From Flavobacterium sp. 5 (lineage in GTDB: Bacteria; Bacteroidota; Bacteroidia; Flavobacteriales; Flavobacteriaceae): DNA of 64,000 nt. A program made the translations under genes and the position numbers. Location: assembly GCF_002813295.1 (NCBI RefSeq), contig NZ_PHUE01000001.1, positions 3,038,001 to 3,102,000 of the forward strand, read 5' to 3'. The notes below the pieces were generated by a model. The model had not been told where the DNA came from. It saw only the letters and a list, made by a program, of their open reading frames with translations, and ran no database searches. Every line of letters begins with the position of its first letter. The first letter of the stretch is position 1. This document shows, piece by piece, positions 1-64,000 of the stretch.

Positions 1-1042
1 CAATTGTAATTATTTTATTGTTACAGTACCAACACCTGTTGATAAAAATAATCGCCCAGATTTAACTCCATTATATAAATCTAGCGAAACAGTTGGTTCT
101 GTTTTAAAAAGAGGAGATATTGTTATTTATGAGTCTACAGTATATCCTGGGGTTACAGAGGAGGAATGTGTGCCGGTTTTAGAGAGAATCTCGGGGTTGC
201 GGTTCAATGTTGATTTTTTTGCGGGTTATTCACCAGAACGAATCAATCCAGGAGATAAAGAGCATACTGTTGATAAAATATTAAAAATCACTTCTGGTTC
301 AACTCCTGAAATTGGACAAAAAGTGAATGAATTGTATCAATCAGTAATTGTTGCAGGAACTCATCTTGCCCCTTCTATAAAGGTGGCAGAAGCTGCAAAA
401 GTTATCGAAAATTCTCAACGAGATATTAATATTGCATTTGTCAATGAATTAGCCAAAATCTTTAATCTTTTAGATATAGATACTGCTGCTGTTCTTAAAG
501 CTGCGGGAACTAAATGGAATTTTTTACCTTTTAAACCTGGTTTGGTAGGAGGGCATTGTATAGGTGTTGATCCGTATTATTTGGCGCAAAAAGCCCAAGA
601 AAAAGGATACCATCCAGAAATAATATTAGCAGGTCGGCGTTTGAATGATAGTATGGGTGAATACGTAGCTTCGCAAGTAGTAAAGCTAATGATAAAACGT
701 GGAATAACGATTAATGGTGCTAGTTTGTTGATGTTGGGTATTACTTTTAAAGAGAATTGTCCAGATGTTCGTAATACTAAAATTGTAGATGTTATTAAGG
801 CATTTGAGGATTATGGAATTCTAATAACTACGTATGATCCTTGGGCAAATCCAGCCGAAGTGAAACATGAGTATGGTTTGATAACTGTAAATGAGAAACC
901 AGATGTTGTTTTCGATGCCGTAGTTTTAGGTGTTGCACATTCCGATTTCTTGAATTTAGATATTCATTCGTTAAGAAGAACTCATAGTGTACTTTATGAT
1001 GTTAAGGGAGTCTTAAGAGATGGAGTAGATGGAAGACTTTAA
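1..1042 (+). CDS. UDP-N-acetylhexosamine 6-dehydrogenase (WbpA/TviB type), 5' end missing
   Basis: The reading frame is open from base 2, so the gene begins before the window; about 346 residues are present and roughly 80 N-terminal residues, including the NAD-binding Rossmann loop, are missing. The visible part has the VTVPTPVD segment, [10 protein letters not shown], and the catalytic-cysteine motif [12 protein letters not shown]. These are hallmarks of enzymes that oxidise UDP-GlcNAc or UDP-GalNAc to the uronic acid with two NAD+. SPERINPGD and the lysine-bearing EAAKVIEN helix fit the WbpA/TviB branch better than UDP-glucose dehydrogenase, but substrate cannot be fixed from sequence. It is followed 39 bases later by rmlB. 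The GTG at 170 is internal, not a start. Confidence 0.9.
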
Positions 1043-1081
1043 TAGAATGAAAGTAGAATTTTAAAATATAATAAGAAGAAA

Positions 1082-2128
1082 ATGAAAAAGATACTTATTA
1101 CAGGAGGTGCTGGATTTATTGGTTCGCATGTTGTAAGACGATTTGTTACAACCTATCCTAATTATCAAATTTTTAATTTGGATGCATTAACTTATGCAGG
1201 GAATTTAGAAAACATTAAAGATATCGAAAATGAATCTAATTATACTTTTGTAAAAGGAGATATCACTGACGAAAATTTTATAAATAATTTGTTTCAAGAG
1301 CAACAGTTTGATGGTGTGATTCATTTGGCAGCGGAGTCCCATGTTGACCGTTCAATTGAAGATCCTTTGGCTTTTGTGAAAACAAATGTAATTGGGACAA
1401 TGAATTTGTTGAATGCTGCCAAAAAGCAGTGGCTAGGAAATTTTGAAGGAAAACGTTTTTACCATGTAAGTACAGATGAAGTTTATGGGTCACTTGGAGT
1501 TACTGGGTTGTTTACAGAAACTACAGCTTATGATCCTAATTCGCCTTATTCTGCATCCAAGGCCAGTTCAGATCATTTTGTGCGTGCCTATGGTGAGACT
1601 TATGGGTTACCTTATGTAATAACGAATTGTTCAAATAATTATGGGCCTTACCATTTTCCAGAAAAATTAATTCCATTGTTTATTAATAATATCATTAATA
1701 ATAAACCGTTACCAGTTTATGGTGATGGAAATTATACTAGAGATTGGTTGTTTGTGAAAGATCATGCTGTAGCAATTGATTTAGTTTATCATGATGGAAA
1801 GAATCATGAGACTTATAATATAGGAGGTTTTAACGAATGGAAAAATATAGATTTAGTAAAGGTTTTGTGTCAAATTATGGATGAAAAATTAGGCAGAATA
1901 AAAGGAGAATCTGCTCAATTGATTACGTATGTGAAAGACAGACCAGGCCATGATTTGCGCTATGCAATTGATGCCTCAAAAATAAATACTCAGTTGGGAT
2001 GGAAACCATCTGTAACTTTTGAACAAGGATTAGAAATTACTATTGATTGGTACTTGAATAATCAAGATTGGTTAAATAATGTGACTTCTGGAGCATACGC
2101 TTCCTATTATGAGAAACAATATTCATAG
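1082..2128 (+). CDS. rfbB: dTDP-glucose 4,6-dehydratase RmlB
   Basis: Converts dTDP-glucose to dTDP-4-keto-6-deoxyglucose, the second step of dTDP-L-rhamnose synthesis in the cytoplasm. At 348 residues the length is normal for RmlB. The NAD-binding GGAGFIGSH motif is at residues 8-16, the catalytic T-D-E triad (STDEVYG) at 131-133, and the YxxxK pair at Y156/K160. The other rml genes lie about 20 kb downstream (rmlC, rmlD, rmlA), so the pathway is split within one locus. The start ATG gives an N-terminus that begins directly with the Rossmann strand, as expected for the family. Confidence 0.95.
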   Translation: MKKILITGGAGFIGSHVVRRFVTTYPNYQIFNLDALTYAGNLENIKDIENESNYTFVKGDITDENFINNLFQEQQFDGVIHLAAESHVDRSIEDPLAFVKTNVIGTMNLLNAAKKQWLGNFEGKRFYHVSTDEVYGSLGVTGLFTETTAYDPNSPYSASKASSDHFVRAYGETYGLPYVITNCSNNYGPYHFPEKLIPLFINNIINNKPLPVYGDGNYTRDWLFVKDHAVAIDLVYHDGKNHETYNIGGFNEWKNIDLVKVLCQIMDEKLGRIKGESAQLITYVKDRPGHDLRYAIDASKINTQLGWKPSVTFEQGLEITIDWYLNNQDWLNNVTSGAYASYYEKQYS

Positions 2129-2173
2129 TAGGGGTTTGTCTATTTAAAGTTTTCGGGTATTAAAAATAAAAAA

Positions 2174-2638
2174 ATGAACTGGTACGTAGTTTACACAAAG
2201 CCTAAATGGGAAAGAAAAGTTGCGGAACGTTTGAAAGAAATAGGGGTAACTTCTTATTGTCCATTAATAACAAAGTTGAGCCAATGGTCGGACCGTAAAA
2301 AGAAAGTACAAGTGCCACTTTTTAATTCCTATATTTTTGTACAAGTAGATGAAAAAAACAGGAATGTTATTTTTGAAATACCAGGTGCAGTACGTTATTT
2401 GTTCTGGTTGGGAAAACCAGCTATTGTCAAAGAAAAAGAGATTCAAATTATCCAAGATTGGCTGGAAATACCAGATATTTTTGAGATAATGGTTGATAAA
2501 TGGCAAAGGGGAGATAAAATTGTTTTAGAATCGGGACCATTTGCGACAAAGTCAGCAACTGTGCAAGAGGTTAAGCAAAATCATTATATACTTGTTTTAG
2601 AGTCTTTAGGATGTATCCTTAAGGTTGAAAAAAAATAA
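2174..2638 (+). CDS. UpxY/NusG-like transcription antiterminator
   Basis: A 154-residue NusG paralogue. The N-terminal NGN domain (about residues 1-100) opens with WYVVYTKPKWERKVAERL and has the typical F-N-S-Y-I-F-V strand. A short KOW-like domain follows (GDKIVLESGPFA near residue 115). Specialised NusG proteins of this kind (UpxY in Bacteroides, RfaH-like in function) sit at the head of capsule or O-antigen operons and let RNA polymerase read through the long gene cluster. Its position directly before wza, with a 264-nt untranslated leader between them, fits that role. It is shorter than housekeeping NusG of Bacteroidota, so it is unlikely to be the general factor. Confidence 0.85.
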   Translation: MNWYVVYTKPKWERKVAERLKEIGVTSYCPLITKLSQWSDRKKKVQVPLFNSYIFVQVDEKNRNVIFEIPGAVRYLFWLGKPAIVKEKEIQIIQDWLEIPDIFEIMVDKWQRGDKIVLESGPFATKSATVQEVKQNHYILVLESLGCILKVEKK

Positions 2639-2749
2639 TTTTTTTATTAATAAGATTTGCAAATTTTTAGAAAATGTAGATGTGAACCAAAAATGGGACT
2701 CACAAAGGCGAAGCCATATAATTAAGTTGCATTTTTGTAAAATAGATAT

Positions 2750-2794
2750 GTGAATTATTTGTCTTTTCGATGGTTTTAATTCACTTTTATTATA
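2750..2794 (+). terminator. Weak stem-loop with T-rich tail in the wza leader
   Basis: GTGAATTA at 2750-2757 pairs perfectly with TAATTCAC at 2777-2784, leaving a 19-nt loop, and is followed by TTTTATTAT. The stem is short and AT-rich, so it would be a poor terminator alone. A conditional terminator of this strength between a NusG paralogue and its target operon would be a reasonable target for antitermination. Confidence 0.3.
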
Positions 2795-2870
2795 AGTACT
2801 TCCTGTAAAATTAATTTTATAGAATATCTAAAAATTCAAAAACAGTAAAAAAAAATAAGGCTGGTAGCTT

Positions 2871-2878
2871 TATCTTTG
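2871..2878 (+). promoter_or_regulatory. Candidate Bacteroidota -7 element ahead of wza
   Basis: TATCTTTG matches the TAnnTTTG -7 consensus of Bacteroidota promoters and lies 24 bases before the wza ATG at 2903. No TTG or TTTG is present at the usual -33 distance, where the sequence is an A-run. Such 8-mers are expected by chance about once per 1-2 kb in DNA this AT-rich, so this is only suggestive. Confidence 0.3.
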
Positions 2879-2902
2879 ATTAAAAATAAATTTAGTTTCA
2901 CA

Positions 2903-5317
2903 ATGAAAAAAATAATCACAGTAATTGTTCTTTTTGTATTTCTATTTCAGGTAGATACTGTTGTTGCACAAGATATTTTAAAAGGAAATAATTTGAGTAG
3001 TATAAAGATAGATAATTTGTCTGAAGGAGATATTGCAAAAATCAAAGCTCAATTAAAGAGCAACGATATGTCTATAGATCAGGCAGAACCTATAGTATTA
3101 TCAAAAGGAATGAGTGCAACAGAATTTGCTAAGTTGAAAGAGCGATTAACTGCGATTACAATAGAATCAAATGATGTTTCTAGTACGAGTTCTAATGGAG
3201 ACTTAACTGCGGTTAGTACTCAAAGTGCAGTTCAGTATAATAATCCAAAAAAAAATGATGATACCACAGTTTTTGGTTCAGAGTTATTTGATAATCCAGC
3301 GCTTAGTTTTGCTCCCGATTTAAAATTAGCGACACCAGTTAATTATATATTAGGACCTGGGGATGAATTACAAATCGGAGTTTATGGTGTTCAAGAATAC
3401 AGTAGTAGTTTATCAGTTTCCGTAGAAGGAAAAATCAGCATTCAGTATGTTGGTCAAATTTCTGTAGCTGGAATGACCATTGAAGCTGCTACTCAAAAAA
3501 TTAAAGGATCCATTGCTAAAGTGTATAGTACAGTTCGATCTGGTCAATCACAAGTTAGTGTTAGTTTGAGTAAAATACGAACTATTAAGGTTACAGTTGT
3601 TGGTGGTAATCAGCCAGGTAATTATTCAGTATCCTCATTAGCTACAGTTTTTAATGCTTTGCATTTGGCTGGTGGACCAGGTAAAAATGGAAGTTACAGG
3701 AATATTGAATTAATTAGAAATAATAAAGTTTTAAGAAAAATTGATATTTATAGATTTTTAGTAAAAGGAGATCAATCCGATAATATAGGTTTAAGAGATG
3801 ATGATGTAATCAGAATTCCTGCATATAGTCAAAGAGTTGTTTTGTCAGGCGAAGTTAAAAGACCAGGGATTTTTGAGATGAAAACTGGTGAAACATTTTC
3901 AGATTTATTATCTTTTGCTTCAGGTTTTAATGAGTTTGCTTACACTGCTTCAGTAAATGTGGAACAAAAAACAGGTAAGGAATTTAAAGTTCAGGATATA
4001 AATGAAGGAATGTATTCGACCTATATTCCTAAATCAGGAGATGTTATTAAAGTTTCAAGAATTTTAGATCGATTTGAGAATCGTATTAAAATTGAAGGAG
4101 CTGTTTTTAGACCGGATGCATATTCTTTTTCAGAAGGAATGAGAGTATTAGATCTGATTAATAGAGCGGAAGGACTTAAGGAAGATGCTTACACAAAAAG
4201 AGCTAGAATAATTCGTTTGAAATCTAATTTAACTTCTGAGATCGTAAATGTTGATTTGAGTGCTGCTTTGAATGGAGATGTAAATGCAAATATTGAACTA
4301 AGGAGAGAAGATATTGTTACTGTTTATTCTATTTTAGAATTCAGAGAAGAATATAAAATTACTATAGATGGTGAGGTGAAAAATCCGGGGACATATCCTT
4401 TCTATGAAAATCTTACTTTAAATGATTTAGTGGTTCAAGTAGGTGGATTAACTGGGTCAGCTTCAAAAAGAGTTGAAATTGCCAGAATGATTAAGTCTGA
4501 TACTATTAATGTGAATGATTCTAAAAGAGTAGAAGTTTTTAATTTAGAAGTTACACCTGAAAATAATGAGCAAATAAAGAATTTTACCTTAGAACCTTTT
4601 GATGTTATTACTATTCGCAGAATGGCTATTTATGAAAAGCCTACTACGGTTTTTGTAAGCGGATCTGTTGTTTATCCTGGTAAATATGTTTTGGCGAATA
4701 AAAAGGAATCGGTTTATTCGATAGTTATGCGTGCAGGAGGATTATCAGCTGATGCTAATGTAGAAGGGTTGAAAATTAAACGTCCAATTAAAAATGACCA
4801 AATAAAAGATATAGAAGATGTGAGTGTCAATGTTAATGGTAATAATTCTGAAGAAAGTTTAGCCAATAAGTTGAAATACGATATTAAATTTGCTGTAATT
4901 CCTGTTAATTGGGAGAAAATTGTAAAAGATAAAGACCATTATTCTAATGTCACTTTGTTTTCTGGAGATGAAATTATAGTGTCTAAATTTAATGAAGGTG
5001 TAAAAGTAGCTGGAAATGTATTGTTGACATCTGAAATTCCATATCGTAAAGGTAAAAACTTTAATTATTATATTAATGCAGTTGGTGGAATTGACAATAA
5101 GGGGTGGAAAAAGAAAGCCTATATTATTTATCCGAATGGGAAAGCAGATGTAGCCAAATCTTTTTTGTTTTTTAAATCTTATCCTAAAGTTTTGCCAGAT
5201 TCACAAATTGTTGTACCTGAGAAACCTGAGGTAAATAAAATGAGTACTGGAGAATTGGTTAGTATAGGCAGTGTTATTACTAGTCTAGTTTTGTTAATTG
5301 TTACTGCATTTAAATAA
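2903..5317 (+). CDS. Wza-type polysaccharide export outer-membrane protein (SLBB repeats)
   Basis: An 804-residue secreted protein. It has a signal peptide at about residues 1-22, with likely cleavage after VVA before QDI. There is no lipobox cysteine, so unlike E. coli Wza it is not an obvious lipoprotein. A polysaccharide-export domain begins near residue 150 with YILGPGDELQIGVYG. It is followed by several SLBB-type modules, each recognisable by a V.V.G.V..PG.Y/F pattern (for example LSGEVKRPGIFEM and IDGEVKNPGTYPF), and a C-terminal hydrophobic segment. This long multi-SLBB form is usual in Bacteroidota. The ATG at 2903 is preferred over an upstream TTG at 2876 because it places the signal peptide at the N-terminus. 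The Wzz gene follows 13 bases later. Confidence 0.9.
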   Translation: MKKIITVIVLFVFLFQVDTVVAQDILKGNNLSSIKIDNLSEGDIAKIKAQLKSNDMSIDQAEPIVLSKGMSATEFAKLKERLTAITIESNDVSSTSSNGDLTAVSTQSAVQYNNPKKNDDTTVFGSELFDNPALSFAPDLKLATPVNYILGPGDELQIGVYGVQEYSSSLSVSVEGKISIQYVGQISVAGMTIEAATQKIKGSIAKVYSTVRSGQSQVSVSLSKIRTIKVTVVGGNQPGNYSVSSLATVFNALHLAGGPGKNGSYRNIELIRNNKVLRKIDIYRFLVKGDQSDNIGLRDDDVIRIPAYSQRVVLSGEVKRPGIFEMKTGETFSDLLSFASGFNEFAYTASVNVEQKTGKEFKVQDINEGMYSTYIPKSGDVIKVSRILDRFENRIKIEGAVFRPDAYSFSEGMRVLDLINRAEGLKEDAYTKRARIIRLKSNLTSEIVNVDLSAALNGDVNANIELRREDIVTVYSILEFREEYKITIDGEVKNPGTYPFYENLTLNDLVVQVGGLTGSASKRVEIARMIKSDTINVNDSKRVEVFNLEVTPENNEQIKNFTLEPFDVITIRRMAIYEKPTTVFVSGSVVYPGKYVLANKKESVYSIVMRAGGLSADANVEGLKIKRPIKNDQIKDIEDVSVNVNGNNSEESLANKLKYDIKFAVIPVNWEKIVKDKDHYSNVTLFSGDEIIVSKFNEGVKVAGNVLLTSEIPYRKGKNFNYYINAVGGIDNKGWKKKAYIIYPNGKADVAKSFLFFKSYPKVLPDSQIVVPEKPEVNKMSTGELVSIGSVITSLVLLIVTAFK

Positions 5318-5330
5318 AATTATATTTTTT

Positions 5331-6401
5331 ATGGAGAGTAAGCCTGAAATTAATGATGAAATTTCATTAAAAGAGTTAATAGAGAAGGGAAGAGAATGGT
5401 ATTGCTATTTATGGTCACAATGGAAAATAATTATATTGGTAGGTTTGATTGGAGCAATTTTTGGATTGACCTACTCATTTATCAAAAAGCCAATTTATAC
5501 AGCCACTTTGTCTTTTGCACTTGAAGATGAAAAAGGTGGAGGGGGATTAGGAGGTGCTATTGGTTTGGCTAGTTCTTTTGGATTAGATCTTGAAGGAAGT
5601 GGTGGAGGTATGTTTGTAGGTTCCAACTTGACAGAGTTATTTAAATCTCGTACAATGGTCGAAAAAACGTTAATGACTCCTGTTACAGTAAATGGAAAAG
5701 TAATTTCTCTGGCTGAAATGTACATTCAAGATAATAAATGGCGTGATAGTTGGAATGATGATGCTAAATTTAAAAATATACAGTTTTTACCTGATACTAA
5801 GCGTAAGTATTTTACTAGAGTTCATGATAGTATTTTGGGTGTCATTTATGAAAAGTTGTCAAAAAAATCTTTGTCTGTAGAGCAAAAAGATAAGAAGATA
5901 TCTATTATCTCAATGGAAGTTGCTTCTACTAATGAATTATTTTCTTTATATTTTTGTGAGGCTTTAGCAAGACAGGTTGGAAAGTTTTATGTAGACACCA
6001 AAAGCAAAAAAGCCCGTATGAATATGGAAATTCTTAATAGACAAACGGATTCTATTCGTGCAGAGCTAAATAGTGCTATTACTGGGGTAGCAATAGCAAC
6101 AGATAATACATTTATGTTAAATCCTGCCCTAAATGTACGTCGTACACCGTCAGCTAAACGTCAGGTAGATGTACAAGCCAATACAGTTATATTGACGGAA
6201 TTGGTAAAACAAACCGAATTAGCTAAAGTAACGTTGCGTAAAGAAACACCTTTAATACAAGTAATTGATAGACCTATACTGCCATTGAATAAAGAAAGGT
6301 TTGGAAAAGCAAAAGGTATTTTGGTAGGTGGATTTTTATCTGGATTTTTAGCAATATTATTTCTTTTCTTAAAAAAAACATTTAGTAATATTACAAGTTA
6401 A
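5331..6401 (+). CDS. Wzz/chain-length determinant family inner-membrane protein
   Basis: A 356-residue protein with the Wzz topology: transmembrane helix 1 at about residues 33-51, a large periplasmic part, and transmembrane helix 2 at about 327-348, ending shortly after. A glycine-rich stretch at 69-97 (KGGGGLGG then GSGGGMF) is typical of the Bacteroidota versions. No C-terminal BY-kinase (Wzc) domain is attached. It should set polymer length or couple the Wzy polymerase to the Wza exporter, and its position immediately after wza supports this. The ATG at 5331 is chosen over a TTG at 5298, which would overlap the end of wza. Confidence 0.85.
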   Translation: MESKPEINDEISLKELIEKGREWYCYLWSQWKIIILVGLIGAIFGLTYSFIKKPIYTATLSFALEDEKGGGGLGGAIGLASSFGLDLEGSGGGMFVGSNLTELFKSRTMVEKTLMTPVTVNGKVISLAEMYIQDNKWRDSWNDDAKFKNIQFLPDTKRKYFTRVHDSILGVIYEKLSKKSLSVEQKDKKISIISMEVASTNELFSLYFCEALARQVGKFYVDTKSKKARMNMEILNRQTDSIRAELNSAITGVAIATDNTFMLNPALNVRRTPSAKRQVDVQANTVILTELVKQTELAKVTLRKETPLIQVIDRPILPLNKERFGKAKGILVGGFLSGFLAILFLFLKKTFSNITS

Positions 6402-6404
6402 TTT

Positions 6405-7403
6405 ATGTATTCAATTACACATGTTATTCTTACTGGCGGTGTTGGTAGTAGATTATGGCCTTTGTCAAGAAAATGTCAACCGAAACAGTATCTAGAAATT
6501 TTTGGAGGACAATCATTATTTGAAATGACTTTAGAGAGAAATAAAAACTTGGTTAATGCCATTATGGTGGTTGGAAATTGTGATAATACTCATTTAAGTA
6601 AGAATATATTAGATAAATCTAATACTTCATATTTGAATATTATTGAGTCAACCCCTAGAAATACAGCTGCTGCGATTGCCTTTGCGGCTTTAGCTTCTCA
6701 ACCTGATGATATTTTAATTGTAACTCCCTCTGATCATATTATTGAAGATGATGTAGCTTATAAAAAAGCTATAAAGGAAGCTATTGATAAGGCTTCGAAA
6801 GGATTTATTGTAACCTTTGGAATTGTACCAACTAAACCAGAAACGGGTTATGGATATATTGAACGAAATGGAGATGATGTGATTTCTTTTCGAGAAAAGC
6901 CAAATAAAGAAACAGCAATTGATTTTATAGAAAGAGGTGATTTTTTATGGAATAGCGGTATATTTTGTTTTAAAGCGAGTGTTTTATTAGAGGAATTAAA
7001 AAAATATGTACCTGATGTTTATGCAAAATCAAAAAGTGTATGGGAGGCAAATGTCGATGGAAAATTGGATTTGAATTTATCATTAAATATTCCTTCTATC
7101 AGTATTGATTATGCAGTAATGGAAAGAAGTAAAAAAATAAAGGTAGTATCGACTGAGTTTATTTGGTCTGATTTAGGTTCTTTTGAATCGGTTTATGATT
7201 ATTTAGTTTCTTCTGGTCATCCTATAGACGAAAATGGAAATATGGTAATTGGAAGTTCAGTTTATTCGGTATTTATTGGACTTAAGAATACTATTTTTGT
7301 TACAACAAGTACTGCCAATTTAATTTTGCAAAAAGAAAATTCCCAAGATGTAAAAACTATTTATACTTTTTTAGAGAACCAGGATTCGCCTTTGCTTAAT
7401 TAA
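6405..7403 (+). CDS. manC: Mannose-1-phosphate guanylyltransferase
   Basis: Makes GDP-mannose from mannose-1-phosphate and GTP. The nucleotidyltransferase signature GGVGSRLWPLSR...PKQYL is at residues 11-30, with PSDHII and FREKPN further on. WNSGIFCF and the IDYAVMER segment are also family hallmarks. At 332 residues it carries only the nucleotidyltransferase part; the C-terminal mannose-6-phosphate isomerase cupin found in bifunctional ManC/AlgA proteins is absent. No gmd or fcl is visible in the window, so GDP-mannose itself, rather than GDP-fucose, is the likely donor used locally. Confidence 0.9.
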   Translation: MYSITHVILTGGVGSRLWPLSRKCQPKQYLEIFGGQSLFEMTLERNKNLVNAIMVVGNCDNTHLSKNILDKSNTSYLNIIESTPRNTAAAIAFAALASQPDDILIVTPSDHIIEDDVAYKKAIKEAIDKASKGFIVTFGIVPTKPETGYGYIERNGDDVISFREKPNKETAIDFIERGDFLWNSGIFCFKASVLLEELKKYVPDVYAKSKSVWEANVDGKLDLNLSLNIPSISIDYAVMERSKKIKVVSTEFIWSDLGSFESVYDYLVSSGHPIDENGNMVIGSSVYSVFIGLKNTIFVTTSTANLILQKENSQDVKTIYTFLENQDSPLLN

Positions 7404-7455
7404 ATTAGCTGCAAAAAAAAATACATTGTATATTTTAAGTGATTTTGTGGAATTT

Positions 7456-7480
7456 AATTATGATAATCTAAATCATAATT
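7456..7480. repeat. 8-bp inverted repeat
   Basis: AATTATGA (7456-7463) and TCATAATT (7473-7480) are perfect complements separated by 9 bases. It is not followed by a T-run, so it is not a classical terminator; it could be an operator or incidental in AT-rich DNA. Confidence 0.4.
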
Positions 7481-7490
7481 GGTTAAAAAT

Positions 7491-7506
7491 CTAAAATATA
7501 TTTTAG
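7491..7506. repeat. Perfect 16-bp palindrome
   Basis: CTAAAATATATTTTAG reads the same on both strands. It lies 10 bases after the neighbouring inverted repeat. Dimeric regulators bind such sites, but the AT-only core makes chance occurrence plausible. Confidence 0.4.
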
Positions 7507-7724
7507 TAGCTGTATTAATTATAGGTGTAAGTGAATTGAAATTGTATTAATTAGAGGATAATTTTTAAAGATAATGGTTACACTACATTGAATTCTTCTA
7601 ATAGCAAATTTATACTGTTCTTACAGAATAAATTTAGGATAACGCAAATGTCTATATTTTGCTTATTTTATAAAATAGTTTTAACAAGTAAAGCTGTCAG
7701 TTATTAAATTAATTGTCTAATATT

Positions 7725-8888
7725 ATGAAAAAAAACAAATGGATTATAGGTTTTCTTGTAATTTCATTAATATGTAATTTAATAGTTTTAAAAGTTGATA
7801 TTATTCCTTTTATGATGCTGAGATTTGAAATTAAACATTCAAAAAATCAACCTAAAATAAGTAATATTAAATCTCCTGAGAAAATCATTTTGAATAGGTC
7901 ATTAGAAATGGCTAATTCTAATACTATATTTACCGTTTTTGATGAGCAGTCTAGTTTTTCTGAAAGCTTTTTAAGAATGTTAGGACACGGAGGACGAGAT
8001 GATTTATTTAAGAGGTATAATTACCCGAGAGCGTATTTGATTAGTGGATTGACTGATTATGCTAAATCTGAAAAGGATACCGTTTTAATGCTTAAAATTG
8101 CTAAAATTTTTGATAAATATATTAATGATGACGGGTCTCCTTCGTTTGTGCTTGACAAAGTAGATCAAGTGCCATTTGGTATAGCAGCTATAAATCTATT
8201 TAAATATACAAATAATATAAAATATGAGAAATTTGCTAAGTATATTTATAATTATATAAAATCATTAGAACATAATAATATTGTTCTTTACAGGAATAAT
8301 AGTAATGTACAGCTTAATGATGTAGTAGGAATGATTTGTCCCTTTTTGGTAAGATATGAAGAAATAAGCAAAGATAGAAAGTCATTATTACTCTGTTTAA
8401 AACAATTACAATTTTATAATACATATGGTGTAGATAAAGAAACATTTTTACCCTGTCATGGTATAAATTTAAAAACAAATATTAAGGTAGGGCCTACAAA
8501 TTGGGGACGTGGAATTGGGTGGTATCTCATTGGGTTGTCTGAGTATGTAAAAAAAGAAGGAAGACTTACTTCTCAACTGAATGGATTAATAAACTCGCTT
8601 GAGATGCTTAAAACTGATGATTTAGTTTGGACTCAATTCCCAGGGTCAGACACTAAATTTGATGCTTCATCTACAACAATGTTTATGTATGGAATAAATT
8701 TATCAAAACCAGATGCATATTCTAAGCAAGATGTTTTTAAAATACTGAATAACTATATAAAGGAGGATGGTACGATTATCTCAACTTCTGGAGATACACA
8801 TGGTATTAATAATTACTCTCAAACATTTGGCGAGAGTGAATTATCTCAAGGAATGCTTTTAATGCTCCTAAGTACAACTACTAAATAA
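7725..8888 (+). CDS. Membrane-anchored GH88/GH105-like protein
   Basis: A 387-residue protein with an N-terminal hydrophobic anchor at about residues 6-23 and the rest outside the cytoplasm. The body resembles the (alpha/alpha)6 barrel of GH88/GH105 unsaturated uronyl hydrolases. The similar parts are LNDVVGMICPFL with an aspartate at 199 in the position of the family acid, NWGRGIGWYLIGLSEY at 259-274, and FDASSTTMFMYGI. These enzymes normally remove 4,5-unsaturated uronic acids left by lyases. In an assembly operon it may trim, edit or process the polymer. Similarity is by motif only, so the assignment is moderate. The ATG at 7725 is preferred over a TTG at 7713. Confidence 0.55.
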   Translation: MKKNKWIIGFLVISLICNLIVLKVDIIPFMMLRFEIKHSKNQPKISNIKSPEKIILNRSLEMANSNTIFTVFDEQSSFSESFLRMLGHGGRDDLFKRYNYPRAYLISGLTDYAKSEKDTVLMLKIAKIFDKYINDDGSPSFVLDKVDQVPFGIAAINLFKYTNNIKYEKFAKYIYNYIKSLEHNNIVLYRNNSNVQLNDVVGMICPFLVRYEEISKDRKSLLLCLKQLQFYNTYGVDKETFLPCHGINLKTNIKVGPTNWGRGIGWYLIGLSEYVKKEGRLTSQLNGLINSLEMLKTDDLVWTQFPGSDTKFDASSTTMFMYGINLSKPDAYSKQDVFKILNNYIKEDGTIISTSGDTHGINNYSQTFGESELSQGMLLMLLSTTTK

Positions 8889-8936
8889 TTTGATTTCAAC
8901 CACTTCTTTGTTAATTATATACTAACTAATAATTTA

Positions 8937-10466
8937 ATGTCCACAGATAATAAAAAGATTGCCAGAAATACTTTGTTCTTATATGTAAGAATGTTTCTGA
9001 CAATGGGGGTCAGTCTCTATACTTCACGGATTGTGCTTAATGCATTAGGTATTGAGAGTTATGGGGTTTATAGCGTGGTTGGTGGAGTTGTAACTCTTTT
9101 TAGTTTTTTTGATTCTGCAATGTCAACAGCTACACAACGTTTTTTAGCTATGGATATTGGGAAAGAGAACTCAGAAAATCTTAAAAAAACTTTTAATTCC
9201 GCTCTAATTATACATATAGTTATTGCTCTGTTAGTGCTTTTAATAGCTGAGACTATTGGTTTGTGGTTTGTAAATTGTAAATTAAATTTACCTGTGGATA
9301 AAGTTGATCAAGCAAATTTTGTTTATCAGTTTTCTATATTGGCAAGTATTATTGGTATTACTCAAGTACCATTTAATGCATTGATTATTGTAAAAGAACG
9401 TATGGACGTATTTGCAATAATAAGTGTTGCGGAGGTTTTGTTAAAGTTGGTGATTGTTTTTTTGTTGTATATATCACCTTATGATAAGTTAAATACTTAT
9501 GCGATTTTGGTATTTTTGCTATCTTTAATTATTTCAACAGTATATAAAATATATTGTCATGTAAACTTTAAGGAAAGTTCTTTTAGATTATATAAGGACA
9601 AAGGGATGTATAAGGAATTAATTTCATATTCTGGTTGGACTGTTTTTGGAAGTATAGCAGGAATAGCTAAAGGACAAGGAATAAATATATTATTGAACTT
9701 GTTTTTTGGAACAGTAGTTAATGCAGCTTATGGAATTACTTTGCAAATTCAAAATGCGGTCTATTCTTTTGTTACTAATTTTCAGATGGCAGTAAATCCC
9801 CAAATTTATAAGAGTTATGCTCAAGGTAATATAGATCAAATGCAAAAACTTGTATATCAGTCCTCTAAATTCTCTTATTATTTGTTATTTATTTTAGTTA
9901 GTCCTATAATTTTTAATATTGATTATATATTGGTTTGGTGGCTTAAAAATCCACCACAATATACAGCAATTTTCACAGTTTTAACTTTGGTTAATTTATT
10001 GATAGAATGTATTTCGAGACCTCTCATAACAGCTGCTTTTGCAACGGGTGAAATTAAATGGTATCAGATAATTATTGGAGGTTTTTTGTTTTTAAATCTG
10101 CCTATTAGTTACTTCTTTTTCCAGATAAATAAAGATCCTACGTCATTTTTGTATGTAGCAATAGTTTTATCCATTTTAGCTTTTTTTTTTAGGTTTGGTT
10201 TTCTGAAAAAAATGCTTGATTTAGATATTTTTAATTTTATAAAGAAAGTAATTTTACCCGTTTTGGCAGTATCATTAGTTTCTATAGTGTTATTATATGG
10301 TCTTAATTTGTTGGTAAAGAGACCTGAAAAATTGTTTGATCTATTATGGATTAGTTTTATTGTGATGATTATCAATTTTTTTGTGATTTCATTTTTTGGT
10401 TGTAATCATTTAGAAAGAATGATGTTGTTGAATTTTATTAAGAATAAATTAAATAAAAAAGGATAA
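8937..10466 (+). CDS. Wzx-type polysaccharide/lipid-linked oligosaccharide flippase
   Basis: A 509-residue polytopic membrane protein with about 12-14 hydrophobic segments. It starts with KIARNTLFLYVRMFLTMG and SLYTSRIVLNALG, the pattern of MATE-like Wzx/RfbX flippases that move undecaprenyl-diphosphate-linked repeat units across the inner membrane. It is the only Wzx seen in the window and implies a Wzx/Wzy-dependent pathway together with wza and wzz upstream and the EpsG-like polymerase downstream. Confidence 0.85.
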   Translation: MSTDNKKIARNTLFLYVRMFLTMGVSLYTSRIVLNALGIESYGVYSVVGGVVTLFSFFDSAMSTATQRFLAMDIGKENSENLKKTFNSALIIHIVIALLVLLIAETIGLWFVNCKLNLPVDKVDQANFVYQFSILASIIGITQVPFNALIIVKERMDVFAIISVAEVLLKLVIVFLLYISPYDKLNTYAILVFLLSLIISTVYKIYCHVNFKESSFRLYKDKGMYKELISYSGWTVFGSIAGIAKGQGINILLNLFFGTVVNAAYGITLQIQNAVYSFVTNFQMAVNPQIYKSYAQGNIDQMQKLVYQSSKFSYYLLFILVSPIIFNIDYILVWWLKNPPQYTAIFTVLTLVNLLIECISRPLITAAFATGEIKWYQIIIGGFLFLNLPISYFFFQINKDPTSFLYVAIVLSILAFFFRFGFLKKMLDLDIFNFIKKVILPVLAVSLVSIVLLYGLNLLVKRPEKLFDLLWISFIVMIINFFVISFFGCNHLERMMLLNFIKNKLNKKG

Positions 10467-10564
10467 ATATTTAAGTATATCAACATTAAGAATATCAATG
10501 TGACATAAAAAGTCATTTTATAATTGGGAATGTATTAATTAAAAAGTAGTATAATAAAAAAGAT

Positions 10565-11695
10565 ATGAGAATAGGGATAATGACGTTTTGGGAATCAAAA
10601 AATAATTATGGACAAATTTTACAGTTGTTTGCTTTACAAAAGATAGTTGGTGATTTAGGACATAATCCATTTTTAATAAGATATAAGAGGATACCTATTC
10701 CGTATAAAAGTGAAAATTTTGTTGTAAACTTTAAAATAAAATTGAAAAATTTTTTAAAGTTTATTTATACTACTATTCGCGGACTTTTTGTTAAGAAAAA
10801 GCTAGCCAATGATGAAAAAAGAAAATTTGAGGAGTTTAAAAAGAAGTATATTGTCTCTGAGGGTTCTGATTATTTAGATTATAAAGATTTAATAAAAAAA
10901 CCTCCAGTTGCAGATGTATATATTGTAGGTAGTGATCAAGTATGGAATAACAATTTTAGTGTTTCAGCTGAAGCCTTTTTACTAGGCTTTGGTAATAATA
11001 AAATAAAAAGGATTGCGTACGCAGCAAGTTTTGGTCAAAAAAAGTTATCGGATAAAACAAATCAATTATTCAATAAATATATTCAAAATTTTAATTCAGT
11101 AAGTGTTAGGGAAGAAAGTGGTGTGGATATTTGTATGGATTTAAAAGTTTCTAATCCAGAATGGGTGCTAGACCCTACATTGTTATTTACTAAAGAAGAT
11201 TGGATAAAAATGTTAGAGCTTCCTGATATTAAAGAGGAACAAAAATCTATTTTTATATATACTCTTGGGAATAGTAAAATTCTAGATAAAGATAAGTTTA
11301 TTGGGTATGCAAATAGCTTAAAAGATTATAAAGTCGTGCATGCATCAGCAAATTCTGATGATTCTGGGAATGTTTTGCCAACAATTCCAGAATGGGTTAA
11401 TTATATTAAAAATGCTGAATTGGTAATAACTACTTCCTTTCATGGAATGGTTTTTTGCATATTAAATAATACGAACTTTATTGTATTGCCTAATACAGGA
11501 CATGCTGAAGGTATGAACGAACGAATTTACAGTGTGTTAACACTATTAAATTTGGAAGAGCATATGATAGAATCATTTTCAGAAAAAACTGTATCTAATA
11601 TTTTCTCTAAAAAAATCGATTGGAATTCTATAAATAATATTTTGGAAAATAAGAGAAAATTCTCAATAGAATTTCTTAAAAATGCTATAAATTAA
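10565..11695 (+). CDS. Polysaccharide pyruvyl transferase family protein
   Basis: A 376-residue GT-B-like protein of the CsaB/WcaK pyruvyl transferase family. The N-terminus is IGIMTFWESKNNYGQILQLFALQ. YIVGSDQVWN, the AYAASFG loop, SVREESG, WVLDPTLL and the C-terminal TTSFHGMVF motif are all characteristic. The family adds pyruvate ketals from phosphoenolpyruvate to sugars, though members in gene clusters like this often act on unknown acceptors. A 98-base gap precedes it, and the next glycosyltransferase starts one base after its stop. Confidence 0.8.
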   Translation: MRIGIMTFWESKNNYGQILQLFALQKIVGDLGHNPFLIRYKRIPIPYKSENFVVNFKIKLKNFLKFIYTTIRGLFVKKKLANDEKRKFEEFKKKYIVSEGSDYLDYKDLIKKPPVADVYIVGSDQVWNNNFSVSAEAFLLGFGNNKIKRIAYAASFGQKKLSDKTNQLFNKYIQNFNSVSVREESGVDICMDLKVSNPEWVLDPTLLFTKEDWIKMLELPDIKEEQKSIFIYTLGNSKILDKDKFIGYANSLKDYKVVHASANSDDSGNVLPTIPEWVNYIKNAELVITTSFHGMVFCILNNTNFIVLPNTGHAEGMNERIYSVLTLLNLEEHMIESFSEKTVSNIFSKKIDWNSINNILENKRKFSIEFLKNAIN

Positions 11696-11696
11696 A

Positions 11697-12731
11697 ATGA
11701 AAGTAATTTTCGCTCCATATAGTGATGGAAATCCTTATCAAAAAGAATTGATAAAAGAATTAGAGTTAAAAGGAGTTTCTGTAGGGAATGCTGGATTGGG
11801 ATTTAAAGATTTTTTTAAAACTATAGACTTGAATAAAGCTGATGTTATTCATTTTCATTGGTTAGACACTTATATATTAGGCAATAATTCAATTATTACG
11901 TTTATAAAAATTATTGTTTTTTTATTAAGATTGAAGCTGTTTAAGAAATCAAAAAAATATATTTGGACAGCACATAATTTAAAAAGTCACGAAAGTAGTC
12001 ATCCATTATTGGAAAAATTTTTTTTAAAAAATTTTGTAAAGATTTTAGATAGAATTAGTGTCCATAGTTTGTTTGCAAAAGATAAATTAATGAAAGAGTA
12101 TGGCGCAAATTCAGATAAAATTCAAATTATTCCTCATGCTAATTATATCAATGCATATCCAGTTAGAGATGATGAAAGGAAACTGTTGTTAAAAAATAAA
12201 TTAGAAATAGATAACGGAAAGTTTACTTTTATGTTTTTGGGTAATATTCGCCCGTATAAGGGAGTGTTGGAAGTAATAAGCGCTTTTAAAGAATTAAATT
12301 TTAATGATGCGCAACTTGTTATTTGTGGCAGTGTTAAAGCTAAGGATGAACAAAAATTGATAGAGAAGAAAATTGATAAATTTAGTAATATAAAACTGAT
12401 AGCAGAATATATAAATGATGAAGATATTAGTAGTTATTTAGACCTTGCTGATGCAATGCTTTATCCTTATAAAGATATATTAACGTCGGGTGGTTTGCTT
12501 CTTGGGATGTCTTATAAAAAGGTTTGCATTGCATCTAACGTTGGTAGTATGTCTGAGTTTTTAGATTCAAAGTTTCTTTTTAATACTTATTTAGATTTGA
12601 AGGAGACTATGAAAGAAATAAGGGGTTTTTCAGAAGAAGAATTAAAACTTGCTGGTGAGCTTAATTATTCAAGAATAAAGGATGATACATGGAAAAAAAT
12701 GGCAGATTTAACATTGAATTTGTATAGTTAA
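11697..12731 (+). CDS. Glycosyltransferase, GT-B fold (GT4-like)
   Basis: A 344-residue cytoplasmic or membrane-associated transferase. The N-terminal half has the acceptor-side motif IHFHWLDTY and TAHNLKSHES. The C-terminal half has FMFLGNIRPYKGVLEVISAF, the usual donor-binding start of group-1 transferases, and a degenerate SGGLLLGMSY in place of the EX7E motif. The weak EX7E places it among the divergent GT4-like enzymes. The start codon lies one base after the preceding stop, suggesting translational coupling. Donor and acceptor cannot be deduced. Confidence 0.8.
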   Translation: MKVIFAPYSDGNPYQKELIKELELKGVSVGNAGLGFKDFFKTIDLNKADVIHFHWLDTYILGNNSIITFIKIIVFLLRLKLFKKSKKYIWTAHNLKSHESSHPLLEKFFLKNFVKILDRISVHSLFAKDKLMKEYGANSDKIQIIPHANYINAYPVRDDERKLLLKNKLEIDNGKFTFMFLGNIRPYKGVLEVISAFKELNFNDAQLVICGSVKAKDEQKLIEKKIDKFSNIKLIAEYINDEDISSYLDLADAMLYPYKDILTSGGLLLGMSYKKVCIASNVGSMSEFLDSKFLFNTYLDLKETMKEIRGFSEEELKLAGELNYSRIKDDTWKKMADLTLNLYS

Positions 12732-12947
12732 TGTTAAAAGTATCTAGAAATTTATTGATAACTTCCTGTCCTATTTTTTTAATGCCTTTATTTTTTTTTA
12801 AAGAGTGAGTTATTTTATGTTAGTGATATTTTAAAGAGATTGTTGAATATACGATATCTCATGAAAATCAAGATTGAATTGTATTTTTTTATGCAACTAA
12901 TAGTTTTAATTGAGATTCCTTTTTAATTAAAAGACAATAGATTAAAT

Positions 12948-14099
12948 ATGCAATGTAAAGTTTTATATATTCTAAACGATTCTACACCTTATGGAGGTGC
13001 AAATAAGTCATTTTTAAATATGATTGATGGCTTAATTTTAAATGGAATAAAGCCATTCGTGATTTTGCCTACTGATAATGGTATTATAGTTAATTTAAAA
13101 GACAGGGGATTGCCATGTTATGTGATACCTATTCGTATGGATGTGTTTCCATCTATAAATAATTTTCGAGATATATGTATGTTTATCCCGAGAATATTCC
13201 GAATCTTATTCATTAATAAAAAAGCTTATTGGAAAATTTTAAGTTTAACAAAGGAAATTAAGCCAGCTTTAATTCACACTAATGTTGGACCTATCCATAC
13301 AGGTTTCAATGTAGCTATTAAAATTGGTATACCTCATGTATGGCACATACGAGAGTATCAGGATTTAGATTTTAAAATGAAGCCTCTTTTCTCTATGGAT
13401 AGATTTGTTTTAAAACTAAATTCAATTAATAATTTCCCAATAGTAATAACAGAGTCTATTTATAAACATTTTTCATTAAAATTTCCGGCAAAAGTTATAA
13501 GCAATGGAGTGTTAAGTTCTACGCTTGTGCAATTTGATAGAATTAAAGAAAAATATTTTTTATTTGCTGGTAGACTTGAAGAAAGTAAAGGAATTAAAGA
13601 GACAATTAGAGCATTTTCTGAATTTAATAAAATTAATTCTGAATACTATTTGTACTTAGCAGGAGACACAGAGGATTCTATTTATATGAATTCGTTAGTA
13701 GAATTAATCGAAAAGTTAAATATAACTAATCGAGTTTTATTTCTTGGGATGCGGAATGACATATCTAATTTAATGGCAAAGGCAACCGCTTTAATTATGT
13801 CTTCTAGATATGAGGGATTCGGTAGGGTGACAGCGGAAGCAATGTTCAACGGATGTTTGGTTATTGGAAGGAATACCGGTGGTACTAAAGAAATTTTAGA
13901 AAAGGAGAGATTAGGACTTTTGTTTTTGACTAATGAAGAAATGGTTGAGCTAATGAAAGATGTAGTTGCTGACGGTGTCGAAAGTTATTTTTCAATGATT
14001 ATGGAAGCCCAAAAATTTGCTATAAATAATTTTTCTAATGAACAGAACGTAAATAAAGTTATTGAATTATATAAAGAAATTTTATCTATAAAAAGATAA
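12948..14099 (+). CDS. Glycosyltransferase family 4
   Basis: A 383-residue GT-B enzyme. It opens with VLYILNDSTPYGGANKSFLNM, a glycine-rich acceptor-domain loop, followed by IHTNVGPIHTGF. The donor domain starts at FLFAGRLEESKGI, and the EX7E-like segment is SSRYEGFGRVTAEAMFNG. It is separated from the previous gene by 216 bases in which no gene or clear signal was seen. It probably adds one sugar of the repeat unit; the specific sugar is unknown. Confidence 0.85.
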   Translation: MQCKVLYILNDSTPYGGANKSFLNMIDGLILNGIKPFVILPTDNGIIVNLKDRGLPCYVIPIRMDVFPSINNFRDICMFIPRIFRILFINKKAYWKILSLTKEIKPALIHTNVGPIHTGFNVAIKIGIPHVWHIREYQDLDFKMKPLFSMDRFVLKLNSINNFPIVITESIYKHFSLKFPAKVISNGVLSSTLVQFDRIKEKYFLFAGRLEESKGIKETIRAFSEFNKINSEYYLYLAGDTEDSIYMNSLVELIEKLNITNRVLFLGMRNDISNLMAKATALIMSSRYEGFGRVTAEAMFNGCLVIGRNTGGTKEILEKERLGLLFLTNEEMVELMKDVVADGVESYFSMIMEAQKFAINNFSNEQNVNKVIELYKEILSIKR

Positions 14100-14183
14100 A
14101 ATCAATTTATAAATAATTTGCTAAAAGAATTAGTAGTAAAGGAAAAGTTTGTTTTGTAAAATGTAACAATATTTAAGATCATT

Positions 14184-14813
14184 ATGAAAAATATATTGAG
14201 GAGTGTAATTAATTTTCTTATAAGTTTGATTGCATTTTTTTTTATCAAAGTATCATTGAATAAGCTGATTGATATATTTAATCAATTATATTCAATGTGG
14301 ATATCAAATTATCTTCAAAACAAACCTAAATGTTTTGTAGTTTACCCTATTTATTTGAGAGGTGGTAAATATATATCATTAGGAAAACATTGTGGTTTTG
14401 ATCAAAGACTAAGGTTGGATGCAATCGATGAAGCACTCGGTGATTTTTTTTCACCTGAAATTTTTATTGGGAATAATGTTTCTATTCAGAAAGATTGTCA
14501 TATTGGTGCTATTAATAAAATTGTTATAGGGAATAATGTACTTTTAGCGAGTAAAGTTTATATAACTGATCATTATCATGGAGAAATTAATTTTGAGGCT
14601 ATAAGCTTACCTCCAGCTCAAAGAAAATTATATAGTAAAGGACCAGTGATTATTGAAGATAATGTTTGGCTTGGTGAGGGGGTTGTAGTTTTACCAAACG
14701 TTACTATTGGAGCCAATACTATAGTAGGAGCAAATGCAGTAGTAACAAAATCAATACCAAAAAATAGTGTTGCAGGGGGTAATCCTGCCAGAGTAATAAG
14801 AGAATTAAATTAA
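14184..14813 (+). CDS. Hexapeptide-repeat acyltransferase (WbbJ/MaA-like)
   Basis: A 209-residue left-handed beta-helix acetyltransferase with an N-terminal hydrophobic segment at about residues 9-25. Imperfect hexapeptide turns run through IFIGNNVSIQKDCHIG, IVIGNNVLLASKVYI and VIIEDNVWLGEGVVVLPNVTIG. The catalytic-type histidine is in ITDHYHG, and GGNPARVIREL closes the domain. Such enzymes O- or N-acetylate glycans using acetyl-CoA. Its stop overlaps the start of the WbsX gene by a single base. Confidence 0.85.
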   Translation: MKNILRSVINFLISLIAFFFIKVSLNKLIDIFNQLYSMWISNYLQNKPKCFVVYPIYLRGGKYISLGKHCGFDQRLRLDAIDEALGDFFSPEIFIGNNVSIQKDCHIGAINKIVIGNNVLLASKVYITDHYHGEINFEAISLPPAQRKLYSKGPVIIEDNVWLGEGVVVLPNVTIGANTIVGANAVVTKSIPKNSVAGGNPARVIRELN

Positions 14814-15883
14814 TGGAAAAGAAAGCAAGAGTAATAGCATTTTATTTGCCACAATATCACCCAATACCTGAAAATGATAAATGGTGGGGTAAAGGTTTTA
14901 CTGAATGGACAAATGTAGGTAAGGCAAAATCACTTTTTAAAGGACATTATCAACCACGAGTTCCTGCCGATTTAGGATATTATGATTTACGTGTTCCAGA
15001 AACTCGCAAAGCTCAGGCTGATATGGCTAGAGATTACGGAATTGAAGGTTTTTGCTATTGGCATTATTGGTTTGGTAATGGGAAAAGACTAATTGAAAGG
15101 CCTTTTAACGAGGTGGTTGCGTCAGGAGAACCTGATTTTCCTTTTTGTTTAGCATGGGCAAATGAAACATGGAAAGGTTTTGCGCATGGTCTAAAAAACA
15201 GAAACATGTTAATTGAGCAATTATATCCAGGGATAGATGATTATACGGCACATTTTTATGCGGTGTTACCAGCATTGCAAGATAAAAGATATATTAAAGT
15301 TAATGAGAAACCTTTATTTTTGATTTACAAAGCATTAGGGTTTACTGATGTGTCAGTTTTTATAACTTTGTGGCAGAAGCTTGCAAAAGAAAATGGAATT
15401 AAAGGAATTCATTTTGTTGCTCAAACTCCTAATATTGAGGATAAGGCTAAAATATTAGCATTAGGATTTGATGCTATCAATGTGGTAAGAATGTTTGATT
15501 TTATGAAAAGAAGAACATTTTTGGTAAAAGCATTGCAAAGAATTAGAGTTAATGTTTTTAATATGCCACGTATATTTAAATACGGTCATATTATGAAATG
15601 GTTTACTGGTATTGAAGATTCTGATATTGATGTAATTCCATGTGTTTTTCCAAATTGGGATCATACACCACGAAGTGGAAATGAAGGATTAGTTTTTCAA
15701 GATTCTACTCCTGAGTTATTTGAAAAACATTTATCAGATGTCATTGATGCAGTTAAAAAGAAGCCAGATGATGAAAAAATAATTTTTGTAAAATCATGGA
15801 ATGAATGGGCAGAAGGTAATTATATGGAACCTGATTTGAAATATGGAATGAAATATTTAGAGGCCATGAAAAGTCAGTTGTAA
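14813..15883 (+). CDS. WbsX-like glycan biosynthesis protein (GH99-related)
   Basis: A 356-residue protein of the WbsX family, which is found only in polysaccharide loci and resembles the GH99/GH71 TIM-barrel glycosidase fold rather than known transferases. Diagnostic parts are IAFYLPQYHPIPENDKWWG, GFTEWTNV, GHYQPRVPADLGYYDLR, CLAWANETW and a C-terminal WNEWAEGNYMEPD. The exact reaction is not established. A clear paralogue lies at 35463-36539 with the same motifs. Overlap with the previous acyltransferase suggests coupled expression. Confidence 0.8.
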   Translation: MEKKARVIAFYLPQYHPIPENDKWWGKGFTEWTNVGKAKSLFKGHYQPRVPADLGYYDLRVPETRKAQADMARDYGIEGFCYWHYWFGNGKRLIERPFNEVVASGEPDFPFCLAWANETWKGFAHGLKNRNMLIEQLYPGIDDYTAHFYAVLPALQDKRYIKVNEKPLFLIYKALGFTDVSVFITLWQKLAKENGIKGIHFVAQTPNIEDKAKILALGFDAINVVRMFDFMKRRTFLVKALQRIRVNVFNMPRIFKYGHIMKWFTGIEDSDIDVIPCVFPNWDHTPRSGNEGLVFQDSTPELFEKHLSDVIDAVKKKPDDEKIIFVKSWNEWAEGNYMEPDLKYGMKYLEAMKSQL

Positions 15884-15909
15884 TAGGTTAAATAATTACT
15901 TTAAATACA

Positions 15910-17064
15910 ATGTATTATTTTTTAATTTTTCTTTTTCTATGTCTAGCCTGCTATGCCTCTATTTCTATCGATGGGAATAGGATTTCAAGGTTGAATTATT
16001 TTATTGTATTTCTTTTATTTTGGTTGACTTCGGGCTTGCGTTTTGAAACAGGGATGGATTATTTTGCATACGAAAATATTTATAATGTTACAAATTCATT
16101 TGGGGAAATTGTAAAGTATGGTAGAGTTTCTGAAATAGGTGCTGAGCCTGGTTACTTGTTCTTGAATTCATTGTTTAGAACCTTAGGAACTGAAGTTAAT
16201 ATTATGTTTTTATTTATTTCATTGTTAACAACTTTGATGTTGTTTAATTCTTTAAAACTTTATTTAAATAAATATAAGTATTTTGTTTTATTAACCTATT
16301 TTTCATTTGTTTATTTTACACTTGATATGAGTGGGGTTCGACAAGCTATTGCTGTAAATATTTTTATTTTTTCATTACGATATGTTCATGATAAAAAGAA
16401 GATTAAGTATTTTGCGTGCATTATTTTAGCTAGTTTCTTTCATACTTCTGCTTTGATAGGGCTGATTTTGTATTGGTTGTTTAATAAAAAGTTAAATACA
16501 TTATTTATTATTGGCTCTACTTTGTTTGGCTTACTGATAATTGCATTGCAAATACCTATAGTTAATATAATTATTGATAATTTTTTATCTCGATTTATTC
16601 CAGCAGGAGCGTTATTTAAACTTTTATATTATTCATCAAATGACAAGCCTTGGGGTTTAAATATAAAAGTCATTTTTAATGTTATTGTATTATTTGTATT
16701 ACTATATAATAGAACAGTATTGAGTAATCGGTTTTCTTATTTTAATATAATTCTAAATTCTTTGTTTTTTTATATTTTCTTACGTGAAATACTATGGGAA
16801 TCAATAAATATAAATAGTAGATTGAATTTTTATTTTATATCAGGTCTGATAATGGGTTTTCCTTTATTAATTGATATTGGGGAGAGAAAATATTATAAAT
16901 TAAGTGTTTTTGCATCAATAATTTTAGTTTGCTTTTATCAATGCAGTGAGTTTTTTATATATAGGAGCGCTGCAAATCCGTATCAAAACTATGTTGTTTA
17001 TAAAGTTTTTGAATTGGACAGTACTGGGAAAGAACGTTTTTTGGAGGAAGCAAATAAACAATAA
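15910..17064 (+). CDS. EpsG/Wzy-like O-antigen polymerase
   Basis: A 384-residue polytopic membrane protein with about 10 hydrophobic helices. The short motif LTSGLRFETGMDYFAYENIY after the first helices is the pattern of EpsG-family polymerases (R...G.DY..Y). A second marker is DMSGVRQAIAVNIFIFSLR. It would join undecaprenyl-linked repeats on the periplasmic face and is the best Wzy candidate of region A, partnered with the Wzx upstream. Confidence 0.8.
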   Translation: MYYFLIFLFLCLACYASISIDGNRISRLNYFIVFLLFWLTSGLRFETGMDYFAYENIYNVTNSFGEIVKYGRVSEIGAEPGYLFLNSLFRTLGTEVNIMFLFISLLTTLMLFNSLKLYLNKYKYFVLLTYFSFVYFTLDMSGVRQAIAVNIFIFSLRYVHDKKKIKYFACIILASFFHTSALIGLILYWLFNKKLNTLFIIGSTLFGLLIIALQIPIVNIIIDNFLSRFIPAGALFKLLYYSSNDKPWGLNIKVIFNVIVLFVLLYNRTVLSNRFSYFNIILNSLFFYIFLREILWESININSRLNFYFISGLIMGFPLLIDIGERKYYKLSVFASIILVCFYQCSEFFIYRSAANPYQNYVVYKVFELDSTGKERFLEEANKQ

Positions 17065-17074
17065 AATAAGATAA

Positions 17075-18199
17075 ATGAAAAATATCCTTTTTATTGCTCA
17101 TTCAGGAAAAGCAGGTGGTGCAGATAATGTTTTAAGTTATGCAATTAATAACACATTTGGAGATAAAGTCAAATACAAACGTTTTGTTGTTTATCCTAAA
17201 TTTCAAGGTTTGGATTTTTTAAAATTATTAAATCCAAATATATTAACAAAATCAATATTCTATAGGTCAAATTCTTCTAATTTTTTTAAAAGCATTATTT
17301 GTAATATAATTAATATTCCAGGATTAGTTTATTTATTAATATTTAGTTATGTAAATAAAATAAACATTATTTACATAAATTCTAGTGTCAATTTTATAGG
17401 AGCTGTTTTGGCTTTTTTAACTCCTGCAAAAATTCTGTGGCATATTCATGAACAGCCTAACGAAAAAGTGAAAATTGTCCCAAACTACCTTCATAATATT
17501 TATAAAAATTTCTTTCTATCCAATAAATTTAATTTAATTTTTGTTTCTAATCATAGTAAGGAAATATGGGAGAATACGCTTTCGATAAATATTCTTAAGG
17601 CTAATATAATTTATCCACCAATTAAAAATGATGGAATTATTGTTGGAAATAATTTGAATGATAATGAATTTTGCTATGGTTTTTTAGGTGCATTAGTTAG
17701 AGAAAAAAATATTATTACACTTCTGGAAGCATTTAGTGAGATTTCCAAAATTAGAGTCAATATAATTACCAAATTAGTAATTGCTGGAAATGGAATTTTA
17801 CGTGATGAGATTATCGCTAAAGCTACAGAATTGGATATCATAAATAGAATAGAATTACTTGAATTTAACAATGATGTTTCTGCCTTTTTTTCTAAAATAA
17901 ATGTACTAGTTCAACCTTCTTACAATGAATCTTGGGGGTTAGTTGCAATTGAGGCACTATCTTGTTCTAGAGCTGTAATTATGACCAAAGAAACGGGGTT
18001 AAAGGAGATTTTGATTGATGATGTAGATTGTTTGTTTTTTGATCCACTTAATAAAAATGATTTAATTGATAAAATGATTTTTTTATTAGATAATGATGTT
18101 GAATGTATTAATCTTGGTCAAAATGGTTATTCAAAGTATATGTCTTTTAATTTTAATGAAAATTTTGATAATTCTATAAAAAGTATTTGCGAGGGATGA
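17075..18199 (+). CDS. Glycosyltransferase family 4
   Basis: A 374-residue GT-B enzyme. The acceptor domain begins ILFIAHSGKAGGADNVLSYA and includes LWHIHEQPNE. The donor domain starts with YGFLGALVREKNI, and the EX7E-type segment is PSYNESWGLVAIEALSC, with the glutamates at the expected spacing. It follows the polymerase by 10 bases, so both are probably in one transcript. The sugar specificity is unknown. Confidence 0.85.
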   Translation: MKNILFIAHSGKAGGADNVLSYAINNTFGDKVKYKRFVVYPKFQGLDFLKLLNPNILTKSIFYRSNSSNFFKSIICNIINIPGLVYLLIFSYVNKINIIYINSSVNFIGAVLAFLTPAKILWHIHEQPNEKVKIVPNYLHNIYKNFFLSNKFNLIFVSNHSKEIWENTLSINILKANIIYPPIKNDGIIVGNNLNDNEFCYGFLGALVREKNIITLLEAFSEISKIRVNIITKLVIAGNGILRDEIIAKATELDIINRIELLEFNNDVSAFFSKINVLVQPSYNESWGLVAIEALSCSRAVIMTKETGLKEILIDDVDCLFFDPLNKNDLIDKMIFLLDNDVECINLGQNGYSKYMSFNFNENFDNSIKSICEG

Positions 18200-18259
18200 T
18201 TTTGTGATGGACGATTTTTAGATATAATTAAATTATAAGTCCTGTGTTTAAGCTAGAGT

Positions 18260-18278
18260 AGAACTTTAGTTCTTTTTT
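18260..18278 (+). terminator. Weak intrinsic-terminator-like hairpin
   Basis: AGAACT (18260-18265) pairs with AGTTCT (18268-18273) and is followed by TTTTT (18274-18278), 60 bases after a glycosyltransferase stop. The stem is only 6 bp with a 2-base loop, so in practice it would be 5 bp with a 4-base loop. It may cause partial polarity rather than a true end. Confidence 0.3.
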
Positions 18279-18304
18279 ATGTTATTAATTAGATTAAGAG
18301 TAGA

Positions 18305-19204
18305 ATGAAACAAATTTCTAAATATATATTTTGTCAAATAATTTTAATTGAATTATTGTTGTTTCCAATTTATGTAAGCATGAATTATTTAAAGTGGAAC
18401 TACGGTAAGAGTCTGAAAAGATCAATACTTTCCAAAATAAGAAAACCGATTGATAAAGATAAAATTGCGGTTTGTGTTCATGAATGGGGTGGTTATGAGG
18501 GTGGTAGAAAAAAGAAAATTAAAAATATTAAAGAATTTGAATGTGGTTTAGACTCTCAATTATCAAGATTTCAAAATTATGAAGGAAAATATGAAATTGA
18601 TTTAACAATTACACTTTCAGATGCACATCTGTTGAACCGTAAAATTGAATATGTAAAAGTAATTGAAGTGTCAAATATAGGAATGGATTTTTCTGGATAT
18701 GAAAGATTTTATGAGAGTATTAAAAACGAAGAAAATCAATATGTTATTTTAAGTAATAGTTCAGTTAATAAATTGCAGAGTGAGTTTATAGATTCTTATG
18801 TGGATTTTTTTAAAGAAAACAAATCAATTGGAATGTTAGGGGTCTCATTGAATTCTAAAATTTATCAAAGCTTGATTAGGAATAACTTTAATCCTCATTT
18901 ACAAAGTTTCTTTCTGTTAACAACGACAGATGTTTTGAGAGAAGTTGTAGAAAAAAACAGTTGTTTTCCAGGTAAGGGGATTGACCATAAATTGCTGTTA
19001 ATTAGAAAAGGAGAAGTCGAATTATCTAAAATTGTATTGAATTTAGGATATAAGTTAGCATGTGTTCTTGAAGATGGAAAACCTTTTTTGTTTGATAAAA
19101 GTTTTTTTATAGATAATGGTAAAGCTTTTTGGAATATTCCTTTTGGAGATTACAGAATAAATGCGATAAATCCTAATTCAATAAATCCAATTACTATTAA
19201 ATAA
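18305..19204 (+). CDS. Unassigned protein, distant RgpF/rhamnan-synthesis-like glycosyltransferase
   Basis: A 299-residue protein with a hydrophobic N-terminus (about residues 8-27). No standard GT2 or GT4 signature is present. The segment VSNIGMDFSGYERF (123-136), followed by YVILSNSSV, resembles the N-x-G-x-D-F-x-x-Y pattern of RgpF-type rhamnan synthesis proteins. The genomic context between two glycosyltransferases, with a rhamnosyltransferase-like gene next, supports a sugar-transfer role. A cytoplasmic membrane-attached GT-A-like enzyme is the best guess. The name should be taken as provisional. Confidence 0.45.
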   Translation: MKQISKYIFCQIILIELLLFPIYVSMNYLKWNYGKSLKRSILSKIRKPIDKDKIAVCVHEWGGYEGGRKKKIKNIKEFECGLDSQLSRFQNYEGKYEIDLTITLSDAHLLNRKIEYVKVIEVSNIGMDFSGYERFYESIKNEENQYVILSNSSVNKLQSEFIDSYVDFFKENKSIGMLGVSLNSKIYQSLIRNNFNPHLQSFFLLTTTDVLREVVEKNSCFPGKGIDHKLLLIRKGEVELSKIVLNLGYKLACVLEDGKPFLFDKSFFIDNGKAFWNIPFGDYRINAINPNSINPITIK

Positions 19205-19219
19205 TAAAATTATGAGTTT

Positions 19220-20041
19220 ATGATTAGCAAAACATTTTCAGCTTCTATTGTTGCTTATAATGCTGATTTATTTGAGTTAATGAAAACTATTGATAGCCTA
19301 TTTCGTGAAAATTTGGATATTAAGCTTTTTTTAGTTGACAATTCGATTAATGACAATTTAAAAAAAACATGTGAGGATTTAAGAATACATTATATTCATA
19401 ATCCCTCTAATCCAGGGTTTGGAGGTGCACATAATATTGCTATTAAAAAGGCTATTGAATGTGGCTCAGATTATCATTTTATAGTTAATCCTGATATTTA
19501 TTTTGAAGGAAACGTTATTTCTTCAATGGTAGCTTACATGGAAGAAGATATTACAGTTGGAATGATGATGCCACAGATTTTAAATCTTGATGGAACAGTT
19601 CAAAATCTACCTAAGTTGCTACCATCTCCTTGTAGTATTTTAATGCGGAAACTAAAAAGGCCAAAATTAATTTACAATACTTTTATTAATACATATGAAT
19701 TAAGATTTGTGGATAAAAAAATGATATATAATACTCCGATATTATCTGGTTGCTTTACCCTGTTGAATCTAAAAGCAATACAAGAAATTGGTATGTATGA
19801 TGATAACTATTTTATGTATTTTGAAGATTGGGATTTATCTAGAAGGATGCATGCAAAATACAAGACTATATATTATCCAGAGGTTAGCGTTTACCACGGG
19901 TATGAGTCAGGGGCAAATAAGAACTCTAGATTGTTTAAAGTTTTTATTAATTCGGCGATAACATATTTTAATAAGTGGGGTTGGTTTTTTGATAGTGAGA
20001 GGCGATCTATTAATAAAAAAGCATTAGCTCAATTTAAATAA
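19220..20041 (+). CDS. Glycosyltransferase family 2, rhamnosyltransferase-like (WbbL type)
   Basis: A 273-residue GT-A enzyme. It opens ASIVAYNADLFELMKTIDSL, has the LFLVDNS strand and NPSNPGFGGAHNIAI, the divalent-metal-site variant VNPDIYF, and SGCFTLLNLKAI with DNYFMYFEDWDLSRR. The NPGFGGAHN and FEDWDLSRR combination is characteristic of WbbL-type transferases that use dTDP-L-rhamnose. Co-location with rmlC, rmlD and rmlA downstream supports rhamnose as the donor, though this is inference. The next gene's ATG follows its stop directly. Confidence 0.8.
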   Translation: MISKTFSASIVAYNADLFELMKTIDSLFRENLDIKLFLVDNSINDNLKKTCEDLRIHYIHNPSNPGFGGAHNIAIKKAIECGSDYHFIVNPDIYFEGNVISSMVAYMEEDITVGMMMPQILNLDGTVQNLPKLLPSPCSILMRKLKRPKLIYNTFINTYELRFVDKKMIYNTPILSGCFTLLNLKAIQEIGMYDDNYFMYFEDWDLSRRMHAKYKTIYYPEVSVYHGYESGANKNSRLFKVFINSAITYFNKWGWFFDSERRSINKKALAQFK

Positions 20042-20935
20042 ATGAAAATTATTATTACTGGAGCAAAAGGTTTCGTGGGTTTAAATCTTAAAGAATTTCT
20101 AAAAAATGATTTTGATGTTGAAGGATTAAGCGTTCGTTATGCAAACAATCAAAGCTTCAGCTTAGAAGTAGATGCTATTATTCACTTAGGAGGTAAAGCT
20201 CACGATTTAAAAAATGTTTCTGTTCCGCAAGACTATTACGATGCCAATTATGAGCTAACTAAACAATTATTTGATTCATTCATTGATTCAAAAGCAAGCA
20301 TTTTTATTTTTATGAGTACCGTAAAAGCAGTAGCAGATGAAGTTGCTGGAACTTTAACAGAAAATGAAATTCCAAATCCTAAAACGCATTATGGTATTGC
20401 TAAACAACAAGCCGAAGCTTATATTTTATCCAAAGAATTACCAGAAGGAAAAAGGATTTACATTCTAAGGCCTTGCATGATTCACGGTCCTGGTAATAAA
20501 GGAAATCTAAACTTATTATATCAATTGGTGTCAAAAGGTTTACCTTGGCCTTTAGGAACTTTTGAAAATAAACGCTCTTTTTTGAGCATCAAAAATTTAT
20601 GTTTCGTTATTAAAGAATTATTAGAAAGAACTGATATTTCATCAGGTATTTATAATCTTGCTGATGATGATGCCTTATCAACTAATGAATTGATTAAATT
20701 GTTAGGACAAAGCTTAGGAAAACGAAATAAGATCATGAAAATTTCAACTTCTCTAATTAATAAAATGGCATTGATTGGAGATATTTTGAAGCTACCCCTA
20801 AATTCGGAACGTCTTCAAAAGTTAACAGAGAATTACGTGGTTTCAAACAAAAAAATAAAAATGGTATTAAGTAAAGAATTACCTATCTCCGCTAAAGAAG
20901 GATTATTAATCACATTTGACTCTTTTAAAAAATAG
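20042..20935 (+). CDS. NAD-dependent epimerase/dehydratase (nucleotide-sugar 4-reductase-like)
   Basis: A 297-residue extended SDR protein. The Rossmann motif GAKGFVG is at residues 7-13, with IIHLGGKAHD. The catalytic YxxxK is Y117/K121 in THYGIAKQQAE, and RPCMIHGPGNKGN follows. Proteins of this build next to a WecA-like transferase and a WbpM-like dehydratase often reduce UDP-4-keto-6-deoxy-HexNAc to a QuiNAc- or FucNAc-type sugar (WbpV-like). Both partners occur 4-6 kb downstream here. The specific product is inferred from context. Confidence 0.75.
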   Translation: MKIIITGAKGFVGLNLKEFLKNDFDVEGLSVRYANNQSFSLEVDAIIHLGGKAHDLKNVSVPQDYYDANYELTKQLFDSFIDSKASIFIFMSTVKAVADEVAGTLTENEIPNPKTHYGIAKQQAEAYILSKELPEGKRIYILRPCMIHGPGNKGNLNLLYQLVSKGLPWPLGTFENKRSFLSIKNLCFVIKELLERTDISSGIYNLADDDALSTNELIKLLGQSLGKRNKIMKISTSLINKMALIGDILKLPLNSERLQKLTENYVVSNKKIKMVLSKELPISAKEGLLITFDSFKK

Positions 20936-20942
20936 TAATACA

Positions 20943-21494
20943 ATGACAATAGAAAAAACACCCATTCAAGACTTAGTAATAATCAATCCAACTGTATTCC
21001 CAGATGATCGTGGTTACTTCTTCGAAGCTTATAATAAAGCTAAATTCCATGAAAATGGAATCTTGTATGAATTCATTCAAGATAACCAATCTTTTTCAAA
21101 AAGAGGAGTAATACGTGGTTTGCATTTACAAATTAACCCTTTTGCACAAGCGAAATTAGTGCGTGTATTAGAAGGAGAGATTTTGGATGTAGCCGTAGAT
21201 TTGCGTAAAAATTCACCAACTTATGGACAATATTTTTCGGTTGTATTAAATGCTGAAAACAAGAAACAGTTAATGGTTCCTCATGGTTTTGCGCATGGTT
21301 TTTCAGTGTTGAGTGAAACTGCTTCAGTGCTATATAAAGTGGATCAATTATATCATAAAGAAAGTGAGAGAGGCATTCGCTTTGATGACCCAACCTTGAA
21401 TATCGATTGGCAGATAAATGAGGGTGAAGCTATTGTTTCGGAGAAAGATATGATTTTACCAAGTTTTAACGAAATAGACTGGAGTTTTGAATAA
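20943..21494 (+). CDS. rfbC: dTDP-4-dehydrorhamnose 3,5-epimerase RmlC
   Basis: A 183-residue cupin that epimerises C3 and C5 of dTDP-4-keto-6-deoxyglucose. DDRGYFFEAYN (21-31), QDNQSFSKRGVIRGLHLQ with catalytic histidine H61, VDLRKNSPTYGQ, and VPHGFAHGF are the family motifs. Length is standard. The ATG at 20943, just after the previous stop, is preferred over an overlapping upstream TTG at 20916. rmlD overlaps its 3' end by 8 bases. Confidence 0.95.
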   Translation: MTIEKTPIQDLVIINPTVFPDDRGYFFEAYNKAKFHENGILYEFIQDNQSFSKRGVIRGLHLQINPFAQAKLVRVLEGEILDVAVDLRKNSPTYGQYFSVVLNAENKKQLMVPHGFAHGFSVLSETASVLYKVDQLYHKESERGIRFDDPTLNIDWQINEGEAIVSEKDMILPSFNEIDWSFE

Positions 21495-22356
21495 TAAAAA
21501 TAAAATTTTGGTAACGGGAGCCAATGGTCAATTGGGTTCTGAATTAAAAGTATTGTCTTTACAATATTTACAATTTGAATGGATTTTTACTGACAGAGAA
21601 GAATTGGATTTAAGTAATTTAGAGCAATTAGCAATTGAATTAAATAATTTAAATCCTCAAATACTCATCAATTGTGCCGCTCATACTGCTGTTGATAAGG
21701 CAGAGAATGAGATTGAATTATCTGATGTTTTGAATCACCAATGCGTTGCTATTATGGCTCAATGGACATCAGCTAATAATTGTAAGTTCATTCATATTTC
21801 TACTGATTATGTTTTTGATGGTACAGCCTCAGTCCCGCTGAAAGAAGAAGCTATTGCAAACCCAATAAATGTGTATGGCCAAACCAAATTAGCTGGAGAA
21901 ATCGCTTGTATACGTGAAAATACTAATGCAGTTATTATTCGTACTTCATGGGTATATTCAAGTTTTGGAGCTAATTTTGTAAAAACAATGTCACGCTTGA
22001 TGCAGGAAAGAGACAGTTTGAATGTAGTTAATGATCAAATAGGGAGCCCTACTTATGCAGCTGATTTGGCTGAAGCGATTATTACTATTATAAACTATTC
22101 AAAATGGGAAGCGGGTATTTATCATTTCTCAAACGAAGGAGAAATTAGTTGGTATGAATTTGCTTTGTCTATTCAAGAAATTGGTGGATTCGATTGTGTG
22201 ATTTCAGGTATTCCCAGTAGTGCCTATCCGACTCCTGCAAAACGTCCACAATACTCTCTGTTAGATAAATCAAAAATTGCAACTACATTTGGAGTTATTG
22301 TTCCTAATTATAAAGAAAGTTTAGTTAGGTGTATGGGTCAGTTAGTTAATGATTGA
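21487..22356 (+). CDS. rfbD: dTDP-4-dehydrorhamnose reductase RmlD
   Basis: Last step of dTDP-L-rhamnose synthesis. This 289-residue SDR protein has the nucleotide motif VTGANGQLGSEL at residues 9-20, NCAAHTAVDKAE, ISTDYVFDG, and Y130/K134 in NVYGQTKLAGE. The start is a TTG at 21487 overlapping the rmlC stop by 8 bases. No ATG is available in frame before the Rossmann glycines, so the non-ATG start is forced. It is followed by a 136-base gap and a gene unrelated to sugar metabolism. Confidence 0.93.
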   Translation: MNNKNKILVTGANGQLGSELKVLSLQYLQFEWIFTDREELDLSNLEQLAIELNNLNPQILINCAAHTAVDKAENEIELSDVLNHQCVAIMAQWTSANNCKFIHISTDYVFDGTASVPLKEEAIANPINVYGQTKLAGEIACIRENTNAVIIRTSWVYSSFGANFVKTMSRLMQERDSLNVVNDQIGSPTYAADLAEAIITIINYSKWEAGIYHFSNEGEISWYEFALSIQEIGGFDCVISGIPSSAYPTPAKRPQYSLLDKSKIATTFGVIVPNYKESLVRCMGQLVND

Positions 22357-22477
22357 TTGATGGTTTTGAAGAAAGCTTTAGTTGGCATTTTGAAATTTCA
22401 GGTTTCTAAAAAGTATATTAACAGTGCAAAACATATTGAATATGATGTAAATTCATGTTAAATTCTATTGCTTTTAC

Positions 22478-22485
22478 TATCTTTG
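22478..22485 (+). promoter_or_regulatory. Candidate -7 element giving a near-leaderless transcript
   Basis: TATCTTTG matches TAnnTTTG and ends 7 bases before the ATG at 22493. The transcript would then start at or within a few bases of the start codon. No TTG is found at the usual -33 spacing. The match is suggestive because it sits exactly before the one gene of this operon that does not belong to sugar metabolism. Confidence 0.4.
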
Positions 22486-22492
22486 GAAAAAA

Positions 22493-23263
22493 ATGGCAAA
22501 AGTAAAAGCCCCTTTTACAATTACAGGAACAATTGATGATTTGAATTTTTACGATTCTCCTGATGGCAATATTGTAAGAATGTCTGGTAAAACAGGTGTT
22601 ACCAAACAACAATTTCGTGATAATGCTATTTTTGATCCGATACGCAGACAAGGTGCTGCTTTTGGTTTATGTTCCAGAAAAGCGAAGATTTTTAAGCAAA
22701 TGGTTCAACCTTTTTATAAGAATGTCCATGCTGGATCTTTATTTGGCCGCTGTATACAGTTGTTGTTGGCTATTTTAAATGAGGATACTCAAAATAAAGA
22801 AGGCAACAGGCAACTTATTAATGGATTGCGAACTTTAACAGGATTGGATTTTTTACTTGGATTTGAAGGAAATAACAGTCGCCCTATAGAAAGTGTTTTT
22901 TCTAAGACTCTCCTTTTTAGTTGGGAAAAAGCGGAACTTAATTTAACATGGTTTAATCCTTCAAATGATATTATCTGGCCTGAAAATGCAACACAAGTAC
23001 ACATTCAATTGGCAGTTGCTGATTGGGATTGCAGAGAAGATTTTTTTGAAACAAACTATAGTGACGAACTCGTTTTTGACAGATTGTCAAATAAAGCTTT
23101 ATTGTCTTTTGAGTTGATGACTCCTAAACAAGCGCATTTATGGCTCTGTTTTATTCATTTTAAATTTAGTTATACTTTGTATAATAAAGTAAAACCATTG
23201 CCAAATATTAGTAATTCAGTTACTTTGATTGGATATAGGTCTTTTAGTGAATATTTACTATAG
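22493..23263 (+). CDS. Conserved Bacteroidota hypothetical protein
   Basis: A 256-residue protein of unknown function. Its N-terminal 70 residues (KAPFTITGTIDDLNFYDS, then a DG.I.R turn, then NAIFDPIRRQGAAFG) fit a pattern I recall from a widespread Bacteroidota family: a G-T-I-x-x-x-x-F-Y strand pair, a basic turn, and an F-x-x-x-R-x-x-x-x-F-G helix. The remainder is soluble, rich in aromatic residues, with no signal peptide or membrane helix. No enzymatic motif was seen. It interrupts the rml genes between rmlD and rmlA and may have its own promoter. No function is proposed. Confidence 0.7.
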   Translation: MAKVKAPFTITGTIDDLNFYDSPDGNIVRMSGKTGVTKQQFRDNAIFDPIRRQGAAFGLCSRKAKIFKQMVQPFYKNVHAGSLFGRCIQLLLAILNEDTQNKEGNRQLINGLRTLTGLDFLLGFEGNNSRPIESVFSKTLLFSWEKAELNLTWFNPSNDIIWPENATQVHIQLAVADWDCREDFFETNYSDELVFDRLSNKALLSFELMTPKQAHLWLCFIHFKFSYTLYNKVKPLPNISNSVTLIGYRSFSEYLL

Positions 23264-23571
23264 ATTGTGTGATTTTTAAGTGATTAATTTTTGTAAAAAG
23301 TGGTTGCTATTAATAGCAATGTTAGTGTTTCTTTAAATGTTTTGTGTGGTAAAATATAACACTTAGTCAGAAAAGAAGAACTCCGTTTTATATTATTTCG
23401 CTTGTAAAATGTTACTTTAGGATACCCTCTCTTAAATAGAATATATTTTAGGATAGTGTTGGGAATGGATGAGATGAGTTGGGAGAGTTGATTTGTTGTT
23501 TTGAAAAAGAAATTGAATTTAGATTGATATAAAGAGAAATTTAAGAGGATAATACTATAAGATTTTAATAT
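23264..23571 (+). other. 308-bp gene-free gap with a palindrome
   Basis: No credible gene. A perfect 16-bp palindrome occurs at 23304-23319, 41 bases after the hypothetical gene's stop. The rest contains no recognised RNA, exact TAnnTTTG element or repeat. A promoter for rmlA may lie here but was not identified. Confidence 0.5.
23304..23319. repeat. Perfect 16-bp palindrome
   Basis: TTGCTATTAATAGCAA is self-complementary. A hairpin from it would have a 6-bp stem and 4-base loop and is not followed by a clean T-run. It may be a weak terminator for the hypothetical gene or an operator. Confidence 0.4.
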
Positions 23572-24441
23572 ATGAAAGGAATTATATTAGCAGGAGGTTC
23601 AGGTACAAGGTTACATCCGTTAACGCTTGCAATGAGTAAACAAATGATGCCGGTTTATGACAAACCAATGATCTATTATCCATTGTCAACTTTGATGATG
23701 GCAGGGATCAATGAAATATTAATTATTTCAACTCCACATGATTTACCTAATTTCAAAAAATTGTTAGGAGATGGGTCAGCAATTGGATGCCGTTTTAGCT
23801 ATGCTGAGCAAGCTATTCCAAATGGTTTGGCACAAGCTTTTGTGATAGGAGAAGAATTTATTGGATCGGATAGTGTAGCTTTAGTTTTGGGTGATAATAT
23901 TTTCTTTGGAGCCAATATGCATGAATTGTTGCAATCGAATACAAAACCTGAAGGGGGAGTTGTTTTTGCTTATCATGTTTCTGATCCTGAGCGATATGGA
24001 GTAGTGGAGTTTGATAAAAATCTTAAAGCACTCTCTATTGAAGAAAAACCTTTAGAGCCTAAATCTAATTATGCTGTTCCAGGATTGTATTTTTATGATA
24101 ATTCAGTGGTAGAAATTGCCAAGAATATTAAACCTAGTGCAAGAGGTGAATATGAGATTACCGATGTGAATAAAGTATATTTAGAAAAAGGAGCTTTAAA
24201 AGTTGGTATATTGAGTAGAGGAACTGCTTGGTTGGACACAGGGACTTTTAATAGCTTGATGCAAGCTGGACAATTTGTACAGGTTTTAGAAGAACGTCAA
24301 GGTTTGAAAGTGGGTTGTATTGAAGAGATTGCTTGGAGACAAGGATTTATAACAGAACAAGAATTAAGAGATTTAGCTGAGCCATTGAAGAAATCTGGTT
24401 ATGGAGAATATTTGTTAGGTCTTTTAAAACACAAATTGTAA
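23572..24441 (+). CDS. rfbA: Glucose-1-phosphate thymidylyltransferase RmlA
   Basis: First step of the dTDP-rhamnose pathway, making dTDP-glucose. This 289-residue protein has [16 protein letters not shown] at residues 3-18, [29 protein letters not shown], the EKP motif, and AWLDTGTF. All are standard RmlA features. It is separated from rmlD by the hypothetical gene and a 308-base gap, so it may be transcribed partly on its own. Confidence 0.96.
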
Positions 24442-24508
24442 TTAAAATTATTTAGTTATTCGTTATCTATTTTTGGTTATGATTAACTAAGAATAAAAAA
24501 TCTCCTGT

Positions 24509-25462
24509 ATGATATACATCGCATTGCTTTTTTTATTTATTGGTATTGAGTTGATTTATTTCAAAATTGCTGATCATTTTAATATAATAGACAAGCCAAA
24601 TAGTCGTTCTTCTCACACTTCAATTACTTTGCGTGGTGGAGGTATTATTTTTCCTTTTGCAATTCTAATTGCATATATTCTAGGATATGTTTCTTTGTCA
24701 ATAACCATTGCAGTAGTTTTGGTAGCTATTGTAAGTTTTATAGATGATATAAAGCCTTTGTCTCAATTACCCCGATTTGCATCTCATGCTATAGCCATTT
24801 GTTTAGTTTTTTATGATTTAGGGTTATTTACCCAATTGTTTTGGATCTTACCTGTAATTTTTATTTTGATGATAGGTTGGGTGAATGTTTTTAATTTTAT
24901 GGATGGTATCAATGGAATTACTGTATTGTATTCATTTTTTGCTATAGTGAGTTTTTCTTTTATAGAAATAAATAAGGAGAGTTTACCATTATTGATTACT
25001 ATGGGATTGTCTTGTTGTGCATTTGGTATTTTTAATGTTAGAAAAAGAGCTAAGACATTTGCAGGTGATGTTGGTAGCATTAGTATGGCTTTGTTTTTGG
25101 GGTATTTTATGATGAAAACAATTTTAGATTCAGGTCAAATTGGATATCTTCTGTTCTTATCTGTTTATGGGATTGATTCTGTAATTACCATTTTTACCCG
25201 TATTAAAAAGAAAGAGAATATTTTGACACCCCACAGATCTCATTTATATCAATATTTGGCTAATGAATTAGGATACTCTCATTTAGTAGTGTCATTATTG
25301 TACTCAGGAATTCAAGTGTCAATTAATGTAATATTACTTTATTTGCAACAAATAGGGGAATTATCACTCCAAATTATTGTTCCTTTTTTACTATTTCAAA
25401 TTCTATTTTATTTATGGATTAGAAAAAGAGTTGTCCAAAAAATTACTTTACAAAAAATTTGA
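24509..25462 (+). CDS. WecA/WbpL-like polyprenyl-phosphate HexNAc-1-phosphate transferase
   Basis: A 317-residue integral membrane enzyme of the polyprenyl-phosphate N-acetylhexosamine-1-phosphate transferase family. It transfers a sugar-1-phosphate from a UDP-sugar to undecaprenyl phosphate to start a lipid-linked glycan. Key segments are RSSHTSITLRGGG, the DD motif in FIDDIKPL, NVFNFMDGINGI, AGDVGSI and HRSHLYQYL near the C-terminus. The smaller size and the upstream 4-reductase and downstream WbpM-like dehydratase point to a WbpL-like preference for a 6-deoxy-HexNAc donor. Confidence 0.88.
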   Translation: MIYIALLFLFIGIELIYFKIADHFNIIDKPNSRSSHTSITLRGGGIIFPFAILIAYILGYVSLSITIAVVLVAIVSFIDDIKPLSQLPRFASHAIAICLVFYDLGLFTQLFWILPVIFILMIGWVNVFNFMDGINGITVLYSFFAIVSFSFIEINKESLPLLITMGLSCCAFGIFNVRKRAKTFAGDVGSISMALFLGYFMMKTILDSGQIGYLLFLSVYGIDSVITIFTRIKKKENILTPHRSHLYQYLANELGYSHLVVSLLYSGIQVSINVILLYLQQIGELSLQIIVPFLLFQILFYLWIRKRVVQKITLQKI

Positions 25463-25504
25463 GAATTGTAATATAATATTATATTTTACTTAATTAATTT
25501 TCAA

Positions 25505-26092
25505 TTGCGGTCAATAACTAAAAGATTTTTTGATGTTTTATTTTCAGTAATACTCCTTTGTTTGTTTTTTTGGGTATTATTTCTGGCCTGGATTTTATCG
25601 GTTATTGATACTCGGACTAATGGAATTTTTACACAAGTACGTATTGGTCAGTATGGAAAGCGATTTAAAATCTATAAGCTTAGAACCATTCAAGTAAACC
25701 AAAATATAAAAGAGCTGCAAATATCTAAGATGGGGCAATTACTCCGAAATTCTAAATTAGATGAGTTACCACAACTTATCAATGTATTGAAAGGAGAAAT
25801 GAGTTTTGTGGGACCAAGGCCAGATATTGAGGGGTACTATGATTTGTTAGAAGATGAGAATCGAAAAATCCTGAAATTAAAACCTGGATTGACAAGTTTA
25901 GCATCTTTGAAATATTACAATGAAGATGTATTGTTACGAAATCAAAGTAATCCTTTAGTTTATAATGATGAAGTTCTTTTTCCAGATAAAGTAAAAATGA
26001 ACTTGGATTATTATCACCATCAAAGTTTTTGTAATGATTTGAAGATTATTATTAGAACTTGTAAATTTATCTTTAAAAGAGGTGAAAATTAA
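25505..26092 (+). CDS. PglC-like monotopic phosphoglycosyl transferase
   Basis: A 195-residue bacterial sugar transferase made of the catalytic core only. It has one N-terminal membrane helix (RFFDVLFSVILLCLFFWVLF), then YKLRTI, ELPQLINVLKGEMSFVGPRP, and KPGLTSLASL. It would attach a sugar-1-phosphate to undecaprenyl phosphate, the same type of step as the WecA-like neighbour. No in-frame ATG exists between the upstream stop and the core, so the TTG at 25505 is taken as start. It lies 42 bases after the WecA-like gene. Confidence 0.85.
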   Translation: MRSITKRFFDVLFSVILLCLFFWVLFLAWILSVIDTRTNGIFTQVRIGQYGKRFKIYKLRTIQVNQNIKELQISKMGQLLRNSKLDELPQLINVLKGEMSFVGPRPDIEGYYDLLEDENRKILKLKPGLTSLASLKYYNEDVLLRNQSNPLVYNDEVLFPDKVKMNLDYYHHQSFCNDLKIIIRTCKFIFKRGEN

Positions 26093-26278
26093 ATAATCAA
26101 ATTTGTATTACTTTGATGCGTTTGTTTGAAAAATCGGATTGTTAATTGTCGCTCAGGATGGTATTGTTGTATTTAGACCTTTTATTTATGAAAGACTATT
26201 TAGTTCAATTAATCTATTTTTATAAAGATAATAATTTGTATTTTTGTTTTTATCAATTATTTCTTTTAGAAATTTTAA

Positions 26279-28240
26279 ATGCCTTATAATATGCTTAAAA
26301 ACTCCATATACGCTGGAATTTTTTCTAGAGATAATCTGAAATTAAGTATCCGTAATTTGAGTTATTTGCCTAGGTGGATTATTGTAATGATTGATTTGTC
26401 AGTTTTGATAATTACATTTTTTTTCACCTTACTTATTTTTAGAGGGACGGGTTTAAGATATATTCTTACTTCACATGACGTTTTTTTTACGTCTTGTTTT
26501 TTTGGAATTAATGTTTTCTTTTTTTGGATATTTCGAACTTATTCGGGGATTATTAGACACTCATCTTATATTGATGCTGTGAAGCTTTTGTTTTCACAAA
26601 TTTCAGTTTTGATCGTATTCTTGATCTTTAATTTTGCTTATGAGTTATTATACGATGAACGAGTATTTTTGACTACTGCATTTTTTATCAATGTAGTACT
26701 TTCTTTTTGCGGTTTATTTTTATATCGTGTTGTTGTTAAACAAACTTTTGAATTATATCTATCTGAAAAAAATACAACTAAATTAATCCGAACCGTTATT
26801 TATGGTACAGATGCGAATGCTATTTCGGTAGCCAATGCATTAAAATTTGAAACTCCTACTCGTTTTAAAATCGTAGGTTTTGTTGATAGAAATAATCAAA
26901 ATGCATCTAAGAGGATGTTAGATTTACCCATATTAGTTCAAAAGAAAAAATTACCTTCTTTAATGCGTTCAGTAGGTGCCGAGGCAGTTATTATGGCAGA
27001 TAAGAGTATAAGTAAAGAAGAGCAATTGATTGTTGTAGATCAATGTTTAGAGTTTAATTACAGAGTTTATACTGTGCCTTTGATTACCGACTGGGAAAAC
27101 CAAAAAGAGATTTCTCAAAAGGTAAAGAATATTCAAATTGAAGATTTATTAGGGAGAAAACCAATTGTTTTGGATAATAAATCTATTTCGAAACAATTAA
27201 AAGATAAAACTGTTTTAATCTCAGGAGCAGCTGGTTCTATCGGAAGTGAAATAGTTAGACAAGTATTAACATTCAATCCAAAGAGAGTCATTATTTTAGA
27301 TCAAGCCGAAACGCCGTTGCATCATTTAAGTCTTGAATTGGAAAGTTCATTTCCAAAATCAAAAATTAGAAATGTTATTGCTGATGTTAGGAATAAAGAA
27401 GTCATGAATAGGGTTTTTAAAACGTATAAGCCACAAGTTGTTTATCATGCAGCAGCCTATAAGCATGTGCCTTTAATGGAAGAAAATCCATCAGAAGCTA
27501 TTTTGACTAATATTATGGGAACTAAAAATTTAGCAGATTTGTCTTGTGAATATGGGGTCGTAAAATTTGTTATGGTTTCAACAGATAAGGCGGTAAACCC
27601 TAGTAATGTTATGGGAGCCAGCAAAAGAATTGCTGAAAAATACGTTCAATCTTTGCAAATAAAGACCCAGAGAGAGAATAAGATCAATGCAACAAAATTT
27701 ATTACTACTCGTTTTGGAAATGTTTTGGGGTCTAATGGTTCTGTTGTACCATTATTTACCAAACAAATTGCCAATGGAGGTCCCGTAACAATTACGCATC
27801 CAGATATCATTCGTTATTTTATGACCATTCCAGAAGCTTGTCAGTTGGTTCTAGAGGCTGGCGCAATGGGTAATGGAGGTGAAATTTATATTTTCGACAT
27901 GGGTAAGCCTGTTCGTATTTTAGATTTGGCCAAAAAGATGATTAAATTGGCTGGGTTTATTCCAGATAGAGATATTAAGATAGAGGTTGTTGGATTACGT
28001 CCAGGAGAAAAATTATATGAAGAATTATTGAATGATACAGCAAAGACTGTCCCTACTTACCATGAAAAAATCATGATTGCTCAAGAAATTCAAGATGAAT
28101 TTGAAAGTTTACATGGAGATATTGATGAATTGATCGGGATAGCTAATTTCTTTGATAATGATGATATAGTTGCCAAAATGAAAGTCATAGTCCCTGAGTT
28201 TAAGAGTATGAATTCAACTTTTGAGATTTTAGATAAATAA
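26279..28240 (+). CDS. WbpM/CapD-like UDP-HexNAc 4,6-dehydratase, membrane-bound
   Basis: A 653-residue protein. There are four N-terminal transmembrane helices (about residues 33-150), a first nucleotide-binding fold (about 170-240), and a catalytic SDR domain from about residue 310. The latter holds SGAAGSIGSE (315-324), VSTDKAVNPSNVMGASKR (433-450) and RFGNVLGSNGSV. As in WbpM, the expected catalytic tyrosine is methionine (M445-x3-K449). It converts UDP-GlcNAc to its 4-keto-6-deoxy form, matching the upstream reductase and WbpL-like gene. A terminator follows. Confidence 0.9.
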   Translation: MPYNMLKNSIYAGIFSRDNLKLSIRNLSYLPRWIIVMIDLSVLIITFFFTLLIFRGTGLRYILTSHDVFFTSCFFGINVFFFWIFRTYSGIIRHSSYIDAVKLLFSQISVLIVFLIFNFAYELLYDERVFLTTAFFINVVLSFCGLFLYRVVVKQTFELYLSEKNTTKLIRTVIYGTDANAISVANALKFETPTRFKIVGFVDRNNQNASKRMLDLPILVQKKKLPSLMRSVGAEAVIMADKSISKEEQLIVVDQCLEFNYRVYTVPLITDWENQKEISQKVKNIQIEDLLGRKPIVLDNKSISKQLKDKTVLISGAAGSIGSEIVRQVLTFNPKRVIILDQAETPLHHLSLELESSFPKSKIRNVIADVRNKEVMNRVFKTYKPQVVYHAAAYKHVPLMEENPSEAILTNIMGTKNLADLSCEYGVVKFVMVSTDKAVNPSNVMGASKRIAEKYVQSLQIKTQRENKINATKFITTRFGNVLGSNGSVVPLFTKQIANGGPVTITHPDIIRYFMTIPEACQLVLEAGAMGNGGEIYIFDMGKPVRILDLAKKMIKLAGFIPDRDIKIEVVGLRPGEKLYEELLNDTAKTVPTYHEKIMIAQEIQDEFESLHGDIDELIGIANFFDNDDIVAKMKVIVPEFKSMNSTFEILDK

Positions 28241-28263
28241 AATTTTAAATAACTACTAAAAGA

Positions 28264-28298
28264 AAAGGTTTACAAGATTGTTCTTGTGAACCTTTTTT
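28264..28298 (+). terminator. Rho-independent terminator closing region A
   Basis: AAAGGTTTACAAGA (28264-28277) pairs with TCTTGTGAACCTTT (28282-28295) with one G-U wobble, around a 4-base TTGT loop. The T-run at the end of the stem continues to 28298. It lies 24 bases after the dehydratase stop and is the clearest intrinsic terminator in the window. It probably marks the end of a long first transcription unit. Confidence 0.85.
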
Positions 28299-28482
28299 GA
28301 TTGCGATTGAATTATTGAAGTTGTAAAAACGATGAGTCTTTCTTTCAACCTTTACATTTTAAGTAGCTCTTTTTTTGAGACAATAATTCTATGATTTTGA
28401 AATATCTTACAAAATATAATAATATATAAAATAATTTGACGCAAAGAGATCGCGTTATGATGTTTTCTTATAAATAAAAAAA

Positions 28483-29271
28483 ATGAATGAATTACTTGAA
28501 ATAGCTATAAATGCTGCGGTGTCCGCTGGTGCTGAAATTATGAATATTTATTCCAAGGATTTTGAAATTTCTTTTAAATCAGATCATTCTCCACTTACAG
28601 TAGCAGATGAAAGAGCTAATGCTATTATAAATTCTATATTAATTCCTACTAAGATTCCAATAATAAGTGAAGAGAATAAGCAAATTAATTTTGAAGATAG
28701 AAAGAGCTTTGAAAGTTGCTGGATGATTGATCCATTGGATGGAACCAAGGAATTTATAAAGAGAAATGGAGAATTTACTGTTAATATTGCATTAATAAAA
28801 AATATGCGGCCAGTTTTGGGAGTGATTTATGTGCCTGTAACCAAAACGTTGTACTATGCTGTTGTTCAGGATAACAAAGCGTATAAGATTGATTTGAGTA
28901 GTCATTTTTTTGCAAATAAAATGAAAGGACAGTCTCAGCTTTTAGTTCCTAGTTTGTCAAGAGAAAATGAAGTCATAATAGTTGCAAGTCGTTCTCATCT
29001 GAATTCTGAAACTGAATTGTATATTGACGATTTAACTCAATTGGGTAAAAAAGTTTCTTTGGTTTCAAGAGGCAGCTCTTTAAAATTTTGTTTACTAGCA
29101 GATGGAAAAGCAAATATTTATCCTAGATTTGCGCCAACAATGGAATGGGACACTGCCGCGGGTCATGCGATTTGTAACGCTGTTGGCTTAAAGGTCATGC
29201 AGATTGATTTAGAAGAGGAGCTGAAATATAATAAAGAAAGCTTACTAAATCCTTTTTTTGTAGTTAAATAA
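28483..29271 (+). CDS. cysQ: 3'(2'),5'-bisphosphate nucleotidase CysQ
   Basis: A 262-residue inositol-monophosphatase-fold enzyme that hydrolyses PAP to AMP. PAP is the by-product of PAPS-dependent sulfotransferases and PAPS reductase. SDHSPLTVADERAN, PIISEE, the metal-binding DPLDGTKEF (83-91) and EWDTAAGHAI near the C-terminus are the family motifs. It lies in a fresh transcription unit after the terminator and 6 bases before cysC, and a sulfotransferase gene is 3.5 kb downstream. Confidence 0.9.
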   Translation: MNELLEIAINAAVSAGAEIMNIYSKDFEISFKSDHSPLTVADERANAIINSILIPTKIPIISEENKQINFEDRKSFESCWMIDPLDGTKEFIKRNGEFTVNIALIKNMRPVLGVIYVPVTKTLYYAVVQDNKAYKIDLSSHFFANKMKGQSQLLVPSLSRENEVIIVASRSHLNSETELYIDDLTQLGKKVSLVSRGSSLKFCLLADGKANIYPRFAPTMEWDTAAGHAICNAVGLKVMQIDLEEELKYNKESLLNPFFVVK

Positions 29272-29277
29272 TAGTTG

Positions 29278-29874
29278 ATGTTGATGGAAAAATCAAATTT
29301 AGTTCAGTCCTATACTATAGGGAGAAAGGATCGAGAGGCAAAGAATGGACATCGGTCTTTTTTAATTTGGTTTACTGGACTTTCAGGTTCAGGAAAATCG
29401 ACTATTGCTAATTTACTTGAGACGAAATTGTATCAACAAGATTTTCATACCTATACACTTGATGGTGATAATTTAAGGAATGGATTAAATAAAGAGCTTG
29501 CTTTTACTGAAGAAGGACGTAATGAAAATTTGAGACGTACTGCCGAGGTTGCCAAATTATTTGTTGATGCAGGCACTATTGTTATCGGCGCTTTTATTTC
29601 GCCAACGGTAGTCGTACGTGAATTAGTTAAGAATATTGTTGGATGCGAAAATTATGTTGAAGTTTTTGTTAATACTCCATTAGCAATTTGCGAACAGAGA
29701 GATATTAAAGGATTATATAAAAAGGCTCGTACGGGAGAAATTAAAAATTTTACAGGAATTAGTTCACCTTATGAGAACCCCGTAAAACCTGATATTATTA
29801 TACATACAATTGAAGAATCTCCAGAACAAGCAGTAGAAAAAATAATGGGTATTATTAAAAAAAGATTGTATTAA
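29278..29874 (+). CDS. cysC: Adenylylsulfate kinase CysC
   Basis: A 198-residue kinase that phosphorylates APS to PAPS, the universal sulfate donor. Walker A GLSGSGKST is at residues 34-42, with TLDGDNLRNGLN, RRTAEVAKLF, GAFISP and FTGISSPYE. The ATG at 29278 is used, though 29284 is equally possible. cysD/cysN (ATP sulfurylase) are not in the window, so APS must come from elsewhere. Pairing with cysQ and a nearby sulfotransferase suggests PAPS made for glycan sulfation. Confidence 0.93.
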   Translation: MLMEKSNLVQSYTIGRKDREAKNGHRSFLIWFTGLSGSGKSTIANLLETKLYQQDFHTYTLDGDNLRNGLNKELAFTEEGRNENLRRTAEVAKLFVDAGTIVIGAFISPTVVVRELVKNIVGCENYVEVFVNTPLAICEQRDIKGLYKKARTGEIKNFTGISSPYENPVKPDIIIHTIEESPEQAVEKIMGIIKKRLY

Positions 29875-30005
29875 TAAAGAACATACTTGTATGTTTTGAA
29901 ATCTTACTTTTTAATTTCAGAAAACGTAACTTGAATAAGTATTTTGAGTAAGTTGGATAGAAATAAACGAAAAGTAAAATGGATTATACAGAAAGAAAAA
30001 TTTAA

Positions 30006-30848
30006 ATGAATTTAGAAAAACATATTTATACCAGTTCCAACAATTATAGTTTTAGGAACATTCTAAAAGCTAGTTTAAAGGGATATAGAGATTCTTTTTA
30101 TTTAGCAAAACAATTAGCAAAGCGAGACATACAGGCGCAATATCGACAATCTTTTTTGGGTATTTTTTGGGCTATTTTCCCTTTATTAATTAACTCTTTA
30201 GTTTGGATTTTTTTGCAATCATCAGGAACAATCAAAGTGACAACAACTAATATTCCTTATCCCGCTTTTGTTTTGATAGGAACAACTTTATGGGGTATTA
30301 TAGGAGAATGTATCAATCTGACTTCGGCAAGTGTTAATGCCAACCAAAGTATTATTACTAAAATTAATTTTGATAAAGAGGCTTTAATTACATTAGGGAT
30401 ATTAAAGTTTTTATTTAATTTTTTTATTAAAATTGGACTAATAATACTCTTTTTGATTTTCTTTAAAATTGTTCCTACGATAGAAATTCTTTTTTTTATC
30501 CCTCTTTTGTTTTTGACTATTGTATTTTTTGTGGCTGTTGGAACTTTGTTGATGCCAATAAGTTTACTTTATACCGACATTAGTCGTTTGATTCCTATTG
30601 GACTCCAGTTTTTGATGTATGCGACTCCTGTAGTTTATGCTATGCCATCTAATGGAATAATGCGTAAGATAATGCTGTTAAACCCTTTGAGTTATATTAT
30701 TACCGATTTGCGTAATGTACTAACTGGTTATAATATAGAAAATCCTGTCTTCTGGGGTGTAGGGATTTTGGTAACAACAATTTTGAGCATATTAGCTTTA
30801 ATTATTTATAGAGTTTCGATGCCAATATTAACTGAAAGAATGAGTTAA
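30006..30848 (+). CDS. Wzm-type polysaccharide ABC transporter permease
   Basis: A 280-residue ABC-2 family permease with six predicted membrane helices. KRDIQAQYRQSFLGIFWAIF, a conserved amphipathic segment before the first helix, is typical of Wzm/KpsM/TagG proteins that export complete undecaprenyl-linked glycans. The ATPase gene starts 2 bases after its stop. This is a second export route next to the Wzx pathway. Confidence 0.9.
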   Translation: MNLEKHIYTSSNNYSFRNILKASLKGYRDSFYLAKQLAKRDIQAQYRQSFLGIFWAIFPLLINSLVWIFLQSSGTIKVTTTNIPYPAFVLIGTTLWGIIGECINLTSASVNANQSIITKINFDKEALITLGILKFLFNFFIKIGLIILFLIFFKIVPTIEILFFIPLLFLTIVFFVAVGTLLMPISLLYTDISRLIPIGLQFLMYATPVVYAMPSNGIMRKIMLLNPLSYIITDLRNVLTGYNIENPVFWGVGILVTTILSILALIIYRVSMPILTERMS

Positions 30849-30850
30849 TT

Positions 30851-32056
30851 ATGGGAGAAGTATTGATAAAAGTAGATCACGTTTCTAAGAAATTTGCCAA
30901 AGGTCTCAAAAAAAGTTTGCTTTATGGTTTAAGCGATGTTTTTAGCGGTATTATAAGAAGAAAACAAGACAAGTCGTTACGAAAAGATGAGTTTTGGGCT
31001 GTAAGTAATATTAGTTTTGAAGTACGTCGTGGCGAATGTTTAGGGCTTATAGGTCATAATGGGGCAGGTAAAAGTACTCTGCTTAAAATATTAAATGGCT
31101 TGATTGCACCCGATGAAGGTAGTGTAACCATGTATGGTAAGGTAGGTGCTTTGATAGAATTAGGAGCAGGCTTTAATCCGATACTTACAGGTCGCGAAAA
31201 TATCTATAATAACGCTGCTATCATAGGCTTTAGCAAGCAAGAAATTAAAGACAAGTTTGATGCTATTGTTGCCTTTGCAGAGATAGAAGAATTTATAGAT
31301 ATGCCTGTACAAAATTATAGTTCGGGAATGAAGGTACGTTTAGGTTTTGCTATTGCGGCACAAATGGAACCTGATGTATTGATTATCGATGAGGTTTTAG
31401 CAGTTGGTGATTTAGGATTTATCCTGAAATGTTTTAAAAGAATAGATACTATTTTACCTAATACAGCTATTGTTTTTGTTTCTCACGCAATGCCGATGGT
31501 ATCACGTATTTGTAACCAAATTGTTTTAATGGATAAAGGAGAATCCGAATTTCAAGGCAAAGAAGTGGGCAAAGGAATTGATTTTTATTATAGTCGATTT
31601 TTAGATAATGAATCTAATATTGCTTTTGATGATGGTACTTTTGAAATGTTAGAAGCAAAAGGATTAAATATAAATAATAATGAAAAAGGGATTGCTCAAA
31701 TAAAATGGGGAGAACCACTAAAGCTTTATTTTAAAATTAGACAAAATCGAGAAATTGAGATGCCTATTTTTATAATCGTGATTTATGATAAGGAACAACG
31801 TGAAGTGGCATATATTGATCATAGTAATCAAAATGAGTTGTTTTTTAAAGATGGTCTTATAGAATTTGAGATGTTACTAGAAAAAATACAACTGTCAAAA
31901 GGGTTTTATACTTTAGATATTTCTATAAATAAAAAACAAACAAGGGAACCATATCTAAGAATAAAAAAAGTTTTAATAATACAGGTTTTGCATGAAAGTG
32001 AAATTTTTCCTTCTTTTTTGTTAGATTGTTCTTTTAAAAATAGTTATAATAATTAA
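30851..32056 (+). CDS. Wzt-type ABC transporter ATPase with C-terminal extension
   Basis: A 401-residue protein. The nucleotide-binding domain spans about residues 1-245, with Walker A GHNGAGKS (68-75), the ABC signature YSSGMKVRLGFA, and Walker B VLIIDEVLAVGD. A further ~150 residues form a beta-rich C-terminal region (IKWGEPLKLYFKI, FYTLDISIN) resembling Wzt-C domains, which in some O-antigen exporters recognise the modified non-reducing end of the glycan. Two methyltransferases and a sulfotransferase next to it could supply such an end group. Confidence 0.9.
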   Translation: MGEVLIKVDHVSKKFAKGLKKSLLYGLSDVFSGIIRRKQDKSLRKDEFWAVSNISFEVRRGECLGLIGHNGAGKSTLLKILNGLIAPDEGSVTMYGKVGALIELGAGFNPILTGRENIYNNAAIIGFSKQEIKDKFDAIVAFAEIEEFIDMPVQNYSSGMKVRLGFAIAAQMEPDVLIIDEVLAVGDLGFILKCFKRIDTILPNTAIVFVSHAMPMVSRICNQIVLMDKGESEFQGKEVGKGIDFYYSRFLDNESNIAFDDGTFEMLEAKGLNINNNEKGIAQIKWGEPLKLYFKIRQNREIEMPIFIIVIYDKEQREVAYIDHSNQNELFFKDGLIEFEMLLEKIQLSKGFYTLDISINKKQTREPYLRIKKVLIIQVLHESEIFPSFLLDCSFKNSYNN

Positions 32057-32070
32057 TCTTAATAAAAGTG

Positions 32071-32772
32071 ATGGACATTGAAAATATAATTGGTAACTCT
32101 AAAGATAGATTACAGCTTTGGACTTCTTTTGTAAAACACAAAGGATTTAAAAATATAGTTGAGTTAGGTGTTTATAGAGGTGAATTTGCTGAAAATATTC
32201 TTTTGAATTGCGATTCTATAGAGAAATATTACATGATTGATCCTTGGAGAAAGTTGAAAGAATGGAATAAACCAGCTAATACAGAAGATGAAATATTTGA
32301 AGATTATTATAATGAAACCTTAAAGAAGACTGAATTTGTTCGTAATAAGAGGATTATTTTAAGAGGTAAAACTCAAGAAATGCATCAAGAAATTAATAAT
32401 GATTCTTTAGATTTTGCTTATATAGATGGAGATCATACGCTAAAGGGAATTACAGTTGATTTAATAGCTATATGGGATAAGATTAAGTCTAATGGTTTTA
32501 TAGCTGGAGATGATTTTTGTTCAAGCGTTTGGCAACATGATAAAACATTTGAGCCAACATTTGTATTTCCTTTTGCTGTCTATTTTGCCGAGGCTAAAAA
32601 TGTTAAAATATACGCATTGCCTTTTAATCAATTTTTGATATCAAAAGGGAGTAAAGGATATGAGCTTATTGATTTAACTAACGGTAAGTATAATGATTTA
32701 AGTGTTTTAAATCAATTGAAGGTACAATTGCCGAAAAAGAGAAATACATTTCTATCTAATTTTTTTAAATAA
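32071..32772 (+). CDS. Class I SAM-dependent methyltransferase
   Basis: A 233-residue methyltransferase of the Methyltransf_24-like type. The SAM-binding motif VELGVYRGEFAENIL is near residue 30, an acidic residue follows in YYMIDPW, and the DFAYIDGDHTLKGITVDL block is typical. No export signal or membrane helix. It lies between the ABC exporter and the sulfotransferase, so glycan methylation, possibly chain capping, is the likely role. The ATG at 32071 is preferred over the adjacent GTG at 32068. Confidence 0.8.
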   Translation: MDIENIIGNSKDRLQLWTSFVKHKGFKNIVELGVYRGEFAENILLNCDSIEKYYMIDPWRKLKEWNKPANTEDEIFEDYYNETLKKTEFVRNKRIILRGKTQEMHQEINNDSLDFAYIDGDHTLKGITVDLIAIWDKIKSNGFIAGDDFCSSVWQHDKTFEPTFVFPFAVYFAEAKNVKIYALPFNQFLISKGSKGYELIDLTNGKYNDLSVLNQLKVQLPKKRNTFLSNFFK

Positions 32773-32774
32773 TA

Positions 32775-33554
32775 ATGAATAATATTTTAATCTTAGGTTC
32801 TGGAAGAAGTGGAACGAGTATGTTAACCGGAATACTTGTAAAATCAGGTTTTCATTTAGGTGAAAATTTTGAATATTTGAAGAAAGATAAGGCAAATCCA
32901 AAAGGTTATTTTGAAGATTACGAAGTAAATACAGTTAACGAAGATATATTAAAAGAAAATTTAATTTCAATACCTGAAACATTAAGGAAATGGATTTTCC
33001 CCTCTTTTACTTTTTATAGAGCGAGATGGTTAGCAGTAATTCCAAAAGGGAAAAAAATTAAAACAACGAGTTCTATAGATAATAGAATAGAAGTGTTAAT
33101 TAATAAACCTTCTTTTTGTTATAAAGACCCTCGTTTTAGTTATACATTGCCTATTTGGAAGAAACTTTTTAAAAAGAATAATATAGCAGCAAAATATTTG
33201 GTTGTTTATAGAGAGCCTTTTAAAACAGCAAATAGCATTGTTAGAGAGTGTGAAGAGAATAAAGCTTTGCATCCTTTAAAAATGACTAGTGAAAGAGCTT
33301 TAAAAGTTTGGGAATCGATGTATTCGCACATACTTGAAAATTATGAAAAAGATATTCAAAAAGAAAATTGGATGTTTGTTCATTTCAATCAATTATTTTC
33401 GTTAGAAGTTCTTGAAAAAATAGAGGAATTTATAGGAGGCAGTATTGATAAACAGTTCCCTGAAAAACAGTTGTCTAGGGCAGAGGATTTGGGGAATGAA
33501 TTAAGTCCAAATTTGTCTGGGATATATAATCAATTGAAAAAATATTCTTTTTAA
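32775..33554 (+). CDS. PAPS-dependent sulfotransferase family protein
   Basis: A 259-residue protein. The N-terminal P-loop-like 5'-phosphosulfate-binding motif GSGRSGTSML (8-17) follows a hydrophobic strand. A second site, YLVVYREPFKTANSIVRE, carries the R-x-x-x-x-x-x-x-S element that binds the 3'-phosphate of PAPS. CYKDPRF is also typical. It probably transfers sulfate to a sugar before export. The gene lies 2 bases after the methyltransferase and within 4 kb of cysQ and cysC. Other P-loop sugar kinases are possible but fit the second motif less well. Confidence 0.75.
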   Translation: MNNILILGSGRSGTSMLTGILVKSGFHLGENFEYLKKDKANPKGYFEDYEVNTVNEDILKENLISIPETLRKWIFPSFTFYRARWLAVIPKGKKIKTTSSIDNRIEVLINKPSFCYKDPRFSYTLPIWKKLFKKNNIAAKYLVVYREPFKTANSIVRECEENKALHPLKMTSERALKVWESMYSHILENYEKDIQKENWMFVHFNQLFSLEVLEKIEEFIGGSIDKQFPEKQLSRAEDLGNELSPNLSGIYNQLKKYSF

Positions 33555-33556
33555 TA

Positions 33557-34666
33557 ATGAAAAAAGTTCTATTCTTATCACATGATGCCTCAAGGACAGG
33601 AGCGCCAATTTTATTATTAAACTTGGCCAAATTGTTGTTGTCTTTTAACGAATTTGAAATACATTTTCTTTTAAAAAAAGGCGGTGTTTTAGAAAATAAT
33701 TTTAGAGAATTGGCAACAAGTTATTGTTTGGAACAACAGAAAAAAACAAAGTTTGATTTTATTAAGAATAAATTATTTAAGACAAAATCATTATTAGAAG
33801 ACAAGGAATTTTTGAATCAATACCATTGTATCGTTTCTAATACAATAACCAACGGTGATATTTTAGGAAAGATAAGAACTCATTATAAAGGACAAATAAT
33901 AAGTTATATTCACGAATTAGAAGTAGCGAGTAAAACCTATACTACTGCTAATAGAATTGAGATAGTGATAAAAAATTCAGATCAGTTTTGGGTTCCTAGT
34001 GCTTTGGTAAAAAAATTTTTACATCGAGAATTTAATGTTAAAAATGATATAATTGCAGTAATGCCCTCATATATTGAAAGTAAAAATAGTTTAGATACTC
34101 ATAGAAATAAAGAAATTCAGAACAGTTTTGTTGTTGGTGGATGTGGTACTATTGATTGGCGAAAAGGTGCTGATTTGTTTTTACAAGTAGCTAATGACTT
34201 GTTTTTGAAACGTCCCAATGCTTCTGTTGTATTTAAATGGAAAGGAGCAAATAATGGAATTGAATTAATGAGATTGGAATATCAAATTAAAATGACAAAT
34301 CTAATAGGGAAAGTTTTTTTTGAATCTGCTTCCTCTGATTTAGATTCTTTTTATCAAGAAATTGATTTGTTCTTATTAACTTCTAGGGAAGATCCTTATC
34401 CGTTGGTTATATTAGAAGCAGCTCAATTTGCTATACCTTCTCTTTGTTTTGATACGGTTTGCGGTAGTATTGACTTTATAAAAAATAGTGATGGAGGAGT
34501 TGTAGTTCCTTTTTTAGACATATCGGCTTTAAGCGATTCTATTTTGTCTTTTTATGATAATTCAAATTATAGAATTCAAAAAGGAATAAATGCCAAGCAA
34601 TTTATGTTGAATACACATTCTAATAAAGAATATGTTTATTCAGAATTTAAAAAAGCTATTAACTAA
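33557..34666 (+). CDS. Glycosyltransferase family 4
   Basis: A 369-residue GT-B enzyme. The N-terminus, VLFLSHDASRTGAPILLLNLAKLL, is the pattern of transferases acting on lipid-linked glycans. IISYIHELEVASKTY ends the acceptor side. The donor domain starts at VVGGCGTIDWRKGADLFLQV, and the EX7E segment is TSREDPYPLVILEAAQ. It starts 2 bases after the sulfotransferase stop. Confidence 0.87.
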   Translation: MKKVLFLSHDASRTGAPILLLNLAKLLLSFNEFEIHFLLKKGGVLENNFRELATSYCLEQQKKTKFDFIKNKLFKTKSLLEDKEFLNQYHCIVSNTITNGDILGKIRTHYKGQIISYIHELEVASKTYTTANRIEIVIKNSDQFWVPSALVKKFLHREFNVKNDIIAVMPSYIESKNSLDTHRNKEIQNSFVVGGCGTIDWRKGADLFLQVANDLFLKRPNASVVFKWKGANNGIELMRLEYQIKMTNLIGKVFFESASSDLDSFYQEIDLFLLTSREDPYPLVILEAAQFAIPSLCFDTVCGSIDFIKNSDGGVVVPFLDISALSDSILSFYDNSNYRIQKGINAKQFMLNTHSNKEYVYSEFKKAIN

Positions 34667-34679
34667 TTAAAATAAGTAA

Positions 34680-35462
34680 GTGAAAAATAAAATTAAAAAA
34701 TATATTAGAGAAAAAATAATAGCAATTTATGAAACTAGGTTTGCGACTTTTTTTTTTAAACAAAAAGGATTTTGCCCTTGTTGTGAGCAAGATACTTTAT
34801 TTATTGCAAGAAACTCATGGTTAAGGGATCATTTTAAATGTACTAATTGTGGTTGCATTCCCCGAGAGCGTGCATTAATGAAAGTTATAAAAGAATACTA
34901 TCCTAATTGGGAAACATTAGCTATTCATGAATCATCTCCAGGAAATAGGGGACATAGCAAATTACTTAGAGAAAAAGCCCAAAATTATACAGAAACACAA
35001 TTTTTTGGGAATACAAATTTGGGAGATTATGTAAATGGTGTACGCAATGAAGATTTAGAACAACAAACATTTGATGATGCAATGTTTGATATTGTGGTAA
35101 CTTCCGATGTTATGGAACATATCTACAATCCAGAAAAAGCTTTTAGCGAAATACAACGTACATTAAAATCTGGAGGAGCTCATATTTTTTCAGTACCAAT
35201 TATAAATAAGCATAAGGCTACACAGCGTTGGGCTAAGAAAGGTTCTGATGGAGAACCTGTTTTTTTGTTTGAACCTGAATGGCATGGAAATCCAATTGAT
35301 AGTAAAGGATCACCTGTAACTTTTCATTGGGGATATGATATTAAAGATATTATTAAAGAATATACGGCAGATGAATGCGAAATTATTTATATAGATGACT
35401 TGAATTATGGTATTAGAGCAGAGTATATAGAAATTGTAGTTCAAAAAAAGAATGTTAAATAG
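34680..35462 (+). CDS. SAM-dependent methyltransferase with N-terminal four-cysteine cluster
   Basis: A 260-residue protein in two parts. Residues 32-57 hold CPCC (C32, C34, C35) and CTNC (C54, C57), a probable zinc ribbon. A class I methyltransferase fold follows, with TFDDAMFDIVVTSDVMEHIYNPEKAF as the acidic-loop region. The usual G-x-G-x-G motif is weak (ESSPGNRGHS), so SAM binding is inferred from fold order and not from a perfect motif. The start is GTG at 34680, and the stop abuts the ATG of the WbsX gene. Confidence 0.75.
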   Translation: MKNKIKKYIREKIIAIYETRFATFFFKQKGFCPCCEQDTLFIARNSWLRDHFKCTNCGCIPRERALMKVIKEYYPNWETLAIHESSPGNRGHSKLLREKAQNYTETQFFGNTNLGDYVNGVRNEDLEQQTFDDAMFDIVVTSDVMEHIYNPEKAFSEIQRTLKSGGAHIFSVPIINKHKATQRWAKKGSDGEPVFLFEPEWHGNPIDSKGSPVTFHWGYDIKDIIKEYTADECEIIYIDDLNYGIRAEYIEIVVQKKNVK

Positions 35463-36539
35463 ATGAAAATTAAACCGATAGCATTTGTATTGCCACAATT
35501 TCATCCCATTCCAGAAAATGATCAATGGTGGGGAAAAGGTTTTACGGAGTGGACTAATGTCACTAAAGCACAACCTTTATTTGAGGGGCACTATCAACCT
35601 CAGTTGCCCACAGATTTAGGATTCTATGATTTACGTTTACCTGAGGCTAGGCAAGCTCAGGCTGATTTAGCTCAGGCATACGGAATTCAAGGTTTTTGTT
35701 ATTATCATTATTGGTTTAACGGTAAAAGACTGTTAGAGCAACCCATTGATGGAATGCTACAGCAAAAGGATTTGAATATGCCTTTTATGTTATGTTGGGC
35801 TAATGAAAATTGGACACGCCGATGGGACGGAAATGAGGATGATGTACTCATGAAACAAGACTATAATTTAGAAGATGATAAGGAGCACATGCGTTGGCTA
35901 TGTGAAAATGTATTTTCTGATTCCCGTTATATAAAGGTTGATAATAAACCTGTATTTGTACTTTACAGGCACAGTTTGTTACCAGATATAAAAAAGACAG
36001 CAGCAATTTGGAGAGAAATAGCTATTAATGAATTTGGTTTTCCAGATTTGTATCTGTGTATTACAGATAGTTTTGGAGAGACAAGCGTACCTCAAAAATT
36101 AGGTTTTGATGCTGCAATTGAGTTTTCTCCTTTGGCAGTCATTAAAAATAAATTAAAAATAAATCAAAAGAAAGGACTGTTTGATTTCTTCAAAAAGAAA
36201 TCTAAATCTTCGCCAATTGATTTAAGAGATTTTGAACTTGGTGTTAAAAATTGCATTGAAAAAAAGATTCCAGATTATAAATTCTATCGTTGTGTTACAC
36301 CGTCATGGGATAATACAGCAAGGAAAAAAGAAAGGGGAGCAGTGGCTATAGGTAGTAGTCCAGAGTTGTATTATAAGTGGTTAGATTATATAGTTAAGCA
36401 TTTTATACCTTACTCAGTTGAAGAGAATTTTATTTTTATTAATGCAATGAACGAATGGGCTGAAGGAAATCATTTAGAACCCTGTATTAAGTATGGTACA
36501 GCTTATCTAGAAGCAACTAAAAAAGCATTAGAAAATTGA
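35463..36539 (+). CDS. WbsX-like glycan biosynthesis protein (GH99-related), second copy
   Basis: A 358-residue paralogue of the gene at 14813-15883, sharing FHPIPENDQWWGKGFTEWTN, GHYQPQLPTDLGFYDLR, CWANENWTRRWDG and NEWAEGNHLEP. It carries an insertion with KKGLFDFFKKKSKSS in the middle. The RRWDG after WANENW is present here but replaced in the other copy (KGFAHG), suggesting the two act on different sugars. The stop overlaps the TTG start of the next gene as TTGA. Confidence 0.8.
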   Translation: MKIKPIAFVLPQFHPIPENDQWWGKGFTEWTNVTKAQPLFEGHYQPQLPTDLGFYDLRLPEARQAQADLAQAYGIQGFCYYHYWFNGKRLLEQPIDGMLQQKDLNMPFMLCWANENWTRRWDGNEDDVLMKQDYNLEDDKEHMRWLCENVFSDSRYIKVDNKPVFVLYRHSLLPDIKKTAAIWREIAINEFGFPDLYLCITDSFGETSVPQKLGFDAAIEFSPLAVIKNKLKINQKKGLFDFFKKKSKSSPIDLRDFELGVKNCIEKKIPDYKFYRCVTPSWDNTARKKERGAVAIGSSPELYYKWLDYIVKHFIPYSVEENFIFINAMNEWAEGNHLEPCIKYGTAYLEATKKALEN

Positions 36540-37465
36540 ACCCAAAAGTATCCATAATTATCCCAAATTACAATCATGAACAATTTTTGGTTCAACGATT
36601 AGAAAGTGTTTTTAATCAAACCTTTCAAGATTTTGAAGTTATCCTTTTGGATGATAAAAGTACAGACGATAGTCTGATTATTTTGCAACAATATGCTAAC
36701 CATCCCAAAGTATCTCATTTTATAGTTAATGATAAAAATTCGGGAAGTACTTTTAAACAGTGGCAAAAAGGGATCCAATTAGCAAATGGTAATTTTATTT
36801 GGATTGCTGAAAGTGATGATTTTTGTGAACTCAGTTTTTTAAGTAAAATGATAAATCATATTGAGGCAGATGCAGCAATCGGAATTGCTTATTGTCAAAC
36901 CAATGATGTTGATGAAAAGGGTCTTTTTTTAAACGACAGAGTTAATTATACAAAAGGATTTGAACCAAATATTTGGGAAATGAATTTTCTTTATGATGGG
37001 CAGAAATTTGTTGAATCGTATTTTAGTTTTTTTAATGTTATTCCAAATGCTAGTGCAGTAATTTTTAAAAAAAACTTAGTAGATAATTCTTGTTTTTCAG
37101 AGTCTTTGGTGCAAATGAAAATGTGTGGTGATTGGTATTTTTGGATTAAGATAGCTTTAAAATCAAAAATATTTTTTTTGTCAGAAACGTTAAATTATTT
37201 TAGAGAACACCAATCTGTAAGTCGTAATCATTTTGATAATACAAAGAAGAGAAGGCGTTTGTTAGAAGAAAAAGAAGTCCGTTTTTTTATGCAATCAGTC
37301 AAAATAAGTAATTCGCAAGCTGAATGGTTGTTATATGATAAGTGGTTTAATTTACATAGTTATAAGACCGTTTTCTATAAATCTTTTTATGATATTAAAT
37401 TAAAACAAACACCATTGTATTTTTTTTTGAAAATGTATATTCAAAGACAGGGTAGAATTAATTAA
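36536..37465 (+). CDS. Glycosyltransferase family 2
   Basis: A 309-residue GT-A enzyme. It begins with VSIIIPNYNHEQFLVQRLESV, has VILLDDKSTDDS and FIWIAESDDF as the metal-binding DxD-type region, and CGDWYFWIKIAL with YFREHQSVSRNH further on. It starts with TTG in a 4-base overlap (TTGA) with the preceding stop. The enzyme at 43423-44343 is a close paralogue, with the same NSGS..K.WQKGI and IWIAE.DD blocks. Confidence 0.88.
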   Translation: MNPKVSIIIPNYNHEQFLVQRLESVFNQTFQDFEVILLDDKSTDDSLIILQQYANHPKVSHFIVNDKNSGSTFKQWQKGIQLANGNFIWIAESDDFCELSFLSKMINHIEADAAIGIAYCQTNDVDEKGLFLNDRVNYTKGFEPNIWEMNFLYDGQKFVESYFSFFNVIPNASAVIFKKNLVDNSCFSESLVQMKMCGDWYFWIKIALKSKIFFLSETLNYFREHQSVSRNHFDNTKKRRRLLEEKEVRFFMQSVKISNSQAEWLLYDKWFNLHSYKTVFYKSFYDIKLKQTPLYFFLKMYIQRQGRIN

Positions 37466-37506
37466 GGCTAAAAGTAAATTATAATTTTTTAGTATAAGCA
37501 GGTTAT

Positions 37507-38631
37507 ATGGAATTACAGCACAATAGAATTGCCATAGTTTCTCCTTCTCAAAATGGGTATTCCGAGACTTTTATTCAAGAACAAAAAAATGGATTAAAGG
37601 GGAAGGTGTTTTATTATTTTGGTGGAGAAGTCCCGCACTATTTAGAGGAATTTGGAAAATTGAGTAATCAATACATTGCTTGGTCAATAAAAATAAAACG
37701 CAGACTAGGATTTAAAACAGTATCGGTAGCTGAGGAAGCTTTTAGTTATTCACTAAAAAAGAATAAAGTTCAGGTTGTTTTGGCACAATATGGACCAACT
37801 GCTCACCAAATTGTAAATGTCTGCAAGAATCAAAAAATCCCTTTAATTGCTCATTTTCATGGCTTTGATGCATCTGTGCAATCTGTTATTGAAAATAGTA
37901 ATTATTACAAAGAAGTTTTTGATTACAGTACATTTGTTATTGCGGTTTCAATTTCGATGCAGAAGAGATTAATTGAAATAGGTTGTTTAAAGGAAAAAGT
38001 GATATACAATCCTTGTGTTGCCAATTCAGTTTTTAATGAAATTAAACCAAATTTTACAGAATCAACTTTCATAGGATTAGGGCGTTTTGTAAATAAAAAA
38101 GCCCCTTATTATACCATTTTAGCATTCAAAAAAGTACATGATCAATTTCCAAATGCAAGACTGGTAATAGGAGGTATAGGAGAATTATTTGAGACTTGTT
38201 TGAACCTTGTAAGATTAATGCAATTAGAAGAGGCAGTTTTGTTGCCTGGAGTTATTAATAGAGTACAATTTATTGAGTATTTATCCAAAGGATTGGCTTT
38301 TGTGCAGCATTCTGTTACTGCTTTGAATGGAGATCAAGAAGGAACGCCTGTTGCTGTTTTAGAAGCTAGTGCTGCAGGATTGCCTGTAATTTCAACTATT
38401 CATGCAGGGATTCCAGATGTGATTATTGATAATGAAACAGGTTTGTTAGTTGAAGAGCATGATGTTGATGCTATGGCTGAAAAAATGATACTACTTTTAA
38501 AGAATAAAGAATTAGCCATACAGTTGGGAAATAATGGAAAGTTGCGAATGAAAGCTAATTTTACGTTGAGAAGGCATCTAGATGTTATTGATGATTTAAT
38601 AGAAAGAGCAATTAGTAATACTCATGAATAA
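37507..38631 (+). CDS. Glycosyltransferase family 4 (WcaL-like)
   Basis: A 374-residue GT-B enzyme. SPSQNGYSETFIQEQ at the N-terminus and PLIAHFHGFDAS are typical of the WcaL/AmsK-type branch. The donor domain starts FIGLGRFVNKKAPYYTILAF, and the EX7E-like segment is GDQEGTPVAVLEASAAGLP. ETGLLVEEHD closes the domain. The following GT2 gene overlaps its end by 8 bases. Confidence 0.87.
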   Translation: MELQHNRIAIVSPSQNGYSETFIQEQKNGLKGKVFYYFGGEVPHYLEEFGKLSNQYIAWSIKIKRRLGFKTVSVAEEAFSYSLKKNKVQVVLAQYGPTAHQIVNVCKNQKIPLIAHFHGFDASVQSVIENSNYYKEVFDYSTFVIAVSISMQKRLIEIGCLKEKVIYNPCVANSVFNEIKPNFTESTFIGLGRFVNKKAPYYTILAFKKVHDQFPNARLVIGGIGELFETCLNLVRLMQLEEAVLLPGVINRVQFIEYLSKGLAFVQHSVTALNGDQEGTPVAVLEASAAGLPVISTIHAGIPDVIIDNETGLLVEEHDVDAMAEKMILLLKNKELAIQLGNNGKLRMKANFTLRRHLDVIDDLIERAISNTHE

Positions 38632-39586
38632 TTCTTTAGTTTCCGTGATAATTCCTACATATAATAGAGCCCACCTTATAGGTGAAACACTCGATTCTGT
38701 GTTGAGGCAAACTTACACTAATTGGGAATGTATTATTGTTGATGATGGGTCAACGGACACTACGGCAGAAGTAGTTGGAGAGTATGTACAAAGTGATTCT
38801 CGTTTTCAGTTTCATCATCGCCCTAATGATAGATTAAAAGGAGGAAATGATGCTCGAAATTATGGTTTTGAACTGAGTAAAGGAGAATATGTAAATTGGT
38901 TTGATGATGATGATGTTATGCTGGAAAATTTTTTAAAAACAAAGATGCTTGCATTTAGACCAGAGTTGGAATTTGTAATTTCTTCGGGATATTATGTTGA
39001 TGAAAAATTAAAGAATAAAGTTTTAATGAATGTTTATGATACAGATTCTTTATTTAAAGATTATTTGTTATGGAAAAATGAAATTATTACAAATTCGGTT
39101 TTAATTAAAAAAACATTTTTAATAGGGAAAGAATTATTTTTAAATTTTATAATTAGAGGACAAGAAGGAGAATTATTTTCAAGACTTTTTTTTAAAATAG
39201 AAAAAGAATCATATTTAATTATAAATGAACCTTTGTTTCTGTATAGGCAGCATGAAAATGCAAAAAGTGCAAATGAGGAAAAATATAATGAACATCATGT
39301 AGCTTCCAGAACTTATATTGCTATTCAGAATTTTAAAAGAAGTGTAGAACTGAAAGATTCAGAGTTGATTGTTTTTTATTACAGAACATTGATAAACTTT
39401 TTTTTTAGAAGTATCGAAAATTCAAATTATTCGAATTCAAAGTACATTATAAAAGAATTATGCCCAATTTTGAGACCAATAAAACTTAAGTTAGCAATAG
39501 AGTTTCAAGTTTTAGGGAATTTGCTTTTAATTCTTTCTAGAGGTAGTTATAAAATTGAAAAACGTTGGAAAAATTGCAAAATATAA
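38624..39586 (+). CDS. Glycosyltransferase family 2 (tandem copy 1)
   Basis: A 320-residue GT-A enzyme opening VSVIIPTYNRAHLIGETLDS, with IIVDDGSTD and the metal-site motif WFDDDDVML. EGELFSRLFF and LYRQHENAKS form the C-terminal catalytic half. The first 50 residues are nearly identical in protein sequence to those of the next gene, while the C-terminal halves differ. The ATG overlaps the previous gene by 8 bases. Confidence 0.88.
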   Translation: MNNSLVSVIIPTYNRAHLIGETLDSVLRQTYTNWECIIVDDGSTDTTAEVVGEYVQSDSRFQFHHRPNDRLKGGNDARNYGFELSKGEYVNWFDDDDVMLENFLKTKMLAFRPELEFVISSGYYVDEKLKNKVLMNVYDTDSLFKDYLLWKNEIITNSVLIKKTFLIGKELFLNFIIRGQEGELFSRLFFKIEKESYLIINEPLFLYRQHENAKSANEEKYNEHHVASRTYIAIQNFKRSVELKDSELIVFYYRTLINFFFRSIENSNYSNSKYIIKELCPILRPIKLKLAIEFQVLGNLLLILSRGSYKIEKRWKNCKI

Positions 39587-40542
39587 ATCCATTAGTCTCT
39601 ATAATTATTCCAACTTATAATCGAGCTCATCTTATTGGTGAAACGCTAGATTCAGTATTAGTACAAACATATACTAATTGGGAATGTATTGTTGTTGATG
39701 ATGGTTCAACGGACAATTCCGAGGAAATTATTGGTAAATATGTGAAAAAAAATGGACGAATTCTATATGAAAAAAGGCCTGCCAATAAGTTAAAAGGACC
39801 TTCATCATGTAGAAATTATGGAGTAGAAAAATCAGTTGGAGAATATGTTATTTTTCTTGATTCAGACGATATATTAGAGCCCTTTTGTTTAGAGCAAAGA
39901 ATTGATTTTGCTAATTATAATGGCAACTTTGATTTTTGGGTTTTTAAGATGAATATTTTGGCTGATAATAAGATAACAGAAAGATTATGCAATATAATCC
40001 CTCCTAAGGAATCAGAGGAAAGTATTTTTTATAAAAAGGAATTTTTAAAAGGAAATTATCCCTTTACGGTAACAGCTCCATTGTGGAGAGCTAGGATTGT
40101 TAAAGAAAGTGGATTTGATGAAGGAATGATTCGGTTGGAAGATCCCGATTTTCATTTGAGAGTTTTGCAAAAGAATTATAAATGTATTACGGCAAATGAT
40201 TTACCTCATGATACTTATTATAGAGTAGATAATTCTAAAGCGCAGCAATTAAATTCAGTACTGAATGATATTATTGAAAGCCATATCAGTTTTTTGAATA
40301 AGTATTATGATAGAGAAAATGAGGATACAGTACTTTATTTTGATAGGACATTCAGAGGTTTAGTGATCCCCAATGGATCCATAAAACTTTATTTTAAGGC
40401 AATTGCTGTAGCGAAAAAATATAAGATTTTAACTTTAAAAAAAACAGTAATATCCTTTATTATGCTCGTGTATAATAGGTTTAATTTGCATAAAATTAGA
40501 GGTACTGGATATACTAAGCTTAATTCGATTTTAAGAAAATAA
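39565..40542 (+). CDS. Glycosyltransferase family 2 (tandem copy 2)
   Basis: A 325-residue GT-A enzyme, sharing IIPTYNRAHLIGETLDSVL and TYTNWECIVVDDGSTD with the previous gene. The metal site is FLDSDDILEP, and EDPDFHLRVL is the base-region motif. No ATG precedes the first beta strand, so a TTG at 39565 (22-base overlap) or 39574 must be the start. It appears to be an old tandem duplicate with a diverged acceptor half. Confidence 0.87.
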   Translation: MEKLQNINPLVSIIIPTYNRAHLIGETLDSVLVQTYTNWECIVVDDGSTDNSEEIIGKYVKKNGRILYEKRPANKLKGPSSCRNYGVEKSVGEYVIFLDSDDILEPFCLEQRIDFANYNGNFDFWVFKMNILADNKITERLCNIIPPKESEESIFYKKEFLKGNYPFTVTAPLWRARIVKESGFDEGMIRLEDPDFHLRVLQKNYKCITANDLPHDTYYRVDNSKAQQLNSVLNDIIESHISFLNKYYDRENEDTVLYFDRTFRGLVIPNGSIKLYFKAIAVAKKYKILTLKKTVISFIMLVYNRFNLHKIRGTGYTKLNSILRK

Positions 40543-40559
40543 AATTCATATTTTTCTAA

Positions 40560-41615
40560 ATGAACAAAAAAAATCCAAGAATAACGGTTCTTATGCCAGT
40601 TTACAATGTAGAGTCCTATATAAAGGAATCTATTGAAAGTGTTTTAAATCAAACATACTCTGATTTTGAATTATTGATTATTGATGATGGTTCTACTGAT
40701 AATACCGTTGATCGAATCATGGAATTTTCAGATTCAAGAATCAGATTAATTAAAAAAGATAAAAATTTAGGACTTATAGATAGTTTGAATTTGGGTTTTA
40801 AACAGGCAAAAGGAGAATATATTGCCCGTATGGATGGGGATGATATTAGTGCACCAAATCGTTTTCAAAAACAATTAGATGTTCTATTAACTAATCCCGA
40901 AATAAAAGTTTGTGGTTGTTGGCTTCAAAGGTTTGGAATTCACAATAAAATAATTAAGCATAAAGAGTTTCATGAAGAAATTGTTGCTCAGTTGTTGTTA
41001 CAATGTTCAATGAGTTTAGGGGCAGTAATGTTTGAAAAGAAGGCATTAGAAAGTTACAGTTTTGATGAAAATAAAAAGCATGTAGAAGATTATGATTTTT
41101 GGTCTCGCATTTCTTGGGCCTGTAAGTTATATAACATACAGGAGGTTTTGTATTATTACAGATCACATGATACGCAGGTAACAAAGTTATTTTTTGATAC
41201 ACAAAGAAAGGGAGATATAGATATTAAATTGTTTTTATTTAAAAAACTAAATTATGACAATAAAATTTTCTCAGATGATTTAATAGCTAAGATGCTTTGG
41301 TTAACCCAAAAGATTTCGATGAGCGACTTAGTTTTGTTTTTTAAATGGATAAAACAATTGGCTCTTCAAAACAAAAAACAAAAAATTTATTCTCAAAAAG
41401 AATTAATTAATATTCTTAGTGTCATTAATCGGAGATTAGTTTTTGAATTATATTTTGAAAAAACTACTATAGGCTTAGATAAAAAATGGCGTTTACAAGC
41501 ACTAACTTATTTACCTTTAAAAGAGATTATCTTTGTAGTGAAAGGGAAGACAACAGAAATGCTAAAAACGAAAGTAATCAACAAGTTTAATAAAAATAGA
41601 GTTTTAAAAAAGTAA
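40560..41615 (+). CDS. Glycosyltransferase family 2
   Basis: A 351-residue GT-A enzyme. It opens ITVLMPVYNVESYIKESIES, then LLIIDDGSTDNTVDRI, LIDSLNLGFKQAKGEYIARM and the DGDD metal site. HVEDYDFWSRISW is the catalytic-base region. The C-terminal 80 residues are basic and may contact the membrane. The donor is unknown. Confidence 0.88.
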   Translation: MNKKNPRITVLMPVYNVESYIKESIESVLNQTYSDFELLIIDDGSTDNTVDRIMEFSDSRIRLIKKDKNLGLIDSLNLGFKQAKGEYIARMDGDDISAPNRFQKQLDVLLTNPEIKVCGCWLQRFGIHNKIIKHKEFHEEIVAQLLLQCSMSLGAVMFEKKALESYSFDENKKHVEDYDFWSRISWACKLYNIQEVLYYYRSHDTQVTKLFFDTQRKGDIDIKLFLFKKLNYDNKIFSDDLIAKMLWLTQKISMSDLVLFFKWIKQLALQNKKQKIYSQKELINILSVINRRLVFELYFEKTTIGLDKKWRLQALTYLPLKEIIFVVKGKTTEMLKTKVINKFNKNRVLKK

Positions 41616-41622
41616 TGATTTT

Positions 41623-42525
41623 ATGGTTGTATCAGTAATAGTCCCTTGTTATAATCAAGGTGATTTTTTAGACGAGGCTTTAGAATCTGTTTATAACCAA
41701 ATTTATACAGATTGGGAATGCATTATTGTAGATGATGGCAGTACCGATGATACTGAAACTATTGCCCAGCGTTGGGTATCCAAGGACAACCGATTTAAGT
41801 ATTTTTATAAAAAAAACAACGGTGTAAGTAGTGCCAGAAATTTTGGAATTGCAAAAGCTTCCGGAAAGTATATCCAATTTTTAGATTCTGATGATATTTT
41901 GGATAGTAGAAAAATGCAACTTTCTATTGATAAATTAAAAGAAGATAAAAGTAATGAGTTAGGAATAGTAGTGTCAAATTTCAATATGCTTTCATCAGAT
42001 TCAAAAGAAGTTTTGCCTCCTTTTTGCGAAATGAACGAAAAATCATTAACGTTTGAAAATTTTTTATTTCATTTTTTTTCAATTCAGTTACAATGTGGTT
42101 TTTTTGATATAAAATTGTTTGAAAGTATTAAGTTTCCTGAAAATTTATCTGCTCAAGAAGATTGGATAGTTTGGATTAATCTTTTTAAGGATAACCCTAA
42201 ATTCGTTTTTATAGATTTACCTTTGGCTTTTTATAGAATAAATCCTTCTGGGAGAATGAATACAATAGGTGCAGATGATAATCAGATTAAGGTTTTAGGT
42301 TCCTTGAGAGAAATTTTAACTTACGATCAATATCATAAGTTTTCGGTTGGTTTATTAACTCGATATTATGATTCAACTAAACTGTTTAGAAATAATTTGA
42401 AAGCAGTAAAAAAATCAAACACATATCAAGGAGGATTAATGATTAAAAAAGGACTAAATACATTTGGAGTTTTAAAATTTGTAAAGCAAATTTTAAAAAA
42501 AGCTCTTAAGTTTAAAGCTAAATAG
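41623..42525 (+). CDS. Glycosyltransferase family 2
   Basis: A 300-residue GT-A enzyme with VSVIVPCYNQGDFLDEALES, CIIVDDGSTDDT, VSSARNFGIAKASGKY and FLDSDDIL. QEDWIVWINLF is the base region, followed by FYRINPSGRMN. A basic C-terminus (LKKALKFKAK) ends the protein. It begins 7 bases after the previous stop. Confidence 0.88.
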   Translation: MVVSVIVPCYNQGDFLDEALESVYNQIYTDWECIIVDDGSTDDTETIAQRWVSKDNRFKYFYKKNNGVSSARNFGIAKASGKYIQFLDSDDILDSRKMQLSIDKLKEDKSNELGIVVSNFNMLSSDSKEVLPPFCEMNEKSLTFENFLFHFFSIQLQCGFFDIKLFESIKFPENLSAQEDWIVWINLFKDNPKFVFIDLPLAFYRINPSGRMNTIGADDNQIKVLGSLREILTYDQYHKFSVGLLTRYYDSTKLFRNNLKAVKKSNTYQGGLMIKKGLNTFGVLKFVKQILKKALKFKAK

Positions 42526-42574
42526 CCGGTTTTCTTCTCTTTTTTACACTAATATTTGATAATAATTTAAATTA

Positions 42575-43441
42575 ATGATTTCAATAATTATATGTTCTAG
42601 GGATTTGCATCTTTACAATAAAGTGCTAAAAAGTATAGAAGAAACAATAGGAGTTGTAACATATGAAATTATAAAAGTTAATAATCTGGTTGAGAATGTA
42701 CCAATTACAAAAGCTTATAATATTGGTATTCAAAAGTCAAAATACGAATATTTACTTTTTATTCATGAAGATGTTCTTTTTCATACTAAAAACTGGGGTG
42801 AGATTTTAACAAATATATTTGCCAATAATTTAAAAATTGGATTAGTAGGAATTGCAGGAGCAAAATATAAAAGTAAATTTCCCAGTGCCTTTTGGCATAC
42901 AAAGGAAGAACTTTTAACGATGAACCTGATTCAGCATCAACCTTATAAAGAAACAAGTCATATTAACCGTGGATTTAAAGAATCAAGTCTCGAAAAAGTG
43001 GTCGTAATTGATGGTGTTTTTATTGGACTTAGAAAAAGTACAACTGTCAAATTTAATGAAGAGATTTTAGGTTTTCATTGTTATGATTTAGGAATTAGCA
43101 TTGATGTTTTTGATAAACAATATCAGATTGTCGTAACCAATCAAATTTTAATTGAACATTTTTCAATAGGAAATACGGATTTTAATTTTTTGAAAAGCGT
43201 TATTAATTTTCATAAGTTGTACAAAAAACAACTTCCAAAATATATTGAAAGGAAGGATTCTAGTTTAGAAAATGTAGCATTAAAAAAATTTTTAGGAGTA
43301 TGCCTTTCAAATAGATTTATCCCGTTTAATTTATGGATGTATAATTTGTTAAAGAATCCTTTCGAAAGATTAAATTATAGTATATTGAAATTAGTTGCTT
43401 ATGAATTTAAGAAAAAAATTAAATGCCTAAAGTTTCCATAA
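42575..43441 (+). CDS. GT-A glycosyltransferase, GT2_5-like
   Basis: A 288-residue protein with the shortened GT-A layout. It starts ISIIICSRDLHLYNKVLKSIEE, has ITKAYNIGIQKSKYEYLLFI and the metal site FIHEDVLF, then VVVIDGVFIGLRKS and FHCYDLGISIDVFDKQY. The H-E-D-V motif instead of D-x-D marks the Glyco_tranf_2_5-like subgroup. Its 3' end overlaps the next glycosyltransferase by 19 bases. Confidence 0.75.
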   Translation: MISIIICSRDLHLYNKVLKSIEETIGVVTYEIIKVNNLVENVPITKAYNIGIQKSKYEYLLFIHEDVLFHTKNWGEILTNIFANNLKIGLVGIAGAKYKSKFPSAFWHTKEELLTMNLIQHQPYKETSHINRGFKESSLEKVVVIDGVFIGLRKSTTVKFNEEILGFHCYDLGISIDVFDKQYQIVVTNQILIEHFSIGNTDFNFLKSVINFHKLYKKQLPKYIERKDSSLENVALKKFLGVCLSNRFIPFNLWMYNLLKNPFERLNYSILKLVAYEFKKKIKCLKFP

Positions 43442-44343
43442 TATTGCCAAGTTATAATCATGCTAAATTTTTAAAAGATAGGCTTGATACTATTTTAAAT
43501 CAAACATATACAGACTGGGAAATCATTATTATAGATGATTGTTCTACAGACAATAGTAACGAGATTTTAACTGAATTTGTAAATCAAAATAAATCGAAGG
43601 TTAAATATTTTATTAGTAACGATTATAATTCGGGAAGTGGTTACAAATCCTGGCAAAAAGGTATCGAACTTGCTGAAACAGAATATATCTGGATTGCTGA
43701 GACAGATGATTATTCTGAACTAACTTTCCTTGAACAATTAGTATCTATTTTAGATATAAATGAGGGCGTTTCTTTAGTGTTTTCGGGTAGTAATTATGTT
43801 GAAAACGATACTATTATTTACGATTCAACTAAAAGGGTCAAAGATTTGGATGTCGAAATAAATAAGTATAAAGTTATAGATAGTAGTGTTTTTTTAAATC
43901 AAATGCCTTTTAATACTTATATAACAAATGGTAGTTCAGTTGTATTTAGAAAGCCCAAATTAGAGATTCCATCTGTATTGTTTACCAATAGATTATGTTC
44001 GGATATTTTTCTTTGGTCATATTTGTTACAAAACAGTTCTTTTGCATTTCTTAATAAAAATTTAAACTTTTTTAGAAGACATAATGGGTCAACATCATCT
44101 TATTTACAAAAAAACAAAATGGAAAGTGTTTATCATGAGAAAGCACATTATATGAATTATTTTGGGCAAACGGAAAAGTACAGTCAGTTCATGGATCATT
44201 ATATAAAGTACTATATTTGGGGTCATAAAAAAGAATTTCTAAACATTTCAAGTATTAAAAAGATTCAATCAGGTAAAAAAATAAAAGCATTGTATTTTTA
44301 TAAATTGATTCGTTTTTTTGTTTCAAAAATTTCAAATAGATGA
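43423..44343 (+). CDS. Glycosyltransferase family 2
   Basis: A 306-residue GT-A enzyme: VSIILPSYNHAKFLKDRLDT, IIIIDDCSTDNS, NSGSGYKSWQKGIELA and YIWIAETDDYSEL. CSDIFLWSYLL is the base region. It is a close relative of the enzyme at 36536-37465 and overlaps the genes on both sides (19 bases upstream, an ATGA overlap downstream). Confidence 0.88.
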   Translation: MPKVSIILPSYNHAKFLKDRLDTILNQTYTDWEIIIIDDCSTDNSNEILTEFVNQNKSKVKYFISNDYNSGSGYKSWQKGIELAETEYIWIAETDDYSELTFLEQLVSILDINEGVSLVFSGSNYVENDTIIYDSTKRVKDLDVEINKYKVIDSSVFLNQMPFNTYITNGSSVVFRKPKLEIPSVLFTNRLCSDIFLWSYLLQNSSFAFLNKNLNFFRRHNGSTSSYLQKNKMESVYHEKAHYMNYFGQTEKYSQFMDHYIKYYIWGHKKEFLNISSIKKIQSGKKIKALYFYKLIRFFVSKISNR

Positions 44344-45212
44344 TTCATTTAGTTACTGTTATTATAACAACATATAATCGTCGAGAATATCTTGAAAATG
44401 CTATTCAATCTGTAGTAAATCAATCCTATACAAATATTGAAATAGTTGTAATAGATGATGGGTCAGATGACAATTATGCTGAAGCGATTTGTAATAAGTA
44501 CTCAAATTGCACTTATTTTTATAAAGAGAATGAAGGACTATCATCTGCTAGAAATTATGGAATTTATTTGTCAAAAGGAGAATATATAGCCTTTTTAGAT
44601 GACGATGATTTTTGGGAAAGTTCAAAAATTGATAAACAAATAAAAGTTTTTTTAGAAAATCCTGAAATTGATTGCGTACATTCCTCTGCAGCTGTTATTG
44701 ATGAAAAAGGGCAATTAACTGGGACAATTATAGGAGCTAGTGAAACCAAAGCCCACAAGCGCTCAGGATATGTGTTTTGGAATGCTTTAGGGGTTTGGGT
44801 TGTCAAATCACCGACTCCTTTGATTAGAAAAAAAATATTTCAGCCAGATTTGTTGTTTGATGAAAGTATTAAAGTTGGTGAAGATGTAGATTTTTATCAA
44901 CGAATGTTTTTTAGGCATAGAGTATATTATATAAATGAACCTTTGGCTTTTTATAGAGAATATAATAATCCAGATAGACTTTCGCTTCAGCAAAAAAAAT
45001 ACATAGGAATAGAAAAGAAAATGTTTCTGAATTTTAAAAAAATGGGAATTAAAAATCCATTTTTGCTTAATAAAATTGCAAGAAAATTACTAAGAAGAGC
45101 TGCGAAAAGATGGAATGAAATTCATCCTCAAAGTCAAATTAAAATAAGTATTATTGATTTGTATTTTAGACCTGTTTATTGTTTGTCGAACTACTTTAAT
45201 GAAAAAAAATGA
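44340..45212 (+). CDS. Glycosyltransferase family 2
   Basis: A 290-residue GT-A enzyme with VTVIITTYNRREYLENAIQS, IVVIDDGSDDNY, GLSSARNYGIYLSKGEY and FLDDDDFWESSK. VGEDVDFYQRMFF is the base region, and FYREYNNPDRLS follows. Its ATG overlaps the previous stop (ATGA), and its stop overlaps the start of the interrupted acetyltransferase in the same way, implying strong translational coupling along this array. Confidence 0.89.
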   Translation: MIHLVTVIITTYNRREYLENAIQSVVNQSYTNIEIVVIDDGSDDNYAEAICNKYSNCTYFYKENEGLSSARNYGIYLSKGEYIAFLDDDDFWESSKIDKQIKVFLENPEIDCVHSSAAVIDEKGQLTGTIIGASETKAHKRSGYVFWNALGVWVVKSPTPLIRKKIFQPDLLFDESIKVGEDVDFYQRMFFRHRVYYINEPLAFYREYNNPDRLSLQQKKYIGIEKKMFLNFKKMGIKNPFLLNKIARKLLRRAAKRWNEIHPQSQIKISIIDLYFRPVYCLSNYFNEKK

Positions 45213-45892
45213 ATGACTTTATAGGTAAAACTATTTTCTTATTAAAACGTTTGCTAAAAGAAAATTTCAAAACTATTTATTTTAACTTTAGGTATTTTTC
45301 ATTTAATGAAGCAGTTAATTTTCCTGTTTTGATTTCTAAGAATGTGCTTTTTACGGAGTTAAAAGGAAGTGTTAAGTTTGAATGCCCATTGCGGTATGGT
45401 TTAGTTAAAATAGGTTATGCAAAAGTAGGGATATTTGATAAAAGATTTTCAAGGTCAATTTTGGAAATTTCGGGAGACATTATTTTTAAGGGAAGCGCAA
45501 ATTTTGGTCAAGGTTCAAAAATTAGTGTGGCTAAAAGCGGAAAAATAATTTTTGGAAATAAATTTAATATTACTGCTGAAAGTTCAATCGTTTAATCAAA
45601 AAAAATTCAGTTTGGGAATAATGTATTATTGTCTTGGGATATTTTAATTATGGACTCGGATCATCACACAATTTGGGACGAAGAAGGAAAAATCATTAAT
45701 AGCCCTGAGGAAATATTAATAGAAGATAATGTTTGGGTAGGATGTAGGGGATTAATATTAAAAGGTTTAAGAGTACCTTCAAATTCAGTTATTGGAGCTA
45801 ATACTGTTGTTAATAAAAATTTGCAAGACACGAATTCCTTATACGCTGGTATTCCAGTAAAAATGATAAGAAAAAATATATCTTGGGGTTAA
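45209..45892 (+). pseudogene. Acetyltransferase gene interrupted by an in-frame stop
   Basis: One reading frame of 228 codons encodes a hexapeptide-repeat acetyltransferase, but codon 129 (TAA at 45593-45595) is a stop. The first part (128 residues) ends FNITAESSIV. The same frame continues without a shift as SKKIQFGNNVLLSWDILIMD, with DSDHH as the histidine-bearing loop. IEDNVWVGCRGLIL, IGANTVV and AGIPVKMI complete the fold. All catalytic features lie after the stop. The fragment with a TTG at 45629 lacks the early coils and is unlikely to fold alone. A sequencing error or readthrough is possible, but a recent nonsense mutation is the simplest reading. Confidence 0.85.
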
Positions 45893-45912
45893 TAAACAAA
45901 TTTAATTAATAA

Positions 45913-46614
45913 ATGAGAATTGTTATAACAGGTGAAAAAGGTTTTTTAGGAATACATTTGACTAACTATTTACGCCATATATTGAAATATGAAGTTGTCG
46001 AATTGGGAAGAAATTTCATAGAAGTCTTGCCTAATACGAAAGAAATAGATTGGCTTATTCATGGAGCCTGTGTTCATAGACATAATAATCCAGAAATGGT
46101 TTTGCACCTGAATAATGAAATTACAAACCAAACAATTGAATGTTTAAAAAAGAATAATATAAATTGTAATGTGGCTTTTTTGTCTTCTATTCATGAGGAT
46201 GCTGAAACGTTTTATGGGAAATCAAAAAGAGAAGCTAAGAAACAATTTGAAAATTTTTGTTTAGAAAGGAATACTAATTTTGTTTCCTATAAACTTCCAA
46301 ATGTTTTTGGGCAATATGCAAAACCCAACAAAACCTCTTTTATAGCAACATTTTCATATAATTTATTAAATAATCTTCCTGTTGAATGTAATAGTAATCT
46401 TGTGAAATTAGCTTTTGTTACGGATGTTGTTGAAATGGTGTGCAAATTTGAAGAACAAGAAATTATTTCTAGAGCTATTACAGTTGAAGAGGTATATTTA
46501 TTATTAATTGAATATAATAAGTTGTTCAATAATTCCATTTTTCCAACTTTTAGAGATAAGTTTGAGTTTGATTTATATCAAACATTTATAAGTTACAAAA
46601 ATTATAAAATTTAA
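45913..46614 (+). CDS. CapF-like nucleotide-sugar reductase, cupin domain absent
   Basis: A 233-residue SDR protein matching the N-terminal reductase half of CapF/FnlB/WbjC. It has VITGEKGFLGIHL at residues 4-16, WLIHGACVHR, FLSSIHEDAETFYGKSKREA with the YxxxK pair, and YKLPNVFGQYAKPNKTSFIATF. CapF proteins are about 370 residues because a C-terminal cupin epimerase follows; here the protein stops soon after the reductase. It would reduce a 4-keto-6-deoxy-HexNAc without the 3-epimerisation step, unless a separate cupin exists elsewhere. Confidence 0.75.
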   Translation: MRIVITGEKGFLGIHLTNYLRHILKYEVVELGRNFIEVLPNTKEIDWLIHGACVHRHNNPEMVLHLNNEITNQTIECLKKNNINCNVAFLSSIHEDAETFYGKSKREAKKQFENFCLERNTNFVSYKLPNVFGQYAKPNKTSFIATFSYNLLNNLPVECNSNLVKLAFVTDVVEMVCKFEEQEIISRAITVEEVYLLLIEYNKLFNNSIFPTFRDKFEFDLYQTFISYKNYKI

Positions 46615-46622
46615 ATAGTATA

Positions 46623-47549
46623 ATGAAATTATTTATAACAGGTGGTGCAGGTTATTTAGGGCGTGAAATCGTAAAGAGATTTTATGATAGTGCAGAACTT
46701 ACTATTTATAGTAGAGATGAGGCCAAACACTATTATCTTAAAAAGCAATTTCCAAAGATTCGATGTATAATAGGTGATGTAGCAGATTACGATTTGATGA
46801 ATCGTTCCGCAAAAGGGCATGATTATGGTATTTTTGCAGCTTCTTTAAAACAAATTGAAGCAGTAGACCAAAATGTAGAGATTGCTTTAAGAACTATTGT
46901 TAATGGAGCAATTAATTCACGGCGTGTTGCCGAAAATAATAATTTTAAGGCGGCATGTTTTATCTCTTCTGATAAAAGTAGAGCTGCTACAACATTATAT
47001 GGCTCTATGAAATTTATTGGTGGCGAAGCATTCATTGTAAACGCGGAGGATTCTAGTGTTAATCTTACAACAGCAGTTTATGGTAATGTCCTAAATTCAA
47101 CAGGTAGTATATTACCATTGATTTTAGATTCAATTAAGAATAAATATGAGTTGAAGCTTTATTCTCCCGAAATGACTAGATTTATGATTGATGTTGAAGA
47201 AGCAGTTAGTGTAATTGAAAATTCATTTAATTTAACAGGTTTCAATATAATCCCAAATATTCCAAGTTTTAAAATTAAGGATCTTTTTGAAATTTATAAA
47301 GAAGAATTTGGGTTAAAATATACGTTGGGACAACCAAGAATTTCTGAAAAGATTCATGAAATTATGATTGCAAAAGAAGAAGTTCCACGTACTTATTTAG
47401 ATAAGAAAACGAATTTGTATCTGATGCATTACCATAAAATTTATAATGATTCAAATGTTGATTTTGAAGAGTTTTCGAGTGAGAATGTTTTAATTACAAA
47501 GGAAGAGTTATACAAGAAATTACAGAAGAATAATTTTTTTAGACAATAA
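46623..47549 (+). CDS. CapE/PseB-like UDP-HexNAc 4,6-dehydratase
   Basis: A 308-residue soluble SDR protein with FITGGAGYLGREIVKRFYDS at residues 4-23, the family-specific IYSRDEAK, FAASLKQIEAVDQN, SSDKSRAATTLYGSMKF with YxxxK, and MTRFMIDVEEAV. The C-terminal ENVLITKEELYKKL matches the tail of CapE/WbjB proteins. The SDK segment is divergent from the usual STDKA.NP. It starts 8 bases after the CapF-like gene, so the two likely act in sequence on UDP-GlcNAc. Confidence 0.78.
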   Translation: MKLFITGGAGYLGREIVKRFYDSAELTIYSRDEAKHYYLKKQFPKIRCIIGDVADYDLMNRSAKGHDYGIFAASLKQIEAVDQNVEIALRTIVNGAINSRRVAENNNFKAACFISSDKSRAATTLYGSMKFIGGEAFIVNAEDSSVNLTTAVYGNVLNSTGSILPLILDSIKNKYELKLYSPEMTRFMIDVEEAVSVIENSFNLTGFNIIPNIPSFKIKDLFEIYKEEFGLKYTLGQPRISEKIHEIMIAKEEVPRTYLDKKTNLYLMHYHKIYNDSNVDFEEFSSENVLITKEELYKKLQKNNFFRQ

Positions 47550-47554
47550 TACAA

Positions 47555-48589
47555 ATGAGAATAGGCTTTAATCCAATTAAAGAAGACAAAGAAATTGTTC
47601 TTAAAAATTATCATAGAATAATTGTACCAGTTTATATACCCAATCAAGAAGGTTATTTTAAAGATTCATTTGAAATTTTGAAATTAAATATCGAATCTCT
47701 ATTAACTACTATTCATGATAAAACTAGAATTACAATTTATAATAATAATTCTATAAGTATAGTAAAGAATTATATAGATGATTTGTACCAAAAACATCAA
47801 GCCATTGATCAAGTATTTCATTCTAAAGAAAATTTGGGCAAAATAAATGCTATTCTTGCTGGTGTAAAAGGGAATTTAGAACCATTAATTACGATTACAG
47901 ATTCTGATGTTTTTTTTAAACATGATTGGCAAAAAGAAGTAGAGCAAACATTTATTAATTTTCCAAATGCAGGAATGATAAGCCCAACTCCTAGTAGTAA
48001 AACAATAAAAAGTTTTACTGCAACTAATTGGTATTTTGGTATTTTAGGAGGTATGTCAATGCAATTTGAAGATGTTCAAGACCCAACTGCCATGAAGAAG
48101 TTTGATGATAGTTTAGGAAACCCTACACCAATTTATTCACAAGCTCATTTAGATAAATATTTGGTTTTAAAATCAAAAAAAGGAAAAGCCGTAATGGGTT
48201 GTGGTCATTTTGTAGCTACTTTACGAAGAGAAGTTTTTGATAAAGGATCAGATTCGCCAGCATTTATAAAAATTGTTGGTGGTGTCGAGAATAAATTTAT
48301 AGACATTCCAAATGAAAGTTTAGGCTTTTTAAGATTGGCAACATTAGGAAATTATACCTACCATTTAGGAAATGTAAAAGAACTATGGATGGAAGAGGAG
48401 TTTGAATTGCTTAAAACTCGTAAGCCAAATGTTTATGCAGAAAACAATGAACTATTTGTATCTAAACCTTTGCCTAAATGGAAAATCAAAATTGGGATGA
48501 TATTTAGAAAACTGTTGTTGAGTAATTTTTTTAAAAATGGGTATTTTAGAAATATAGGATTGACAGCACCTGAAAATTATTCATTATAA
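47555..48589 (+). CDS. GT-A glycosyltransferase
   Basis: A 344-residue protein. After a 20-residue lead, IIVPVYIPNQEGYFKDSFEI and ITIYNNNS form the start of the GT-A fold. LGKINAILAGVKGN precedes the metal site ITDSDVFF. MGCGHFVATLRREVF is the acceptor region, and VENKFIDIPNESLGF follows. It lacks the classical DDGSTD motif, so it belongs to a divergent GT2-like group. It lies 5 bases after the dehydratase gene. Confidence 0.7.
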   Translation: MRIGFNPIKEDKEIVLKNYHRIIVPVYIPNQEGYFKDSFEILKLNIESLLTTIHDKTRITIYNNNSISIVKNYIDDLYQKHQAIDQVFHSKENLGKINAILAGVKGNLEPLITITDSDVFFKHDWQKEVEQTFINFPNAGMISPTPSSKTIKSFTATNWYFGILGGMSMQFEDVQDPTAMKKFDDSLGNPTPIYSQAHLDKYLVLKSKKGKAVMGCGHFVATLRREVFDKGSDSPAFIKIVGGVENKFIDIPNESLGFLRLATLGNYTYHLGNVKELWMEEEFELLKTRKPNVYAENNELFVSKPLPKWKIKIGMIFRKLLLSNFFKNGYFRNIGLTAPENYSL

Positions 48590-48658
48590 CTCAATTTTTA
48601 TTTATTAAATCAAGAATAATTTTATAAGGAATGTTAAACGCTTTATTTACAATTGAAA

Positions 48659-49309
48659 ATGATTAGATTATTCTTATATAAAAAATGGAATCATTATAAA
48701 CGTTGTAAGTTTTTAAATCAGCGTAAAAAAGAAGGAACTGAAATAAGTTCTAAAACAACTGGTTATTGGAATGTTTTTTTTGAAGGGAAAAACAAGATTC
48801 CCGAGAGATGTCAGTTTTTAGGAAACAATATCAGAATAGGATATGCTACTACTTTGGGAGTAAATAATCTATTGTCAGGAAATGTAAATGTGGGCAAATA
48901 TTGCCAGTTTGGAGCTGATGTAGCGCTACATGCTAATAACCATCCCATTTCTTCGATGACGACTTATATTAATAAGAATTTATTCTTAGGTGAGCTTAAA
49001 GCATTAAGACAAGAAAAAAAAGTTGTTATTGGAAATGATGTCTGGATTGGTCACGGTGTAATTATAGTGGGGAATATCACGATTGGGAATGGTGCTATAA
49101 TTGCAGCAGGAAGTGTCGTTACTAAAGATGTTCTGCCTTATACTATTGTCGCTGGAGTATCGGCCAAACTAATACGAAAACGCTATGCAGATTCTATTAT
49201 TAAAGAAATAGAAGCACTTAAATGGTGGGACAAAAGTGAAGTTGAATTAGAACAGTTAAAACCTTTATTTTTTAAAGATTTTACTGATAAAATTAGTGTT
49301 TATGATTAA
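48659..49309 (+). CDS. Hexapeptide-repeat acetyltransferase (intact)
   Basis: A 216-residue left-handed beta-helix protein. FLGNNIRIGYATTLG and VNVGKYCQFGADVALHANNH carry the catalytic-type histidine. VVIGNDVWIGHGVIIVGNITIGNG and VVTKDVLPYTIVAGVSAKLI close the fold. The helical tail (IKEIEALKWW) is typical of CatB/NeuO-like xenobiotic-type acetyltransferases. It overlaps neuB by 8 bases, so it may acetylate the nonulosonic acid or its precursor. The ATG at 48659 is used over a TTG at 48653. Confidence 0.85.
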   Translation: MIRLFLYKKWNHYKRCKFLNQRKKEGTEISSKTTGYWNVFFEGKNKIPERCQFLGNNIRIGYATTLGVNNLLSGNVNVGKYCQFGADVALHANNHPISSMTTYINKNLFLGELKALRQEKKVVIGNDVWIGHGVIIVGNITIGNGAIIAAGSVVTKDVLPYTIVAGVSAKLIRKRYADSIIKEIEALKWWDKSEVELEQLKPLFFKDFTDKISVYD

Positions 49310-50312
49310 TAAAACACCCTATATTATCGCAGAAATAGGCCAGGCACACGAAGGGAGTCTAGGTATTTTATATTCCTATATCGATGCTATTGCTCAAACT
49401 GGTGTAGATGCGGTGAAATTTCAAATGCACATTGCTGAAGCAGAAAGTAGCGAGTATGAACCTTTTCGTGTCAAGTTTTCGTTAGAAGATAAGACCAGAT
49501 TTGACTATTGGAAACGAATGGGGTTTTCTTTAGAACAATGGGCAGGAATTAAAACATATTGTGAGAGTTTAGGACTTGATTTTATTTGTTCTCCCTTTAG
49601 TAATTTGGCAGTCGATTGGCTGGAAAAAATAGGTTTAGAGCAATATAAAATAGGCTCGGGAGAAGTTAATAATTTCTTGATTTTAGAAAAAATTGCTAAA
49701 ACTAGAAAACCCGTGATTTTGTCTTCAGGAATGAGTTCTTACGATGAATTGGATGAAACTGTGGCATTTTTGAAAGAAAGAAATGTAGAATTTTCTATTT
49801 TGCAATGTACAACCTCATATCCTACTCAGCCTAAAAGTTTTGGTTTAAACGTTATTCAGGAATTACAAAAAAGGTATAATGTACCGATAGGTTTTTCCGA
49901 TCATTCAGCACGTATAGAAACTTGTATTGCTGCGACCGTTCTTGGCGCTGAAATACTTGAGTTTCATGTTGTTTTTGATAGACAGATTTTTGGTCCAGAT
50001 TCTAAATCTTCCTTGACAATTTCGGAAACCAAAGATTTGGTTATTGCTGTTCGCAATATCAAAGAAGCTTTGGATAATCCAATTGATAAAAATTCGAATG
50101 AAAATTTTACAGTTTTAAAACAAATATTTGAAAAATCTTTAGCTATAAATAAAACGCTTTCAAAAGGACACATCATAACTTTTGATGACCTGGAAGCTAA
50201 AAAACCAAAAGGATGTGGAATTGATGCAGCAAAATTTAGGGATGTTGTAGGCAAAACACTTACTTTTGACAAAAGCCAATGGGATTTTTTAAAGGAAGAA
50301 GACATACAATGA
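49302..50312 (+). CDS. neuB: NeuB-family nonulosonic acid synthase
   Basis: A 336-residue enzyme that condenses an N-acetylmannosamine-type sugar with phosphoenolpyruvate. The TIM-barrel part has AEIGQAHEG (10-18), VDAVKFQMH, FICSPFS, YKIGSGEVNN, LQCTTSYPT and GFSDHS with the catalytic histidine. The C-terminal SAF (antifreeze-like) domain is present (SLAINKTLSKGHIITFDDL). AEIGQAHEG replaces the AEIG.NH.G found in many sialic-acid synthases, suggesting a different NeuB subgroup. Start ATG at 49302; neuC overlaps by 4 bases. Confidence 0.9.
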   Translation: MINKTPYIIAEIGQAHEGSLGILYSYIDAIAQTGVDAVKFQMHIAEAESSEYEPFRVKFSLEDKTRFDYWKRMGFSLEQWAGIKTYCESLGLDFICSPFSNLAVDWLEKIGLEQYKIGSGEVNNFLILEKIAKTRKPVILSSGMSSYDELDETVAFLKERNVEFSILQCTTSYPTQPKSFGLNVIQELQKRYNVPIGFSDHSARIETCIAATVLGAEILEFHVVFDRQIFGPDSKSSLTISETKDLVIAVRNIKEALDNPIDKNSNENFTVLKQIFEKSLAINKTLSKGHIITFDDLEAKKPKGCGIDAAKFRDVVGKTLTFDKSQWDFLKEEDIQ

Positions 50313-51466
50313 ATAAACGGAAAATAGCTGTTGTAATTACAGCACGTCCATCTTATAGCCGGGTTAAAACAGTTTTGTCAGCGATTGAGACACATCCTGA
50401 TTTAGAATTACAGTTGATTGTTGCTGCATCGGCTCTCTTGGATCGATACGGCTCTGCAGTCAATTATATAGAAAAAGACGGCTTTATTATTGCTGCGAAG
50501 GTATTTAATGTACTGGAAGGGGAAAATTTAACTGCTGCAGCTAAAACCACTGGAATTGGAATTTTGGAGCTTTCTACTGTTTTTGATAATTTAAAACCCG
50601 ATATTGTAGTTACAGTTGCCGATCGTTTTGAAACTATGGCAACGGCAATTGCAGCTTCTTATATGAATATTCCGCTAGCACATATTCAAGGTGGTGAAGT
50701 TACTGGCAACATTGACGAAAAAGTGCGTCATGCTATTACCAAATTAGCAGATTATCATTTTGTAGCTTCCGAAAATGCTAAAGAAAGAGTGATTAAATTA
50801 GGAGAAAATCCTGATTTTGTTTTCAATACGGGTTGCCCTTCAATAGATATTGCATCGGAAGTGGCTAAAATACAAGGTCTAAATTTTAATCCATATCAAA
50901 AATATGGAGGAGTTGGAGCAGAACCTGATTTGTCCAGTAATTATTTAGTAGTGATGCAGCATCCAGTAACAACAGAATATCAAAATTCTAGAAAACATAT
51001 AGAAGAAACATTAGAAGCGGTAAATGAATTGGATATTCCAACTTTGTGGTTTTGGCCAAACGTTGATGCTGGTGCTGATGGAACTTCTACAGGAATTCGA
51101 GCGTTTCGTGAACATCATAAGTTGAAAAATGTTCACTTTTTTAAAAATATGGAAGGCGATGATTTTCTAGTTTTACTTAATAACGCTAAAGCATTAATAG
51201 GGAATTCCAGTGTTGGAATTAGAGAATGTGCTTACCTTGGTGTTCCTGTTATTAATATTGGTTCGAGACAAAATAAACGAGACAGAGGAAATAATGTAAT
51301 TGACGTGAACTACGATAAAAACGAAATAATTGCTGCAATTCATACTATTTTAAAAAATGGAAAATCCAAAATTTCATCTGTATATGGTGGAGGAAATGCT
51401 GGTTCTATTATTGCTGATTTGTTAATAAAAGTGCCTTTGCAGTTTCATAAAACAATTATGTATTAA
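50309..51466 (+). CDS. neuC: NeuC-family hydrolysing UDP-HexNAc 2-epimerase
   Basis: A 385-residue GT-B-like epimerase that releases a ManNAc-type sugar for NeuB. VVITARPSYSRVKTVLSAI at the N-terminus, VVTVADRFETMATAIAASY, HIQGGEVTGNIDEKVRHAITKLADYHF, and the C-terminal IGNSSVGIRECAYLGVPVINIG are family motifs. The ATG at 50309 overlaps the neuB stop (ATGA). A 6-deoxy substrate as used by LegG is possible, but the aminotransferase required for legionaminic acid is not seen. Confidence 0.9.
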   Translation: MNKRKIAVVITARPSYSRVKTVLSAIETHPDLELQLIVAASALLDRYGSAVNYIEKDGFIIAAKVFNVLEGENLTAAAKTTGIGILELSTVFDNLKPDIVVTVADRFETMATAIAASYMNIPLAHIQGGEVTGNIDEKVRHAITKLADYHFVASENAKERVIKLGENPDFVFNTGCPSIDIASEVAKIQGLNFNPYQKYGGVGAEPDLSSNYLVVMQHPVTTEYQNSRKHIEETLEAVNELDIPTLWFWPNVDAGADGTSTGIRAFREHHKLKNVHFFKNMEGDDFLVLLNNAKALIGNSSVGIRECAYLGVPVINIGSRQNKRDRGNNVIDVNYDKNEIIAAIHTILKNGKSKISSVYGGGNAGSIIADLLIKVPLQFHKTIMY

Positions 51467-52164
51467 TGAGAGTTTTAGCAATTATTCCGGCAAGAGGAGG
51501 AAGTAAAGGTGTTCCTGGAAAAAACATCAAATTATTAGGGAGCAAGCCTTTGATTGCTCATGCAATTGAATGTGCAAAAAAATGCAATAAAGTCACGAGA
51601 ACAATTGTTTCCACTGATTCAGATGAAATTATAAATATTGCACTGAATTTTGATGCAGAAGTCATCAAGAGACCCGCTAGCTTGGCAGAGGATACTAGTA
51701 ATGTGATAACGGCTGTTGTAGATGTTTATCAAAAAATTGAACAAGAGTTTGATTTAATTGTTCTATTGCAACCAACATCTCCTCTTAGAACTTCTATTGA
51801 TTTAGATAACATAATAGCAATGTTTGAAAAAGATAAATTTATTGATGGGGTCATAAGTGTAGTTCCTTTAGAAGATTGTCACCCAGCAAGAATGTATAAT
51901 TTGGAAAAAGATAACAAGCTAACTTCTTTTTTAAATGAGGGAGAAACCAAACTTAGACAAGATTTAAAACCTGTGTATTACAGAAACGGATGTTTTTATG
52001 TAGTACGGACGAAAGCCTTTTTTAAAGAAAAATCTTTTATGGTTGAAAATAAAAAAGCATATGTGATGGACAGTAATTGGTTAGCAAATATAGATAGTCC
52101 AAGAGATTTTAAAATAGCTGAAGTGTTGTATGAAGATTGGAAAAATGAAAATAGTTGTAGTTGA
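51466..52164 (+). CDS. neuA: NeuA-family CMP-nonulosonic acid synthetase
   Basis: A 232-residue cytidylyltransferase that activates the nonulosonic acid as CMP-sugar. IIPARGGSKGVPGKNIKLLG (5-24) is the CTP-binding motif, followed by VSTDSDEI, RPASLAEDTSN, LLQPTSPLRT and a terminal NIDSPRDFKIAE. The ATG shares one base with the neuC stop. The downstream dehydrogenase begins 20 bases before its stop. Confidence 0.92.
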   Translation: MRVLAIIPARGGSKGVPGKNIKLLGSKPLIAHAIECAKKCNKVTRTIVSTDSDEIINIALNFDAEVIKRPASLAEDTSNVITAVVDVYQKIEQEFDLIVLLQPTSPLRTSIDLDNIIAMFEKDKFIDGVISVVPLEDCHPARMYNLEKDNKLTSFLNEGETKLRQDLKPVYYRNGCFYVVRTKAFFKEKSFMVENKKAYVMDSNWLANIDSPRDFKIAEVLYEDWKNENSCS

Positions 52165-53095
52165 ATCTCAAAATTTTAGTGAAGAAGCTTTACGATCTCT
52201 TTCTGAGATTGGAGATATAAAATTATCAGATGTTCATGATAAAGCCCAGCTAATAAATAACATCAAAGATGCTGAGGTTTTATTTGTTAGATTGAGATTT
52301 TATATTGATAAAGAAATTATTGATGCTTGTTCAGGATTAAAATTTATTCTAACAGCGACTACAGGGTTAGATCATATAGATGTAGACTATTTTGAGCGTA
52401 ATGGAGGAAGAGTAGTTTCACTAAAAGGGGAATATGAATTTTTAAAATCAATACCTTCAACAGCTGAACATACATGGGGATTGCTTCTCTCTTCAATGCG
52501 AAATATTCCTAATGCGTTCGATGATGTTAAAGATGGGTACTGGAGGAGAGATTTGTTTAAAGGAAATAACCTCAAAGGAAAAAAAATTGGACTTTTAGGA
52601 TTGGGGCGCGTTGGTATACAAGTTGCTAAATATGGTGAGGCATTTGATATGGAAATAGGATTTTATGATATTGAAAACAAGATTAATTCCTATAAGAAAT
52701 TTGATATTCCTTCGGAATTGTTTGCTTGGGCTGATATAGTTTCGATTCATATACCATTAAATCAAGAGAATATTCATTTTGTTGACAAGCGGTTGTTGGA
52801 TCAATTAAATCCAAATTCAATATTAATTAATACAGCAAGAGGAGCTGTGATAGACGAGATATATTTATGCAATTTAATTGAGATAAGAAGGATAAAAGGA
52901 TATGCGACTGATGTATTAGAAGAAGAGTTAAATATTGATATTGGTAAAAATAAATTAGTTGAGCTATCAAAAAAAGGTTTTAGTATTATCATAACACCTC
53001 ATATCGCAGGAGCAACTTTTGAATCTATGGATATGACTGAATTATTCATTGTTGAAAAGTTTTACAAAGAGTTAAATAAAAGTAAAAATAAGTAA
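52145..53095 (+). CDS. D-isomer-specific 2-hydroxyacid dehydrogenase family protein
   Basis: A 316-residue NAD(P)-dependent dehydrogenase with all canonical residues: GLGRVG at 152-157, catalytic arginine R232 (NTARG), a glutamate near 259 (DVLEE), and histidine H286 (TPHIAGAT). The family interconverts 2-keto and 2-hydroxy acids. The closest relatives include phosphoglycerate- and erythronate-4-phosphate-dehydrogenase-like enzymes. It overlaps neuA by 20 bases, so it is co-translated with CMP-sugar synthesis. Its role there is not known. It may supply or modify a hydroxy-acid substituent. Confidence 0.88.
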   Translation: MKIVVVESQNFSEEALRSLSEIGDIKLSDVHDKAQLINNIKDAEVLFVRLRFYIDKEIIDACSGLKFILTATTGLDHIDVDYFERNGGRVVSLKGEYEFLKSIPSTAEHTWGLLLSSMRNIPNAFDDVKDGYWRRDLFKGNNLKGKKIGLLGLGRVGIQVAKYGEAFDMEIGFYDIENKINSYKKFDIPSELFAWADIVSIHIPLNQENIHFVDKRLLDQLNPNSILINTARGAVIDEIYLCNLIEIRRIKGYATDVLEEELNIDIGKNKLVELSKKGFSIIITPHIAGATFESMDMTELFIVEKFYKELNKSKNK

Positions 53096-53239
53096 GATGA
53101 AAAATATTTTTTAAATGAGATTTCAATATAGAAAGAGCAAATTAAATTTTGGATAACTTATAGGGGAATCTGTTTTAAATTGCTTTAGATTTGTATTTAT
53201 TTTTTTGTTTATAATTTTTGCAAAATCTTGTAATTTTTT

Positions 53240-54673
53240 ATGTTTTTTAACTCATTGGCTTTCGCCATTTTTTTACCAATTGTATTTCTTCTTTATTGGT
53301 TTGTTTTTAATAAAACTAAAAGCACTCAAAATGCTTTGTTAATCGTTGCCAGTTATTACTTTTATTCTTGTTGGGATTGGAGATTCTTATTTCTATTGGT
53401 GTTTTCTACTTTTTTAGATTATTACACTGGTATCCAAATCGAGAAAGGTAAATCGGAAAAAAGTCAAAAATTATGGTTCTGGCTGAGTATTATAGTCAAT
53501 CTTGGATTTCTTGGAATTTTTAAATATTACAATTTTTTTGCAGCTTCATTCTCAGAATTATTAAATTCTGTTGGGTTAAAAGCAAGTCCAATTTTGTTGA
53601 ATGTGATTCTTCCGGTCGGAATTTCATTCTATACTTTCCACGGCTTATCATACGTAATTGATATTTATTATAAAAGAATCAAAGCCGAATACAACTTTGT
53701 AGATTATTCTTTGTTTGTTAGCTATTTTCCACTTCTAGTTGCTGGTCCAATAGAAAGAGCGACTCATTTATTACCTCAAGTAAAAGTAAAACGAGAGTTT
53801 AATTTTCAAATTGCTAAAGAAGGGGTTTGTCAAATCATTTGGGGATTAGTCAAAAAGGTTGTTATTGCAGATACCTGTGCGACTTATGCCAATGCTATTT
53901 TTGATAATTATACTTCGATGAATTCGTTTTCATTAATTCTAGGTGCAGTTTATTTTGCATTTCAAATTTATGGTGATTTTTCAGGTTATTCGGACATGGC
54001 ATTGGGGATGTCCAAATTGTTTGGATTGGATTTATTGAGAAATTTCAATTATCCCTATTTTTCAAGGGATATTGCCGAATTTTGGCGACGCTGGCATATT
54101 TCACTTTCTTCTTGGTTTCGAGATTACTTATATATTCCCTTAGGAGGAAGCAAAGGAGGGATTTGGATGAAAATCAGAAATACATTCATCATTTTTGTTG
54201 TAAGTGGTTTTTGGCACGGTGCAAATTGGACATACGTTGTTTGGGGATTTATAAACGCTATATATTTCTTACCTTTATTATTATCGAATAGTAACCGAAA
54301 TAATATGAATACCATTAAGTTAAAATTTGATTTTGATTCAGCCAAAATTTTAATAAGCATTTTATATACATTCACATTAACTTGCATTGCATGGGTATTT
54401 TTTAGAGCCAAAACCATAACGGATGCAGTTTTATATCTTAAAAAAATAGTGTTTAATGGTGAATTTACTTCGCAATATCTGGCTAACGAAAGATACAATT
54501 ACGAGCTATTGATTATGGTAGGATTATTTGTTGTGGTTGAATGGAATAACCGCGATAAAATTGAACCTCTTTCTGGTAAAAGAAGTTTGTTAAAGGTAGC
54601 TTTGGCAATTATGACAATCATTGCTTTTGGAACTTTTTCTGATTATAAAGAATTTATATATTTTCAGTTTTAA
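53240..54673 (+). CDS. MBOAT-family O-acyltransferase (AlgI/DltB-like)
   Basis: A 477-residue polytopic membrane protein. It starts MFFNSLAFAIFLPIVFLLYW, then has YYFYSCWDWRFLFLL, GISFYTFHGLSYVIDIYY, FPLLVAGPIERA, FWRRWHISLSSWFRDYLYIPLGG and the catalytic FWHGANWTYVVWG with histidine H326. These motifs are those of AlgI/PatA. Such proteins pass acyl groups across the membrane to a periplasmic transferase, which is probably the next gene. The preceding 144-base gap may hold a promoter. Confidence 0.93.
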   Translation: MFFNSLAFAIFLPIVFLLYWFVFNKTKSTQNALLIVASYYFYSCWDWRFLFLLVFSTFLDYYTGIQIEKGKSEKSQKLWFWLSIIVNLGFLGIFKYYNFFAASFSELLNSVGLKASPILLNVILPVGISFYTFHGLSYVIDIYYKRIKAEYNFVDYSLFVSYFPLLVAGPIERATHLLPQVKVKREFNFQIAKEGVCQIIWGLVKKVVIADTCATYANAIFDNYTSMNSFSLILGAVYFAFQIYGDFSGYSDMALGMSKLFGLDLLRNFNYPYFSRDIAEFWRRWHISLSSWFRDYLYIPLGGSKGGIWMKIRNTFIIFVVSGFWHGANWTYVVWGFINAIYFLPLLLSNSNRNNMNTIKLKFDFDSAKILISILYTFTLTCIAWVFFRAKTITDAVLYLKKIVFNGEFTSQYLANERYNYELLIMVGLFVVVEWNNRDKIEPLSGKRSLLKVALAIMTIIAFGTFSDYKEFIYFQF

Positions 54674-55569
54674 TGAAGAAATTTTTAGTTTATAGTGCCA
54701 AAATTTTAGTCGTGACTTTTTTGATTGCAGTAGTTTTGGATGGGCTTTATACTTTTGTTTATTTGCAATCTAATAATAGAGGAAAAATAGATTACGTGTA
54801 CAACTCGAATGCAAGAAATTATGATGTTATTATCTTGGGTTCCTCTCGAGCAAATAATCATTTTGTATCTCAAATGTTTGAAGATAAAGGCTTGAAAACT
54901 TTTAATTACGGGATGAGTGGTGGACATTTATTTGAAGCAGATTTGATGTTGAAATTAATGATTGAACGCCATTATAAAATAAAGAATATAATTTTAGAAG
55001 CTGATTTGAATCTTTCGAATGAACATAGATCAGATGGAATTTCTTCGAAGTTTTTACCGTATTTGCATGCTTCAAAAATTATTAAAGAACATTTTTCGAA
55101 AGAAGATGATTTTGATTATTTATATTATATTCCTTTTTATCGATATATTAAATTTGATTCTCAAATAGGTTTTAGAGAAATTTTTAAAATAATTGGGAAG
55201 GAAAAAACCAGTAGTTTAGAAAATGATGGTTATTATCCATTAGTGAAGCATAAAAATGGGAATATGAAAAACAATATTGTAAGCTTAAATCCTTTGCCTC
55301 ACAATAAATATTATGAGGAAATTAAAAAAAATTGCAAAGCTAACAATATTAATTTTATTGCTGTAATGACACCAATGTGCGAAAATGTTAAAGGGATGAA
55401 TTATTTTGATAAAGTAAAAAAAACATATCCTGAAATTCATAATTATGAAAATGTAGTTATGGAGGATAAATATTTTTCGTCTTGCGGACACATGAATGAT
55501 AAAGGAGCTAAAATGTTTACTAAAAAAATAATTGAAGATTTTTTTAGCCCACAAATTAATTTAAAATAA
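54673..55569 (+). CDS. SGNH/AlgJ-DltD-like partner of the MBOAT protein
   Basis: A 298-residue protein with an N-terminal membrane anchor (about residues 8-30) and the rest likely periplasmic. VIILGSSRANNHF (52-64) provides a candidate nucleophile serine S57 or S58 in GSS. CGHMNDKGAKMF near the C-terminus provides a histidine and aspartate, though the order H-x-x-D is inverted relative to the usual D-x-x-H. Overlap with the MBOAT stop by one base indicates a working pair for glycan O-acylation. Confidence 0.7.
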   Translation: MKKFLVYSAKILVVTFLIAVVLDGLYTFVYLQSNNRGKIDYVYNSNARNYDVIILGSSRANNHFVSQMFEDKGLKTFNYGMSGGHLFEADLMLKLMIERHYKIKNIILEADLNLSNEHRSDGISSKFLPYLHASKIIKEHFSKEDDFDYLYYIPFYRYIKFDSQIGFREIFKIIGKEKTSSLENDGYYPLVKHKNGNMKNNIVSLNPLPHNKYYEEIKKNCKANNINFIAVMTPMCENVKGMNYFDKVKKTYPEIHNYENVVMEDKYFSSCGHMNDKGAKMFTKKIIEDFFSPQINLK

Positions 55570-55593
55570 CTATTTAAAATAAAATTTTAAGAA

Positions 55594-56973
55594 GTGAAAA
55601 ATAAGATTGTATTACTGTTTCCAGATGGAGTAGGGGTTAGGAATTATCTTTTTTCGGATGTTTTTAAAAAAGCAAATGAGGAGTTAGTCTTGTTCCATAA
55701 CTTTGATCCAGAAACCATAACAGCTATTAAACAAAATTCTTCAATTAGTGATGCAATTACTATCCCTGTTTATAAAGAGTCAGTTAAAGAGAAATTTTTA
55801 AGAGAATTAATTTGTTTATCGAGACTGTATAATAATACAGAAAAAGTTGATAATAAATCTGTACTAGCTTATTGGAACTGGAATCAAAAAACATTTACCA
55901 AAAAGCTATTCTATAAATTAATTGAACAGGTAGCTCCTTTTTTTAAGGACTATACTAAGATTTTAAAATTAGAGGAAAAATATCAAAAAACAATTCGTCA
56001 AAATCCTTTTTATGATGAGGTTGCAGCAATTTTAAAAAAAATACAGCCAAGTGTTGTTTTTTGTTCTCATCAAAGAGCTTTAAAAGCAGCAACAATTTTT
56101 GCAGCAGCTGCGGATTTAGGAATTACAACAACAACTGTAATTTATTCTTGGGATAATTTGCCTAAGGCACGTATGGCTTTACGTGCTAGTAATTATTTGG
56201 TATGGTCAGAGTATATGAAGAAAGAAATGGATACATATTATCCTGAAATTTCTTCGGAAAGTATTTATGTCACAGGAACTCCTCAATTTGAGTTTTATGA
56301 AGATCAAAAAAATATAATTGAAAAAGAAATTTTTTACAAAAGGTATAATTTAGATCCTAATAAAAAAATTATTTGTTTTTCTGGGGATGATACTAAAACA
56401 TCTCCTGATGATCCGAGTTATCTAAAAGATATTGTTGAAGAAATAATTAGTGCTAATCTACAAGATGAATATCAAATTTTATTGAGACGATGTCCAGTAG
56501 ATTTTTCTGGAAGATTTGAAAATATAGTAAATGATTATAAAGATCTAATAAAAGAAGCAGTCCCTTTATGGCACTTTAATTCTTCAAAAGAATGGAATGC
56601 TGTCTATCCATCTGTTGAGGATGTTAAATTACTGGTAAGTACTGCTTTTTATTCGGATATAGTTGTCAACGTTGGTTCAACTATGGCTTTTGATTTTGCG
56701 ATGTTTAATAAGCCATGTGTTTTTATTAATTATGATCAACAAAATAAAAAGGTGAAAGATTGGTCAGTAGATACAATTTATCAATTTCAGCATTTTAGGA
56801 GTATGCCAAATAAAAATGCTATTATTTGGTTGAACAGTAAAGATGAAATTGTAGAAAAATTAACTCTTAAAAAGAGTTGTAGTTTGGATATGATTCAATG
56901 GAAAGAAACTGTATTAGAAGATTATAAAAAAGCTTCAATAAAAATACGTGAACAATTAAAATTAACTACATAA
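55594..56973 (+). CDS. GT-B-like surface carbohydrate biosynthesis protein
   Basis: A 459-residue protein not assigned to a classical family. KIVLLFPDGVGVRNYLFSDVF opens a Rossmann-like half. VVFCSHQRALKAATIFAAAAD and TVIYSWDNLPKARMAL end it. The second half has ICFSGDDTKTSPDDPSY and VVNVGSTMAFDFAMFNKPCV, like the nucleotide-binding end of CDP-glycerol-transferase or UDP-glycosyltransferase proteins. A sugar or polyol-phosphate transferase is likely. Start codon is GTG at 55594; the next gene overlaps the stop. Confidence 0.6.
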   Translation: MKNKIVLLFPDGVGVRNYLFSDVFKKANEELVLFHNFDPETITAIKQNSSISDAITIPVYKESVKEKFLRELICLSRLYNNTEKVDNKSVLAYWNWNQKTFTKKLFYKLIEQVAPFFKDYTKILKLEEKYQKTIRQNPFYDEVAAILKKIQPSVVFCSHQRALKAATIFAAAADLGITTTTVIYSWDNLPKARMALRASNYLVWSEYMKKEMDTYYPEISSESIYVTGTPQFEFYEDQKNIIEKEIFYKRYNLDPNKKIICFSGDDTKTSPDDPSYLKDIVEEIISANLQDEYQILLRRCPVDFSGRFENIVNDYKDLIKEAVPLWHFNSSKEWNAVYPSVEDVKLLVSTAFYSDIVVNVGSTMAFDFAMFNKPCVFINYDQQNKKVKDWSVDTIYQFQHFRSMPNKNAIIWLNSKDEIVEKLTLKKSCSLDMIQWKETVLEDYKKASIKIREQLKLTT

Positions 56974-58130
56974 TGCACATCTGTTTTTTAACAAATGAAT
57001 ATCCAAAAGAAGGATTTCCACACGGAGGAATAGGTAGTTTTGTAAAAACTTTAGCTGTAGAATTGGTAATAAAAGGAATTGAAGTATCAGTGATTGGCCT
57101 TAATTATACTGATAATGACGAACTAGAGATTGTTGAGGGTGTTCGTATTTATAGATTGAAAAGAAGCAAAATAAAAGGGTTATCTTGGTATTTTAATTTT
57201 AAAGCATTTAACAAAAAAATCAAAGAAATTCATAAACTGAATCCTATAAGTATTGTCGAAGCTTCGGAACTGGGTCTTGCTTTTATTTCAAAATTAAAAG
57301 ATATTAAATATACGATAAGACTCCATGGAGGGCATCATTTTTTTACTGAAAGTGAAAACAGAAAAATTAATAAATGGAAAGGATTTCAGGAAAAAAGGTC
57401 TTTTAAAAATAGTGACGCTTTTATAGCTGTTTCACATTATGTAAAAGAACATACTGAAAAATATTTGAGTTATAATAATAAGCCATTATATTATATCAAT
57501 TATCCGATTAATACAGAGCTTTTTAAATTTAGTGAAAGACCTATAACTGATGCAAAAATTGTTTTTGCCGGTACAGTTTGTGAAAAAAAGGGAATTCGTC
57601 AATTAATACAAGCTTTTCCATTGGTAAAAAAGGAATTTCCTGATGCTACTTTGGAAATCTATGGTAGAGATTGGTTTTTTCCTGACAGTAGTTCTTATAT
57701 ACAACTGTTAAAAGAAAAAGAATTACCACAATTAGGAGTACTTGTAAAAGATATTCATTTTCATGGGGCTGTTGCCTATAAGGACATTCCAAAGGTATAT
57801 GCCGAAGCTTCTGTATGTGCGTTTCCATCTCATATGGAAACCCAAGGTTTGGTAGCTCCAGAAGCTATGGCTATGGAAAAAGCTGTTGTTTTTACTAAGT
57901 TAGGGCCAGGCCCTGAAACAATAGTCAATTATGAAACTGGATTATTATGTGATCCTTATAATCCGACTGATATTGCTGAAAAAATTATTTGGGTTTTTTC
58001 TAACAAAGAGAAAGCAAAAGAAATTGGTAAAGTCGCCAGAGAATTTGTACTTAAAAAATATGGTTTGCAGTATATTGTTGCTCAAAACATTGAGTTCTTT
58101 CAGTATATAGTAGATAAAACTAGCTACTAA
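56973..58130 (+). CDS. Glycosyltransferase family 4
   Basis: A 385-residue GT-B enzyme. HICFLTNEYPKEGFPHGGIGSFVKTL is split around the acceptor loop, and YTIRLHGGHHFFTE precedes the linker. The donor domain starts IVFAGTVCEKKGIRQLIQAF, and the EX7E-type segment is PSHMETQGLVAPEAMAM. ETGLLCDPYNPTDIAEKI ends the catalytic part. One-base overlap with the gene before suggests coupling. Confidence 0.88.
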   Translation: MHICFLTNEYPKEGFPHGGIGSFVKTLAVELVIKGIEVSVIGLNYTDNDELEIVEGVRIYRLKRSKIKGLSWYFNFKAFNKKIKEIHKLNPISIVEASELGLAFISKLKDIKYTIRLHGGHHFFTESENRKINKWKGFQEKRSFKNSDAFIAVSHYVKEHTEKYLSYNNKPLYYINYPINTELFKFSERPITDAKIVFAGTVCEKKGIRQLIQAFPLVKKEFPDATLEIYGRDWFFPDSSSYIQLLKEKELPQLGVLVKDIHFHGAVAYKDIPKVYAEASVCAFPSHMETQGLVAPEAMAMEKAVVFTKLGPGPETIVNYETGLLCDPYNPTDIAEKIIWVFSNKEKAKEIGKVAREFVLKKYGLQYIVAQNIEFFQYIVDKTSY

Positions 58131-58169
58131 AGTGTATTTTGACACTATTATTAAATAATTCATTTATAA

Positions 58170-59177
58170 ATGAATAGTATTAAAAAGGTTTATATTTTTG
58201 GTTTATTTAATGCGTTTTATGATTCTTTTTATATAAAGGGAATCCAAGATTTATATGGAAAGAATAAAATAGTTTATGATATTTCTAAGTTTCCTAAATT
58301 TAGGCAGAATACTTTTGCTGCAATTTTTCAACACGAGGATGGAAAAGAGATTAAAGTTGTTATTGATTCGAGAGATACTACTGAAATATGGAAAGAAGAA
58401 TTAGTTTGGTGTGATGTTTATGGTAAAATAAATTATAGTTTAAATGAGATTCCAATAGATTTTGAATTTAAAATAATTGCAATAGGACCTAGTTTTGAAA
58501 TTAAATTTTGGAATTTCTATGAATCCTTTTTTTTAGGAATAAAACATACTTTAAATTTTAAAAATGCACTTTCAAACCGAACTGATTATTTTGCTAATTA
58601 TTGGAGACAATATAAAAGATTAAGACTTGAAGAATATTATTCTAAAGTAGTAAGTTTAGATAACTATGTCTTTTTTGTAAGTTCAATATGGAAAAAAGAA
58701 TCGCAGACAAATAGAAATAGGTCTAACTATATTAAAGCCTGTAAATCAAATTCAAAAATTATTTTTGAAGGTGGATTTGCTCCTAGAAAAGACGGTGATA
58801 ATTTAGGGTTTGGTGCATTAGTAATATCAAAGAGATTTGATTTAAAGGCATATTTTTATAAAACAAAAAAAACTAAAATTGTCTTTAATACACCAGCAGT
58901 TTTATCTTGCCATGGATGGAAATTAGGAGAGTTTTTAGCAATGAGTAAAGCAATTATCTCAACGAATCATAAAAATATTTTACCAAGTCCGTTAGATAAT
59001 AATATCCACATTGTTTATGTCGACGAAAATTCTTTTGAAGATTATTCAGATAAAATAAATAAACTGATTGATGATTCTGAAAAAAGGATAGAATTAGAAG
59101 CTAACGCGTTTAAATATTTTAAGGATCATTTGGAACCTTCAGTAGTCATAAAAAAACTTTTAAATTTTAAGATTTGA
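58170..59177 (+). CDS. Divergent GT-B glycosyltransferase-like protein
   Basis: A 335-residue protein with no clear N-terminal acceptor motif. The C-terminal part has FNTPAVLSCHGWKLGEFLAMSKAIIST, resembling the donor-binding end of group-1 transferases of the Glyco_trans_1_2 type, followed by a helical tail KLIDDSEKRIELEANAFKYF. It is flanked by GT4 genes and overlaps the next one by 4 bases (TTGA). The function is inferred from context and this one region. Confidence 0.55.
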   Translation: MNSIKKVYIFGLFNAFYDSFYIKGIQDLYGKNKIVYDISKFPKFRQNTFAAIFQHEDGKEIKVVIDSRDTTEIWKEELVWCDVYGKINYSLNEIPIDFEFKIIAIGPSFEIKFWNFYESFFLGIKHTLNFKNALSNRTDYFANYWRQYKRLRLEEYYSKVVSLDNYVFFVSSIWKKESQTNRNRSNYIKACKSNSKIIFEGGFAPRKDGDNLGFGALVISKRFDLKAYFYKTKKTKIVFNTPAVLSCHGWKLGEFLAMSKAIISTNHKNILPSPLDNNIHIVYVDENSFEDYSDKINKLIDDSEKRIELEANAFKYFKDHLEPSVVIKKLLNFKI

Positions 59178-60292
59178 AATTCGCAATAATTACTCATGTA
59201 ATCCATAAGAAAGAGCAAAATCATTTTTTTGCCTATGCGCCATATGTAAATGAAATGAATATTTGGTCCAAATATATTGACGAGTTAATTATTGTTGCTC
59301 CTTTACAAAACAGCAAAAAATCGACAATTGATAGTGTTTATAATTCTGGTAATGTGAAATTTATGCCTATTCAACAAATAAGTTTGGTAGGAAGGTTAGA
59401 GGTTATAAAGGCAATTTTAAATTTGCCAAAAATTAGTTGGCAAATATACAAAGCTATGAGCCAATCAAATCATATTCATCTCCGATGTCCAGGAAATATT
59501 GGGCTTTTAGGCTGTTTGATTCAAATTTTATTTCCAAATAAAAAGAAAACGGCAAAGTATGCTGGGAATTGGGATCCAGAATCTAAGCAACCTTTGAGTT
59601 ATCGTTTACAAAAATGGATTTTAAGCAATACTTTTTTAACCAAGAATATGCAGGTATTGGTTTATGGAGAATGGAAAAATTTATCCAAAAATATAGTCCC
59701 TTTTTTTACCGCTACTTATTTAGAATCAGATAAGGATCTTTTTCAAGTAAAGGGATTGGCAAAAAAGATTAATTTTATTTTTGTTGGGACATTGGTGGAA
59801 GGTAAAAATCCACTATATGCAATTCAATTAATAGAAGAATTGTATAAAAAAGGATTTATAGTTCATTTGGATTTGTATGGTGAAGGTTTGGAAGGAGAAT
59901 TATTAAAGGATTATATTTCAAATTCTAATTTAGAAAAAGTGGTTAAGCTTAAAGGGAATCAACCTAAAGATGTTGTAAAAGATGCCTATCAAGGCAGTCA
60001 TTTTGTTATTTTACCTTCTAAAAGTGAAGGTTGGCCAAAAGCTATTGCCGAAGGTATGTTTTGGGGTTGTGTTCCAATTGCTACTGCAGTTTCATGTGTA
60101 CCTTTTATGTTAGATTTTGGAAATAGAGGATTATTGTTACAAATGAATTTGGAAGAAGATGTTCAACAATTAATAACTCTTTTAAACAATGAATCAGGCT
60201 TTTTAGACAAAAGTAAAAAGGCTTCTGATTGGTCTAGAAATTATACTCTTGATGTTTTTGAAGTTGAAATAAAAAAAATGTTACTGCAATGA
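59174..60292 (+). CDS. Glycosyltransferase family 4
   Basis: A 372-residue GT-B enzyme: FAIITHVIHKKEQNHFFAYA, HIHLRCPGNIGLLGCLIQ, then donor domain FIFVGTLVEGKNPLYAIQLI and PSKSEGWPKAIAEGMFWGCVP as the EX7E-type segment. The start is TTG at 59174 within the overlap TTGA with the previous stop; no ATG is available nearer the first strand. The next gene begins in an ATGA overlap. Confidence 0.86.
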   Translation: MKFAIITHVIHKKEQNHFFAYAPYVNEMNIWSKYIDELIIVAPLQNSKKSTIDSVYNSGNVKFMPIQQISLVGRLEVIKAILNLPKISWQIYKAMSQSNHIHLRCPGNIGLLGCLIQILFPNKKKTAKYAGNWDPESKQPLSYRLQKWILSNTFLTKNMQVLVYGEWKNLSKNIVPFFTATYLESDKDLFQVKGLAKKINFIFVGTLVEGKNPLYAIQLIEELYKKGFIVHLDLYGEGLEGELLKDYISNSNLEKVVKLKGNQPKDVVKDAYQGSHFVILPSKSEGWPKAIAEGMFWGCVPIATAVSCVPFMLDFGNRGLLLQMNLEEDVQQLITLLNNESGFLDKSKKASDWSRNYTLDVFEVEIKKMLLQ

Positions 60293-61356
60293 GAATTGTC
60301 CAATTAATAGATTCTTTAGAAGCGGGTGGAGCTGAGCGAATGGCTGTCAATTATGCGAATGCTTTAGTAAAGGAGGTTAAATTTTCGGGATTAGTTGCTA
60401 CTCGAAAAGAAGGCTCTTTAGTAAATCAAATTAATCCAAATGTTTTCTATTTGTTTTTAAATAAAAGAGGGAAGCTTGATTTTAGAGCTCTTTTTAGATT
60501 GCGGTCTTTTGTTTTGAAAAATAAAGTAACTCATCTTCATGCACATAGTACTTCTTTTTTCTTTGCTTTTTTGCTGAAACTTATTCTTCCATCGTTACTT
60601 ATAATTAGACATGATCATTATGGGAATAATGAATTTTTAGCAACAAGACCTTCTTTGATATTAAAAAGAACAGCTTCTTTTTTTAAGGGTGTTATTGCAG
60701 TAAATCAAAATCTTAAAAATTGGTCTGAGAATGTAGTTAAGGCTAATAATGTTATTTATTTGCCTAATTTCCCAATAGAGGAGACTAATGTTGTGAACCA
60801 GACAGTTTTAATGGGAATTCATGAAAAACGCATTATATCTTTGGCTAATTTAAGAGAACAAAAAAATCATTTTTTACTGTTAAATGTGGCAAAAAAGTTA
60901 AAAAAAACTAATCCAGATTGGACTTTTCATTTGATTGGTAAAGATTTTGAAGACGAGTATGCAATTCAAATAAAAAAATTGATTGAAGAATATGATTTAA
61001 AAAATAATGTTTTTCTTTATGGTTCCAAAGAGGATGTAGGACATATTCTCGATCAGGCGTCAATTGCAATTTTGACCTCAAAATCAGAAGGATTACCTGT
61101 TGCTCTTTTGGAGTACGGTTTATACAAAAAAGCAGTTGTTGTTACTCAAGTGGGGGAAATTCCTATGATTGTTCAAAATGGGAAGAATGGATTTATTGTT
61201 GAGACTGAAAGATCAGATTTATTTTATCAAGCTTTGGTCAATTTGATAGAAAATGAAACTTTGCGAGTTGATTTTGGTAAAGCTCTTTTTGATACAATTC
61301 AAACTGAATATGCTGAAGAAAGCGTTATGAAAAAATATTTAAATTGGTTGAAATAA
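60289..61356 (+). CDS. Glycosyltransferase family 4
   Basis: A 355-residue GT-B enzyme. RIVQLIDSLEAGGAERMAVNYA is the classic acceptor-loop pattern. IIRHDHYGNN, ISLANLREQKNHFLLLNV and SKSEGLPVALLEYGLYKKAVV follow in the expected order, the last containing the EX7E glutamates. NGFIVETERSDLF ends the domain. It precedes the second polymerase-like gene by 6 bases. Confidence 0.88.
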   Translation: MRIVQLIDSLEAGGAERMAVNYANALVKEVKFSGLVATRKEGSLVNQINPNVFYLFLNKRGKLDFRALFRLRSFVLKNKVTHLHAHSTSFFFAFLLKLILPSLLIIRHDHYGNNEFLATRPSLILKRTASFFKGVIAVNQNLKNWSENVVKANNVIYLPNFPIEETNVVNQTVLMGIHEKRIISLANLREQKNHFLLLNVAKKLKKTNPDWTFHLIGKDFEDEYAIQIKKLIEEYDLKNNVFLYGSKEDVGHILDQASIAILTSKSEGLPVALLEYGLYKKAVVVTQVGEIPMIVQNGKNGFIVETERSDLFYQALVNLIENETLRVDFGKALFDTIQTEYAEESVMKKYLNWLK

Positions 61357-61362
61357 ATTGAA

Positions 61363-62706
61363 ATGAAAAAAGAAGAAGTATCTTATATCTATTTATTACT
61401 GTTTCATGCTTTTCTTGGGGTATTGATATTTGTATTGCCGTTTATCTCAAAAATATATACAATAGCAATATTAATTTTTGGGATTTATTATATTATCAAG
61501 AGTAAAAATAAAAATAATGAGGTTCTTGTAATATCGGCCTATGTTGTCAGTGTTGAAGTTCTTTTAAGAATGACAGATGGAATGATTTTAAATGAATTTG
61601 GTAAATATTCAGTTCTAATTTTTATGTTTCTGGGAATGATTTATTCAGGGTTTTCTAAAAATGCATTACTGTATTGGCTTTTTTTGTTGTTACTTATTCC
61701 AGGAGTTATTTTGGCAACACTTACTTTAGATTTTGATACCAATGTTAGGAAAGCAATTGCATTTAATTTAACAGGTCCAGTTTGTTTGGCATTTAGTGCA
61801 ATATACTGCTATCAAAGAAAAATATCTTTTGATCGATTATTGGGCGTAATTACAGCATTTTCGTTGCCCTTAATTGCGGTTTCTGTTTATTTGTTTTTAT
61901 ATACACCAAGTGTAAGAGATGTAGTTACAGGAACTCAATCTAATTTTGAAACTTCAGGAGGATTTGGACCAAATCAGGTATCAACTATATTAGGACTAGG
62001 GGTTTTTATATTTTTTGTTCAGTTAGTTTTTAACTCCAAAAGTAAATTATTGCAACTGGTAAATATTGGTTTTGTTATGGTTTTTGCTTTTAGAGGAATT
62101 GTGACATTTTCTAGGGGAGGAATTATTACAGCGTTGATGATGGTTTTTATTCTGTTGGTTGTAATTTATTTTCAGGCCAATGAAAAAACAAAACCTAAAA
62201 TAGGTTTGATAATTATACTGTCATTTATAATAGGAATCGGGGTTTGGGGATATAGTTCTCTCCAAACAGGTGGATTAATAAATAAACGATATGCTAATCA
62301 AGATGCACGAGGTAGGGAAAAGAAAAGTAAATTATCAGGGAGAGAAACTCTTATAGCTACTGAAATGCAAATGTTTTTTGATAATCCTATTTTAGGTGTA
62401 GGGGTAGGAAGGAATAAGGAAATTAGAGAAAAAGAAACAGGAATTGCATCTGCTTCTCATAATGAAATTACTAGAATGCTAGCTGAACATGGTTCTCTTG
62501 GTTTGATTGATTTAATTGTTTTATTGTGTACACCGCTGTTTTTATTTATGATTAATCGTCAAAATATTTTGGCACTTTCTTTTTTAGTTTTTTGGTTGTT
62601 AACGATCAATCATGCTGCTATGCGATTAGCAGCACCAGCTTTTGTTTATGCACTTTCATTATTAAAAGTCTATACTATTGAAAAACCTGTTATACATAGG
62701 GAATAA
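61363..62706 (+). CDS. O-antigen ligase/polymerase family (Wzy/WaaL-like) membrane protein
   Basis: A 447-residue polytopic protein with about 11-12 helices. The large periplasmic loop near residues 310-370 includes SGRETLIATEMQMFFDNPILGVGVGRN and SASHNEITRMLAEHGSLGLI, which is the PF04932-type signature with the R...G and H-N arrangement. Wzy and WaaL cannot be told apart by sequence alone. With the EpsG-like protein at 15910 serving region A, this one may belong to the right-hand pathway. The next gene overlaps it by 29 bases. Confidence 0.85.
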   Translation: MKKEEVSYIYLLLFHAFLGVLIFVLPFISKIYTIAILIFGIYYIIKSKNKNNEVLVISAYVVSVEVLLRMTDGMILNEFGKYSVLIFMFLGMIYSGFSKNALLYWLFLLLLIPGVILATLTLDFDTNVRKAIAFNLTGPVCLAFSAIYCYQRKISFDRLLGVITAFSLPLIAVSVYLFLYTPSVRDVVTGTQSNFETSGGFGPNQVSTILGLGVFIFFVQLVFNSKSKLLQLVNIGFVMVFAFRGIVTFSRGGIITALMMVFILLVVIYFQANEKTKPKIGLIIILSFIIGIGVWGYSSLQTGGLINKRYANQDARGREKKSKLSGRETLIATEMQMFFDNPILGVGVGRNKEIREKETGIASASHNEITRMLAEHGSLGLIDLIVLLCTPLFLFMINRQNILALSFLVFWLLTINHAAMRLAAPAFVYALSLLKVYTIEKPVIHRE

Positions 62707-63685
62707 ATTATCCAAGCATGGAGTTACTCCAACTACTATCGAAACTCTTGGTCCCCTTTTGGAGCAAGAAGGCTTTAGAATATGGTATAGTTCATCTCAA
62801 AAAAACCAAGGATTACGATTAATAATCATGTTGTGGAGTGTTTTTCAATATAGAAAAGTTGATTGTGTTCTTATTGATACTTACAGTACTGCCAATTTTT
62901 GGTATGCATTTGCAATTTCTCAATTGTGTCGCTTTTTAAAAATAAAGTACATTCCTATTTTACACGGAGGTAATTTATCTTTAAGATTGAAGAAGAATCC
63001 GAAAATGTGTGAAATGATTTTCAAACATTCTTTTCAGAATGTTGCTCCCTCTCTCTTTTTGATTAGTGAATTCAAAGCTAATGGATATGAAAATATAATT
63101 CATATTCCAAATGCAATTGAATTGGATAGATATCCTTTTTTGAAAAGAGAAAAAGCAATTCCTAATTTATTATGGGTTCGTTCTTTTGCGCAACTATACA
63201 ATCCTGTAATGGCTGTTGAAGTATTTGCTTCTTTAAAAGAAAAATATCCAGAAGCTACACTTTGTATGGTTGGACCCGAAAAAGATGGTAGTTTATTAGA
63301 AACCAAAAAACGAGCTAAAGAACTTAATGTCGAAGTACTTTTTACAGGGAAATTATCTAAGAAAGATTGGATTGTTCTGTCTGAAAATTATTCTATTTTT
63401 ATAAATACAACCCATTTTGACAATATGCCAGTAAGTGTGATTGAAGCTATGTCTCTAGGTTTAGCTGTTGTTTCTACTAATGTTGGAGGTATTCCATTTT
63501 TGGTAGAAAACGAAAAAGAGTCTCTATTGGTACCCGATGAAGATATGGATCAAATGACGAGGTCAATCGTTAGATTAATTGAAGATCCTTATTTGTATAA
63601 TGAAATTATAACTAATGCTAGAAATAAATCAAAACATTTTGGATGGCAGGAAGTTAAGTTAAAATGGTTAGCTATTTTAAAATAA
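62678..63685 (+). CDS. Glycosyltransferase family 4
   Basis: A 335-residue GT-B enzyme. It begins LLYIGNKLSKHGVTPTTIET, then YIPILHGGNLSLRL, HIPNAIELDRYPF and LLWVRSFAQLYNPVMAVEVF. NTTHFDNMPVSVIEAMSLGLAVV contains the EX7E-type element. The start is TTG at 62678, overlapping the polymerase by 29 bases. A shorter acceptor domain than in its neighbours is noted, but all donor-side motifs are present. Confidence 0.86.
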   Translation: MKNLLYIGNKLSKHGVTPTTIETLGPLLEQEGFRIWYSSSQKNQGLRLIIMLWSVFQYRKVDCVLIDTYSTANFWYAFAISQLCRFLKIKYIPILHGGNLSLRLKKNPKMCEMIFKHSFQNVAPSLFLISEFKANGYENIIHIPNAIELDRYPFLKREKAIPNLLWVRSFAQLYNPVMAVEVFASLKEKYPEATLCMVGPEKDGSLLETKKRAKELNVEVLFTGKLSKKDWIVLSENYSIFINTTHFDNMPVSVIEAMSLGLAVVSTNVGGIPFLVENEKESLLVPDEDMDQMTRSIVRLIEDPYLYNEIITNARNKSKHFGWQEVKLKWLAILK

Positions 63686-63742
63686 AGAAGGTTTGTTTTT
63701 TATATAATAACTAACTTGCAACTAAATTCAACTCTTTAAAGA

Positions 63743-64000
63743 ATGAGTAATTCAAAAAAAATGCATTTCGAAATATCCGAACGTAAACTGCTTTTACGGA
63801 TTTTTGATGTAGTTTTTGTGTTATTAGGTTTGTATTGTCTTGGGTTTATTCCAGAATTTAATTATTTTCAATTCTCATTAATCAATTACTATTGGGTTAT
63901 TGTTTTAGCTATTTATATTAGTGTTTTTGGGGCGATTTTTGAAATGTATAATCTTCAAGTTGCAAGTAACCATTTTCAAGCATTACGTAGTACAATTTTG
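63743..64000 (+). CDS. WcaJ-like polyprenyl-phosphate sugar transferase, 3' end missing
   Basis: Only 86 codons are inside the window. The N-terminus ISERKLLLRIFDVVFVLLGLYCLGF and a second hydrophobic helix (YYWVIVLAIYISVFGAIFEM) match the membrane part of exopolysaccharide polyprenyl glycosylphosphotransferases. In these the catalytic sugar-transferase domain comes after ~250 residues and is therefore off the edge. It would start a glycan by adding a hexose-1-phosphate to undecaprenyl phosphate. Family is inferred from the N-terminus alone. Confidence 0.65.
   Translation, partial: MSNSKKMHFEISERKLLLRIFDVVFVLLGLYCLGFIPEFNYFQFSLINYYWVIVLAIYISVFGAIFEMYNLQVASNHFQALRSTIL

Follow-up and report, generated by a model that had tools for sequence, protein, structure and literature searches.

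Few sulfated bacterial surface glycans have known genes, and the gene clusters compared here come from marine isolates of Cobetia, a gammaproteobacterium, and Vibrio. The described systems are cited from the available extracts of the respective reports. Sulfated exopolymers were reported in other phyla, e.g. in Pontiella (PMC7356697). In Cobetia marina KMM 1449, cysN/C, cysD, cysQ and sulfotransferase genes were described in a polysaccharide cluster whose ABC exporter is of the Group III Kps type, the cassette including ATP sulfurylase and sulfate permease, and the structure of the sulfated polysaccharide was determined (PMC11766843). In Vibrio sp. KMM 8419, the polysaccharide cluster contains cysC, cysN and cysD as second copies, together with sulfotransferase genes and a Kps exporter, no cysQ being named in the extract, and such pairing was regarded by the authors as a hallmark of sulfated polysaccharide synthesis (PMC11641403). 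In the wbsalmo cluster of Aeromonas salmonicida A450, the sulfotransferase-domain ORF19 is numbered right after the wzt gene (ORF18), and neither cysC nor cysQ is noted in the extract (PMC4483657). In cap-type export, as in Aquifex aeolicus (PMC9445017) and E. coli O9a with WbdD (PMC3482155), Wzt carries a C-terminal carbohydrate-binding domain and the caps are methyl and methylphosphate; methyl, (methyl)phosphate and special sugars are the caps listed in PMC9445017.

The locus analysed here lies in a window of 64,000 nucleotides (the whole stretch of DNA that was analysed). As in Cobetia, PAPS genes, cysQ, a sulfotransferase gene and an ABC exporter are present in one cluster, whereas the exporter is Wzm/Wzt with a Wzt_C domain, the cassette is without CysD and the host belongs to the Bacteroidota. 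Unlike the second-copy cysC of the Vibrio cluster, the APS kinase of this locus is the sole one of its genome. As in Aquifex and E. coli O9a, Wzt has a C-terminal carbohydrate-binding domain; modifying-enzyme genes lie close to the transporter, with a methyltransferase and a sulfotransferase as candidate cap enzymes. The Aeromonas ORF19 is likened to the sulfotransferase by domain description. The design is already known from the marine Cobetia and Vibrio capsules, and is found here with a cap-type exporter and in an unusually clean genome context. A search of the open-access full-text literature, weak in scope, did not turn up any sulfated surface glycan reported for this genus.

Gene content and layout of the locus

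The genes for CysQ, CysC, Wzm, Wzt, a Methyltransf_24 protein and a PAPS-type sulfotransferase follow each other on the + strand from 28483 to 33554; both positions and family models agree with the earlier note, in which cysC, a sulfotransferase-like gene and cysQ were placed on one strand around Wzm/Wzt. PAPS synthesis, sulfotransferase and exporter, by which a sulfated-polysaccharide cluster is recognised, thus stand together, with the ATP sulfurylase elsewhere in the genome. The cysQ gene (3'(2'),5'-bisphosphate nucleotidase, for PAP removal; 28483..29271) scored 257 bits with TIGR01331 (cut-off 228.8) and 222.9 bits with another CysQ model, NF008182, below its cut-off of 379, and is the only CysQ match over cut-off in the genome. 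The cysC gene (APS kinase, for PAPS synthesis; 29275..29874), for which an ATG a few bases inside is as likely a start as the listed TTG, scored 237 bits with TIGR00455 (cut-off 138.7) and 214 bits with Pfam APS_kinase, and no further APS kinase match is present in the genome; the P-loop, DGDN, FISP and KGLYKKAR were all kept in an alignment with the human PAPSS1 kinase domain.

The ABC-2 permease gene of the polysaccharide exporter, wzm (30006..30848), was assigned by PF01061 (38.1 bits), its sole NCBIfam match being the galactan Wzm/RfbD model, far under cut-off. The product of wzt (30851..32056) combines an ATPase (PF00005, ABC_tran, 83 bits) with a C-terminal Wzt_C carbohydrate-binding domain (PF14524, 40.5 bits, cut-off 30.4), the feature by which cap-type export is recognised; in the PDB it is matched best by 8dku, a 404-aa chain of an ABC transporter which we take to be the Aquifex Wzt, with an alignment over 45-363, past the ATPase domain. 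A Methyltransf_24 class methyltransferase gene (32068..32772; PF13578, 51 bits), an addition to the earlier note, sits between wzt and the sulfotransferase gene. On the 3' side of the latter, a GT4 glycosyltransferase, a Methyltransf_11 protein and a WbsX-like protein are encoded on the same strand (33557..36539), an order also present at locus L063 and, without the methyltransferase, at L064. Upstream in the window, a flippase-like gene (PF01943; 8937-10466) and an EpsG-family gene (15910-17064) were found.

An AT-rich hairpin (28261..28298, + strand) with a 17-bp stem and a T-run at its end is a likely terminator between the upstream gene 26279-28240 and cysQ; its folding energy is -21.3 kcal/mol (z -6.7), and none of 200 shuffles was equally stable. 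The hairpin is absent from the list of a G+C-based terminator scan. Intergenic gaps are 3 nt between cysQ and cysC, 131 nt between cysC and wzm, and 2-11 nt from wzm through the GT4 gene. Within 27801-34000, a Bacteroidota-type promoter pattern had no match, and sigma-70-type matches showed no excess (60, shuffle mean 62.4). Over cut-off, the genome contains a single match each to APS kinase, CysQ and Sulfotransfer_3; since the chance that two of them are randomly placed within 5 kb of the third is about 4e-6, their clustering is not attributed to chance.

The gene at 32775..33554 (+ strand) is narrowly over the Pfam cut-offs of Sulfotransfer_3 (29.7 bits, cut-off 27) and Sulfotransfer_1 (23.5 bits, cut-off 22); no NCBIfam model passed, and a sequence search of the PDB gave nothing up to E 10. 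Because of these narrow margins and the empty PDB search, its identity was settled by fold comparison: the predicted model has a pLDDT of 94.7, and among the structural matches listed the first 41 are sulfotransferases. The loop GSGRSGTS and an R-x7-S motif, which we take to be the PAPS 5'-loop and the 3'-phosphate motif, respectively, are conserved; in a 70-row alignment of the family, R146 is invariant, and S154 and loop residues 8-15 are at least 90% conserved. The protein is firmly predicted to be a PAPS-dependent sulfotransferase of the Sulfotransfer_3 superfamily, and would transfer sulfate to a sugar. The earlier note had named a P-loop kinase structure as the outcome that would speak against its reading; a kinase is ruled out by the closeness of the model to sulfotransferases, the missing Walker-A lysine and the conserved PAPS motifs.

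Distribution of PAPS genes in the genus

The co-occurrence of the three genes, proposed as a check in the earlier note, was surveyed in 150 genomes of the genus, with Sulfotransfer_3 and Sulfotransfer_1 as the only sulfotransferase families and at most the best 23 first-look candidates per genome scored for APS kinase. The result was strongly positive. The genomes with a CysQ match over cut-off and those with a Sulfotransfer_3 match over cut-off are the identical 6 (Fisher, 7e-11), and 7 of the 8 genomes with a CysC-type kinase have a sulfotransferase of either family over cut-off, compared with 0 of the other 142 (Fisher, 3e-11); both values are inflated by kinship, since 4 of the 8 share one cassette type. 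CysQ or the CysC-type kinase may mark sulfated products in this genus. A second, distant APS-kinase class was found in 18 genomes, none of which has a match over cut-off to either sulfotransferase family; at the four loci of this class that were inspected, a sulfotransferase-like neighbour is present below cut-off.

The genomic settings differ. In G002 (locus L038), CysQ, CysC, a sulfotransferase, Wzm and Wzt lie within 10 kb. Two genomes, G119 and G133 (100 and 99% complete, respectively), have a CysQ-DUF2061-CysC-CysD-CysN cassette as well as sulfotransferases, and their sole PF01507 match is the CysD of the cassette, with no CysH. Sulfotransferases and CysC are on different contigs in G134; CysC is beside a sulfotransferase in a lasso-peptide-like cluster in G051, and near a sub-cut-off sulfotransferase-like gene, beside a very long gene that is NRPS-like by eye, in G114.

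Proposed pathway and alternative roles

On the basis of gene content and the modelled fold, the bacterium probably sulfates a surface glycan through a dedicated branch, in the cytosol and before export by Wzm/Wzt (probability roughly 0.8). APS would be supplied by the housekeeping ATP sulfurylase CysDN, encoded 305 kb away, and converted to PAPS by the CysC of the operon; with PAPS as donor, the sulfotransferase would then sulfate a hydroxyl group on the lipid-linked glycan, CysQ would hydrolyse the leftover PAP, and the finished sulfated chain would be exported by Wzm/Wzt. We infer that CysC, the sulfotransferase and CysQ are active as enzymes, and that sulfate is placed on the Wzm/Wzt glycan and not on the Wzx/Wzy-type one, whose genes are found upstream. 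The earlier reading, a sulfated surface glycan, gains from the predicted non-kinase fold, the co-occurrence in the genus and the type of CysH. For a genus of the Bacteroidota, the locus is a genetically clean case: because no further use of PAPS is apparent in the genome, cysC, cysQ and the sulfotransferase gene are predicted to be deletable without affecting cysteine synthesis.

CysC serves cysteine synthesis in organisms with a PAPS reductase, and it was considered whether CysC and CysQ do so here, their place in the glycan locus being accidental. In the earlier note this was disfavoured by the lack of cysD, cysN and PAPS reductase genes in the window; they are indeed absent from it, but the argument is weak, as cysH, cysD and cysN are present 305 kb from the glycan locus. 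A stronger basis for the same preference is CysH itself, with the motifs CC, CxxC and ECGLH, which is over the APS-reductase model TIGR02055 (247 bits, cut-off 235.3) and under the PAPS-reductase model TIGR02057 (144, cut-off 254), and whose nearest solved structure is the APS reductase 2goy (155 bits; best chain named PAPS reductase, 125 bits; entries 1sur and 2o8v, 57-65 bits). Cysteine synthesis should therefore need no PAPS. CysH is over cut-off, too, with two models whose names refer to PAPS reductase (NF002537, 263 bits, cut-off 154; TIGR00434, 176 bits, cut-off 165), and some iron-sulfur reductases of the CysH type accept both APS and PAPS, so some use of PAPS for cysteine is conceivable. 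Among the 82 genus genomes with at least two matches to PF01507 (the CysH/CysD family), however, 76 are without a CysC-type kinase and 59 without either APS-kinase class, and in the genus CysQ and CysC follow the sulfotransferases; the cysteine role is disfavoured by these sequence comparisons and appears very improbable. The sulfotransferase might instead act on the other, Wzx/Wzy-type glycan, on lipid A or on a small molecule that is secreted, its place in the ABC operon being only positional. In favour are the flippase-like and EpsG-family genes, which allow for a second glycan as acceptor, and the gene neighbours of CysC in G051 and G114. The hairpin before cysQ, the short gaps from wzm through GT4, and the Wzm-Wzt-sulfotransferase-GT4-WbsX order common to L063 and L064 (with MT11 between GT4 and WbsX in L063) argue against such another acceptor, which is considered quite unlikely.

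The Wzm/Wzt glycan could carry the sulfate as decoration or at its end. By analogy with known caps, sulfate and methyl, the latter from 32068-32772, might form a cap at the non-reducing end, at which the chain stops and which Wzt_C recognises; this is rather unlikely, and it is likewise unlikely that sulfate, alone or with methyl, is the export ticket, with the Methyltransf_24/sulfotransferase pair capping and halting elongation and Wzt_C reading the sulfated end. Among 46 sulfotransferase-family loci, many of them cut by contig ends, at least 12 have the sulfotransferase on the strand of Wzm/Wzt and downstream of them, a layout that recurs in other phyla. In the 10 gene-called loci, it is directly after Wzt in 4 (L063, L064, L092, L105), and it is the second gene after Wzt in L071, in which the Wzt-Methyltransf_24-sulfotransferase order recurs (Methyltransf_24, 66.8 bits); compared with uniform placement, P was 0.005 for at least 4 immediately downstream and 0.009 for the summed distance. 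The permutation covered neither the window's own locus nor L099 and L100, whose genes were unlabelled by the ORF caller and whose Wzm, Wzt and sulfotransferase were found by tblastn; weak Wzt labels of 49-61 bits (L078, L081, L090 and the second in L092) were excluded from the counts. The Aeromonas sulfotransferase-domain gene also follows wzt, and in the O-antigen structure no such residue was seen by the authors (PMC4483657), as expected for terminal-only sulfate. Against a cap, pairwise identities of sulfotransferase and Wzt_C show no co-variation when corrected for the ATPase domain (partial r 0.03; 55 pairs, 11 loci including the window), and the Wzt_C domains of linked loci are barely alike (median identity 14%). 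A second, nearby sulfotransferase gene over cut-off in L064, L065, L073 and L097 fits decoration better, the sulfotransferase of G002 precedes Wzm, a methyl group by itself could be the cap, and exporter genes often start operons, so that a downstream position is a weak argument. The open-access full-text literature, in a search of weak scope, yielded no mention of sulfate serving as an export cap. If true, sulfate would join methyl/methylphosphate and special sugars as a further chemical cap class, in use in several phyla, and a wzt-adjacent sulfotransferase gene would be accounted for where the repeat unit carries no sulfate; the recurring layout makes what the carbohydrate-binding domain of the exporter reads directly testable.

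Sulfotransferase relatives at other loci

The 12 distinct genomes with a Wzt-linked sulfotransferase correspond to 13 handles, as identical places were obtained for G527 and G545. A strong APS kinase match is present in 10 of them, and matches are weak only in the MAGs G551 and G553; this carries no weight, because 11 of 14 control genomes match too. CysC lies within the flank of 2 of the 46 sulfotransferase relatives (L063 and L078), and at L063 CysC, CysQ, Wzm, Wzt, sulfotransferase, GT4, MT11, WbsX and GT2 are clustered. In the family-wide survey with alignment A2, for which at most the best 6 candidates per genome were scored, at least 2 of 397 genomes were recovered, namely the window's own and G527, and the locus of the latter reads identical to Robertkochia L064.

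Gene order and proposed pathway

In the 4.97-Mb single-contig genome of Flavobacterium sp. 5 (G000, with the window at G000:C1:3038001-3102000), the genes cysQ, cysC, wzm, wzt, Methyltransf_24, sulfotransferase, GT4, Methyltransf_11 (MT11), WbsX-like and GT2 (the last label being assigned by eye) were found in this order on the + strand of the window at about 28.5-37.5 kb, with cysQ to the sulfotransferase gene at 28483-33554 and the latter at 32775-33554. Intergenic gaps from wzm through the WbsX-like gene were 0-13 nt. Since a 17-bp hairpin with a T-run (28261-28298, z -6.7) precedes cysQ, the transcription unit probably starts with cysQ.

The most likely pathway is as follows. APS from the housekeeping CysDN would be converted to PAPS by CysC, sulfate would be transferred in the cytosol onto a lipid-linked glycan, PAP would be cleared by CysQ, and Wzm/Wzt would then export the product. 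The transfer is placed in the cytosol, ahead of export, because PAPS is made there and the ABC route completes glycan chains there. From the operon and its synteny, we infer the Wzm/Wzt-exported glycan as the sulfate acceptor. Upstream in the window, a flippase-like gene (PF01943) and a gene of the EpsG family point to a second glycan. Nonulosonic acid pathway genes were present in the same glycan locus at 49296-52164, as NeuB-like (289, below the cut-off of 400), NeuC (396, above 235.9) and PseF-like (145, below 206) genes.

According to the available parts of the reports, sulfated capsules were determined in Cobetia marina KMM 1449 (PMC11766843) and Vibrio sp. KMM 8419 (PMC11641403), both with clusters of PAPS genes, sulfotransferases and a Kps-type ABC exporter, and a sulfated O-polysaccharide of Pseudoalteromonas marinoglutinosa is cited (PMC3210612); therefore, this kind of sulfation cluster is already known from Cobetia and Vibrio. 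The window locus differs in belonging to another phylum, in having a Wzt_C exporter (with the C-terminal carbohydrate-binding domain of Wzt) rather than a Kps-type one, in leaving ATP sulfurylase to a housekeeping locus and in carrying the genome's only APS kinase.

PAPS supply in this genome and across the genus

The sole APS kinase match of the genome was cysC of the window operon, and no other role for PAPS is apparent in the genome. The genome's two PF01507 (CysH/CysD family) matches, CysH and CysD, adjoin at 2.763 Mb; next come CysN, which lacks a kinase domain, and a gene resembling sulfite/nitrite reductase. CysH scored over the APS reductase model (247 vs cut-off 235.3), under the PAPS reductase model TIGR02057 (144 vs 254.2) and also over two models named phosphoadenylyl-sulfate reductase (NF002537, 263 vs 154; TIGR00434, 176 vs 165). 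Its closest solved structure was APS reductase 2goy (155 bits), and chains named PAPS reductase gave 125 bits and lower (57 and 65 for entries 1sur and 2o8v, respectively). CysH carries CC, CxxC and ECGLH, which we take to be the signature of the iron-sulfur type. The assimilation route of this genome should not require PAPS. The earlier note had read the absence of a reductase and CysD from the window as favouring glycan sulfation; that absence is real but carries little weight, with CysH, CysD and CysN present at 2.763 Mb.

For the genus survey, 150 genomes (G000-G149, own genome counted in) were used, with at most 23 APS-kinase candidates scored per genome. The APS kinase Pfam cut-off was passed by 29 genomes, all classes together. 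A CysC-type kinase (E 1e-62 or better) was found in eight (G000, G002, G051, G085, G114, G119, G133 and G134), a second, more distant class in 18 including G114 (E about 1e-43 to 5e-38) and a marginal match alone in four. Sulfotransfer_3 and CysQ were each over cut-off in 6/150 genomes, the two sets being identical, and Sulfotransfer_1 in 5/150, every one among the eight CysC-type genomes. Either sulfotransferase family was over cut-off in 7/8 CysC-type genomes versus 0/142 of the rest (Fisher 2.7e-11, a surprise overstated by kinship of the genomes), and thus the co-occurrence of the three genes, proposed earlier as a check, was borne out. A sulfotransferase lay within the 20 kb or less fetched around CysC in six of the eight (G000, in the window; G002, G051, G085, G119 and G133); the two genes were on different contigs in the fragmented assembly of G134, and the CysC neighbour in G114 was a Galactose-3-O-sulfotransferase-like protein under cut-off.

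PF01507 was matched in 97 of the 150 genomes, two or more times in 82, and the CysC-type kinase was missing in 76 of these 82; 17 of the 76 had the second kinase class and 59 neither class. Of the 59, two (G047 and G131) had a marginal match of 21-22 bits within a far longer frame. In G119 and G133 (1-2 contigs; 100 and 99% complete, respectively), the single PF01507 match was CysD of their own cassette, and both appear to make PAPS without any CysH. In the CysQ-CysC-CysD-CysN cassettes, cysQ and cysC are separated by a DUF2061 membrane-protein gene (142 and 146 bits at L036:9197-9625 and L037:6330-6758, respectively; similar frames in loci L039 and L040).

Synteny outside the genus and a possible chain-terminal sulfate cap

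Relatives of the window sulfotransferase were collected as 46 loci from one scan of genome contigs. The locus of a Bacteroidota MAG (L063) shares CysC, CysQ, Wzm, Wzt, sulfotransferase, GT4, MT11, WbsX and GT2 with the window, with the CysC/CysQ order reversed and Methyltransf_24 absent. The Robertkochia locus (L064) shares Wzm, Wzt, sulfotransferase, GT4, WbsX and GT2 and has an extra sulfotransferase ahead of Wzm, and the Catalimonadaceae order (L071) is Wzm, Wzt, Methyltransf_24, sulfotransferase. Same-strand Wzm/Wzt lay upstream of the relative in at least 12 of the 46 loci, some of them close kin, including cyanobacteria, Aminicenantes MAGs and one Verrucomicrobia MAG; CysC was inside the flank in just 2/46, many loci being cut short. 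At L074:8258-9595 and L107:4010-6040, genes of the sulfatase family (PF00884) separate Wzt from the sulfotransferase, which makes sulfate removal beside sulfate addition possible.

In known systems, as described in the available parts of the reports, Wzt_C reads the chain end, the cap being methyl, (methyl)phosphate or a special sugar (PMC9445017, PMC3482155). The window sulfotransferase, close after wzt and accompanied by a methyltransferase, raises the possibility that sulfate is itself part of the cap read by Wzt_C, but this is unlikely. Over the 10 loci with called genes, the Wzt-to-sulfotransferase distances were 1, 1, 4, 2, 5, 5, 1, 4, 1 and 4 genes, nearer than uniform placement (P 0.009), with at least four directly next after Wzt (P 0.005). 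Wzt was upstream in all 10 (P 0.006), but an exporter often heads its operon, and direction alone is thus weak support. Against the cap reading, no co-variation of sulfotransferase and Wzt_C identities remained once the ATPase domain was accounted for (partial r 0.03), and another over-cut-off sulfotransferase was close by in four loci. A terminal sulfate would account for Aeromonas salmonicida, where, in the part of the report available, wzt is followed by a gene with a sulfotransferase domain and the authors note that the structure of the O-antigen shows no corresponding residue (PMC4483657).

Other candidate sulfation loci

In G114 (L042), CysC adjoins the Galactose-3-O-sulfotransferase-like gene (24.3, below 27), and very long genes, NRPS-like by eye, are nearby; a second such stretch of this genome (L047) encodes a 925-aa protein with an APS-kinase-like domain at its end, the neighbour of which (L047:7494-8399) matched no Pfam family.

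In G051 (L041:4001-12030), a lasso-peptide-like cluster includes CysC along with a Sulfotransfer_1 gene (89 bits) and also has B2 (39.2, above 33), PqqD-like and HPr-kinase-like proteins under cut-off, an Asn synthase and an MsbA-like ABC protein. The cluster is a candidate for producing a sulfated lasso peptide and would supply the PAPS itself; a putative sulfotransferase is mentioned for Firmicutes lasso clusters in the available part of one report (PMC8498205).

The second, distant APS-kinase class was located at L044:9784-12724 (TIGR00455, 163.8, above 138.7) and likewise in L043, L045 and L046. In all four loci fetched, the kinase was near a protein of 319-327 aa that matched Sulfotransfer_3 below cut-off (20.8-24.3 bits, cut-off 27), and in L044 an Asp/Arg beta-hydroxylase-like gene was also nearby. 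These loci possibly represent an undescribed sulfation or modification system.
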